Below, piece after piece: positions 1-35,636 of a DNA stretch of 35,636 nucleotides. Source of the DNA: an uncultured Flavobacteriales bacterium. Its GTDB lineage: Bacteria; Bacteroidota; Bacteroidia; Flavobacteriales_D; Sanyastnellaceae. Positions within the stretch are counted from its first letter, which is position 1. Each line of letters opens with the position of its first letter. Where the stretch lies: positions 1 through 35,636 of the forward strand of contig CALKGK010000070.1 in assembly GCA_938085105.1 (NCBI GenBank), given 5' to 3'. The translations under genes and the position numbers were made by a program. The notes under the pieces are model-generated. The model searched no databases. It saw nothing but the letters and a program-made list of their open reading frames with translations, and was not told the DNA's origin.

Positions 1-251
1 CGGTAAAAATCATCCGACAAAGAAGGTCCGCTCGCCACAAAAACCAAACGCAAAGCCAGTGCAATCCAAATCCAAGACTTCCATGGGATGCTTGACCTGT
101 TCTTCGCCAACAAAAAATACCCTAAGAACAAGAAAGCAAAGGTGGAAATGAGCATCCACGATTCATCTCGATGCACCTCATAGGCCAAAAAATAAAAACC
201 TACGAACATGCCCAAAAGAAGGAGGGCGGTTTTTACTATTGGGGATTTCAT
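1..251 (-). CDS. Partial mannosyltransferase-like membrane protein (N-terminal part)
   Basis: An open frame starts at an ATG (251-249) and runs off the left edge, giving 83 residues. It begins with a hydrophobic segment (about residues 8-24), has a short polar stretch with HRDESW, a second hydrophobic segment (about 33-49) and a third (about 60-75). It ends in the motif PSLSDDFYR. A 'LSDDFYR(F/Y)xWDG' motif near the N-terminus is typical of bacterial polyprenol-phosphate-dependent mannosyltransferase-like integral membrane proteins (GT-C fold). The start codon overlaps the stop of the upstream glycosyltransferase in an ATGA arrangement, so the two are probably translationally coupled. The catalytic part lies mostly outside the window, so the assignment rests on topology, one motif and the glycosyltransferase context. 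Confidence 0.7.
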   Translation of the reverse strand, partial: MKSPIVKTALLLLGMFVGFYFLAYEVHRDESWMLISTFAFLFLGYFLLAKNRSSIPWKSWIWIALALRLVFVASGPSLSDDFY

Positions 252-1714
252 GACTGTCCTCTAGCATGTTTCACCGAATAGAAGAACACAAAGCCAAAGC
301 CCAAGGTCAGCATCAAGTGAAAGGGGATCATCCCAAAATCATCCACAACAAAAGCGAGAACGAGTCCGAAAGCAAAGTACAAGGTAAGCAAGGCTTCCAC
401 AGCCGTTAAAGGGGATAATTTCACCACGCGGTATTTCTTATCGAGCCATGAACCCTTCTTTTTATTGAGTGCGAATTTGGGTGTTCGAACGAAGGGTGTT
501 TTCTTACCAATGTAGCCTTCAAAAACCGCAATGGAGTTGTGCAGGGAGAGCCCCATCGACACGCTCAAAAACATTGGGAAATCGCGCAAGAAGTACTTTA
601 GTTTTCCTTTTCGATTGCTCTGGGCCGACCAATAGAAATAGCCCAAAATGAGGAAAGACAGCAAAAAGATGCTTGCCAAGTTGAAGAGCAAGTCAAAACG
701 GTGGGAATTCGATTTGATTACCAGCATGGGCAAGCTCAAGACAGCCGTTGAAAGCACGCAAATGAAGATAAAACTATTGAGCAAGTGAAACACCGCGTGC
801 ACCTTTGTCCCCAAGCCCAAACCTCTTTTCTTCAGCACTTTTGGCAGGTTCTTCACCGCGCACTCAGCAGCACCTTTGGTCCAGCGGAATTGCTGACTTT
901 TCAATGCATTCATTTCTGCCGGTAACTCAGCCGGTGCCCCCACATTCTCAAGGTAAACGAACTGCCAGCCTTTCAGTTGAGCGCGGTAGGACAAATCGAG
1001 GTCTTCGGTAATGGTGTCTGACTGCCATCCTCCAGCATCTTCAATACAGCTCTTGCGCCACACTCCTGCTGTTCCGTTAAAATTGATGAAGTGTCCGCCT
1101 TCATTTCTCCCCACCTGCTCCACCGTAAAGTGGGCATCCAAACCAAAGGCTTGAAGACGGGTAAGGGCTGAAAAATCCTGATTGAGGTGCTCCCATTTCG
1201 CTTGAACTACTCCCACCTTTTCATCTTTCAAAAAATGAGGAATGGTTTGACGGAGAAAATCGGGATTGGGAATAAAATCGGCATCAAAAATGGCCGTAAA
1301 CGCTCCTTTCGTATGCTTTAATCCGTAAGCCAACGCGCCTGCCTTGTAGCCCACTCGTTCGGGTCTTCTTACATGTTCAATGGGGAATCCTTGGGCGCGG
1401 AGTTCCGCAATTTTCGCCGCCGCGAGATCTACACTTTCATCGTTTCCATCGTCGAGCAACTGCACCTCCAAAAGGTCGCGAGGATAATCCAAGGCGACTA
1501 CTGCATCAATCAGTCGCTCCACCACATACAGCTCATTAAAAACAGGAAGTTGAACGGTAACCATCGGCCAAGCATCCTCTGCTACTTCGGGCACCACCGC
1601 TTTTTTGAGTTTCCGACTTTTATTGTAGCGCACGGCGAGGCTCAGCTGAATCAAGCTGTAGAAAAAAATGAAGGTTAAGAACACCCCATAAATGATGATG
1701 AGTGTTAGTTCCAT
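248..1714 (-). CDS. Processive GT2 family glycosyltransferase, membrane-bound (cellulose synthase-like)
   Basis: This 488-residue protein has an N-terminal transmembrane helix (about 5-27), a cytosolic GT-A domain and several C-terminal helices (about 305-480). Visible GT2 residues are the DD pair at 88-89, the DAD motif at 144-146, TED at 236-238 and QQFRW at 274-278. This D, DxD, TED, QxxRW set marks processive or CesA/CslA-like enzymes that use a nucleotide sugar at the inner membrane face and can feed the chain through the membrane part. Its ATG overlaps the stop of the upstream GT2 gene by one base (TAATG), and its stop overlaps the next gene, so the three form a tight operon. Polymer and donor sugar cannot be read from the sequence. 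The family call is firm, the substrate unknown. Confidence 0.88.
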   Translation of the reverse strand: MELTLIIIYGVFLTFIFFYSLIQLSLAVRYNKSRKLKKAVVPEVAEDAWPMVTVQLPVFNELYVVERLIDAVVALDYPRDLLEVQLLDDGNDESVDLAAAKIAELRAQGFPIEHVRRPERVGYKAGALAYGLKHTKGAFTAIFDADFIPNPDFLRQTIPHFLKDEKVGVVQAKWEHLNQDFSALTRLQAFGLDAHFTVEQVGRNEGGHFINFNGTAGVWRKSCIEDAGGWQSDTITEDLDLSYRAQLKGWQFVYLENVGAPAELPAEMNALKSQQFRWTKGAAECAVKNLPKVLKKRGLGLGTKVHAVFHLLNSFIFICVLSTAVLSLPMLVIKSNSHRFDLLFNLASIFLLSFLILGYFYWSAQSNRKGKLKYFLRDFPMFLSVSMGLSLHNSIAVFEGYIGKKTPFVRTPKFALNKKKGSWLDKKYRVVKLSPLTAVEALLTLYFAFGLVLAFVVDDFGMIPFHLMLTLGFGFVFFYSVKHARGQS

Positions 1715-2397
1715 TAGCTGTATTTAAGAATTGTGCCGATAATTTTATACCCCGCCAAGATAGTTCCTTTTAAAGTACCCGATACTTTCGAAACACCGAT
1801 GCGCTTTTTGTAATCCACCGCTACCTCTTTGAATTTCAGTCCTTTCTTCGCTGCTTTCACCTGCATTTCCACGGTCCAACCGTACGTTTGATCTTTCATT
1901 TCGATGCGGTTGAGGGCGTCGAGGGTGATGGACCTAAACGGACCTAAATCGGTGAATTCCACGCCGTAAAACCATTTGATCATGCTAGTAGCCAGCTTGT
2001 TTCCAAAAATCTGCTGTGGCATCATAGCTCCCTTCTCTCGTTGACCGATGGCTCGAGAACCAATTACCATGTCCATCCCCTCGTTTTCAATTGGACCGAT
2101 GAGTTCGGGAAGTTGTTCGGGAAAATCACTGAAATCGCCGTCCATGAACACAATCACATCGGGCGCTACACTTTTATTTTTGAGGTAATTGATGCCCTTC
2201 AGACAAGCCGCTCCATAACCTTGTTTGGTTTCCAATAGCACCGTTGCTCCGGCTTCGGATGCACAAGCAGAAGTATTGTCAGTACTGTTGTTGTCCACCA
2301 CCACAACCTCTCTCACAAAAGAAGTTGGAATGGCCGCAATCACCTTGGCAATGCTCTGCTCTTCGTTCCAGGCGGGTATAATGACATCGGTAATCAT
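1714..2397 (-). CDS. GT2 family glycosyltransferase (polyprenyl-phosphate glycosyltransferase type)
   Basis: The 227 residues make a single soluble GT-A domain beginning IIPAWNEE (6-13). VVDNNSTDNT places the nucleotide-binding aspartate at D35, and the metal-binding DGD is at 86-88. This resembles dolichyl/undecaprenyl-phosphate sugar transferases (DPM1-like), which charge a lipid carrier with mannose or glucose. No C-terminal membrane helices are present, as in the short single-domain forms. It is the first gene of the operon with the processive GT2 and the GT-C-like protein. A plausible reading is that it makes the lipid-linked sugar used by the last gene; this is inference from context. 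A TACCTTTG element (2410-2403) lies only five bases before the ATG, suggesting a leaderless or nearly leaderless mRNA. Confidence 0.85.
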   Translation of the reverse strand: MITDVIIPAWNEEQSIAKVIAAIPTSFVREVVVVDNNSTDNTSACASEAGATVLLETKQGYGAACLKGINYLKNKSVAPDVIVFMDGDFSDFPEQLPELIGPIENEGMDMVIGSRAIGQREKGAMMPQQIFGNKLATSMIKWFYGVEFTDLGPFRSITLDALNRIEMKDQTYGWTVEMQVKAAKKGLKFKEVAVDYKKRIGVSKVSGTLKGTILAGYKIIGTILKYS

Positions 2398-2402
2398 GGC
2401 GG

Positions 2403-2410
2403 CAAAGGTA
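2403..2410 (-). promoter_or_regulatory. Bacteroidota -7 promoter element (TACCTTTG) for the glycosyltransferase operon
   Basis: The minus-strand octamer TACCTTTG matches the Bacteroidota primary-sigma -7 consensus TAnnTTTG exactly. It ends five bases before the ATG at 2397. A weak TTCG about 19 bases upstream could be the -33 element. The spacing puts the transcription start at or next to the start codon. Confidence 0.5.
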
Positions 2411-2490
2411 CATTTTTACCTCTTGAGCGAACATCACGAAAGTGGGGCAAATCATTGCTTTTTTATCACGGTTCTTTGTATCTTTCTCTC

Positions 2491-3381
2491 GTGCGAAACA
2501 CCCTTTTCCCTTTTTTCCTCCTTTTTTTCGGGCTGATGCTCTTCTGTGCATGTGACCACAATGGTGCTGAAAACCCGAAGGTGCGCTTCGAACGCCCGTT
2601 TGACCAACGGCGAATGAGCCTGAAGCGAATCTTACACGAACGCTTTAAATTTCAAGGCGACACCAACATTTATAAGGTGGACTTTGAGCGCAGAACGAAG
2701 CTGAACCACCTCATTCATTTGAACACGGGCGACACCATTTTGCATTGTTTTGTCAGCAAAAATGATGATCTCTGGGTGGTTTCGGAACCCTTGGACTCCT
2801 TGGGCTACCTCATCTGGGCATTTAAAACGGAAGATGATCGGGTTTATGCTTGGGGTAGTCGACAAGCACAACACTGGGCTTTGATTGCGCCTTTTGCTCA
2901 AGAAGGTGTTTTTCACGCTGAAGCAGGAGTGCAGATTGTCCCCACACAAGAGGAACAACTCTTATCAACTTTGAGGAAGGTCATTCTTCCCAACTCGACC
3001 GATGCGCTAGTCATTGAGCGACTCAGTCGGCGAGATGTTCGCCAAGCCCTGCAAGATGAATTGACCGAAAGTTCGGACGAAGATGAATTGGATGAAGCCC
3101 AAGAAATGCCTTCAGAAGATGCACCCCAACAAGAGCAAAGTGCCATTGTAAACGTTTATCCTCAACCGGCAAAAACAGGGCTCAAGTTAGAAATGGCCAA
3201 TAGCGGCGATTATTTAATCAAGTGTTTCGATATGAATGGCGCACCCTTCCGTGAATTCAACAAGAGCGGAAGTACCTTAAGCTTGGATGTGAGCAATTGG
3301 GACAATGGGAATTACATCCTCGCGGTGTTCAATGCCGACGGATTGTTGTTAGATCAGAAGAAGGTGGTGGTTGGGAGGTAG
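2491..3381 (+). CDS. Surface protein with atypical lipoprotein-like signal and C-terminal T9SS sorting domain
   Basis: From the GTG at 2491 the protein has 296 residues and a good export signal (VRNTLFPFFLLFFGLMLFCAC): a short basic start, a hydrophobic core, then an FCAC that is only a loose lipobox. An ATG at 2455 is in frame and would add 12 residues, but it makes a poorer signal; a TATCTTTC element at 2479-2486 also favours the later start. The middle (about 50-195) has no family I recognise. A strongly acidic linker (ESSDEDELDEAQEMPSED) follows. The last 75 residues begin NVYPQPAKTGL, contain DMNG and WDNGNYIL, and end in KKVVVGR. That is the pattern of the type IX secretion C-terminal domain (TIGR04183-like), so the protein is probably exported through T9SS. 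Function of the central part unknown. Confidence 0.75.
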   Translation: MRNTLFPFFLLFFGLMLFCACDHNGAENPKVRFERPFDQRRMSLKRILHERFKFQGDTNIYKVDFERRTKLNHLIHLNTGDTILHCFVSKNDDLWVVSEPLDSLGYLIWAFKTEDDRVYAWGSRQAQHWALIAPFAQEGVFHAEAGVQIVPTQEEQLLSTLRKVILPNSTDALVIERLSRRDVRQALQDELTESSDEDELDEAQEMPSEDAPQQEQSAIVNVYPQPAKTGLKLEMANSGDYLIKCFDMNGAPFREFNKSGSTLSLDVSNWDNGNYILAVFNADGLLLDQKKVVVGR

Positions 3382-3691
3382 ATCTTGCCCTTAAATTTTC
3401 AACTTTCAACTTTCTGGTTCAAAAATATCGGAGATCGGACTAACCCTTGAAATGATATGGAATTGAATGGCTAATGATCAATCTGCCAACGAATAACATT
3501 TCCAATAAATATTGATGACAAGACACATCTAGCCTGAGGGAAAGCACCATAATCAAGACAAAAACATGCCCCAATTCACCTAAGAAGATCCATCGCATTG
3601 CAGAAAACGGCCACGAACAATATGACATTACCGTACCACACATCATCCTGATCTGCCCCCCAGAAAGGTCACCTTTTTATGACACTACCGA
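3382..3691. other. Intergenic region between convergent genes; short TTTCAAC repeat
   Basis: This 310-base gap separates the ends of the T9SS-type protein gene and the aminotransferase gene. Near its left end the heptamer TTTCAAC is repeated twice in tandem and followed by TTTC (3397-3414). No convincing coding frame, RNA gene or strong terminator hairpin is visible in the rest. The open frames on both strands have no recognisable protein features. Confidence 0.6.
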
Positions 3692-4885
3692 CTACTTCCC
3701 AGGATACGCCTTCAAGCCTTCGCTCAAGCACTCCATTGCTGCGGTCAATGCCTCGGTATTTAACACATAGGCAAGTCGAACTTGCTGTTTACCGTGTCCG
3801 GCAGAGGAATAAAAACCTGCCGCGGGAGCCATCATCACTGTGGCGTTCTTGTAATCGAACGACTCCAACATCCACTGGCAGAAATGCTCGGCATCATCTA
3901 CCGGCAACTCGGCAATGCAATAAAAAGCTCCACTTGGTTTTGGGCAACGAACTCCTGGCATGGCATTCAAGGCGTCCACCACCAAATTTCTACGTTTCAC
4001 ATATTCTGTGGCAACATCATCAAAATACTGCTGTGGTGTTGCGAGGGCGGCTTCTCCGGCAATTTGTCCGAGGGTTGGCGGACTCAATCTCGCTTGTCCG
4101 AATTTCAAAGCCGTGGCCATCACTTCTTTGTTTTTGGAAATCATGGCTCCAATTCGAGCTCCGCACATGCTGTAGCGCTTAGAAACCGAATCAACCAAGA
4201 CCACGTTTTGCTCCAAGCCTTCCAAATTCATCACCGAAAAAGGCTTCGCTCCATCATAACAAAACTCTCTATACACCTCATCGGCAAAGAGGTATAAGTC
4301 GTGCTTCAATACCAACTCACGCAACTGTTCCAGTTCAGCTCTCGAATACAAGTATCCCGTTGGGTTCCCCGGGTTGCAAATCAAAATCCCTTTTGTTCTC
4401 GGGGTGATTTTTGCCTCGAAATCAGCGATAAGAGGAAGGGCAAAACCATCTTCAATTTTCGCTGTTACAGGAACCACTTTTACGTTTGCTGTTTGTGCAA
4501 ATCCATTGTAATTGGCGTAGAACGGTTCAGGAATGATCACCTCATCTTCTGGATCAAAACAAGACTGGAAACCGAAGACCAATGCTTCAGAACCTCCTGT
4601 GGTAATCATGATGTCTTCCGCATTAACGGGCATCCCGTTTTTTTGGTAATACTGTGCCAAACCTTTGCGATAGCTCTCATAACCTTCACTGTTCGAATAC
4701 TCAATCACCTTTCGTTCAATGTTCTTCAATCGGTCGAGAACAACTTGGGGTGTTTCAATGTCGGGCTGACCAATGTTCAAATGGTAAACCGTTTTCCCTT
4801 GTTTCTTCGCCGCTTCTGAAAAAGGAACCAACTTTCGAATGGGTGATGAAGGCATATTCGCCCCTTTGATGGAGATGCTTGGCAT
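3692..4885 (-). CDS. Pyridoxal-phosphate aminotransferase, class I (aspartate aminotransferase-like)
   Basis: This 397-residue protein is a complete fold-type I aminotransferase. NIGQPDIETP (37-46) matches the substrate-binding N-terminal segment. NPGNPTG lies at 171-177 and ADEVY at 201-205, with the aspartate that contacts the pyridine nitrogen. The PLP lysine is K236 in SVSKRYSMCGARIG, and R244 follows in the usual spacing. A C-terminal arginine (in VRLAYV) fits the carboxylate-binding arginine of the family. The closest well-known activity is aspartate or aromatic aminotransferase, but specificity cannot be fixed from motifs. It stands alone, with a candidate -33/-7 pair (TTTC, 19 bases, TAATTTCG) upstream on the minus strand. 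Confidence 0.9.
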   Translation of the reverse strand: MPSISIKGANMPSSPIRKLVPFSEAAKKQGKTVYHLNIGQPDIETPQVVLDRLKNIERKVIEYSNSEGYESYRKGLAQYYQKNGMPVNAEDIMITTGGSEALVFGFQSCFDPEDEVIIPEPFYANYNGFAQTANVKVVPVTAKIEDGFALPLIADFEAKITPRTKGILICNPGNPTGYLYSRAELEQLRELVLKHDLYLFADEVYREFCYDGAKPFSVMNLEGLEQNVVLVDSVSKRYSMCGARIGAMISKNKEVMATALKFGQARLSPPTLGQIAGEAALATPQQYFDDVATEYVKRRNLVVDALNAMPGVRCPKPSGAFYCIAELPVDDAEHFCQWMLESFDYKNATVMMAPAAGFYSSAGHGKQQVRLAYVLNTEALTAAMECLSEGLKAYPGK

Positions 4886-5053
4886 GACTTGAATTTTGCT
4901 GCGAAATTAAACTATAAATTCTCCTTTTGAAACTTTAAAAATGCCTCATTCAGCGATTCTTGTCAAGTCCTGTTAATGCTCCCTTGACTGGATGGAAATC
5001 AGGTCTTCTTGAAATCTGCACAAAATGGTTCTTCACCTCCCAATCAGAAAAAA

Positions 5054-5497
5054 TCAAAGCGGGTAATACATGAGTTGGTGTCTGCCAACCCTTGGAACTT
5101 CGTACCATTCATCGATGCGATGAAAACCTTGTTTTTCGTAAAAACCCAGCGCAACTTCTCGAGCATCGCACCAGAGTACATCCGCGCCCTGTTCTTTACT
5201 TTGTTTAAGAGCTTCTTGAATGATTGCTCTCCCTGCTCCTTTCCCCCTGGCCTTTTCCAAACTCCCCATGGCCCGAAGACGGTATTGCTGTTCATAGTCC
5301 AGTTTCTCTGTCTTCATTCGGAACAATGAACACACTGCCAAGAGTTCTCCCTCCTCAAAAGCTCCGAGGTGGATGGCGTCTTCTCGATGATCGATATCGA
5401 TCACGCAGTCTTCTGTATTTTCAATGTGGGGCCAAAGTACTTGGTGACGGATCAACCTGGTGTCCTCAGCCAAAATCCGTTTCGTCGTCAAAGTCAT
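5054..5497 (-). CDS. GNAT family N-acetyltransferase
   Basis: A 147-residue protein from the ATG at 5497; an upstream in-frame TTG at 5503 is less likely. It has the GNAT core: strand-rich GELLAVCSLF, then RLRAMGSLEKARGKGAGRAII, where RGKGAG is the acetyl-CoA pyrophosphate-binding loop, then VLWCDAREVALGFYEKQGF, the usual C-terminal motif B. The N-terminal RLIRHQVLWPH is common in small stand-alone GNAT proteins of this phylum. The acceptor is unknown. The start overlaps the end of the S4-domain gene by 32 bases in another frame, so the two are almost certainly cotranscribed and probably coupled in translation. Confidence 0.85.
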   Translation of the reverse strand: MTLTTKRILAEDTRLIRHQVLWPHIENTEDCVIDIDHREDAIHLGAFEEGELLAVCSLFRMKTEKLDYEQQYRLRAMGSLEKARGKGAGRAIIQEALKQSKEQGADVLWCDAREVALGFYEKQGFHRIDEWYEVPRVGRHQLMYYPL

Positions 5498-5870
5498 TTT
5501 CAAAGAATTTCTCCCAGTCTCGCCGTTCTTGCTTGGTTGGTCTTCCCGTGCCGTGCGGACGCTCTACTCGTTGCATTCGCATCATTTCCAATTTTTCCAA
5601 CTCTTCTGGTGGGGTGAGGTTTTTGCTGTATTCCTCTACCAATTTCGCTCCTACTCGGCTTTTGGGCAAATCAAGGACTTTATAAGTGAAGTACACGGCT
5701 CCCTTCCGAAGTTGAATCACGTCTCCTGCCTTCACTGATCGCGAGGGCTTCACGGTTTCTTCGTTCACCTTTACCTTGTTCTCTTTTACCTGCGAGGTGG
5801 CCAGACTTCTGGTCTTGTACACCCGAATGGCCCAAAGGTACTTGTCTACCCGCATCGTTTCCTTACTCAT
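5466..5870 (-). CDS. hslR: S4-domain RNA-binding protein, Hsp15 family
   Basis: The 134 residues start with an S4 domain: RVDKYLWAIRVYKTRSLAT, then KVKVNEETVKPSRSVKAGD. This is the alpha-L motif that binds structured RNA. Length and the basic C-terminal tail fit the Hsp15 (HslR) family, which in E. coli binds stalled 50S subunits carrying peptidyl-tRNA and returns them to use. A good Shine-Dalgarno site (AAGGAG, 5881-5876) sits five bases before the ATG, which is uncommon in this phylum. It lies 32 bases downstream of the TonB receptor gene and overlaps the GNAT gene, so it is the middle gene of a likely operon. The symbol follows the family; the cellular role in this organism is inferred. 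Confidence 0.85.
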   Translation of the reverse strand: MSKETMRVDKYLWAIRVYKTRSLATSQVKENKVKVNEETVKPSRSVKAGDVIQLRKGAVYFTYKVLDLPKSRVGAKLVEEYSKNLTPPEELEKLEMMRMQRVERPHGTGRPTKQERRDWEKFFENDFDDETDFG

Positions 5871-5902
5871 ATCAACTCCTTACGCTTTTAAAAATGCCGC
5901 AA

Positions 5903-8308
5903 TCAAAGTTCCAAGATAATACCTATTGCTGGTAATACATTGCCATTGCTCGCATCCAAAAACTGTCCGGCATAACTTCCTGGGGTGTTTGGGTCTTGGA
6001 TGGGCATTCCATTTTCATCGGTTTGAACGGTCAATATGTGTTGAAGCGGAGTCACTTGGTTGTACACGTTTTGAATGTCGAGAAAAACATTGAGGTTCCA
6101 CTTGTCGAAGAACCATTTCTTATCTACCCGCACATCCAACTGGTGGAAGGCATTGATGCGTTCTTCATTCAAGCGAGAATAATCGATGAGTCCGGCACGG
6201 GTGGCATCCCAAACCTCCGTTCTTAAGCTTGACTCAACATCGTAGGGCGTGAAAGGCAAACCTCCCGAAAGTTGAAATCGAAAACCTACTTCCCAATTGC
6301 GCTTGAGTTTCTTACCACCAGTCAAACTCACGATGTGACGGCTATCCCAGCTGCTGGGCCTCAATGTTCCCGTGGCATCTTCAAACTCACTGCGCACAAA
6401 GGTGTAGGCCAAAATTCCAAACCACCCTTTGTACAGTTTTTGTTGAACGAGTAACTCTGCTCCATAGGATCTTCCTTCAGAAATGGAGCGCACTTCTTCG
6501 TTTCCAATCACCCCAAAATCAGCCCCCAAATTAGCCAAGCTGATTCCTTTGTCGACACTGAAAGGATATTGATCGTAGTCTTTGTAGAAACCTTCGACGG
6601 TAATGATGGTGTTTCGCTCGGGATAGTCATACTGGAGCCCGGCAACCAATTGCTTGTTCCGAATGTATTGCAGATTGTTGTCGCGATTCACTAAACGACC
6701 ATTTTCAGAATACCCCATGATGGTATAAGCGGGCAACTGATAATAAATCCCTGTATTGAAATTGGCACTTAAGCGCGGCGTGAGGGCATAACTCGCACTG
6801 AACCTTGGAGAGAATTGGTTCAAGGGATTGAGCATTTCGCTGGAATACTCGTTGGCATCCAAACGCGCTCCTAAAGACAAGACCAAACGCTCGGCAAAAA
6901 AGCGCTTACTGCTTTGAAAAAAGGCGCCAAACTTGTGCAAATCAAACTCGCTGTAGAAATTCTGCGCGTTCAATTCGTCCTCCAAAAAAGAGAACTCGGT
7001 GAAATCACTGCGATTGTTGAATTTCGCATATTCATAGTTCAATCCGTAGGTTACCTTCAGGCTGTTCTTCAAAAACAATCGACGTTCAAGCCTGAATTTA
7101 TTCTCAATTTCTTGAGAAACGTAATCGCGCACAAGGGGCAGACTTTCATCGTTATCTTGGTGCTTGAAAGAACGGTTGTTCAGCATGTTTCTGCTTGCCA
7201 CATAGGTCCACCTTCCTTTTTCATCAAAACGATCCCACTTCACTCCAATGGTGTAGTTCCACTGCGTATCGACCGACAAGACGTCCAAGAGATAACGGTT
7301 GCTTTCGTAATCTTCCTCTGTAGGGTCTTGGCCCAGTGAAGTGTTCAAACTAAACTGATCAATGGCCCCCAGTCCTAAAACGGTGATGCGGTTTTTATCG
7401 TTGGGCTTTGCGGTCCATTTGAATTGAAAATCATTGTAGGTGGGCAAAAACGGCAGTCCAATGGCTTCAAATAGCAGCTGGAGGTAGGACCTTCTGGCCG
7501 ACATAATGATACTCGACTTATCTCCGGTAGGACCTTCCAAAGTGAGTCCAATATCGCTTGTACCAACCACCATGTTTCCCGACCAGCGATCGGTTCTTCC
7601 TTCTTTGAAACCAAAATCGAAGACACTGCTCAAGGCATTTCCCCTGTTCGCCGGAAACGCTCCACTGTAGAACTCAACATCTTGGATAAAGTCAACATTG
7701 ATCAAACCAACCGGTCCGCCCGAAGCACCTTGCGTGGCAAAGTGATTGATATTTGGAATCTCGATACCATCAATAAAGAAGCGGTTTTCATTTGCCGCAC
7801 CACCCCGGATGATGATGTCGTTTCGAAAAGAGGGAATGCTCGCAACCCCTGGCAAAGAGCGAATGGCTCGAGAAATATCTCGATTTCCGCCAGGGTTTCG
7901 TTTGACTTCGTTGATGCCTATTTTTCGCACGCTCAAGGGCGCTTCGTCTCGATTCGCAAAACTGCTGGTCACAACCTCTGCGGTTTCCAGAGCAACTGCA
8001 TCTTCTTCCAGCTGCACATCTACCGTCGCTACCCGGGAGTTGGATACCTGAATTTCAAATACCCGTTGGGGTTTGAAACCAATAAAGCTCACTTCGAGGT
8101 TGTACAAGCCCGCATCGAGCCCGGTAATTTCATAATTTCCATCGATGTCGCTGCTGGTTCCTTTGCTTTCTCCTTGCACAACAATGCTGGCAAAAGGAAT
8201 GGGATCGTTGTTGTTCAACTGGGTGATTTTTCCTCGTATGATCCCGTCTTGGGCGAGGAGAGCACTACTGATCAATAGCAGTAGAACAATGAAGATGCTG
8301 TTTTTCAT
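5903..8308 (-). CDS. TonB-dependent outer membrane receptor with N-terminal carboxypeptidase-regulatory-like domain
   Basis: From the ATG at 8308 the protein has 801 residues: a signal peptide (MKNSIFIVLLLLISSALLAQ), a CarboxypepD_reg-like beta-sandwich (about 22-105, GKITQLNNNDPIPFASIVV and GLYNLEVSFIGFK), a plug domain (SLPGVASIPSFRNDIIIRGG, then FFIDGIEIPN), and a barrel of alternating strands to a terminal IIL-E-L end. Earlier in-frame starts at 8317 and 8356 exist. I prefer 8308 because it gives a clean signal peptide and because a TAAATTCG element (8371-8364) would put transcription near 8356. No SusD-like partner lies nearby, so glycan uptake is not indicated. The substrate is unknown; siderophore, peptide or other ligands are possible. 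Two small genes follow in the same direction. Confidence 0.9.
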   Translation of the reverse strand: MKNSIFIVLLLLISSALLAQDGIIRGKITQLNNNDPIPFASIVVQGESKGTSSDIDGNYEITGLDAGLYNLEVSFIGFKPQRVFEIQVSNSRVATVDVQLEEDAVALETAEVVTSSFANRDEAPLSVRKIGINEVKRNPGGNRDISRAIRSLPGVASIPSFRNDIIIRGGAANENRFFIDGIEIPNINHFATQGASGGPVGLINVDFIQDVEFYSGAFPANRGNALSSVFDFGFKEGRTDRWSGNMVVGTSDIGLTLEGPTGDKSSIIMSARRSYLQLLFEAIGLPFLPTYNDFQFKWTAKPNDKNRITVLGLGAIDQFSLNTSLGQDPTEEDYESNRYLLDVLSVDTQWNYTIGVKWDRFDEKGRWTYVASRNMLNNRSFKHQDNDESLPLVRDYVSQEIENKFRLERRLFLKNSLKVTYGLNYEYAKFNNRSDFTEFSFLEDELNAQNFYSEFDLHKFGAFFQSSKRFFAERLVLSLGARLDANEYSSEMLNPLNQFSPRFSASYALTPRLSANFNTGIYYQLPAYTIMGYSENGRLVNRDNNLQYIRNKQLVAGLQYDYPERNTIITVEGFYKDYDQYPFSVDKGISLANLGADFGVIGNEEVRSISEGRSYGAELLVQQKLYKGWFGILAYTFVRSEFEDATGTLRPSSWDSRHIVSLTGGKKLKRNWEVGFRFQLSGGLPFTPYDVESSLRTEVWDATRAGLIDYSRLNEERINAFHQLDVRVDKKWFFDKWNLNVFLDIQNVYNQVTPLQHILTVQTDENGMPIQDPNTPGSYAGQFLDASNGNVLPAIGIILEL

Positions 8309-8363
8309 TTTGACCATTATGTGTTTTGAAACACGGATATACCTCTTCAGGTTCATTTCAAGA

Positions 8364-8371
8364 CGAATTTA
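8364..8371 (-). promoter_or_regulatory. Candidate -7 element (TAAATTCG) for the TonB receptor operon
   Basis: TAAATTCG on the minus strand differs from TAnnTTTG at one position. A T-rich -33-like stretch lies at about the right distance. The position implies a leader of roughly 45 bases before the ATG at 8308, and it argues against the longer start at 8356. Confidence 0.4.
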
Positions 8372-8406
8372 GATCAATTCAATCCTAAAAAAGCGGGTTT
8401 GAGGTT

Positions 8407-9066
8407 TTAGAATTCGATGTCCAAATTCAGTGCAATCCTCAATTTTTCCAGTGCAGGGTTTTTCTCATTCATCGCAACGTACTTGTCTTTATCGGTATAC
8501 AAAGACATCTTCTCAGCGCTGGCTTCTTGGAGAACAGTATTCAACTCCAAGGCCGGAGCTTTTAAGGTTGTTCGAAGAGAGTTTAAGAGTTCGTGGCGGA
8601 AACGATCCACAATGGCGGGCTGCGTGCTGTTGTTCAGAATGAGCTCGATGGTGTTTCCCTCCAGTCGTTTTTCATTGGTGCTGAGAATGGTGTAGAACGA
8701 CATCTCGTGTTGTGCCTTGATGGAGTCCGAATAATGCTTCCAAGCTTCCTCGAATTGCTTCACATCAATCTCTACAATTTCTTGGGAGCTGTGCTGCGTA
8801 TCGGTGGTTACATCATCTTGCTGCTCACCGTCTTGTTTCGTGGCCTCTTTTTGGGACAAGACCTCCTTCACAGAGTAGCGTTCTCCCGGCTTCACCCGTA
8901 CCCCTTTTTGCTTGAGAATGCCCGTAGGTTGCGCGATGGGCTTGGGTTTTTTAGAGAAGACATTCACCACTTCCTCGCCGCTTTGGGTGGTCGTTGTCGT
9001 GGTTTTTTTGGCCTGAATGGAAGGGACCAAATGGGCATTACGCAGGATGGGTACTAGGCGACGGGC
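8407..9066 (-). CDS. dnaX: DnaX tau-specific C-terminal region, read after a -1 frameshift
   Basis: This frame continues DnaX in the -1 frame. It has no good start of its own (first candidate TTG at 9030) and is closed upstream by a UGA at 9078-9076, directly before the A10 run. Read from the slip site it gives 219 residues: a low-complexity, threonine- and lysine-rich linker with KPKPIAQPTG, then a folded tail (VKQFEEAWKHYSDSIKA to the C-terminus LNLDIEF). The tail resembles the C-terminal segment of Bacteroidota gamma/tau subunits, which in other bacteria binds the polymerase alpha subunit and helicase. Joined to the 366 upstream residues it makes a tau of about 585 residues, a normal full length for the family. 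Either ribosomal -1 shifting or addition of one A by RNA polymerase would join the frames. Confidence 0.85.
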   Translation of the reverse strand, partial: ARRLVPILRNAHLVPSIQAKKTTTTTTQSGEEVVNVFSKKPKPIAQPTGILKQKGVRVKPGERYSVKEVLSQKEATKQDGEQQDDVTTDTQHSSQEIVEIDVKQFEEAWKHYSDSIKAQHEMSFYTILSTNEKRLEGNTIELILNNSTQPAIVDRFRHELLNSLRTTLKAPALELNTVLQEASAEKMSLYTDKDKYVAMNEKNPALEKLRIALNLDIEF

Positions 9067-10163
9067 TTTTTTTTTTCAGCGATTTGGGAAACAAGGGACC
9101 CCACTTGCATCAAGGCCAACTCTACTAATAAGCGTTGGTTTTTGCTGCTTTTGAACCCTTGATCCGTCTTGTTGGTGATCTCCATAGCTTGGATCAACCA
9201 CATCACTGAGCACAGTGTCGTTTGTTCTCTGTACCTCGCTTTGAGATCATCACTCACCTCCATCAACTCCAAAGTAGATTCGTCTTTGCACACGAGTAAA
9301 TTTCTCAAATGCTCTCCAAATCCGACAATGAAAAAGTGTCCATCAAAGCCACCTTTGATGATTTCGTTGAAGATCAGCAATCCTTCAGAAATGTTCTCTT
9401 CCACAAGGGCTTTGGTCATTCTGAAGTAGTAATCGTAATCCAGGATGTTCAAATTCGAAATGACCGATTGGTAGGTCAGCTCCCGATTGGAAAAAGCCAC
9501 CGCTTGATCGAAGATGGACAAGGCATCTCTCAGGGCACCGTCTGCTTTTTGAGCAATCACGTGCAAGGCTTCTGGCTCGGCGCTTACTTCTTCTTGCGTG
9601 GCGATCATCTGCAAGTGCTCCGTCATGTCTGCAATGCTGATGCGATTGAAGTCGAACACTTGGCATCGAGAAATGATGGTAGGAAGAATTTTGTGTTTCT
9701 CCGTTGTTGCCAGAACAAATTTGGCGTGGGCGGGCGGTTCTTCGAGTGTTTTGAGGAAGGCGTTGAAGGCTGCAGAACTGAGCATGTGCACCTCATCAAT
9801 CACATACACCTTATATTTCCCCGTTTGTGGAGGGATTCTCACCTGCTCCATCAAACTCCTTATGTCGTCCACGCTATTGTTTGAAGCGGCATCGAGTTCG
9901 AAAATATTGAAGGCATATTCTCCTTCTTGGTCCTGATCAAAACCTGACGCTTCGTTGGACATCCATCCGTTGATTGCCTTGGCGAAGATTCGGGCACAAG
10001 TGGTTTTCCCCACACCTCGCGGACCACAAAACAAGTAGGCGTGGCCCAATTGCTCTGTATCGATAGCGCGCTGGAGAGTAGCTTTGATGGACTTTTGTCC
10101 AACCACTGTATCCCAATTGTAAGGACGATATTTTCTGGCCGAAACCTTGTATGCTTTGTTCAT
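9054..10163 (-). CDS. dnaX: DNA polymerase III subunit gamma (0-frame product of dnaX), clamp-loader ATPase
   Basis: From the ATG at 10163 (an upstream in-frame GTG at 10184 is less likely) this 369-residue product carries the AAA+ clamp-loader domains. SARKYRPYNWDTVVGQ opens the protein, Walker A is GPRGVGKTT (47-55), Walker B/DExx is VIDEVH (121-126), and the sensor region holds TIISRCQVF near 155-165. It loads the sliding clamp during replication. The zinc-binding cysteine module found after Walker A in many bacterial DnaX proteins is missing; the segment reads NGWMSNEASGFDQDQEGEY, as I recall for flavobacterial DnaX. Translation ends at a UAG shortly after an A10 run, without the tau tail, which continues in the -1 frame. 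The 369-residue form therefore corresponds to gamma. Confidence 0.92.
   Translation of the reverse strand: MNKAYKVSARKYRPYNWDTVVGQKSIKATLQRAIDTEQLGHAYLFCGPRGVGKTTCARIFAKAINGWMSNEASGFDQDQEGEYAFNIFELDAASNNSVDDIRSLMEQVRIPPQTGKYKVYVIDEVHMLSSAAFNAFLKTLEEPPAHAKFVLATTEKHKILPTIISRCQVFDFNRISIADMTEHLQMIATQEEVSAEPEALHVIAQKADGALRDALSIFDQAVAFSNRELTYQSVISNLNILDYDYYFRMTKALVEENISEGLLIFNEIIKGGFDGHFFIVGFGEHLRNLLVCKDESTLELMEVSDDLKARYREQTTLCSVMWLIQAMEITNKTDQGFKSSKNQRLLVELALMQVGSLVSQIAEKKKPVA
9066..9077 (-). promoter_or_regulatory. dnaX slippery site: ten A residues then G (recoding signal)
   Basis: The mRNA reads GCU GAA AAA AAA AAG CCC GUC GCC UAG in the 0 frame. The A10-G run includes the A AAA AAG heptamer used for -1 frameshifting in E. 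coli dnaX, and it is also long enough for the transcriptional slippage described for the Thermus dnaX A run. The -1 frame has UGA just before the run and the 0 frame has UAG nine bases after it, so only this site can join them. I see no obvious stable hairpin just downstream, and only a G-rich GUGGGGUC about 20 bases upstream. That leans toward transcriptional slippage, but both are possible. Confidence 0.75.
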
Positions 10164-10311
10164 AGCGTTGTGCAAATATCGCACTTTTGTTGAAGTTGCG
10201 GAAAGGGAGTTGTCAACACATCATAAACATTGCAAAGGGGCAATTTGCATTGTTTTTTATGCGATTTTCAATAAAAGACCCTTCGAACTTGCCCCAAGTC
10301 AAAGATTTGGC

Positions 10312-10319
10312 TACTTTTG
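10312..10319 (+). promoter_or_regulatory. Promoter -7 element (TACTTTTG) of the rpsF operon
   Basis: TACTTTTG matches TAnnTTTG exactly. A TTG at 10289-10291, 20 bases upstream, fits the -33 element. The pair precedes rpsF by 34 bases, giving a short A/T-rich leader, as expected for a ribosomal protein operon in this phylum. Confidence 0.6.
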
Positions 10320-10353
10320 CACCCCAATTTTTATAGTAAATAAATCAATTTTT

Positions 10354-10701
10354 ATGAATCGTTACGAGACTGTTTTCATTATGACTCCCGTGCTGTCTGA
10401 CGAACAGGCAGCGGAAACAGTAAAGAAGTTCAAGGACTTTATTGCTGACAACGGAGGTAAACTCGTCCATGAAGATTCTTGGGGACTTCGCAAATTGGCT
10501 TACCCAATTCAAAAGAAGACCACAGGATTCTATCATTTGTTGGAATTTGAAGCACCCGGTGAAATTGTTCGCCCAATGGAGATTCAATTCCGAAGAGACG
10601 AGCGCATTATTCGCTTTTTGACTACCCGCATGGAGAAGCACCACATTGCTTACGCGGAATCACGTCGAAACAAAAAAACACAATCAGCGTCGGCTGAATA
10701 A
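10354..10701 (+). CDS. rpsF: 30S ribosomal protein bS6
   Basis: The 115-residue product MNRYETVFIMTPVLSDEQ... is a complete bS6. The conserved RYE...F...P start, the SWGLRKLAYPIQKK segment and the end RDERIIRFLTTRMEKHH match the family. bS6 binds uS/bS18 in the platform of the 30S subunit. The ATG at 10354 is chosen because the longer upstream frame has no ribosomal-protein character and would cross the promoter. It is the first gene of rpsF-rpsR-rplI and is separated from rpsR by 19 bases. Divergent from dnaX. Confidence 0.97.
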   Translation: MNRYETVFIMTPVLSDEQAAETVKKFKDFIADNGGKLVHEDSWGLRKLAYPIQKKTTGFYHLLEFEAPGEIVRPMEIQFRRDERIIRFLTTRMEKHHIAYAESRRNKKTQSASAE

Positions 10702-10720
10702 CCCTTTCAAGTTCTGAACA

Positions 10721-10981
10721 ATGGCAGATAAAGTAAGATACCTCAATCCTATCCAGATTGAAACTGTTAGAGACAAGTATTGTCGTTTCCGTAAATCTGG
10801 TTTTAAGTATATCGATTATAAAGATCCTGACTTCTTGTTGAAGTTGTGCAATGAGCAAGGAAAAATCCTTCCTCGTCGTCTTACAGGAACTTCATTGAAA
10901 TACCAAAGAAAAGTAGCTCAAGCAATCAAGAAAGCGCGTCATTTGGCTTTGCTTCCTTATGTTGCTGACATGCTCAAGTAA
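10721..10981 (+). CDS. rpsR: 30S ribosomal protein bS18
   Basis: The 86 residues carry the bS18 core: a [23 protein letters not shown]-like region, then [34 protein letters not shown], the signature that packs against bS6 and 16S rRNA. Length is normal. It lies between rpsF (19-base gap) and rplI (20-base gap) on the same strand, the standard operon order in many bacteria. No frameshift or odd residue is seen. Confidence 0.97.
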
Positions 10982-11001
10982 CCCTCTAATCTTAATACAT
11001 C

Positions 11002-11448
11002 ATGGAAATTATCCTTAAACAAGACGTTGAGAACCTCGGTTCAAAAGACGACCTCCTGATCGTTAAGAACGGTTATGCGAGAAACTACCTCATTCCTCAA
11101 GGTTTCGCTATTTCAGCAACTCCTTCAGCGAAAAAAATGCACGAAGAAACCCTTCGTCAGCGCGCTCACAAAGAAGGAAAAATTCTTGAGGCGGCTGAAG
11201 CAATGGCTGCGAAGCTGGACGGCATCACTTTGAAAATTGGTGCTAAAGCTGGTGAGAACGGTAAAATCTTTGGTTCTGTAAACAATATCCAACTTGCCGA
11301 AGCACTTGCTGCAGCTGGATTCGATTTCGACCGTAAGAGCATTACCATTAAAGAAGACGCAATTAAAGAGCTTGGTACTTACGAAGCGAACATTAAATTG
11401 CACAAGAAGGTCATCAAAACACTCTCTTTCGAGGTGGTTGGTGAATAA
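11002..11448 (+). CDS. rplI: 50S ribosomal protein bL9
   Basis: The 148-residue product begins MEIILKQDVENLGSKDD and includes the bL9 signature GYARNYLIPQGFA (about 24-36), which forms the N-terminal rRNA-binding domain. A long connecting helix (about 40-72) and a C-terminal domain (GKIFGSVNNIQLAEAL onward) complete the protein. It sits near the L1 stalk of the 50S subunit. Last gene of the operon, followed 25 bases later by a strong intrinsic terminator. Confidence 0.97.
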   Translation: MEIILKQDVENLGSKDDLLIVKNGYARNYLIPQGFAISATPSAKKMHEETLRQRAHKEGKILEAAEAMAAKLDGITLKIGAKAGENGKIFGSVNNIQLAEALAAAGFDFDRKSITIKEDAIKELGTYEANIKLHKKVIKTLSFEVVGE

Positions 11449-11473
11449 GACCTTTTGAAATACATTGATTGAA

Positions 11474-11506
11474 AACGGCGGATCTCAGGATCGGCCGTTT
11501 TTTTTT
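11474..11506 (+). terminator. Intrinsic terminator of the rpsF-rpsR-rplI operon
   Basis: The arms AACGGC and GCCGTT (11474-11479 and 11494-11499) pair perfectly. After one G-G mismatch, GATC pairs with GATC around a TCAG loop. Nine T residues follow (11498-11506). It lies between convergent genes; the opposite strand has only a short T run, so it mainly serves the ribosomal operon. Confidence 0.88.
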
Positions 11507-11508
11507 GC

Positions 11509-13020
11509 CTAAGCTCCAGCAACCATCTCCAAGAGCAATTCATAATAACTCCTCTTTTCGGCCTTGCTCTTCAGCCAAGTATAGTAGGCCACGGCTTGGA
11601 GGTCTTCCCTCCGATCGCTTTGAACTGCCAAACTTTTGCCCATCTTCTCCATAACATCCGGATTGGAAAACGAAGAACGATCGTTCAAATACCGCTCCAC
11701 CCACTCCAAAAACAAGAGCACTCTTCTGTATGGTGGCTGACGAAAGAATTCTTCCGACCAACTTCGTATACGAGCAATTCCTTGAAGCGCTTTTTCGTCT
11801 TCGTAGAGCTCCACAAGGGCGATCACTTCAATCATTTGCTTTTTCAGCACCCACTCCAAGCCCATAAACTCTACATGCCATTGAGTACGATGACGAAAGA
11901 GTTTGAAAGTGTCCAGCACTTTATCGAACAAGCCCAATTGAAAATAGAGCACGGCCAAATTCAAGATCAAGTTATAGCGTTCTTTAGTTACCCCAGAAAA
12001 TGCTGGATGATCGAGCATGTCCAACAACAATTCTTGCGCCTTGGAGAGTTGTCCGGAAAAATTTCGTGTTTGCGCTTCCAGAAGCACGGCCTTGCTGAAC
12101 CAGAAGTGTTTTCGAGAAACAGGCAGAGCATGCACCAATCGGTAGAGCTCTCCCATTCGTCCGAGCGCTAAATCATATTGTCGGCAGCGGTAATCGGCAT
12201 GGGCAAGGAAATACGCCATCTCCAATTCCTGCTCATCAGAATACGCTCCTTCGGCCTGAGAAATTTGCTCGTGTTGAGCGTAGAGAAAATTCCGAGCCTC
12301 CTCAAATTCTTTGGACGCCACCAAAACCGCCCGCACCATCGCGGCCAATTGATGCATGAGCTTGGGCTTCTTCACCTCCCCCTCTAACAAGTCGTATTCC
12401 GACAAGGTTTGCTGAAGTAAATCCATGGGAGAGTTGGCCAAAGCTGCACTTTTACGCTGCATCATCCTCACTTGGAGGTGGGTTTTCGCCATCATCATTC
12501 GCTGTTCCAACTCCATTTCTGAAATGCGTTGTTTTCGCTCCTCTTTCAGAGCCAAGACCGTAGCTTCACCCTGTTGACCGGCCATCGAAATCCGCTCGTT
12601 CAAGACCCAGTTCTGCAGAAAGGTTCTTCCACTTTGGTCAGACACTCGGTTCGCCCTTTGAAGTAAGGACTTGGCCCAGTCTTCCTGACCATTTTTCGCA
12701 AAATACCGAGCGGCTCGTATCGACTCAAAAACCTCTCGTTCTCCTTCATCCTCTTCCCCCATCAACTCCTCAGAAATGTACTTCACCGTTTGGTGGGCCA
12801 AGCGCTTTCGGACCCCGTGGTACGCCGCTCTCGACTTGCCATCTAGCTTCCCGTAGCTCTCTTGAACGAAATCATCCGGCACGAAATTGCCTTTGCGAAT
12901 GGAGCGTGCCAAAGCAAGATCCAAAACGCCTTTGCGACCATCGCGCGACTTCAAATACTTCAAAAAACCATCAAACGTCTTGTGGGTCCAGCCATTCAAG
13001 ACCTGCTCTATTGGTTTCAT
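11509..13020 (-). CDS. Uncharacterised large alpha-helical protein, TPR-like
   Basis: The 503 residues have no signal peptide or membrane segment and look almost wholly helical. The central and C-terminal parts (about 215-470) contain repeated helix pairs with TPR-like spacing, such as NLAVLYFQLGLFDKVLDTFKLF and AYFLAHADYRCRQYDLALGRMGEL. The region 165-205 is rich in R, K, E and M (EERKQRISEMELEQRMMMAK) and could form a coiled coil. The N-terminus (MKPIEQVLNGWTHKTFDGFLKYLKS) is distinctive and begins with basic helices. I do not recognise a named family. It stands alone, convergent with rplI, with its stop three bases from the end of the terminator. A cytosolic scaffold or regulatory role is possible but not supported by any motif. 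Confidence 0.75.
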   Translation of the reverse strand: MKPIEQVLNGWTHKTFDGFLKYLKSRDGRKGVLDLALARSIRKGNFVPDDFVQESYGKLDGKSRAAYHGVRKRLAHQTVKYISEELMGEEDEGEREVFESIRAARYFAKNGQEDWAKSLLQRANRVSDQSGRTFLQNWVLNERISMAGQQGEATVLALKEERKQRISEMELEQRMMMAKTHLQVRMMQRKSAALANSPMDLLQQTLSEYDLLEGEVKKPKLMHQLAAMVRAVLVASKEFEEARNFLYAQHEQISQAEGAYSDEQELEMAYFLAHADYRCRQYDLALGRMGELYRLVHALPVSRKHFWFSKAVLLEAQTRNFSGQLSKAQELLLDMLDHPAFSGVTKERYNLILNLAVLYFQLGLFDKVLDTFKLFRHRTQWHVEFMGLEWVLKKQMIEVIALVELYEDEKALQGIARIRSWSEEFFRQPPYRRVLLFLEWVERYLNDRSSFSNPDVMEKMGKSLAVQSDRREDLQAVAYYTWLKSKAEKRSYYELLLEMVAGA

Positions 13021-13165
13021 ACATCCGTTTTTAAAAATGAAAGACCCTGAATTTATGGATATTAGAATGTAAAATCAAAGTCAAACTCACATCTGTTGTA
13101 ATAATTTGTAGAAGTTAGAATCGGCGAGTGCATTCTATGTTTGTCTCAAACAAAAACCAAGCGCT

Positions 13166-13591
13166 ATGACCACAACCATGATAGGAGTTCTCTTTTTAGT
13201 TTTAGCACTTCAATTATTGTGCTTTTACTTCTTGATCAAATTGGCCAACTACTCTTGGGCCGAAAACAAACATTCAAGCAAATCCCAAAAGGAATGGGTA
13301 GAACCTCCCGTAGATGAATACGGACTTTTCTTTAGCTGCAACGAACAAGTTCAAATGAATTTAAAGGAACGACGGAATTCCCGTCAGGAACTTTTAAAAC
13401 AAAAAACCGCCGCTCTTCCCCGCTTTCTGAACAAAGTTTTGCCAAGTGTACATGCCATCATCAAACCCGTGTTCTGCACTTTGCTTTTCATTCTGATGTG
13501 CATTTCCGCCATTCAATTGAGCAAAACACATGGCAAAGGTCAGATCAAACACATCGCAGAAAGCATCATCCACAAAGCAAAGAGCTATTGA
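13166..13591 (+). CDS. Small membrane protein with two predicted helices, unknown function
   Basis: The 141-residue product has an N-terminal hydrophobic helix (about 5-26), a charged middle (about 30-90, with KERRNSRQELLKQK) and a second hydrophobic helix (about 97-117, VFCTLLFILMCISAIQL), followed by a basic tail. No family was recognised. The ATG at 13166 gives a sensible signal-anchor start. It lies upstream of a beta-barrel-like gene with a 39-base gap, so the two may be cotranscribed. Confidence 0.6.
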   Translation: MTTTMIGVLFLVLALQLLCFYFLIKLANYSWAENKHSSKSQKEWVEPPVDEYGLFFSCNEQVQMNLKERRNSRQELLKQKTAALPRFLNKVLPSVHAIIKPVFCTLLFILMCISAIQLSKTHGKGQIKHIAESIIHKAKSY

Positions 13592-13630
13592 CTCTTTTAA
13601 AAAGACCTCTTTTTTCCCGTTCTTCGGCAA

Positions 13631-14338
13631 ATGAAATTCATCCTCATTTGCTGCTCCTTTCTGCTCCTTCTTCAAGCCAAAGAGGGCTCTGCACAAATTC
13701 GAGTTGCCAAATGGAATGCCTCTGGAGCAAGCTTGGGCTGCGTCGGGTTCTCTTATGAGAAGGTCTATAAAAAGCAATATTCTTGGCAATTGGGAGCCAA
13801 CTTTCGTCCTGGGATGTCCGGACCCAATACTTTTCTCGATCGCAGTGATGAAGGCTTCAGCTTTGAAGAAGGCAGCGCCCAGCACATTGGACTTCACCTT
13901 GGTCTTCGCTTTTACACAGAGCGCGCTCGTCGTATGGAAACCAAACCCTATTTCGGACTCTTTTCCATCGCTCAACTTACTCGCTTTGAAAGCACCCACC
14001 TCGGTCCACTGAAAAATGATGAAAACGGAGCATACACCATCGATGTTGATTGGAAAAGAATGGGCTTTGGTATCGAATACGGAGTGCAGTGGATCATCAA
14101 AAAAAGATGGAGCATTGATTGGACTATTTTGGGATTCGGACTCTCCTTCAATCAAGTTTCAAGTGAACTTTTGGATCTGGACGAAATCAATGTTGGGCGC
14201 TTCGAATCCATCCTCTCCAGCACTCCTTTTTTTGGCAGTCATCTGCTCTATAGGCGAAATGAAAACCAACTTCTTGCAGAAAGCTCTTTTCTTGGAATTG
14301 TGCCGCGTGCCGGATTAAAATTAGGACTCTTGTTTTAA
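13631..14338 (+). CDS. Secreted or outer-membrane beta-barrel protein, unknown function
   Basis: The 235-residue product begins with a clear signal peptide (MKFILICCSFLLLLQAKEGSAQ). The mature part alternates polar and hydrophobic residues in strand-length stretches separated by short loops (SWQLGANFRP, HIGLHLGLRFYTE, MGFGIEYGVQWIIKKRWSIDW) and ends in strand-like RAGLKLGLLF, as outer-membrane barrels do. Size suggests eight to ten strands. No specific family could be named. It ends 23 bases before uvrB, and the uvrB promoter element lies in that gap. Confidence 0.7.
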   Translation: MKFILICCSFLLLLQAKEGSAQIRVAKWNASGASLGCVGFSYEKVYKKQYSWQLGANFRPGMSGPNTFLDRSDEGFSFEEGSAQHIGLHLGLRFYTERARRMETKPYFGLFSIAQLTRFESTHLGPLKNDENGAYTIDVDWKRMGFGIEYGVQWIIKKRWSIDWTILGFGLSFNQVSSELLDLDEINVGRFESILSSTPFFGSHLLYRRNENQLLAESSFLGIVPRAGLKLGLLF

Positions 14339-14348
14339 GTCACTTTGG

Positions 14349-14356
14349 TACATTTG
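14349..14356 (+). promoter_or_regulatory. -7 element (TACATTTG) five bases before the uvrB start
   Basis: An exact TAnnTTTG match ends five bases before the ATG of uvrB. The transcription start would fall on or beside the start codon, so the uvrB mRNA may be leaderless. Confidence 0.5.
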
Positions 14357-14361
14357 TCTTT

Positions 14362-16392
14362 ATGAAGTTTGAACTGAATTCTGAATTCTCTCCCACGGGA
14401 GATCAGCCCGAAGCCATTCGACAACTCGTTGAAGGGGTCAACGCTGGAAGCCAATACCAAACCCTGTTGGGTGTAACGGGGTCGGGAAAGACCTTTACCA
14501 TGGCCAATGTGATTCAGGAAACGCAGCGACCCACCCTCATTTTGAGTCACAACAAAACCCTCGCCGCTCAGCTCTACAGTGAGTTCAAAGAATTCTTCCC
14601 CAACAACCTCGTGGAGTACTTCGTTTCTTATTACGATTACTACCAGCCCGAGGCCTTCATACCAGTGACCAACACCTACATTGAAAAGGATCTTGGGATC
14701 AATCAAGAAATTGAGAAACTGCGTTTGAGTGCTACCTCTGCGCTCTTGAGCGGACGAAGAGACGTGATCGTTGTGGCCTCCATCTCCTGCATTTACGGAA
14801 TTGGAAATCCGGTGGAATTTCATAAAAGTGTGATCCCTGTTGAAGTGGGGCAAAAAATATCGAGAGACAAATTCCTCTATCAACTCGTTTCCAGTTTGTA
14901 CAGTCGAACAAGGGCTGAATTCAATCGGGGGAATTTTCGGGTGAACGGAGACACTGTGGACATCTTCCTCGCCTATGCTGACCATGCCATTCGGGTTTCT
15001 TTTTGGGGTGATGAGATTGAGTCGGTCGAGAGCATTGACCCAGAAACAGCGAAAACATTGCACATTTTTGAATCGGTTCAGATCTACCCGGCCAACCTCT
15101 TTGTGACGGGAAAAGATGTGATGAAAGAAGCCATCTGGGAAATTCAGCAAGAATTGGTGAAGCAGATGGATTTCTTCAACTCACAGGGGAAATTCCTCGA
15201 AGCAAAACGCTTGGAAGAGCGTGTGAATTACGATTTGGAAATGATGCGCGAATTGGGCTATTGCTCAGGCATTGAGAACTACTCCCGCTTTTTTGACCGA
15301 CGAGAAGTGGGACAGCGCCCCTTCTGCCTCTTGGATTATTTTGCAGACGACTATCTTTTTGTGGTGGATGAGAGTCACGTTACCATGCCTCAAGTTGGCG
15401 CCATGTATGGAGGGGACCGATCTCGGAAAGTCAACTTGGTGGATTACGGTTTCCGACTCCCCTCCGCTTTGGACAACCGTCCGCTCAAGGGTGATGAGTT
15501 TTACGAACTCCTCAATCAAGTCGTATTTGTGAGTGCTACTCCTGCAGATTTGGAATTGGAACTCAGTGAAGGTGTGGTGGTGGAGCAAGTGATTCGACCA
15601 ACCGGCCTTCTCGATCCGCCCATTGAAGTTCGCCCCTCAGAACACCAAGTGGATGATTTGATCGGAGAGATTCGGAAAACCATTGAAAAAGATGAACGGA
15701 TCTTGGTGACCACTTTAACCAAGCGAATGGCAGAAGAGCTGGCCAAGTATTTTGATCGCTTGAGTATCAAATGCCGATACATCCACTCCGAAGTTAAAAC
15801 CTTGGACCGCGTTGAAATCTTGAGAGAACTGCGCGACGGAGCATTTGACGTGCTTGTTGGAGTGAACCTCCTTCGGGAAGGACTGGATTTGCCTGAAGTA
15901 AGTCTTGTTGCCATCATGGATGCCGATAAAGAAGGCTTTTTGAGGAACAATAAAAGTTTGACACAAACCGCGGGAAGGGCTGCGAGAAATGTGAATGGAC
16001 GCGTGATCATGTATGCCGACACCATCACGGACAGCATGAAGCAAACCATTGATGAAACCGCTCGAAGAAGAACGCGGCAGATGGAATACAACAAAGCCAA
16101 CGGTATTGAGCCGCGTCAGATCACCAAGAAACGCACCAGCATATTCGAGCAAAACGAACTCATTCACGACCGACCAAAAGCCTACGTTGAACCCGAGAGA
16201 AATGCCCAAAACAGCATTGCTGCAGACCCCGTAATGCAATACATGAGTGCTGAAAAACTCACCAAAGCCATGGAGCAAACTAAGAAGAAGATGGAGAAAG
16301 CGGCAAAAGCGCTCGACTTCATTGAAGCCGCTCGATTGCGGGATGAAATGTTTGCCTTGAAAGAATTGGTGAAAGAAAAGAGCAAAGCCTAA
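14362..16392 (+). CDS. uvrB: Excinuclease ABC subunit B (UvrB)
   Basis: The 676-residue protein is a complete UvrB. Walker A is GVTGSGKT (37-44). The beta-hairpin that clamps DNA is in YYDYYQPEAFIP...TYIEKD. The DEAD-like motif II is DESH (336-339), and motifs V/VI are in LLREGLDLPEVSLVAIMDADKEGFLR and QTAGRAARN. The C-terminal UVR motif (KKKMEKAAKALDFIEAARLRDEM) contacts UvrC. UvrB verifies DNA damage delivered by UvrA and forms the pre-incision complex in nucleotide excision repair. uvrA and uvrC are not in the window. The gene is transcribed alone, from a promoter element placed unusually close to the start. Confidence 0.97.
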   Translation: MKFELNSEFSPTGDQPEAIRQLVEGVNAGSQYQTLLGVTGSGKTFTMANVIQETQRPTLILSHNKTLAAQLYSEFKEFFPNNLVEYFVSYYDYYQPEAFIPVTNTYIEKDLGINQEIEKLRLSATSALLSGRRDVIVVASISCIYGIGNPVEFHKSVIPVEVGQKISRDKFLYQLVSSLYSRTRAEFNRGNFRVNGDTVDIFLAYADHAIRVSFWGDEIESVESIDPETAKTLHIFESVQIYPANLFVTGKDVMKEAIWEIQQELVKQMDFFNSQGKFLEAKRLEERVNYDLEMMRELGYCSGIENYSRFFDRREVGQRPFCLLDYFADDYLFVVDESHVTMPQVGAMYGGDRSRKVNLVDYGFRLPSALDNRPLKGDEFYELLNQVVFVSATPADLELELSEGVVVEQVIRPTGLLDPPIEVRPSEHQVDDLIGEIRKTIEKDERILVTTLTKRMAEELAKYFDRLSIKCRYIHSEVKTLDRVEILRELRDGAFDVLVGVNLLREGLDLPEVSLVAIMDADKEGFLRNNKSLTQTAGRAARNVNGRVIMYADTITDSMKQTIDETARRRTRQMEYNKANGIEPRQITKKRTSIFEQNELIHDRPKAYVEPERNAQNSIAADPVMQYMSAEKLTKAMEQTKKKMEKAAKALDFIEAARLRDEMFALKELVKEKSKA

Positions 16393-16486
16393 GAACTAAA
16401 AGAAGGCTGATTATCAGTAGGAGTGCCTCCGAGTAGGAATCCATGTTCTTTATGAACTTCAGCCCTAAGAAAACCAGCAATAATAC

Positions 16487-16494
16487 TACATTTG
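16487..16494 (+). promoter_or_regulatory. -7 element (TACATTTG) three bases before the lipoprotein start
   Basis: An exact TAnnTTTG match ends three bases before the ATG at 16498, again implying a leaderless transcript. It also rules out a TTG start at 16492, which lies inside the element. Confidence 0.5.
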
Positions 16495-16497
16495 ACT

Positions 16498-16959
16498 ATG
16501 AGACCATTTATCCTCCTAACCCTCTTTTTTTTGAGCGTGAGCGCCTGCAAAACGGGAAAAGATTCCAAAGCAGAGCAAAGCAACACTCAAGAACAAAAAA
16601 GCGAAATGAACGAAACGAAGCATCCCTTGGCAGTAATTGACCGAGAGCTTTTCAGCAGCAAGAGCGATGTATTTACCATAAAATCGCACGAGTTGAATGG
16701 GGATATCATGTCTTTAACTGTAACATATAGTGGAGGCTGTGAAGAGCACTCATTTGAGCTCGTAAGCAATGGAGCCTATGCAAAATCCCTTCCTCCTCAA
16801 TGCCGATTGCGTTTGATCCACAATGGAAACAATGACAATTGCCGCTCTTTGATTGAAACAAAATTGAATTTTAACGTAAAAGATCTACAGTATCCTGGAA
16901 CAAAAGAGATGGTGCTCTTTGTTGAAGGGATTGATGATAGAATTATGTACACATATTAA
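16498..16959 (+). CDS. Small predicted lipoprotein, unknown function
   Basis: The 153-residue product starts MRPFILLTLFFLSVSACKTGK, a lipoprotein signal with lipobox VSAC (lipidated cysteine near 17). A polar linker rich in K, E, Q and N follows (to about 45). The folded part is strand-rich with a conserved-looking HELNGDIMSLTVTYSGGCEEHSFEL segment and three further cysteines, which could form disulfides after export. Small periplasmic or surface lipoproteins of this type are common in flavobacteria. No function can be assigned. It is followed 17 bases later by the T9SS protease gene. Confidence 0.7.
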   Translation: MRPFILLTLFFLSVSACKTGKDSKAEQSNTQEQKSEMNETKHPLAVIDRELFSSKSDVFTIKSHELNGDIMSLTVTYSGGCEEHSFELVSNGAYAKSLPPQCRLRLIHNGNNDNCRSLIETKLNFNVKDLQYPGTKEMVLFVEGIDDRIMYTY

Positions 16960-16976
16960 ATATAGACCTAAGTTCG

Positions 16977-19247
16977 ATGAATAAAATCTTTACCCTTCTT
17001 CTCGCCTTCTTCACTATGGCGGGAATCCAAGCTCAAATTAGCCAAGGCGGAAGTCCAGAACGATGGAACTCCGATTTCTCTTTTGATGTAAGTCAGCTTC
17101 CAAAATTCGAAACTAACACCTTGGACATGGATCTCATCCGCGCTCAAGATGCCATTTCAGATCAGTTGAAAGATGTGCCTTACCGCTTTGGGATTGAAAT
17201 CGAAACAAGCATTGACGTTCGCAACGAAGCCATTTATGAAGAAGCTTCGAATGGAGACCGCATCTATTACTACATGGTTTCTTGTCCTCACGCCTCCAGC
17301 ATTTCCATGATTTTTGATCAGTTTGAATTGCCAGAAGGTGCGAAATTGTTTGTTTGGAACAGCGATCGCACGGAATACTTGGGAGCTTTTACCAGCGAAA
17401 ACAACAAAGAATGGGGAACGTTCGGACTCGGTTTGGTTTATGGAGACCAAGTGATTCTTGAGTACCACGAGCCGTTCAAGCGTCGCGGTCAAGGTCAATT
17501 GCACATTGGAACCGTAGTTCACGCTTACCGTAGCATTTTGAAACGTTTGGAGCAAGTGCAAGAAGAATACAATCGCGGTCCGTTTGGAAACTCAGGAAAT
17601 TGCAACATTGGTGTGAATTGTCCGGAAGGAGCCGACTGGCAAATTGAGAAACGCTCGGTTGCTTTGATCGTTAGCGGAGGTTTTGCTTCCTGCTCTGGAG
17701 CACTGGTAAACAATACCGCTCAAGACGGCACACCTTACTTCCTCACAGCAAACCACTGTTTGGGTGGACAAAACAATTGGGTATTCTATTTCAACCACGA
17801 AGCACCTGAAAACAACTGTGACGGAAACTCCGGGCCAACCAATCAAAGCATCTCTGGATCTACCCTCCGCGCATCGAACGGAGCATCAGATTTTGCATTG
17901 CTCGAGTTGAGCCAAGACGTACCTGAAAGCTTCAACCCACAGTTTGTAGGATGGGACAACAGTGACGAAGAATCCGTAACTGAAGCCGTTGGAATTCACC
18001 ACCCATCTGGTGATTTGAAAAAGATTTGTTTTGAAGAAGACGCTCCTTTCCACGATAACGCGGCCGGAGCGGCTGTTTGGTTCATCAACCAATGGGAAGC
18101 AGGAGTTACAGAAGGCGGTTCGTCAGGATCTCCCCTCTTTGATCAAAACCACAGAATTATTGGTCAACTCTACGGAGGTGCCGCTGCTTGCCAAGGAAAC
18201 AACAACAACGGTCAGTTTGACTACTACGGAAGATTTGGCGTGAGCTGGGATGGATCATCAAGCTCGAACCGATTGAGAGATTGGCTTGACCCGCTCAATT
18301 CAGGAGTTACCGTAATGGACGGATGGCCAGAAGGAGCTGAAGTGTTTGCTTTGGATGCAGCTGCTGGTAGTATTGATGACATTGACAACGAAGTATGTGA
18401 TGCTGTTTTTGCGCCCGTTTTTGCCCTCTTCAATAGTGGAAGCGAAACATTGACCAGTGCAACTGTAACCTACACTTGGAACGGAGTGGAACAAAACCCA
18501 TTCGTTTGGACCGGCAACCTCTCGCAAAACCAAAGCGAATTGGTTTACCTCCCAACCCTTAACGGCGTTGGCGGAACAAACACCTTGCTCATCAACGTTA
18601 CCAATCCGAACGGTGGTGCTGATGAAGACCAGTTGAACAACGTGATTGAAGCGACATACACCGGATTTGCTGGACCAACCGTGGACATTCAAGTATCCAT
18701 CACCACAGATGATTATGGATCTGAAACCACTTGGACCATCACCCAAAATGGAAACACCCTTGCGAGTGGCGGACCATACAGCGACGATACCGATGGAGAA
18801 GTTATTGAACAAACGGTTTGCTTGTCTGAAGGGTGTTATGACTTCAACATCTTTGATTCTTATGGCGATGGAATTTGCTGTGAGTGGGGTGAAGGACAAT
18901 ACCGCATTGTTGCTCCACAAGGTGTAATTTTATATGGAGGTGAATTTGGGGATGATGAAAGCGTGAACTTCTGCACCAACGACCCTGTGAACGTTGAGGA
19001 AACAGCAACGCCTTCATTCACGATCTACCCGAACCCTGCGAGTGATGAACTCACGGTTGAATTGCCTGAGGGAATCCAGGGAGAACGCATTGCCTTGGTG
19101 AATAACTTGGGGCAAGTTGTTTTGGAGAAAGTACTTCGCCAAGAACAACGAAGCAGTTTTGATTTGAACGGCTTGGCCAAAGGATGGTACACTGTGCGCG
19201 TTGTGAACGGAAGCACTGTACTCACGCAAAAACTCATCGTTCAGTAA
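16977..19247 (+). CDS. T9SS-exported trypsin-like serine protease (lysyl endopeptidase-like)
   Basis: The 756-residue precursor has a signal peptide (1-19, ending IQAQ), a propeptide-like strand-rich region (about 20-205), and a chymotrypsin-fold protease with an apparently intact triad: H260 in LTANHC, D305 in ASDFALLEL and S383 in EGGSSGSPLF. GSSGSP in place of GDSGGP is typical of the lysyl-endopeptidase-like branch. A CARDB-like domain follows (about 470-560, VFALFNSGSETLTSATVTY), then a module with DSYGDGICCEWGEG, frequent in secreted flavobacterial proteins. The C-terminus (FTIYPNPASDELTV to QKLIVQ, last 80 residues) is a type IX sorting domain. The enzyme is probably released or surface-anchored and degrades protein. 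A hairpin terminator follows. Confidence 0.92.
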   Translation: MNKIFTLLLAFFTMAGIQAQISQGGSPERWNSDFSFDVSQLPKFETNTLDMDLIRAQDAISDQLKDVPYRFGIEIETSIDVRNEAIYEEASNGDRIYYYMVSCPHASSISMIFDQFELPEGAKLFVWNSDRTEYLGAFTSENNKEWGTFGLGLVYGDQVILEYHEPFKRRGQGQLHIGTVVHAYRSILKRLEQVQEEYNRGPFGNSGNCNIGVNCPEGADWQIEKRSVALIVSGGFASCSGALVNNTAQDGTPYFLTANHCLGGQNNWVFYFNHEAPENNCDGNSGPTNQSISGSTLRASNGASDFALLELSQDVPESFNPQFVGWDNSDEESVTEAVGIHHPSGDLKKICFEEDAPFHDNAAGAAVWFINQWEAGVTEGGSSGSPLFDQNHRIIGQLYGGAAACQGNNNNGQFDYYGRFGVSWDGSSSSNRLRDWLDPLNSGVTVMDGWPEGAEVFALDAAAGSIDDIDNEVCDAVFAPVFALFNSGSETLTSATVTYTWNGVEQNPFVWTGNLSQNQSELVYLPTLNGVGGTNTLLINVTNPNGGADEDQLNNVIEATYTGFAGPTVDIQVSITTDDYGSETTWTITQNGNTLASGGPYSDDTDGEVIEQTVCLSEGCYDFNIFDSYGDGICCEWGEGQYRIVAPQGVILYGGEFGDDESVNFCTNDPVNVEETATPSFTIYPNPASDELTVELPEGIQGERIALVNNLGQVVLEKVLRQEQRSSFDLNGLAKGWYTVRVVNGSTVLTQKLIVQ

Positions 19248-19282
19248 GCGAATTCAATTGTAGCAGAAAAAAGCATGTTCAT

Positions 19283-19309
19283 AAAAAGGCGACCAATGGT
19301 CGCCTTTTT
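19283..19309 (+). terminator. Intrinsic terminator after the T9SS protease gene
   Basis: AAAAAGGCGACC (19283-19294) pairs perfectly with GGTCGCCTTTTT (19298-19309) around a three-base AAT loop. A C and four more T residues follow. The A/T arms make it a possible bidirectional terminator, although both flanking genes run in the plus direction. Confidence 0.88.
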
Positions 19310-19333
19310 CTTTTCCACCATGGGAGATGGGTG

Positions 19334-19341
19334 TAATTTTG
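19334..19341 (+). promoter_or_regulatory. -7 element (TAATTTTG) five bases before the GT2 start
   Basis: An exact TAnnTTTG match, just downstream of the preceding terminator, ends five bases before the ATG at 19347. TTTT 19 bases upstream could serve as the -33 element. It supports the ATG at 19347 over the earlier in-frame start at 19275, which lies upstream of the terminator hairpin. Confidence 0.55.
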
Positions 19342-19346
19342 ACACG

Positions 19347-20489
19347 ATGAAAGCCTTGACCTCTTCCTTTTATGAGCAACTGAGCCTTTTGGACCAAGTG
19401 ATCTTGGGTCTGCTCGTCGCGTCCCTCTTGCTCCAGTTGTTTTACCAGTTCTACTTCTTTGTCAGAATTGCCTTATGGAAGCATCGTCCTTTGGGCGGAC
19501 ACACCCCACCTGTTTCCATTGTAATTTGCGCTAAGAATGAAGAAGAGAACTTACGGAAGTTGATCCCTGTTTTGATGGACCAAGACTATCCCGAGTTTCA
19601 GCTGGTGGTTGTTAATGACAACAGTTGGGATGAAACCGAGGATATTCTGAAAGCCTTTCAACACAGTTTTGCCAATCTGCATTGCATTCATTTGAATGAA
19701 GACAAGCAAATGATGATGGGGAAAAAATTCGCGCTTACCTTGGGCATTAAAGGAGCAAAGTATGAGCAGTTGTTGCTCACCGATGCAGACTGCAGCCCAA
19801 ATTCCGATCAGTGGTTGCGCCACATGATGAATGGAGCCGAAGAGAAAGACATTCGTTTGGGATTCTCTCCTTATCAAAAAACCAGAGGATTGTTGAATGC
19901 CATAATTCGATACGACGCTTTTCAAACCGGACTGACCTATTTGTCGTTCGCAGCAGCTGGCACCCCGTACATGGGAGTGGGACGGAACCTCGCTTACACC
20001 AAATCGCTCTTTTTTGCGAAAGGTGGATTTAAGCGACACTACCACATTGCCAGCGGTGATGACGATTTGTTCATCAAAGAAAACGCCACCAAATCGAACA
20101 CTGGAATTGTTTTTCATCCTGATGCCCAAACCAGTTCTCCTGCGAAAACAACGTGGAAAGCATGGTGGACTCAGAAGCGAAGACACCTCTCAACAGCACC
20201 TCATTACACCTTTTTTCACAAGATCCTGCTTGCCCTTCACCCTACCAGTGCCTGCGCTATGTGGTTGTTAGCGGTGCTTTGGAGTGTTATGCACAAGGAG
20301 TTTTTAATAGCCTCCGTTGTGCTTGCCCTGCGGTACATCGTTCAATTCATTACTTTTAGGGGAGCTATGAAGCGTTCAAATCAACTCAGTTTGTTTTGGG
20401 CGAGTCCTTGGCTCGAAGCTACGTTATGGATCATAAATCCTGTGTTATGGATGTCAAACCTGTTCGCCAAACCGAAACAATGGAAGTAA
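19347..20489 (+). CDS. GT2 family glycosyltransferase, membrane-associated
   Basis: From the ATG at 19347 the protein has 380 residues. An N-terminal helix (about 16-38) anchors it. The GT-A domain opens with PPVSIVICAKNEEENL, has VVVNDNSWDETEDIL with the first aspartate, then TDADCSPNSDQW with the DxD motif, then GDDDLFI and WWTQKRRHLS, equivalent to the acceptor-site ED and QxxRW region. Two to three C-terminal helices (about 285-370) complete it. Such single GT2 enzymes are common next to cell-envelope genes in Bacteroidota; the sugar and acceptor are unknown. Its last ten bases overlap the sigma-factor start, and the run GT2, sigma, rsmG is probably one transcript. Confidence 0.85.
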   Translation: MKALTSSFYEQLSLLDQVILGLLVASLLLQLFYQFYFFVRIALWKHRPLGGHTPPVSIVICAKNEEENLRKLIPVLMDQDYPEFQLVVVNDNSWDETEDILKAFQHSFANLHCIHLNEDKQMMMGKKFALTLGIKGAKYEQLLLTDADCSPNSDQWLRHMMNGAEEKDIRLGFSPYQKTRGLLNAIIRYDAFQTGLTYLSFAAAGTPYMGVGRNLAYTKSLFFAKGGFKRHYHIASGDDDLFIKENATKSNTGIVFHPDAQTSSPAKTTWKAWWTQKRRHLSTAPHYTFFHKILLALHPTSACAMWLLAVLWSVMHKEFLIASVVLALRYIVQFITFRGAMKRSNQLSLFWASPWLEATLWIINPVLWMSNLFAKPKQWK

Positions 20490-21088
20490 ACAATCACCTG
20501 TCTGATAAAGCAAAGAAGGACTATGACCTGGTCCAATCGGCTTTAAAAAACAAGGATCAACGCGCCTATGCGGAATTGATGGAACGCTATCGTGAGTCCA
20601 TTTACTTCATGTTGCTCAAAATGGTCAATAATCGAGACGATGCAGATGATTTGACCATCGAAGCTTTCGGAAAAGCCTTCAAACGTCTTCACCAATACAC
20701 CCCGAAGTTTGCGTTTTCAACTTGGCTCTTCAAAATTGCCTCGAACAACGCCATTGATTTTATTCGGAAAAAAAGGATCCAAGCTTTGTCTTTGGACGCT
20801 GGATTCACCAACGACGATGGGGAAAGCATGGAAATCAGCATTAGCGATGGAGATTTGGACCCTATCCAAGCCCTGCAGAAGAAGGAACGTGTGGAGAAGA
20901 TGAGAGAAGTGGTGACCCGACTCAAGCCGAGGTACCGCCAATTGATTGAGCTTCGATACTTCCAAGAATACTCTTACGAAGAAATTGCGGAAGAACTTGA
21001 CATCCCTCTGGGAACCGTGAAAGCTCAGTTATTCCGTGCTCGAGACTTCCTCTTCCAAATCCTCAAGAATACGCGAGACACGCTATAA
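20480..21088 (+). CDS. RNA polymerase sigma factor, sigma-70 family, ECF-type
   Basis: The 202-residue product (ATG at 20480) has region 2 (AYAELMERYRESIYFMLLKM, then DADDLTIEAFGKAFKRLHQY and FSTWLFKIASNNAIDFIRKKR) and region 4 (RLKPRYRQLIELRYFQEYSYEEIAEELDIPLGTVKAQLFRARDFL), joined by an acidic linker (DGESMEISISDGDLD). There is no region 1.1 or 3, as in ECF sigma factors. Longer in-frame starts lie inside the GT2 gene and lack sigma character. No anti-sigma factor gene is adjacent: upstream is a glycosyltransferase and downstream rsmG. Regulation by a membrane anti-sigma is therefore not indicated here. Regulon unknown. Confidence 0.9.
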   Translation: MEVNNHLSDKAKKDYDLVQSALKNKDQRAYAELMERYRESIYFMLLKMVNNRDDADDLTIEAFGKAFKRLHQYTPKFAFSTWLFKIASNNAIDFIRKKRIQALSLDAGFTNDDGESMEISISDGDLDPIQALQKKERVEKMREVVTRLKPRYRQLIELRYFQEYSYEEIAEELDIPLGTVKAQLFRARDFLFQILKNTRDTL

Positions 21089-21096
21089 ATTACCCT

Positions 21097-21732
21097 ATGC
21101 CTTTAAACGTAGAAAGGATTGTACATTACTTTCCTGAGCTCGAACCCATCCAAATCAAACAACTGGAAGAACTCTATCCTTTGTATGAATTTTGGAACGC
21201 TCAAATCAATGTGGTTTCACGAAAAGACTTCGATAATCTTTACGAAAAGCACGTACTGCACTCCCTCGGGATTGTAAAAGCCATGCCCTTCAAGAAAGGG
21301 AGCAAGGTGCTTGACGTGGGAACCGGCGGCGGATTTCCGGGCATTCCTTTGGCCATCTTTTTTCCGGATGTTCAATTCACCTTGGTGGACAGTATTGGCA
21401 AAAAAATCAAAGTCGTTGAAGCAGTAAAAGAAGCCCTCGATCTTGAAAACGTGCACGCCATTCATGGAAGAGCGGAACAAGTGAAAGGACAATTTGATTT
21501 TGTGGTTTCGCGAGCCGTGACCAAACTCGATGAATTCATTCCTTGGGTTCGAAACAAGATCACCAATAAGCAAATCAATGCCTTCCCGAATGGAATTCTT
21601 TACCTCAAAGGAGGCGATCTAAAAGCAGAATTAAAAGCCGCAAAGGCCGACACCGAAGTGATTCCACTTAAAAAGTATTTTAGTGAGGAATTCTTTGATA
21701 CCAAAGCCGTGGTTTACGTAAAGTTGAAGTAG
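21097..21732 (+). CDS. rsmG: 16S rRNA (guanine-527-N7)-methyltransferase RsmG
   Basis: The 211 residues match RsmG (GidB). NVVSRKDFDNLYEKHVLHSL is the family's N-terminal segment. VLDVGTGGGFPGIPLAI (about 71-87) is the SAM-binding loop, and the FDFVVSRAVTKLDEF segment is the conserved motif with the RA pair. The enzyme methylates N7 of G527 in the 530 loop of 16S rRNA; its loss gives low-level streptomycin resistance in several bacteria. It begins eight bases after the sigma-factor gene, so the two are cotranscribed. Length is normal. Confidence 0.95.
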   Translation: MPLNVERIVHYFPELEPIQIKQLEELYPLYEFWNAQINVVSRKDFDNLYEKHVLHSLGIVKAMPFKKGSKVLDVGTGGGFPGIPLAIFFPDVQFTLVDSIGKKIKVVEAVKEALDLENVHAIHGRAEQVKGQFDFVVSRAVTKLDEFIPWVRNKITNKQINAFPNGILYLKGGDLKAELKAAKADTEVIPLKKYFSEEFFDTKAVVYVKLK

Positions 21733-21751
21733 GAACACAATCTTAATTAAA

Positions 21752-22093
21752 ATGACACAAGAAAACAACACTACGACCAACGATCAGCGCCATCGAGGGG
21801 TTGATATCCTCATTGTAATTGCTCTTGGATACTGGGTTTTCAGCAGCATCTTGAACAAACTCTTAACCACCTTCATTGATGACTTTTATTCCTCGCCTGC
21901 TCGATTCATCATTGCGATCGTTTGGATATTCTTTGCCTTCACTCCTTTCGCCTTCGCTTTCGGAATCAAAAACAAGACCACACGTATCGTTGGTTTGATT
22001 CTGGCCTTTATCATCTTTGCTTTTTCAATGTACCAACAAGTTGAGTATCTCATCTACCTTGTCAAGGATGTGAGCGATACAATGGACTATTGA
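21752..22093 (+). CDS. Small membrane protein with three predicted helices, unknown function
   Basis: The 113 residues have a polar start rich in N, T and Q (1-16), then hydrophobic helices at about 18-42, 48-72 and 80-102, and a short acidic tail (VSDTMDY). No family was recognised. It follows rsmG by 19 bases and is probably the last gene of that operon. A weak hairpin downstream could end the transcript. Confidence 0.6.
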   Translation: MTQENNTTTNDQRHRGVDILIVIALGYWVFSSILNKLLTTFIDDFYSSPARFIIAIVWIFFAFTPFAFAFGIKNKTTRIVGLILAFIIFAFSMYQQVEYLIYLVKDVSDTMDY

Positions 22094-22119
22094 TGAAAGA
22101 TGAAAGGACGGTAAAAACA

Positions 22120-22148
22120 AAAAAGGACCCTAAAACGGAGCCCTTTTT
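22120..22148 (+). terminator. Weak candidate terminator between convergent genes
   Basis: AAAAAGG (22120-22126) can pair with CCTTTTT (22142-22148) around a 15-base loop that may pair further (CC with GG). It is A/T-rich and could act in both directions for the small membrane protein gene and the response regulator, but the stem is short. Confidence 0.4.
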
Positions 22149-22255
22149 CGTAAACCTGCAAGGAAAATTTTGAAACCTACGCAGTCCTGGAAACCGCGTA
22201 ACACTTAAAAGACGTAGCGACTTATTGAGGGTTGCCTTTTTTCTTCAACTTTTTT

Positions 22256-22951
22256 TCAGGGAGAAAATTTATAGCCCACTCCACGCACCGAAAAGAAGTG
22301 CTGAGGCTGCCTTGGATTGGGTTCGAAATACTTTCTGAATGCCAAGATATAGTTGTCAATCGTGCGCGTAGAAGGGAAAACATCGTAGCCCCATACGCTT
22401 TCAAGAATTTCTTCTCTGCTCACCACTTCATCCTTTTTTTGAATCAAAAGTTTGAGCAACATGATTTCTTTTTTTGACAAGGTTCGCTCTTCGCCGTCCT
22501 TATCGACTATTCGGTAGGTTTTAAAATTGACGTGGCAGGGACCAAATTTGAATTCATCGAGCGTGGCCAAGCTTGTTTGACGGTGATCTTTTCTAACGAT
22601 GAGTTTGGAAACCCGCAAGAGCAGCTCTTCCAGATGAAATGGTTTGCTGAGGTAATCATCTGCTCCCAGTTTCAATCCTTCTACTCTTTCCGGACCCGTA
22701 TTTTTTGCTGTGAGGAACATGATTGGCGTGGTATTCCCCTCCAAGCGCACCGTCTTGCAAATCGTGAAACCGTCAATTCCGGGCAGCATTACATCGAGAA
22801 TGGCCATATCGAAGCGCTGATTTCTTAGGGCTTCAAGACCATCCGGACCGTTATCGATGGCCACCACATCATAGCCCTCCATCTCTAGATTTAGCGCAAT
22901 GCCTTTTCGGAGGGCAAGTTCGTCCTCGAGCAATAAAACACGATATTTCAT
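22256..22951 (-). CDS. OmpR-family response regulator
   Basis: From the ATG at 22951 the protein has 231 residues. The receiver domain shows the acidic pocket in LLLEDE (6-11), the phosphoacceptor D53 in AILDVMLPGIDG, T81 in FLTAK and K103 in LSKPF. A winged-helix DNA-binding domain follows (about 135-230; LSKKEIMLLKLLI, then VWGYDVFPSTRTIDNYILAFRKYFEPN and SVRGVGYKF). This is the PhoB/OmpR architecture and resembles the RprY-like regulators of Bacteroidota. No histidine kinase gene is next to it in the window: it is convergent with one gene and divergent from a menaquinone gene. It is therefore an orphan regulator or pairs with a kinase encoded elsewhere. Targets unknown. Confidence 0.92.
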   Translation of the reverse strand: MKYRVLLLEDELALRKGIALNLEMEGYDVVAIDNGPDGLEALRNQRFDMAILDVMLPGIDGFTICKTVRLEGNTTPIMFLTAKNTGPERVEGLKLGADDYLSKPFHLEELLLRVSKLIVRKDHRQTSLATLDEFKFGPCHVNFKTYRIVDKDGEERTLSKKEIMLLKLLIQKKDEVVSREEILESVWGYDVFPSTRTIDNYILAFRKYFEPNPRQPQHFFSVRGVGYKFSP

Positions 22952-22980
22952 TTCAGCTTCATTCACAGCTTGTGGCTTTG

Positions 22981-22988
22981 TACCTTTG
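22981..22988 (+). promoter_or_regulatory. -7 element (TACCTTTG) of the menaquinone gene cluster
   Basis: An exact TAnnTTTG match lies 22 bases before the ATG at 23011, in the short region shared with the divergent response regulator gene. It would start a transcript with a leader of about 15 bases, covering the thioesterase, isochorismate synthase and menD. Confidence 0.5.
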
Positions 22989-23010
22989 ACAAAAGTAGAA
23001 AAGGAAGCGC

Positions 23011-23433
23011 ATGTCTGAACAATCGTTTTTAGAAGAGATCAACAAGAACACCAAAAACACGCTTGGAGAGAGCCTTGGAATGCGGCTCACGAAAATTGAG
23101 AAAGGCTACGTGGAAGGAAGCATGCCCGTAGATGGAAGAACCCATCAACCTTACGGATTGCTTCACGGTGGTGCAAGTGCTGCTTTGGCAGAAACCTTGG
23201 GCTCGGTTGGATCACATTTCCTCGTTCACGAACAGGGAAAAGCTGCGGTTGGTGTGGAAATCAATACCAATCACCTCAAAGGAAAGCGCTCAGGAACTGT
23301 TACCGGTAAGGCAAAAATCGTTCATCAAGGAGGTAAACTTCACGTGTGGAACATCGACATCGTGGATGAACAAGAACGCTTGATTGCTGTTGCTCGTTTA
23401 ACCGTTATGATTATTCCACAGGTCAATGCCTAA
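23011..23433 (+). CDS. menI: Hotdog-fold thioesterase, probable DHNA-CoA thioesterase (MenI-like)
   Basis: The 140-residue protein is a PaaI/YbgC-type hotdog thioesterase. QPYGLLHGGASAALAETLGS (46-65) holds the HGG and catalytic glutamate typical of this subfamily, and VGVEINTNHLKGKRSGTVTGKA is the following conserved strand and turn. In bacteria with the classical menaquinone route such an enzyme hydrolyses 1,4-dihydroxy-2-naphthoyl-CoA, and the gene often precedes the isochorismate synthase in flavobacteria. Here it overlaps that gene by eight bases, which supports the pathway assignment. The fold is certain; the specific substrate is inferred from position. Confidence 0.8.
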   Translation: MSEQSFLEEINKNTKNTLGESLGMRLTKIEKGYVEGSMPVDGRTHQPYGLLHGGASAALAETLGSVGSHFLVHEQGKAAVGVEINTNHLKGKRSGTVTGKAKIVHQGGKLHVWNIDIVDEQERLIAVARLTVMIIPQVNA

Positions 23434-24427
23434 ATTTCCTGCTTCCGCTCTTGCCGCTTATCGATTGCCCCATTCCAAACAAGCTTTTTTGCTTCGCGAA
23501 GGAAATGAAGGGGCTGTTTGTTTCAGTACAAAGCCCTTTGATAAAAATGAGAAGGCGCTTCAGTTTTCTGGAAGTAAGGAACTTTTTGACCCGAGCAAAG
23601 ATGCACTTCAAAAGCACCTCGATCGTCATGCTGAGGCAGTCAATTCGGCTCAAAAACCAAGTACACAAGAAGAGCACCTTTCCCGGTGTTCAAAGGCCAT
23701 AACATTGCTTCAAAGCGGTGAAATGAATAAAGTGGTCCTAAGCCGAGTGTCGCATTTTTCGAAATCAAACCCGAAGGCCGATGCCTTGTTTCAAGCCTTG
23801 TGCGAGAGCTATCCGACCGCCTTCGTTTATTTCCTCATTCACCCAGAACATGGCGTGTGGTGTGGTGCCACTCCTGAGGTTCTTTTAACGGTGAGCAATG
23901 GTCAATTCGAGACGATGTCGCTCGCAGGCACCATCAACACTCGCACACCGAGAGCCTGGACCGAAAAAGAATACCAAGAACAGGCCTTTGTGACCGATTA
24001 CATCCTCGCAAAAGTCAAAAACCTTAAGCCCAAAGAACTTCAAGTCGACCCGAGAGAAGAGCAATTGGCCGGACACCTCAAACACCTTAAAACACGCATT
24101 CAGTTCAGTGGATCACTTCCAACCCAAACCATTCTCGAAAGCCTCCATCCCACTCCTGCAGTTGGTGGAACCCCGCTAGATAAAGCGCTCCAATGCATTG
24201 AGCAATTGGAATCTCATGATCGTAGACTTTATACGGGATACATTGGCGTACGAGACAACGATCAAAATGCGCAGTACTTTGTTAATTTACGCTGTATGGA
24301 ATGGACTGGGGCGGGATACGACCTTTTTGCTGGAGGCGGAATTACCGCGAGTTCAAAGCCGGAAGATGAATGGGAAGAAACCAATGCCAAATTGCAAGTA
24401 CTTCAAGGGGTGCTTGAAAAGTTGTAA
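23426..24427 (+). CDS. menF: Isochorismate synthase
   Basis: The 333-residue protein is a chorismate-binding enzyme with a short N-terminal part, as usual in Bacteroidota. The lysine of the NKVVLSR motif (K102) matches the general base of MenF-type enzymes. GATPEVLL (147-154), SLAGT (165-169), HPTPAVGGTP, YTGYIG and the GGG-I near the end are the family's substrate and Mg-binding motifs. It converts chorismate to isochorismate, the first committed step to menaquinone. The start overlaps the thioesterase gene, and the gene ends 21 bases before menD. A siderophore-type isochorismate synthase is possible in principle, but the men neighbours argue against it. Confidence 0.92.
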   Translation: MPKFPASALAAYRLPHSKQAFLLREGNEGAVCFSTKPFDKNEKALQFSGSKELFDPSKDALQKHLDRHAEAVNSAQKPSTQEEHLSRCSKAITLLQSGEMNKVVLSRVSHFSKSNPKADALFQALCESYPTAFVYFLIHPEHGVWCGATPEVLLTVSNGQFETMSLAGTINTRTPRAWTEKEYQEQAFVTDYILAKVKNLKPKELQVDPREEQLAGHLKHLKTRIQFSGSLPTQTILESLHPTPAVGGTPLDKALQCIEQLESHDRRLYTGYIGVRDNDQNAQYFVNLRCMEWTGAGYDLFAGGGITASSKPEDEWEETNAKLQVLQGVLEKL

Positions 24428-24448
24428 ACTTCGATCAGAATAGTGCAC

Positions 24449-26131
24449 ATGCAAAGCAACAAAGCCAACGTACAAGACCTCATTTCGATATTGGTGCAGA
24501 AAGGACTCCAACACGTGGTGATTTCGCCCGGATCCAGGAATGCCCCCATTTCGTATAGTTTCTACCATCATCCCGAAGTAAAAACCTACTCCATTCCCGA
24601 TGAACGGGTGGCGGCTTACTTTGCTTTGGGGATGAGTCAGTACCTCCAAGCGCCGGTTGCTGTAGTATGCACATCGGGAACTGCAGCATACAATTATGGT
24701 CCGGCCGTTGCCGAAGCTTTTTTCCAAAAAACACCGCTCATTGTGTTGAGTGCAGACCGACCGGAAGAGTGGATTGGCCAAGGAGAAGGACAAAGCATTT
24801 TCCAAGAGCAGCTCTTTGGCAAGCACGTTCGTTATTTTGCTCAACTCAAAGAAGGCAGCAACGCTCAGTCGCGCTGGTACAATCAACGTAGAATCAACGA
24901 AGCCTGGGAAGCCTGCACCCACCGTACTCAAGGTCCGGTGCACCTCAACATTCCACTCAACGAACCGCTTTACAACTACACCACGGAGGAAGAGCGCCCC
25001 AAAACACCCTTGAAGAGCACTCTTGAAATGCAGCATACCTTGAGTGAAGAAACGTGGCAATGGATTTCAAGTTCCATGGCGGCTTGTCCGAAAGTCATGA
25101 TCCTCATCACACAAAACGCCGAGTTGGTGCATCCCGAGCATTTGGACAAGGTGGCCAATATGGACAATGTTTTGGTACTCACGGAAAGCACCAGCAACGC
25201 CTCCAGTAATCACGCCATTTCGTGCATTGATCGTTTATTGGAAAGTTTGGGGGCTGATGAAGATGCGGCACTTGTTCCTGAATTGCTGATTACCATTGGC
25301 CACAACATCATTTCTAAAAAAATCAAAGCCCTCCTTCGAAAACAGTCCTTGCGCCATTGGCATGTGGATGAGAGCGATCGGTTTTTGGACACCTTTCGTC
25401 AGCTCGAGCATACCATCCCTGTTTTGGGGAGTGATTTTCTCGCTGAAATGGCTCAACGGATTGATGCCCCGTGCAAAAGTGCATATCACCGTCATTGGTT
25501 AAGCAAGGAGGAGCATATTCGCGCAAGGCACCAAGAAGTGGTTCGGAGCCTTCCTTTTTCGGACATGAGTGCATTTGACAGCATACTCGATCGAATTCCG
25601 AGCGACTCTGACCTTCAAATGGGGAACAGCTCAGTGGTGCGATATATCCAGCTTTACAGTTCCCGCCGAGACTTGCGCTATTACGGCAACCGGGGGACCA
25701 GTGGAATTGACGGTTGCACCAGTACTGCCATTGGTTTTGCCCTTTTGAATGAGCGCACCACCACCTTGATCTCCGGCGACGTTGCTTTCTTTTACGACCA
25801 CAATGCTTTTTGGCACGACCACCTTCCAAAGAACCTCAAAGTGATTGTAATCAACAATGGCGGTGGCGGCATTTTCAGAATCATCCCAGGTCCGAGCACC
25901 AGTGGCGCATTGGACGCTTGCTTTGAAACGCCACATCAGCGCAGTGCGAAAAGTACGGCTGAAGATTTTGGATTGGATTATTCATCTGCTCAAAATGAAG
26001 AAGAGCTCAAAACAGCGTTGGAGCGTCTTTATTCAAAAGAAGGCTGTGCAATATTGGAAGTATTCACCCCTCGCACAGAAAATGAAGGAGTTCTGAAAGA
26101 CTACTTTAAACAACTCAAAAGCAGGTCCTAA
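24449..26131 (+). CDS. menD: SEPHCHC synthase (MenD), thiamine-diphosphate dependent
   Basis: The 560 residues (ATG at 24449; an in-frame GTG at 24443 is possible) form a complete MenD. The N-terminal domain has VVISPGSRNAPIS and VVCTSGTAAYNYGPAVAEAF, with the conserved glutamate for cofactor activation in DERVAA. ADRPEEWIGQGEGQSI is the next conserved block. The C-terminal ThDP-binding block is ISGDVAFFYDHNAF to VINNGGGGIFRIIPGP. It adds succinic semialdehyde from 2-oxoglutarate to isochorismate. The stop overlaps by three bases the stop region of the convergent STAS-like gene. In many flavobacteria menB would follow here, but it does not. Confidence 0.95.
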   Translation: MQSNKANVQDLISILVQKGLQHVVISPGSRNAPISYSFYHHPEVKTYSIPDERVAAYFALGMSQYLQAPVAVVCTSGTAAYNYGPAVAEAFFQKTPLIVLSADRPEEWIGQGEGQSIFQEQLFGKHVRYFAQLKEGSNAQSRWYNQRRINEAWEACTHRTQGPVHLNIPLNEPLYNYTTEEERPKTPLKSTLEMQHTLSEETWQWISSSMAACPKVMILITQNAELVHPEHLDKVANMDNVLVLTESTSNASSNHAISCIDRLLESLGADEDAALVPELLITIGHNIISKKIKALLRKQSLRHWHVDESDRFLDTFRQLEHTIPVLGSDFLAEMAQRIDAPCKSAYHRHWLSKEEHIRARHQEVVRSLPFSDMSAFDSILDRIPSDSDLQMGNSSVVRYIQLYSSRRDLRYYGNRGTSGIDGCTSTAIGFALLNERTTTLISGDVAFFYDHNAFWHDHLPKNLKVIVINNGGGGIFRIIPGPSTSGALDACFETPHQRSAKSTAEDFGLDYSSAQNEEELKTALERLYSKEGCAILEVFTPRTENEGVLKDYFKQLKSRS

Positions 26132-26502
26132 AATGCTTGGGACCGGAGCCAAGCCAATGCTTTCTCTTCGGAAGTAAAGGTACGCGAGGGAACGGTGGGT
26201 TTATTGTGTTTGATGTAGAAGTTAATAATCAAACGTTTGGGAAGACTATCGACCACAAAAGCGTCGGCAGAAGAGCGGGAAACTCTGGATGGGTCGGACA
26301 TCCATTCTCTAGCACTAGGAAGAATAAGGACGTCCTCTTCCGTGATGACCATTGTTTTAAAAGGGATGAGATTTATCTCTTGGAGATATTCAAACATCGC
26401 CCGTGCAACATCGGCACCAATTTCTTGTTCTTTTTTGAGGACAATCCGAACAATATTCCCCTCAAGAACTTCTAAGCTACAAACTCCAAAATCAACTAAC
26501 AC
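26128..26502 (-). CDS. STAS/SpoIIAA-like small protein (DUF7793-type)
   Basis: The 124-residue product begins at a GTG (26502); no ATG is available in frame downstream of the nearest upstream stop. It has alternating strands and helices: SLEVLEGNIVRIVLKK, ADVARAMFEYLQEI, KTMVITEEDVLILP, then ADAFVVDSLPKRLIINFYIKHNKPTVPSRTF and the end EEKALAWLRSQ. This 'VV-SL--R---NFY-K-NKP--P---F--E--A--WL' pattern is common in small Bacteroidota proteins related to SpoIIAA/STAS folds. Their role is not established. It runs opposite to the menaquinone genes and its last bases overlap the menD stop. Confidence 0.75.
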   Translation of the reverse strand: MLVDFGVCSLEVLEGNIVRIVLKKEQEIGADVARAMFEYLQEINLIPFKTMVITEEDVLILPSAREWMSDPSRVSRSSADAFVVDSLPKRLIINFYIKHNKPTVPSRTFTSEEKALAWLRSQAF

Positions 26503-26601
26503 AATCTTCCCTTCTTTATCATTTGAACTACAAAATAAGGCAATTCACCGAAGATTTGCCGCTACTCGTGCTACAATGATACAAATTTACCCTCTACGAA
26601 C

Positions 26602-26609
26602 TACCTTTG
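26602..26609 (+). promoter_or_regulatory. -7 element (TACCTTTG) four bases before the menA start
   Basis: An exact TAnnTTTG match ends four bases before the ATG at 26614. It gives menA its own promoter, needed because a minus-strand gene separates it from menD, and implies a leaderless mRNA. Confidence 0.5.
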
Positions 26610-26613
26610 CAAT

Positions 26614-27519
26614 ATGAAAAAAGCAGGCATTTGGCTTTCCGCATTTCGTTTAAGAACGCTTCCCTTGGCGCTATCGTCCATTTTTATGGGAGCAGCTATT
26701 GTGCCTGCGAACACGGAGAATTTTGGATTCATTCTTCTTCTGGCCGTGCTCACGACACTTTTTCTTCAAATTCTTTCCAACCTTGCGAATGATTACGGGG
26801 ATGCCCAGAACGGAGCAGACAACGCAGAACGCATTGGTCCGGAACGCGCCGTACAATCTGGAGCCATCGCCCCAAAGTCCATGCTTTTTGCCATGGGCTT
26901 GTTTTCTGCTTTCGCCTTTTTCAGCGGAATCGGCTTGTTGCTCGTGGCTTTTGGCATGGAGCACTGGAAGCTCACCCTCTTCTTTTTAGCCCTTGGTGTT
27001 CTCTCTATTTTCGCAGCTTTAAAATACACCGCAGGGAAGAATCCTTACGGTTATCGTGGTTTGGGTGATTTGTCTGTTTTCTTGTTTTTCGGTCTCATTG
27101 GGGTAGCGGGAAGCAGTTTTCTCTTCACCAAAAGCTTTGAAATCTACCACCTACTCCCCGCATTGAGCATCGGTTTTTTGGCTTCTGCCGTTCTGAACCT
27201 GAACAACATGCGCGACATCAAGGGGGATCGGGATAGTGGAAAACGCACAATGGTTGTGATGATGGGCAGTTCGAACGCAAAAATTTACCACTTCTTTTTG
27301 ATCATCGGAGCATGGATTTCATTGATCAGTTATTTCTTGTTAAGCGAAGCACCCTCTTGGGCTTTTCTCACCCTTATTTTTCTTCCCATTCACTTGCTCC
27401 ATCTCCGCAAAGTCGCTGGTGTTCAGAACCCTTCCGATTTTGACTCTGAGTTGAAAAAAATTGCGCTCAGTACTTTTGGAATAAGTTGTGTACTTCTCCT
27501 TGTTTCTCTGCTTAGTTGA
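26614..27519 (+). CDS. menA: 1,4-dihydroxy-2-naphthoate polyprenyltransferase
   Basis: The 301-residue UbiA-superfamily membrane enzyme has about eight or nine helices. The first aspartate-rich motif is NDYGDAQNGAD (59-69), and the second is NNMRDIKGDRDSGKRT, both needed for Mg-bound prenyl diphosphate. The N-terminal AFRLRTLPLALSSIFMG is typical of MenA. It joins the polyprenyl chain to DHNA and releases CO2, giving demethylmenaquinone at the inner membrane. Length and order fit a complete enzyme. It sits between the STAS-like gene and a membrane protein of uncertain function. Confidence 0.95.
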   Translation: MKKAGIWLSAFRLRTLPLALSSIFMGAAIVPANTENFGFILLLAVLTTLFLQILSNLANDYGDAQNGADNAERIGPERAVQSGAIAPKSMLFAMGLFSAFAFFSGIGLLLVAFGMEHWKLTLFFLALGVLSIFAALKYTAGKNPYGYRGLGDLSVFLFFGLIGVAGSSFLFTKSFEIYHLLPALSIGFLASAVLNLNNMRDIKGDRDSGKRTMVVMMGSSNAKIYHFFLIIGAWISLISYFLLSEAPSWAFLTLIFLPIHLLHLRKVAGVQNPSDFDSELKKIALSTFGISCVLLLVSLLS

Positions 27520-27520
27520 G

Positions 27521-27528
27521 TACATTTG
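27521..27528 (+). promoter_or_regulatory. Promoter -7 element (TACATTTG) before the membrane protein gene
   Basis: An exact TAnnTTTG match, with TTG at 27500-27502, 18 bases upstream, as -33 element. The ATG at 27613 follows after about 80 bases of leader. It starts right after the menA stop, so menA and the next genes can be expressed separately. Confidence 0.5.
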
Positions 27529-27612
27529 TGTCTGATTTAGCCACGATTTATATTATTCCATAGTCGTTTCACCACTAAAAACAGGTAGCTTCAGCATGCC
27601 TTATTTAGAACT

Positions 27613-28617
27613 ATGAATACCAGCAAAAGTTACTACTCTGGAGCAGACTTGCTTCTAGGTATATTCACGCTTATGCTCTGTTCTTCTCTTTTTCACTTAG
27701 CAGGGGAAGGGGCATACACTGGAATTGCTCGCGAACGATTTAATCTTCTTTTTGATCTTCCATTTGCCGTTTTCTTATTCTTTAATGCAGTTCGCTTGTC
27801 TTTTGGTGAACAAGGTGAAATGGCTGTGGCGCGAAGAAAGCGCCTTCTGCTCTACCAAGGCTTGATACTTAGTGCTCTTGGTTTGTTTCAGTGTTTCTTT
27901 TTTAGTAGTTCTTTTTTGCTGTTGTTGGGAATCATACTGGCTTTCCTCTCCCTTATCATTAATCTCAATTCCACCTTTATTCTCTTGCTCTTTTTAGGTG
28001 CCTTTTTCGTTTCTCACTACTTGCAATTCACTGAAAAACTCTGGCTGATACAAGGGAGCAAGTCTTTCCTTCTGAACTCCACAGGGATTATTCTTTCCCG
28101 TGGTTATTACAGCATTTTCCCGTGGCTCACCTTTACTTTAGTAGGGGTTCTTTTTGCAAGAATCAAACTTTCTTTCATGACCATCATTGGCATTCCTTTG
28201 GCCTTCGCCTCTTGCTTGATTGCTTTTTATGTTGAAAGTGAGCTGAACGAACTCTTCAGTCGTTCCAATCACCCACAATTATTTATAGAAACATTGATGG
28301 GACCTAGCTTCTTTCTACCCTCCTTTTTGCTCATAGCCATCCCTTCCGGAATGCTCTTTTGGTACTCCTCAAGAATATTTCATTCCAATTCGAAATGGAA
28401 TCCTTTTGGCCTTTTGGGGCATATGAAATATAGCATTTTACTCTTGGCAGGAATCTACCAAGTCGTCATTGCCATGTTCCTTCCGCGCGACATGGGCGCG
28501 CTTCAAATCCTCATCATGCAAAGTGCATTTTGGCTTGTCGTCTTTCCTTTCTCTTATTTTTGGCGAAAACATTTCAAACTTGGCCCTGTTGAACAGGTGT
28601 TCAAAAGATTGTACTAG
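27613..28617 (+). CDS. Multi-pass membrane protein, possible DUF418/acyltransferase-like
   Basis: The 334 residues are mostly hydrophobic, with about nine or ten helices. The N-terminus has GADLLLGIFTLMLCSSLFHLAGE, then a basic loop (VARRKRLLLYQG). SRGYYSIFPWLTFTLVGVLFAR recalls the 'P-W-G-----G' helix of DUF418 and heparan-alpha-glucosaminide acetyltransferase-like proteins. The C-terminal YFWRKHFKLGPVEQVFKRLY recalls the 'GP-E---R' end of the DUF418 family. Similarity is by pattern only, so the call is tentative. It ends three bases before menC and is thus in the menC-menE-rdgB transcript, but no step of menaquinone synthesis needs such a protein. Confidence 0.5.
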   Translation: MNTSKSYYSGADLLLGIFTLMLCSSLFHLAGEGAYTGIARERFNLLFDLPFAVFLFFNAVRLSFGEQGEMAVARRKRLLLYQGLILSALGLFQCFFFSSSFLLLLGIILAFLSLIINLNSTFILLLFLGAFFVSHYLQFTEKLWLIQGSKSFLLNSTGIILSRGYYSIFPWLTFTLVGVLFARIKLSFMTIIGIPLAFASCLIAFYVESELNELFSRSNHPQLFIETLMGPSFFLPSFLLIAIPSGMLFWYSSRIFHSNSKWNPFGLLGHMKYSILLLAGIYQVVIAMFLPRDMGALQILIMQSAFWLVVFPFSYFWRKHFKLGPVEQVFKRLY

Positions 28618-28620
28618 CCC

Positions 28621-29682
28621 ATGCGCATCCTCAACTTTTCTTACCGACACCATCCTTTATCCTTCATCAAACCCGCCACTACCTCCCGAGATGTGCTCAC
28701 CGAAAAGCCCACTTGGATCATCCGAATTGAAGTGGAAGATGAAGGCAAGAAGCGAAGAGTCGGTTTTGGGGAAGTCTCCATCATTGAAGGGCTGAGTGTG
28801 GAAACCAGCGCCGATATTGAGGAAATTCTCATGAAGTTTCAATCGTCGCCCGACCAGCTTTTGAAGGCTCAACTCGACAATTATCCAGCATTTCGATTCG
28901 CACTTGAAATGGCACTCCTGGACGCGCAAGCTGAACATCACCAACTGTTTCCATCGCCTTTCACCGCGGGGGAAGACAGCATCAAGATCAACGGATTGGT
29001 TTGGATGGCTCCCATTGAAGACATGCGGAAGCAAGTGGGAAATAAAATCGACGCCGGTTTTGACTGCGTGAAGCTGAAAATTGGTGCTTTGGACTGGGAA
29101 AAAGAGCGGGAATTGATTGCTGGGGTGCGAGAAAAATATTCCGCTGAGGAAATCACCATTCGCGTTGATGCTAATGGCGCCTTCACCCACAGAAACCCGC
29201 ACCAAAAATTAGAAGAACTTGCCGCGCTTGACGTTCATTCCATCGAACAAGTCATTGCTCCAGGAAACATCGAACTCCACCGCGATCTTTGTTTGAATGG
29301 GGCCCTTCCCTGTGCTTTGGACGAAGAGCTGATTGGCGTGAATGCAATTGAAGATCGAAAACAGCTTTTGGATCAAATTTCACCCGCCTATCTCATTTTG
29401 AAACCCTCGCTTTTGGGCGGATTTAAGTCTTGCGACGAATGGATTTCATTGGCTGAAGAAAGGAACATCGACTGGTGGGCCACGAGTGCTTTGGAAAGTA
29501 ACTTGGGCTTGAATGCCATTGCGCAGTGGTGCTACACCAAAAACAATCCCATGCATCAAGGTTTGGGAACGGGAAGCCTCTACCACAATAACTTCGAAGC
29601 ACCCCTCAAGGTAAGTGCCGGAACATTGAGCTACGAGACCACAAATTGGTTTAATTTTGACCTATTATGGTCGGGAAAATAA
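28621..29682 (+). CDS. menC: o-Succinylbenzoate synthase
   Basis: The 353-residue enolase-superfamily enzyme keeps the full active site: the KLKIG pair (K151 and K153), metal ligands D183 (RVDANGAF), E209 (SIEQ) and D234 (LDEE), and the second catalytic lysine K261 in LILKPSLLGG. It dehydrates SHCHC to o-succinylbenzoate. A capping domain occupies about 1-115. SALESNLGLNAIAQW matches the family's C-terminal barrel strands. The gene overlaps menE by 16 bases, which supports coupling. Its own substrate is made by MenH from the MenD product; a MenH gene is not seen in the window. Confidence 0.95.
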   Translation: MRILNFSYRHHPLSFIKPATTSRDVLTEKPTWIIRIEVEDEGKKRRVGFGEVSIIEGLSVETSADIEEILMKFQSSPDQLLKAQLDNYPAFRFALEMALLDAQAEHHQLFPSPFTAGEDSIKINGLVWMAPIEDMRKQVGNKIDAGFDCVKLKIGALDWEKERELIAGVREKYSAEEITIRVDANGAFTHRNPHQKLEELAALDVHSIEQVIAPGNIELHRDLCLNGALPCALDEELIGVNAIEDRKQLLDQISPAYLILKPSLLGGFKSCDEWISLAEERNIDWWATSALESNLGLNAIAQWCYTKNNPMHQGLGTGSLYHNNFEAPLKVSAGTLSYETTNWFNFDLLWSGK

Positions 29683-30710
29683 TCTTTCAATCAAAAACCT
29701 ACGATCTCAGCCCCGATGGCAAATGGCGAGATCTGCCCTCTGATCAAGACTGGCTCAAATCCATCCATCAGACCTTGGAAGCGTGGTTTGACGGCAGTGA
29801 TTTGATGTCGCTCCAAAGCAGCGGTACTACGGGCACTCCGAAAACCATGACCATACAAAAATCGAACATGGCCTTGGGCGCTCAACTTACTGCCCAGCAC
29901 TTCGAACTGAAACCGGGAACAGAAGCTCTCCTTTGCTTGCCCGCAGCTTACATCGCGGGAAAAATGATGCTCGTGCGCTCCATCGTTAACGCTTGGAACC
30001 TGCACCTCATTCCACCCTCCTCTGCCCCACTTCAAGACGATCTTCCCTCCTTTGATTTTGCTGCACTCACGCCCATGCAATTTCAAAAGAGCAAAGCCAC
30101 CCATCCGAAGGCCGGAGAGAACATCGAAACCATCATCTTGGGGGGCGCTTCTGTGAGCAAAGCCTTGAGCTCATTGCTTCAGCATCACCCTAAAAAAGTA
30201 TTTGAAACCTACGGAATGACCGAAACCATCACCCACATTGCTACCCGAAAGGTGAATGGCGAAAATCGGTCGGACTACTTCACTTGTTTGCCTGGCGTGA
30301 AATACACCTGGGATGAACGAAGGTGTTTGTGCATTGAAGCAGAGCATCTCCCTGAAAAAGTCATTACCAACGATCGCATCGAGCCCGTTGATTTCACCAC
30401 CTTTGAGCTTTTGGGACGCATCGACAACCTCGTCAATTCTGGTGGCGTGAAAATTCATCCTGAACAACTGGAAACCCACTTGGCCAATTGGTTTGACGTG
30501 GATTTTTATTTTTCGGGCCGAAAAGATCCTTTGCTCGGACAAAAATTGGTACTTCACCTCGAAAGACCTCCCTTGGATGCTCGAAGTGAGAAACTATTGA
30601 TGGACAGTCTGCGCGACGAATTGGGCAGCGTTAAGAGTCCGAAAGAAATCATCTATCACCCCGAATTTAAACGAACCACCTCCGGGAAAATCATTCGCGA
30701 AAAAGCATGA
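29667..30710 (+). CDS. menE: o-Succinylbenzoate-CoA ligase, short form
   Basis: The 347-residue protein is a compact ANL-family adenylating enzyme. The phosphate-binding loop is SSGTTGTPK (51-59). YGMTET is the next core motif, GRIDNLVNSGGVKIHPEQLE includes the hinge aspartate, and RTTSGKIIR carries the catalytic lysine near the C-terminus. About 100 residues shorter than the E. coli enzyme, it fits the short Bacteroidota MenE forms. It activates o-succinylbenzoate with ATP and CoA. Its start lies within the end of menC, and the stop overlaps the rdgB start (ATGA). A TAATTTTG sequence (29652-29659) just before the start lies in menC coding sequence and may be coincidental. Confidence 0.93.
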   Translation: MVGKIIFQSKTYDLSPDGKWRDLPSDQDWLKSIHQTLEAWFDGSDLMSLQSSGTTGTPKTMTIQKSNMALGAQLTAQHFELKPGTEALLCLPAAYIAGKMMLVRSIVNAWNLHLIPPSSAPLQDDLPSFDFAALTPMQFQKSKATHPKAGENIETIILGGASVSKALSSLLQHHPKKVFETYGMTETITHIATRKVNGENRSDYFTCLPGVKYTWDERRCLCIEAEHLPEKVITNDRIEPVDFTTFELLGRIDNLVNSGGVKIHPEQLETHLANWFDVDFYFSGRKDPLLGQKLVLHLERPPLDARSEKLLMDSLRDELGSVKSPKEIIYHPEFKRTTSGKIIREKA

Positions 30711-31282
30711 AAACACTCGTATTTGCCACCAATAATCAGCACAAACTAGCAGAAATCCAAGAACTTTTGGGCGATGCTTTTGTGCTCAAGACCATGAAAG
30801 ACATTGAGTGCCATGAGGACATTGTGGAAGACGCGCCGGACCTTCAAGGAAATGCCCAACTCAAAGCGAGGTACATCAAAGAGCATTTCGGCTTTGATTG
30901 TTTTGCTGACGACACCGGATTGGAAATTGAAGCCCTTGACGGTGAGCCCGGGGTGTACTCTGCCCGTTATGCTGGAGCGAAACGCAGCAGTGAAGATAAC
31001 ATGGACCTTGTGTTGAGCAAACTTGCGGGAAAGGAGCATCGGAAAGCACAATTTCGCACAGCCATTTGCCTGATTCTCGATAATGAGGAACACCTCTTCG
31101 AAGGCATTGTAGAAGGCGAAATTGCCCTGAAGCGCAGTGGTGAAAAAGGATTTGGATACGACCCCATCTTTCTTCCCGAAGGACAACAACGCAGTTTTGC
31201 TGAAATGAGCTCCGAAGAAAAGAATGCCATCAGTCATCGCGGGAGAGCCTTTCAAAAAATGATTGAATTTCTACAGCGTTGA
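30707..31282 (+). CDS. rdgB: Non-canonical purine NTP pyrophosphatase (RdgB/HAM1 family)
   Basis: The 191-residue protein shows the whole family signature: FATNNQHKLAEIQELL at the N-terminus, CFADDTGLEIEALDGEPGVY with metal-binding acidic residues, GFGYDPIFLPEG, and SHRGRAF near the end. It hydrolyses ITP, dITP and XTP to monophosphates and keeps damaged purines out of DNA and RNA. The ATG overlaps the menE stop by four bases, so it is expressed with the menaquinone genes although it is functionally separate. Confidence 0.96.
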   Translation: MKTLVFATNNQHKLAEIQELLGDAFVLKTMKDIECHEDIVEDAPDLQGNAQLKARYIKEHFGFDCFADDTGLEIEALDGEPGVYSARYAGAKRSSEDNMDLVLSKLAGKEHRKAQFRTAICLILDNEEHLFEGIVEGEIALKRSGEKGFGYDPIFLPEGQQRSFAEMSSEEKNAISHRGRAFQKMIEFLQR

Positions 31283-31324
31283 TAAGCTTCTCTTCTCTTC
31301 TTTAGGGCATGAGAAGAAATATCT

Positions 31325-31332
31325 TAATTTTG
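31325..31332 (+). promoter_or_regulatory. -7 element (TAATTTTG) of accA
   Basis: An exact TAnnTTTG match, 22 bases before the accA ATG. TTTA about 20 bases upstream is a possible -33 element. It gives accA its own promoter after the rdgB stop. Confidence 0.5.
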
Positions 31333-31354
31333 TCGTTCACAAAGTGCAGAACCT

Positions 31355-32311
31355 ATGCCTGTTTATCTCGATTTTGAGGAGCCCATCAAAGAGCTCAAAG
31401 AACAATTAGAAAAAACCTTGGAAATTCAAGAGGTGTCCAAAGTGGACGTGAAGCAAACCGCAGAGGAACTTCGAAAGAAGATTGCTGAAACGACCAAGAA
31501 CATCTATGACAACTTAACACCTTGGCAAAGGGTTCAGGTTTCAAGACACCCTGAGCGTCCTTACACCTTGAGCTACATCAAAGCCATTACAGAAGGCAAC
31601 TTCATTGAACTTCATGGTGACAGAACGGTGAAAGACGATAAAGCCATGGTTGGTGGTTTGGGTCAGATTGGCGACGAAACCTTCATGTTTATTGGTCAGC
31701 AAAAAGGCATCAATACCAAAATGCGCCAGTACCGCAACTTTGGGATGGCCAACCCGGAAGGCTACCGAAAAGCACTGCGTTTGATGAAAATGGCTGAGAA
31801 ATTTGGCAAACCCATCGTTACCTTGATTGACACCCCTGGAGCATTCCCTGGATTGGAAGCTGAAGAGCGCGGACAAGGAGAAGCCATTGCTCGCAACCTT
31901 TTGGAAATGTGTCAGCTCAAAGTTCCTGTCATCTGTATCGTTATTGGTGAAGGTGCATCAGGAGGTGCCTTGGGAATTGGCATTGGAGATCGCGTATTGA
32001 TGTTGGAAAACACTTGGTACTCTGTGATCTCTCCTGAAAGTTGCAGCAGCATCTTGTGGAGATCTTGGGACCACAAGAAAGAAGCCGCCGAAGCATTGAA
32101 ACTCACCAGTGCGGACATGTTGAAAAACGGACTCATTGACGGCATCATCCCGGAGCCTTTAGGTGGCGCACACACTGATCATGCAGCCATCTTCCAAACC
32201 GTTCGCGACACCATTTTGAAAGAAAGTAAAGCTTTGGGGAAGGTGAAAGCAGACAAGCGCATATCTGCCAGAATCAAAAAATTCTCCAACATGGGAGTTG
32301 TGGCAAGTTAA
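31355..32311 (+). CDS. accA: Acetyl-CoA carboxylase carboxyltransferase subunit alpha
   Basis: The 318-residue protein matches AccA over its whole length. The N-terminal helical part ([18 protein letters not shown]) precedes [17 protein letters not shown] and [20 protein letters not shown]. The carboxybiotin/acetyl-CoA site includes [38 protein letters not shown] and [15 protein letters not shown], with two pairs of glycines for oxyanion holes. With AccD it transfers CO2 from carboxybiotin to acetyl-CoA, giving malonyl-CoA for fatty acid synthesis. accB, accC and accD are not in the window. Transcribed alone from an own promoter. Confidence 0.97.
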
Positions 32312-32407
32312 GCTCGCATTTCGATGAAAATCGACCCTCGGTGGATAAACTCTGCTTTTCAACATATAACAATGGGCAACTTTGTTTTATATGTCGTTAA
32401 GGAATCT

Positions 32408-32415
32408 TAGTTTTG
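32408..32415 (+). promoter_or_regulatory. Promoter -7 element (TAGTTTTG) of the TPR lipoprotein gene
   Basis: An exact TAnnTTTG match. TTTG at 32381-32384 is a candidate -33 element, with spacing (23 bases) at the long end. The element lies over an in-frame TTG (32413), which argues for the ATG at 32464 as the true start, leaving a leader of about 42 A/T-rich bases. Confidence 0.55.
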
Positions 32416-32463
32416 CACCAATTTAGCATAAGAAAACAATCAATTCTAATAAATATCTTAAGG

Positions 32464-34173
32464 ATGAAAACGACCAGTTTTAAAGTCTACACTCTTTTTA
32501 CGGTCATCGGTCTGGTTCTCGCTAGTTGCGGCGGCTTGGGCAAGATGGAGAAGCACATTGAAGAACTCAACGCGAAAGCGGAGCCAGAACCACTCATTGT
32601 TCGTGGTGACAGTGTTGAAGTGAACATTACAGGAAAATTCCCTGAAAAATACTTCCACAAGAAAGTAACTGTAGAGGCCACTCCGGTTCTTACCTATGGA
32701 GAAAGCGAGTCTGCATTCGAAATGAAAGGGTACCAAGGAGAAGACGCTGCTGCGAACTACGAAGTAATTCCTTACGAAACAGGAAAAAGCTTTAGCTATA
32801 CCGATAAAGTAGCTTACGACCCAGCAATGGAGAACGCTGCAACTTTGGAATTGCGTTTGAGCGGAACCAAAGGAAGCAAAAGCGCTTCTTTCGATCCATT
32901 GGCTGTAGGAACAGGTGTCATCACCACTCCTTATTTGATGATGAGCGACGATAAGCCCATCATGGCTACCGACAACTTCCAACGCATCTTGAGCTTTACT
33001 CAGGAAGCTGAGGTGAATTATAGCTACAACTCTTCAAGAGTTAGCAGCAGTGAGTTGCGCGACCAAGACATCAAAGACGCAAAAGACCTCATTGCTTTGG
33101 CAGCGAGTGTGGATAGCGTTGTGATCACAGGAACCAACGTTGAAGCTTATGCATCTCCTGAAGGTGAGATTTCTTTGAACGAAAACTTGGCTCAAGAGCG
33201 TGCAGAATCTGCCAACGCAATCATCATGAGCGAAATGAAGAGAAAGAAAATCGCTCCGGACAACGCTGATGCCTTCTTCACCAACACTCCAAAAGGAGAA
33301 GACTGGGAAGGATTCAAAGAATTGATGCAAGCTTCTGAGATTGAAGACAAGAACTTGATCTTGCGTGTATTGGAAATGCACTCTGACAAGGCGAAACGCG
33401 AGCAAGAAATCAAGAACATTGCAAAAACCTACAAGGAGATTGAGAAAGAAATCCTTCCTTCTTTGCGTCGTTCAATGGTAAGCATCAACTATAACGTTGA
33501 AGGATACACCGATGAAGAATTGATGGTTTTGTCGAAAAACAACCCAGACATCCTTACTGTAGAAGAATTGATGTATGCTGCAACCCTTACCGACAACGTT
33601 GACGATCAATTGGCCATCTACATGGCTGCTGAGCGTAACTTCCCTGGAGATTACAGAGCAATCAACAACATTGGTGGTATCTACTTCATGCAAAACAAAA
33701 TGAACGATGCCAAGGCCAAGTTTGAGAAAGCTTTGGAAGTTGAACGTAACCCAGTTACTTTGAACAACCTTGGAATCATCGCTCGTTTGGAAGGTGACCG
33801 TGAGCAAGCATTGGAATACTTCGGTGAAGCCATGAGCGCTGGAAATGAAGTGAAGTACAACAAAGGTTTGGTACAAATCCAAAACGGAGACTACGCTGGA
33901 GCAATTTCAAACATGGGTGGAATGAACACCTTCAACCTCGCCCTCGCAAAAGTGTTGAACGGAGACAACAACGGTGCAAAAACCACCTTGGACAACTCTG
34001 GAGACGACTCAGCAATGGCGCATTACTTGCACGCCATCATCGCAGCAAGAATGAACAACAGCGCTGAAGTACTTTCACACTTGGGAATGGCCATTGGTAA
34101 AGATGGATCATTGAAGGAGAAAGCCATGAACGACTTGGAGTTCAGAAACTTCAAAGACAGTTTCAACTTCTAA
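32464..34173 (+). CDS. TPR-containing lipoprotein with OmpA-like segment
   Basis: The 569-residue product has a lipoprotein signal (lipobox LASC, cysteine 22) followed by GGLGKMEKHIEELN. A strand-rich domain follows (about 45-190). The segment VEAYASPEGEISLNENLAQERAESANAII (about 230-258) matches the peptidoglycan-binding helix pattern of OmpA C-terminal domains (G/A-SPEG-NxxLxxxRA). The C-terminal 200 residues carry TPR repeats (NNIGGIYFMQNKMNDAKAKFEKALEVE, NNLGIIARLEGDREQALEYFGEAM). Proteins with this layout occur widely in Bacteroidota and are presumed envelope-anchored. The full promoter, own terminator and even codon use suggest strong expression. Specific function unknown. Confidence 0.8.
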   Translation: MKTTSFKVYTLFTVIGLVLASCGGLGKMEKHIEELNAKAEPEPLIVRGDSVEVNITGKFPEKYFHKKVTVEATPVLTYGESESAFEMKGYQGEDAAANYEVIPYETGKSFSYTDKVAYDPAMENAATLELRLSGTKGSKSASFDPLAVGTGVITTPYLMMSDDKPIMATDNFQRILSFTQEAEVNYSYNSSRVSSSELRDQDIKDAKDLIALAASVDSVVITGTNVEAYASPEGEISLNENLAQERAESANAIIMSEMKRKKIAPDNADAFFTNTPKGEDWEGFKELMQASEIEDKNLILRVLEMHSDKAKREQEIKNIAKTYKEIEKEILPSLRRSMVSINYNVEGYTDEELMVLSKNNPDILTVEELMYAATLTDNVDDQLAIYMAAERNFPGDYRAINNIGGIYFMQNKMNDAKAKFEKALEVERNPVTLNNLGIIARLEGDREQALEYFGEAMSAGNEVKYNKGLVQIQNGDYAGAISNMGGMNTFNLALAKVLNGDNNGAKTTLDNSGDDSAMAHYLHAIIAARMNNSAEVLSHLGMAIGKDGSLKEKAMNDLEFRNFKDSFNF

Positions 34174-34196
34174 GGAACGAAGCAAATACAACATTG

Positions 34197-34233
34197 AAAG
34201 CCCCAATTTCGAAAGAGATCGGGGCTTTTTTTT
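34197..34233 (+). terminator. Strong intrinsic terminator with GAAA loop after the TPR lipoprotein gene
   Basis: AAAGCCCC (34197-34204) pairs with GGGGCTTT (34221-34228). After one A-C mismatch, ATTTC pairs with GAGAT (one G-U) around a GAAA tetraloop, and eight T residues follow (34226-34233). The GNRA loop closed by C-G makes a very stable hairpin. It starts 24 bases after the stop codon. Confidence 0.9.
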
Positions 34234-34429
34234 AGCTTCATTTGCTTGAACCTGCGCATTTCCACAGTATTGTTTTTCGTTTCTATCGGAAGCAATAATC
34301 TCATCTCATTCGAAACCTATTCACTTGAATTGTTTTGCTCCTAAAACATGCCCCACAGCCCCAGCTGAAGAGGAGACGGGCTACATCAATTCAAAAAAAA
34401 ATTGAATCTTTGTAACCTAACTATAAATT
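34234..34429. other. Intergenic region before the beta-barrel gene; possible promoter near 34405
   Basis: This stretch holds no coding frame I can support. Near its right end AATCTTTG (34405-34412) differs from TAnnTTTG at one position and lies 17 bases before the ATG at 34430, so it may drive the outer-membrane protein gene. An A-run precedes it. Confidence 0.35.
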
Positions 34430-35113
34430 ATGAAGAATTTACTTTTTGCGTGTTTCGCGCTAGCATTAACCACAACTTCATTCGCACAAGATTTAAAAAT
34501 CGGTGTACTCGGTGGTGGAAATCTATTCTCTTTAACTCAGGCGATTGATCCCGAGCCAGATGATTTTGAGGCGGTAGATGCCTTGGGATTTGGGTATCAA
34601 GCAGGACTTTTTGTTGACGTTCCATTGAATGATCGCTTTGAACTTCATTTGGAAGGTTTATACCAAGTAAGAAGTTTGAGCAGTGAAACTGAAACACAGT
34701 CAACCATCTTAGGAGTGGACTTCTTGACCAAGTTGAATACAACAAATACGGATGCATTTTTTCAAGCACCCATCCTAGCGGGTTTCAAGGTGAACGACAT
34801 GCTCACCTTAAGAGTAGGTCCATCTTTTGGGATTTTACTATCGTCAAATCAATCCTACGAAACAGAGACCACTATTGGAGGTGTAACAACAACAGATTCA
34901 GGAGAAGAAGAGTCAACTGATGGTCGTAACGCCTTTGAAGCAGGTTTGTGCTTTGGAGGACAAATCAATTTTAGTGATAACCTGTCGTTAGGGCTCACTT
35001 ACTCTCGTGCGTTCACCGACTTTTTTGAAGAAACGAGTTTCGAAGGAACAGACTTCTCAACTAAATATGGCGGTGTTCAGTTGAACTTGCTTTTTGCCTT
35101 GAGCTCGAACTAG
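34430..35113 (+). CDS. Outer-membrane beta-barrel protein (porin-like, OMP_b-brl family)
   Basis: The 227-residue product starts with a signal peptide (MKNLLFACFALALTTTSFAQ). The mature part is made of amphipathic strands (DLKIGVLGGGNLF, GYQAGLFVDVPLNDRFELHLEGLYQ, PILAGFKVNDMLTLRVGPSFGILL, NLSLGLTYSRAFTDFF) and ends with GGVQLNLLFALSSN, the kind of last strand seen in eight- to ten-strand barrels. The 'G-Y-AG---D--L-----L---L-Y' layout is typical of the PorT/OMP_b-brl proteins of this phylum. Ligand or partner unknown. It is followed by a hairpin terminator. Confidence 0.8.
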   Translation: MKNLLFACFALALTTTSFAQDLKIGVLGGGNLFSLTQAIDPEPDDFEAVDALGFGYQAGLFVDVPLNDRFELHLEGLYQVRSLSSETETQSTILGVDFLTKLNTTNTDAFFQAPILAGFKVNDMLTLRVGPSFGILLSSNQSYETETTIGGVTTTDSGEEESTDGRNAFEAGLCFGGQINFSDNLSLGLTYSRAFTDFFEETSFEGTDFSTKYGGVQLNLLFALSSN

Positions 35114-35137
35114 GGTCATCAACAAAGCAGAAGATTC

Positions 35138-35168
35138 AAGGGGTGGATGTAGAAGTTCACCCCTTTTT
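35138..35168 (+). terminator. Intrinsic terminator after the beta-barrel gene
   Basis: AAGGGGTG (35138-35145) pairs perfectly with CACCCCTT (35158-35165) around a 12-base loop, and TTTTT follows (35164-35168). It starts 25 bases after the stop codon. Confidence 0.8.
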
Positions 35169-35222
35169 GTTTTCAAACAATTAGGCTTTTCGCACAAATT
35201 CCGACTTCACACCCATTGCACC

Positions 35223-35426
35223 ATGCACCACAAACTGTTCGACTTAGGCGCATTGGGCATCAACTCAAACATGCAAGTTGCGGTGTCTCCTCAAACCAAT
35301 GGTGTTGGCAGGGAGCTTTGGTTGAATCAATTCGAAGGCAAGGAAATTCGCATGCCACAGAAGAATTATGCTTTACTGGACGAAGGATATTTGGCGTGGC
35401 ATGAAAGGGAGGTTTTTAAGTGGTGA
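35223..35426 (+). CDS. Small open frame, hypothetical protein (doubtful)
   Basis: An ATG-started frame of 67 residues (MHHKLFDLGALGINSN..., ending EVFKW). It has no signal peptide, membrane helix or recognised motif. The composition is protein-like: mixed charges, no strong bias, and a run of hydrophobic and charged residues (ELWLNQFEGKEIRMPQKNYALLDEGYLAWHE). No promoter element of the usual kind is visible just upstream. It could be a small real gene, a remnant of a longer one, or chance. I cannot decide from the sequence. Confidence 0.3.
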   Translation: MHHKLFDLGALGINSNMQVAVSPQTNGVGRELWLNQFEGKEIRMPQKNYALLDEGYLAWHEREVFKW

Positions 35427-35636
35427 TGTTGGGGGATTTACTTCCCAATACAGGAAGTGATTATTCAATAAATAAAAGACATACAAGAGTATAAAACACA
35501 AATAGATAACAGAAAAACTCCTTTTGCTCAATCAAGCTTCTCAATACGCCTGAAATACAATCTATAGAGTAAGGGTTGGTCTCAGACTATTAGATCTCAC
35601 CTGATGCTCGTAAAGCAGGTATCGTTGTCAACACTC
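35427..35636. other. A/T-rich region at the right edge, nothing recognised
   Basis: No RNA gene, promoter or repeat was recognised. On the minus strand a frame enters from the right edge and ends at TAA (35592-35590). Only about 15 codons (ending IPALRASGEI) are inside the window, too few to judge whether a gene from the neighbouring region stops here. Confidence 0.4.

Follow-up and report, generated by a model that had tools for sequence, protein, structure and literature searches.

A two-frame dnaX gene in an uncultured Flavobacteriales bacterium, with a conserved A10 run that probably yields gamma and tau by RNA-polymerase slippage

The split dnaX gene of the window

The window, a stretch of 35,636 nt from contig CALKGK010000070.1 of an uncultured Flavobacteriales bacterium (assembly GCA_938085105.1), carries on its minus strand a dnaX gene that is divided between two frames, the break lying at ten consecutive A's (Table 1). 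An ORF reading places the tail frame at -1 relative to the gamma frame at the DNA level, with an overlap of 22 nt. Following the 0 frame through the AAG and then the -1 frame gives a tau of 585 aa, and this fusion results either from a -1 shift on A_AAA_AAG or from the addition of one A. Removal of one A from the run yields a product of 374 aa; the two registers without tau (369 aa and 374 aa) both stop near the run. An earlier note on this DNA had described the division at A10-G, a 0 frame ending in QIAEKKKPVA before its TAG, a -1 frame shut by a TGA ahead of the run, and products of 369 aa unjoined and 585 aa joined, and all of this was confirmed. Its overlap of 22 nt was also correct, but the overlap holds A9-G rather than A10-G, since the first A of the run belongs to the TGA.

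Table 1. Coordinates of the dnaX features in the window
Feature	Position	Strand	Remarks
dnaX 0 frame, gamma subunit, 369 aa	9054..10163	-	AAA+ clamp loader domains I-III
ATG, start of the 0 frame	10163-10161	-	
Tail specific to tau in the -1 frame, 222 aa and stop codon	8407..9075	-	Open from 9075
TGA shutting the -1 frame upstream	9076..9078	-	Its last base opens the run
A10 run, putative slip site	9067..9076	-	G follows at 9066; A_AAA_AAG in the phase of the 0 frame
TAG, 0-frame stop ending gamma	9054..9056	-	Preceded by KKKPVA

The 0 frame matched the Pfam families DNA_pol3_delta2, DNAX_ATPase_lid and DNA_pol3_gamma3, as well as the NCBIfam models dnaX_nterm and PRK14971 (positions 3-371). 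The tau tail, for which no Pfam match was obtained, matched positions 418-613 of the 614 positions of PRK14971 (DnaX gamma/tau; 1.5e-20). Because the 0 frame and the tail matched complementary parts of PRK14971, they belong to one protein family; the model was matched part by part, below its cut-off for the whole protein. Searching the genome of the window for dnaX revealed one place at 2.9e-247 and four more at 7.9e-7 or weaker, the latter being taken for other AAA+ genes. Between positions 8000 and 10600 of the window, Rfam at E<=1 returned only two unrelated lncRNA families, both under their cut-offs.

A run of A9-G is by itself unsurprising in 35 kb, since 1.46 were expected from shuffles and one was seen; what is surprising is its position and its conservation. 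Two further A9 runs of the window (11498-11506, minus strand; 34393-34401, plus strand) lie just outside large ORFs. The whole genome holds 71 runs of at least nine A's, and eight of the 30 examined lie in an ORF of at least 100 aa, a count that has no clean expectation. Four other loci of this genome (L312, L318, L300 and L315) have A9 to A10 runs that lie inside ORFs of 147-352 aa or at their ends.

The sole other genome of the same genus in our set (G014; JAQWFN010000004.1) shares with the window the A10, the register and the KKKPVA terminus. Between the two, gamma shows 87% amino acid identity, with a pS of 0.72 (near saturation) and a dN/dS of 0.042, and the tail shows 59% identity, with a pN of 0.30 against a pS of 0.76. 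Homopolymers are error-prone in sequencing, and the split could be an assembly error (a true run of nine or 11 A's) or the mark of a broken dnaX or pseudogene, as one locus of the family does appear to be. However, A10 and register are identical in G014, an independent assembly, tau is found at one added A in 20 of the 96 family loci, including that of the one-contig genome G046, gamma has a low dN/dS, and pN is below pS in the tail. These data render an error or a pseudogene scarcely credible. The family locus that appears broken (L041; G003, genus g2) is the only one in the family without at least nine A's. It has A8 and A7, and its tail seems broken in several frames; A10 and an intact frame of 570 aa are present in two congeners.

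Conservation of the A run and exchange of registers

We compared 281 distinct dnaX loci with a usable match, the window included, from genomes of its family, order, class and phylum and from named genomes. In the family, 101 of 114 genomes had a match and 96 loci were analysed, the partial hits in G013, G110, G084, G075 and G097 being left out. A match was present in 96 genomes of the order outside the family, for which 13 loci and 60 hand-picked ones were used and a partial one (L164) was dropped. Twenty of 34 were taken from the class and 20 of 109 from the rest of the phylum; these hand-picked loci cover the families and both frame lengths and were chosen before the runs had been seen. The named sample comprised 80 loci, of which 73 were kept after five duplicates and two partial hits had been dropped.

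At least nine A's stand at the junction in 245 of the 281 loci. The comparison with relatives that the earlier note had suggested bore out the conservation of the run, with 95 of 96 loci in the family and 65 of 72 in the rest of the order; the corresponding counts were 20 of 20 in the class, 13 of 20 in the phylum and 52 of 73 in the named sample. Four of the 245 run loci have no single clear tau register, and three of these (L049, L072 and L232) end with the contig behind the run. Among the 241 clear loci the run is mostly A10 (194), followed by A11 (33), A9 (13) and A12 (1), and only two other runs of at least nine A's were found in the 394,245 nt of the 241 compared genes, the window included. 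Since AAA makes up only 0.63 of the Lys codons elsewhere in gamma (a value from related rows and not a formal test), the unbroken run is not due to codon bias alone. Phase variation of the DNA run length was set aside by reasoning, as about ten A's are present nearly throughout the sample, unlike in contingency loci. The fourth unclear run locus, a Bacteroidales one with A10 (L258), showed no tau length in the -1, 0 and +1 registers, its longest product being 419 aa.

Exactly one register gives tau in 241 of the 245 run loci: the genomic one in 124, the one with one A more in 79 (the class of the window) and the one with one A fewer in 38. Within the family, the 96 loci comprise 52 with tau in the genomic register, 20 at one A more, 21 at one A fewer, two that are unclear and one without the run. 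In 228 of the 241 loci, a stop closes each of the two other registers within ten codons. Taken by class, the two alternative registers stop that early in 118 and 123 of the 124 loci with tau in the genomic register, in 78 and all 79 of those with tau at one A more, and in 37 and 34 of the 38 with tau at one A fewer; as a control, alternative frames further down the same tails do so in 46% and 52%. A -1 ribosomal shift enters one alternative register, and stuttering that adds and removes bases enters both. Because relatedness inflates such counts, they were interpreted alongside the tree.

A FastTree phylogeny of 239 gamma sequences, from which the run was excluded and two rows had been removed, implied at least 30 changes of register. 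A smaller tree of 56 rows (the family plus seven outgroups) required at least 11 changes, compared with a mean of 23.2 and a minimum of 18 for shuffled labels, which indicates that the register is inherited but labile. Independently of any tree, more than one register was found within each of six genera (g5, g17, g49, g64, g95 and Hymenobacter). Among the clearest contrasts, one Hymenobacter pair, with 93% DNA identity, has A10 with tau in frame in one member and A11 with gamma in frame in the other; A11 stands against A12 in g5 and A10 against A11 in g49, and in g17 the locus of the -1 class has a C directly after A10 that its in-frame neighbours lack. Among 106 pairs of loci at least 80% identical, the register differs in five, all of which involve the Hymenobacter locus L246.

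Probable slippage by RNA polymerase and rival movements of the ribosome

With the direction of the register varying among relatives that share the A run, polymerase slippage explains the data best, and the window probably holds a two-ORF dnaX in which slippage of RNA polymerase on A10 gives both gamma and tau. RNA polymerase would slip on the run and produce mRNAs with 10, 11, 9 or other numbers of A's; the unslipped mRNA would give gamma (369 aa), tau (585 aa) would come from an mRNA that had gained one A or lost two, and an mRNA with one A fewer would end early at 374 aa. We infer that RNA polymerase rather than the ribosome is the slipping machine and that the cell produces and uses both proteins. 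The earlier note had also proposed programmed production of gamma and tau, with RNA-polymerase slippage likelier than -1 ribosomal shifting, and the comparative evidence favours this mechanism.

According to Antonov et al., 2013 (PMC3711429), orthologues keep the direction of a frameshift when the ribosome causes it but not when it arises by transcriptional realignment, and this difference serves there as the test. The surveyed dnaX loci show the unconserved direction of transcriptional realignment and not the conserved direction of the E. coli type; with three registers, at least 30 changes and variation within six genera, a frameshift of the ribosome in one direction is inadequate. The modal run of ten favours slippage as well, since it fits the RNA-DNA hybrid of 9-10 bp given for Thermus RNA polymerase in PMC5009743, where the general point is also made that, at an efficiency near 50%, a single base change can swap the roles of the products. 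On 7-11 A's, insertion is at least twice as efficient as deletion (work cited in the portion seen of PMC6260861), which fits the 79 loci with tau at one A more against the 38 at one A fewer, a ratio that clade sizes also shape. In the same paper, A runs are described as less slippery than T runs for E. coli RNA polymerase, with more than seven A's needed (PMC6260861), and this preference tells against easy slippage on A runs, at least for that enzyme. The 36 of 281 loci that lack the run also count against an explanation by slippage.

With moderate confidence, we further suggest that the frame in which dnaX is stored is nearly neutral in much of Bacteroidota, register swaps by indels being tolerated and the run and the stops being selected. 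A conserved A10 would let RNA polymerase deliver all three registers, and single-base indels would have swapped gamma-in-genome and tau-in-genome at least 30 times in the sample. The importance of gamma and the question of what makes it have so far been argued from a small number of model genes; in the present sample, relatives throughout a class retain the slip site and stops in every register through at least 30 exchanges. Such retention argues strongly, on comparative grounds, that both products are under selection and that they arise by slippage and not by directed ribosomal shifting. Natural Hymenobacter pairs one A apart make slippage directly testable.

The window has the heptamer A_AAA_AAG in the right phase, on which -1 programmed ribosomal frameshifting could act as in E. 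coli, with tau as the shifted product. Thirty-one tRNA matches were obtained in the genome of the window (30 loci scanned, the 31st lying inside one), among them a single tRNA-Lys, with UUU. A single tRNA-Lys(UUU) is the condition that makes A_AAA_AAG shifty in E. coli, and since the window's genome apparently has only this one, AAG may be shifty here in the same manner. Our positive control, E. coli dnaX, showed A6-G with SD cores 10-12 nt upstream, whereas no SD-like stimulator was found about 10 nt upstream of the run in the window; the sole core within the 35 nt searched is a GGGG 22 nt off, so that none lies in the useful range, which corrects the weak Shine-Dalgarno-like site of the earlier note. 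Its statement that no downstream hairpin is evident agrees with our data, the downstream fold (-6.7 kcal/mol, z 0.35) being none beyond chance in a shuffle test that is of little power: the known hairpin of E. coli dnaX has -19.1 kcal/mol and yet a z of -0.45 with mononucleotide shuffles. In the relatives, downstream folding did not clearly exceed the control in any class (mean z of -0.34 to -0.64 against -0.02 to -0.24), in a test that misses the E. coli hairpin.

In the dozen bases upstream of the run, SD-like cores are enriched in the relatives, as a ribosomal mechanism would explain. Among 181 less-related loci, 6-mers at offsets 0-5 before the run carry them at a frequency of 0.19-0.29 against a background of 0.045, with a peak of up to 0.62 in the -1 class (24 loci, tau at one A fewer). 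Transcriptional slippage alone leaves these purine-rich cores, seen for example in L104, L062 and L011, without an explanation. In such SD-rich relatives, mostly of the -1 class, the ribosome may contribute. Such a contribution is weakened by what two papers report, namely that SD sequences go unrecognised by Bacteroidia ribosomes, a subpopulation without bS21 using very strong ones (PMC9976891), and that prfB frameshift efficiency is low in Flavobacterium johnsoniae (PMC12421855). A reversed dnaX, with tau made by ribosomal shift, is a known candidate in Chlorobium phaeobacteroides, mentioned as unpublished in the available text of PMC5009743. Nevertheless, 38 of the 241 loci require a shift in the opposite direction, close stops are present in both alternative registers, the window has neither an SD core in range nor, by the weak shuffle test, a hairpin beyond chance, and ten A's are unnecessary for a heptamer. 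In our judgement, -1 programmed ribosomal frameshifting is an unlikely explanation for the window.

Interchangeable registers and stops in both frames would be explained equally well if ribosomes slid on the poly(A) and left it in any of the three frames, the polymerase not slipping at all. Multi-frame sliding has been shown in E. coli systems, but in the E. coli cell-free system a minimum of 11 A's was required (both from the part seen of PMC4363877) and 194 of the 241 loci have exactly ten, which counts mildly against it. We consider sliding rather improbable and keep to polymerase slippage.

Known dnaX genes and loci without the run

E. coli, like the window, has A_AAA_AAG in dnaX and makes gamma and tau from one gene. 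There, the site is A6-G with an SD core 10-12 nt upstream, a hairpin of -19 kcal/mol and tau in frame; the window, by contrast, has no such SD core, a weak fold only and gamma in frame. The dnaX of Thermus thermophilus (A9, transcriptional slippage) resembles that of the window in having a run of at least nine A's after the gamma part and, judging from the accessible parts of PMC5009743 and PMC1088944, in having stops near the run in both other frames; tau and gamma of this bacterium come from mRNAs that differ in the number of A's (PMC5009743, PMC1088944). The two differ in the protein stored in the genomic frame, which is tau in T. thermophilus and gamma in the window.

Antonov et al. (2013), in the part of PMC3711429 available to us, reported ten A's in nine of 17 dnaX genes, for which slippage was predicted. 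The window shares with these two-ORF genes the split, the -1 relation at the DNA level, the poly-A junction and the need of a frame change for the long product, and by its sequence its dnaX is of the two-ORF A10 type already described there (PMC3711429). Unlike the 17 new dnaX genes of that part, which are all -1, the relatives analysed here also have tau in frame or in the opposite direction at the same run. Broad conservation of the run together with exchange among three registers was not found in the open-access main texts searched, and this comparative pattern, rather than the gene of the window alone, is the interesting part. For annotators it matters that Bacteroidota dnaX genes that look truncated or frameshifted at the run are probably intact.

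The 36 loci without at least nine A's comprise 23 with one long frame, 11 that are short and two cut by the end of a contig. The earlier note had named relatives with an uninterrupted frame and no run as evidence against its reading. Such relatives are absent from the family, where the frame is uninterrupted in 52 of 96 loci and all 52 retain the A run. They do exist farther away, at 23 of the 281 loci, all in the phylum and named samples and none in the family, order and class samples. Three loci of uncultured Bacteroidales/Bacteroidetes (L266, L268 and L270) have a dnaX of 373-380 aa that lacks an A run, and beyond its stop no other frame stays open longer than 59 nt; these are possibly gamma-only genes without a tau tail.

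A run-less group of genera of family f9 (g43, g51, g52, g58 and g143), represented among the short loci above, was found within the order of the window. Sixteen of the 17 loci examined (L355-L365, L368, L369, L372, L374 and L375) have three to seven A's, while L373 (g146) retains A10. In the run-less loci dnaX is still split, with the tail in the -1 frame, which shows that a split dnaX can be kept by means other than the run. Their gamma stop overlaps or directly follows a tail-frame ATG, GTG or ATC in 16 of 16 cases: a tail-frame ATC starts 4 nt before the stop in 13, and in the remaining three it is a tail-frame ATG (two loci: ATGA, TAATG) or GTG (one locus: GTGA) that the stop overlaps. This arrangement would suit a tail made as a separate protein by termination and reinitiation behind the gamma stop. 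In the window, however, the first listed start in the tail frame, TTG at 9030, comes 24 nt after the stop, and an ATG within the first 25 tau-frame codons is not commoner in split genes (3 of 79 and 3 of 38) than in unsplit ones (13 of 124); no sign of reinitiation was present in the tail start codons of loci that retain the run. For the window we regard reinitiation as highly improbable, and polymerase slippage is retained there.

For the run-less f9 loci themselves, termination-reinitiation, or another form of recoding, is a candidate, given the 13-nt overlap in six of them and codons that are poor for a -1 slip. The ATC before the gamma stop may simply reflect a conserved Ile-Leu-Ser. In three of these loci (L365, L369 and L372), a run of A6 to A7 is followed by GGAGG four bases before the tail-frame ATC, ahead of the gamma stop, an arrangement that looks like a Shine-Dalgarno sequence plus start, in hosts whose ribosomes mostly ignore such sequences.
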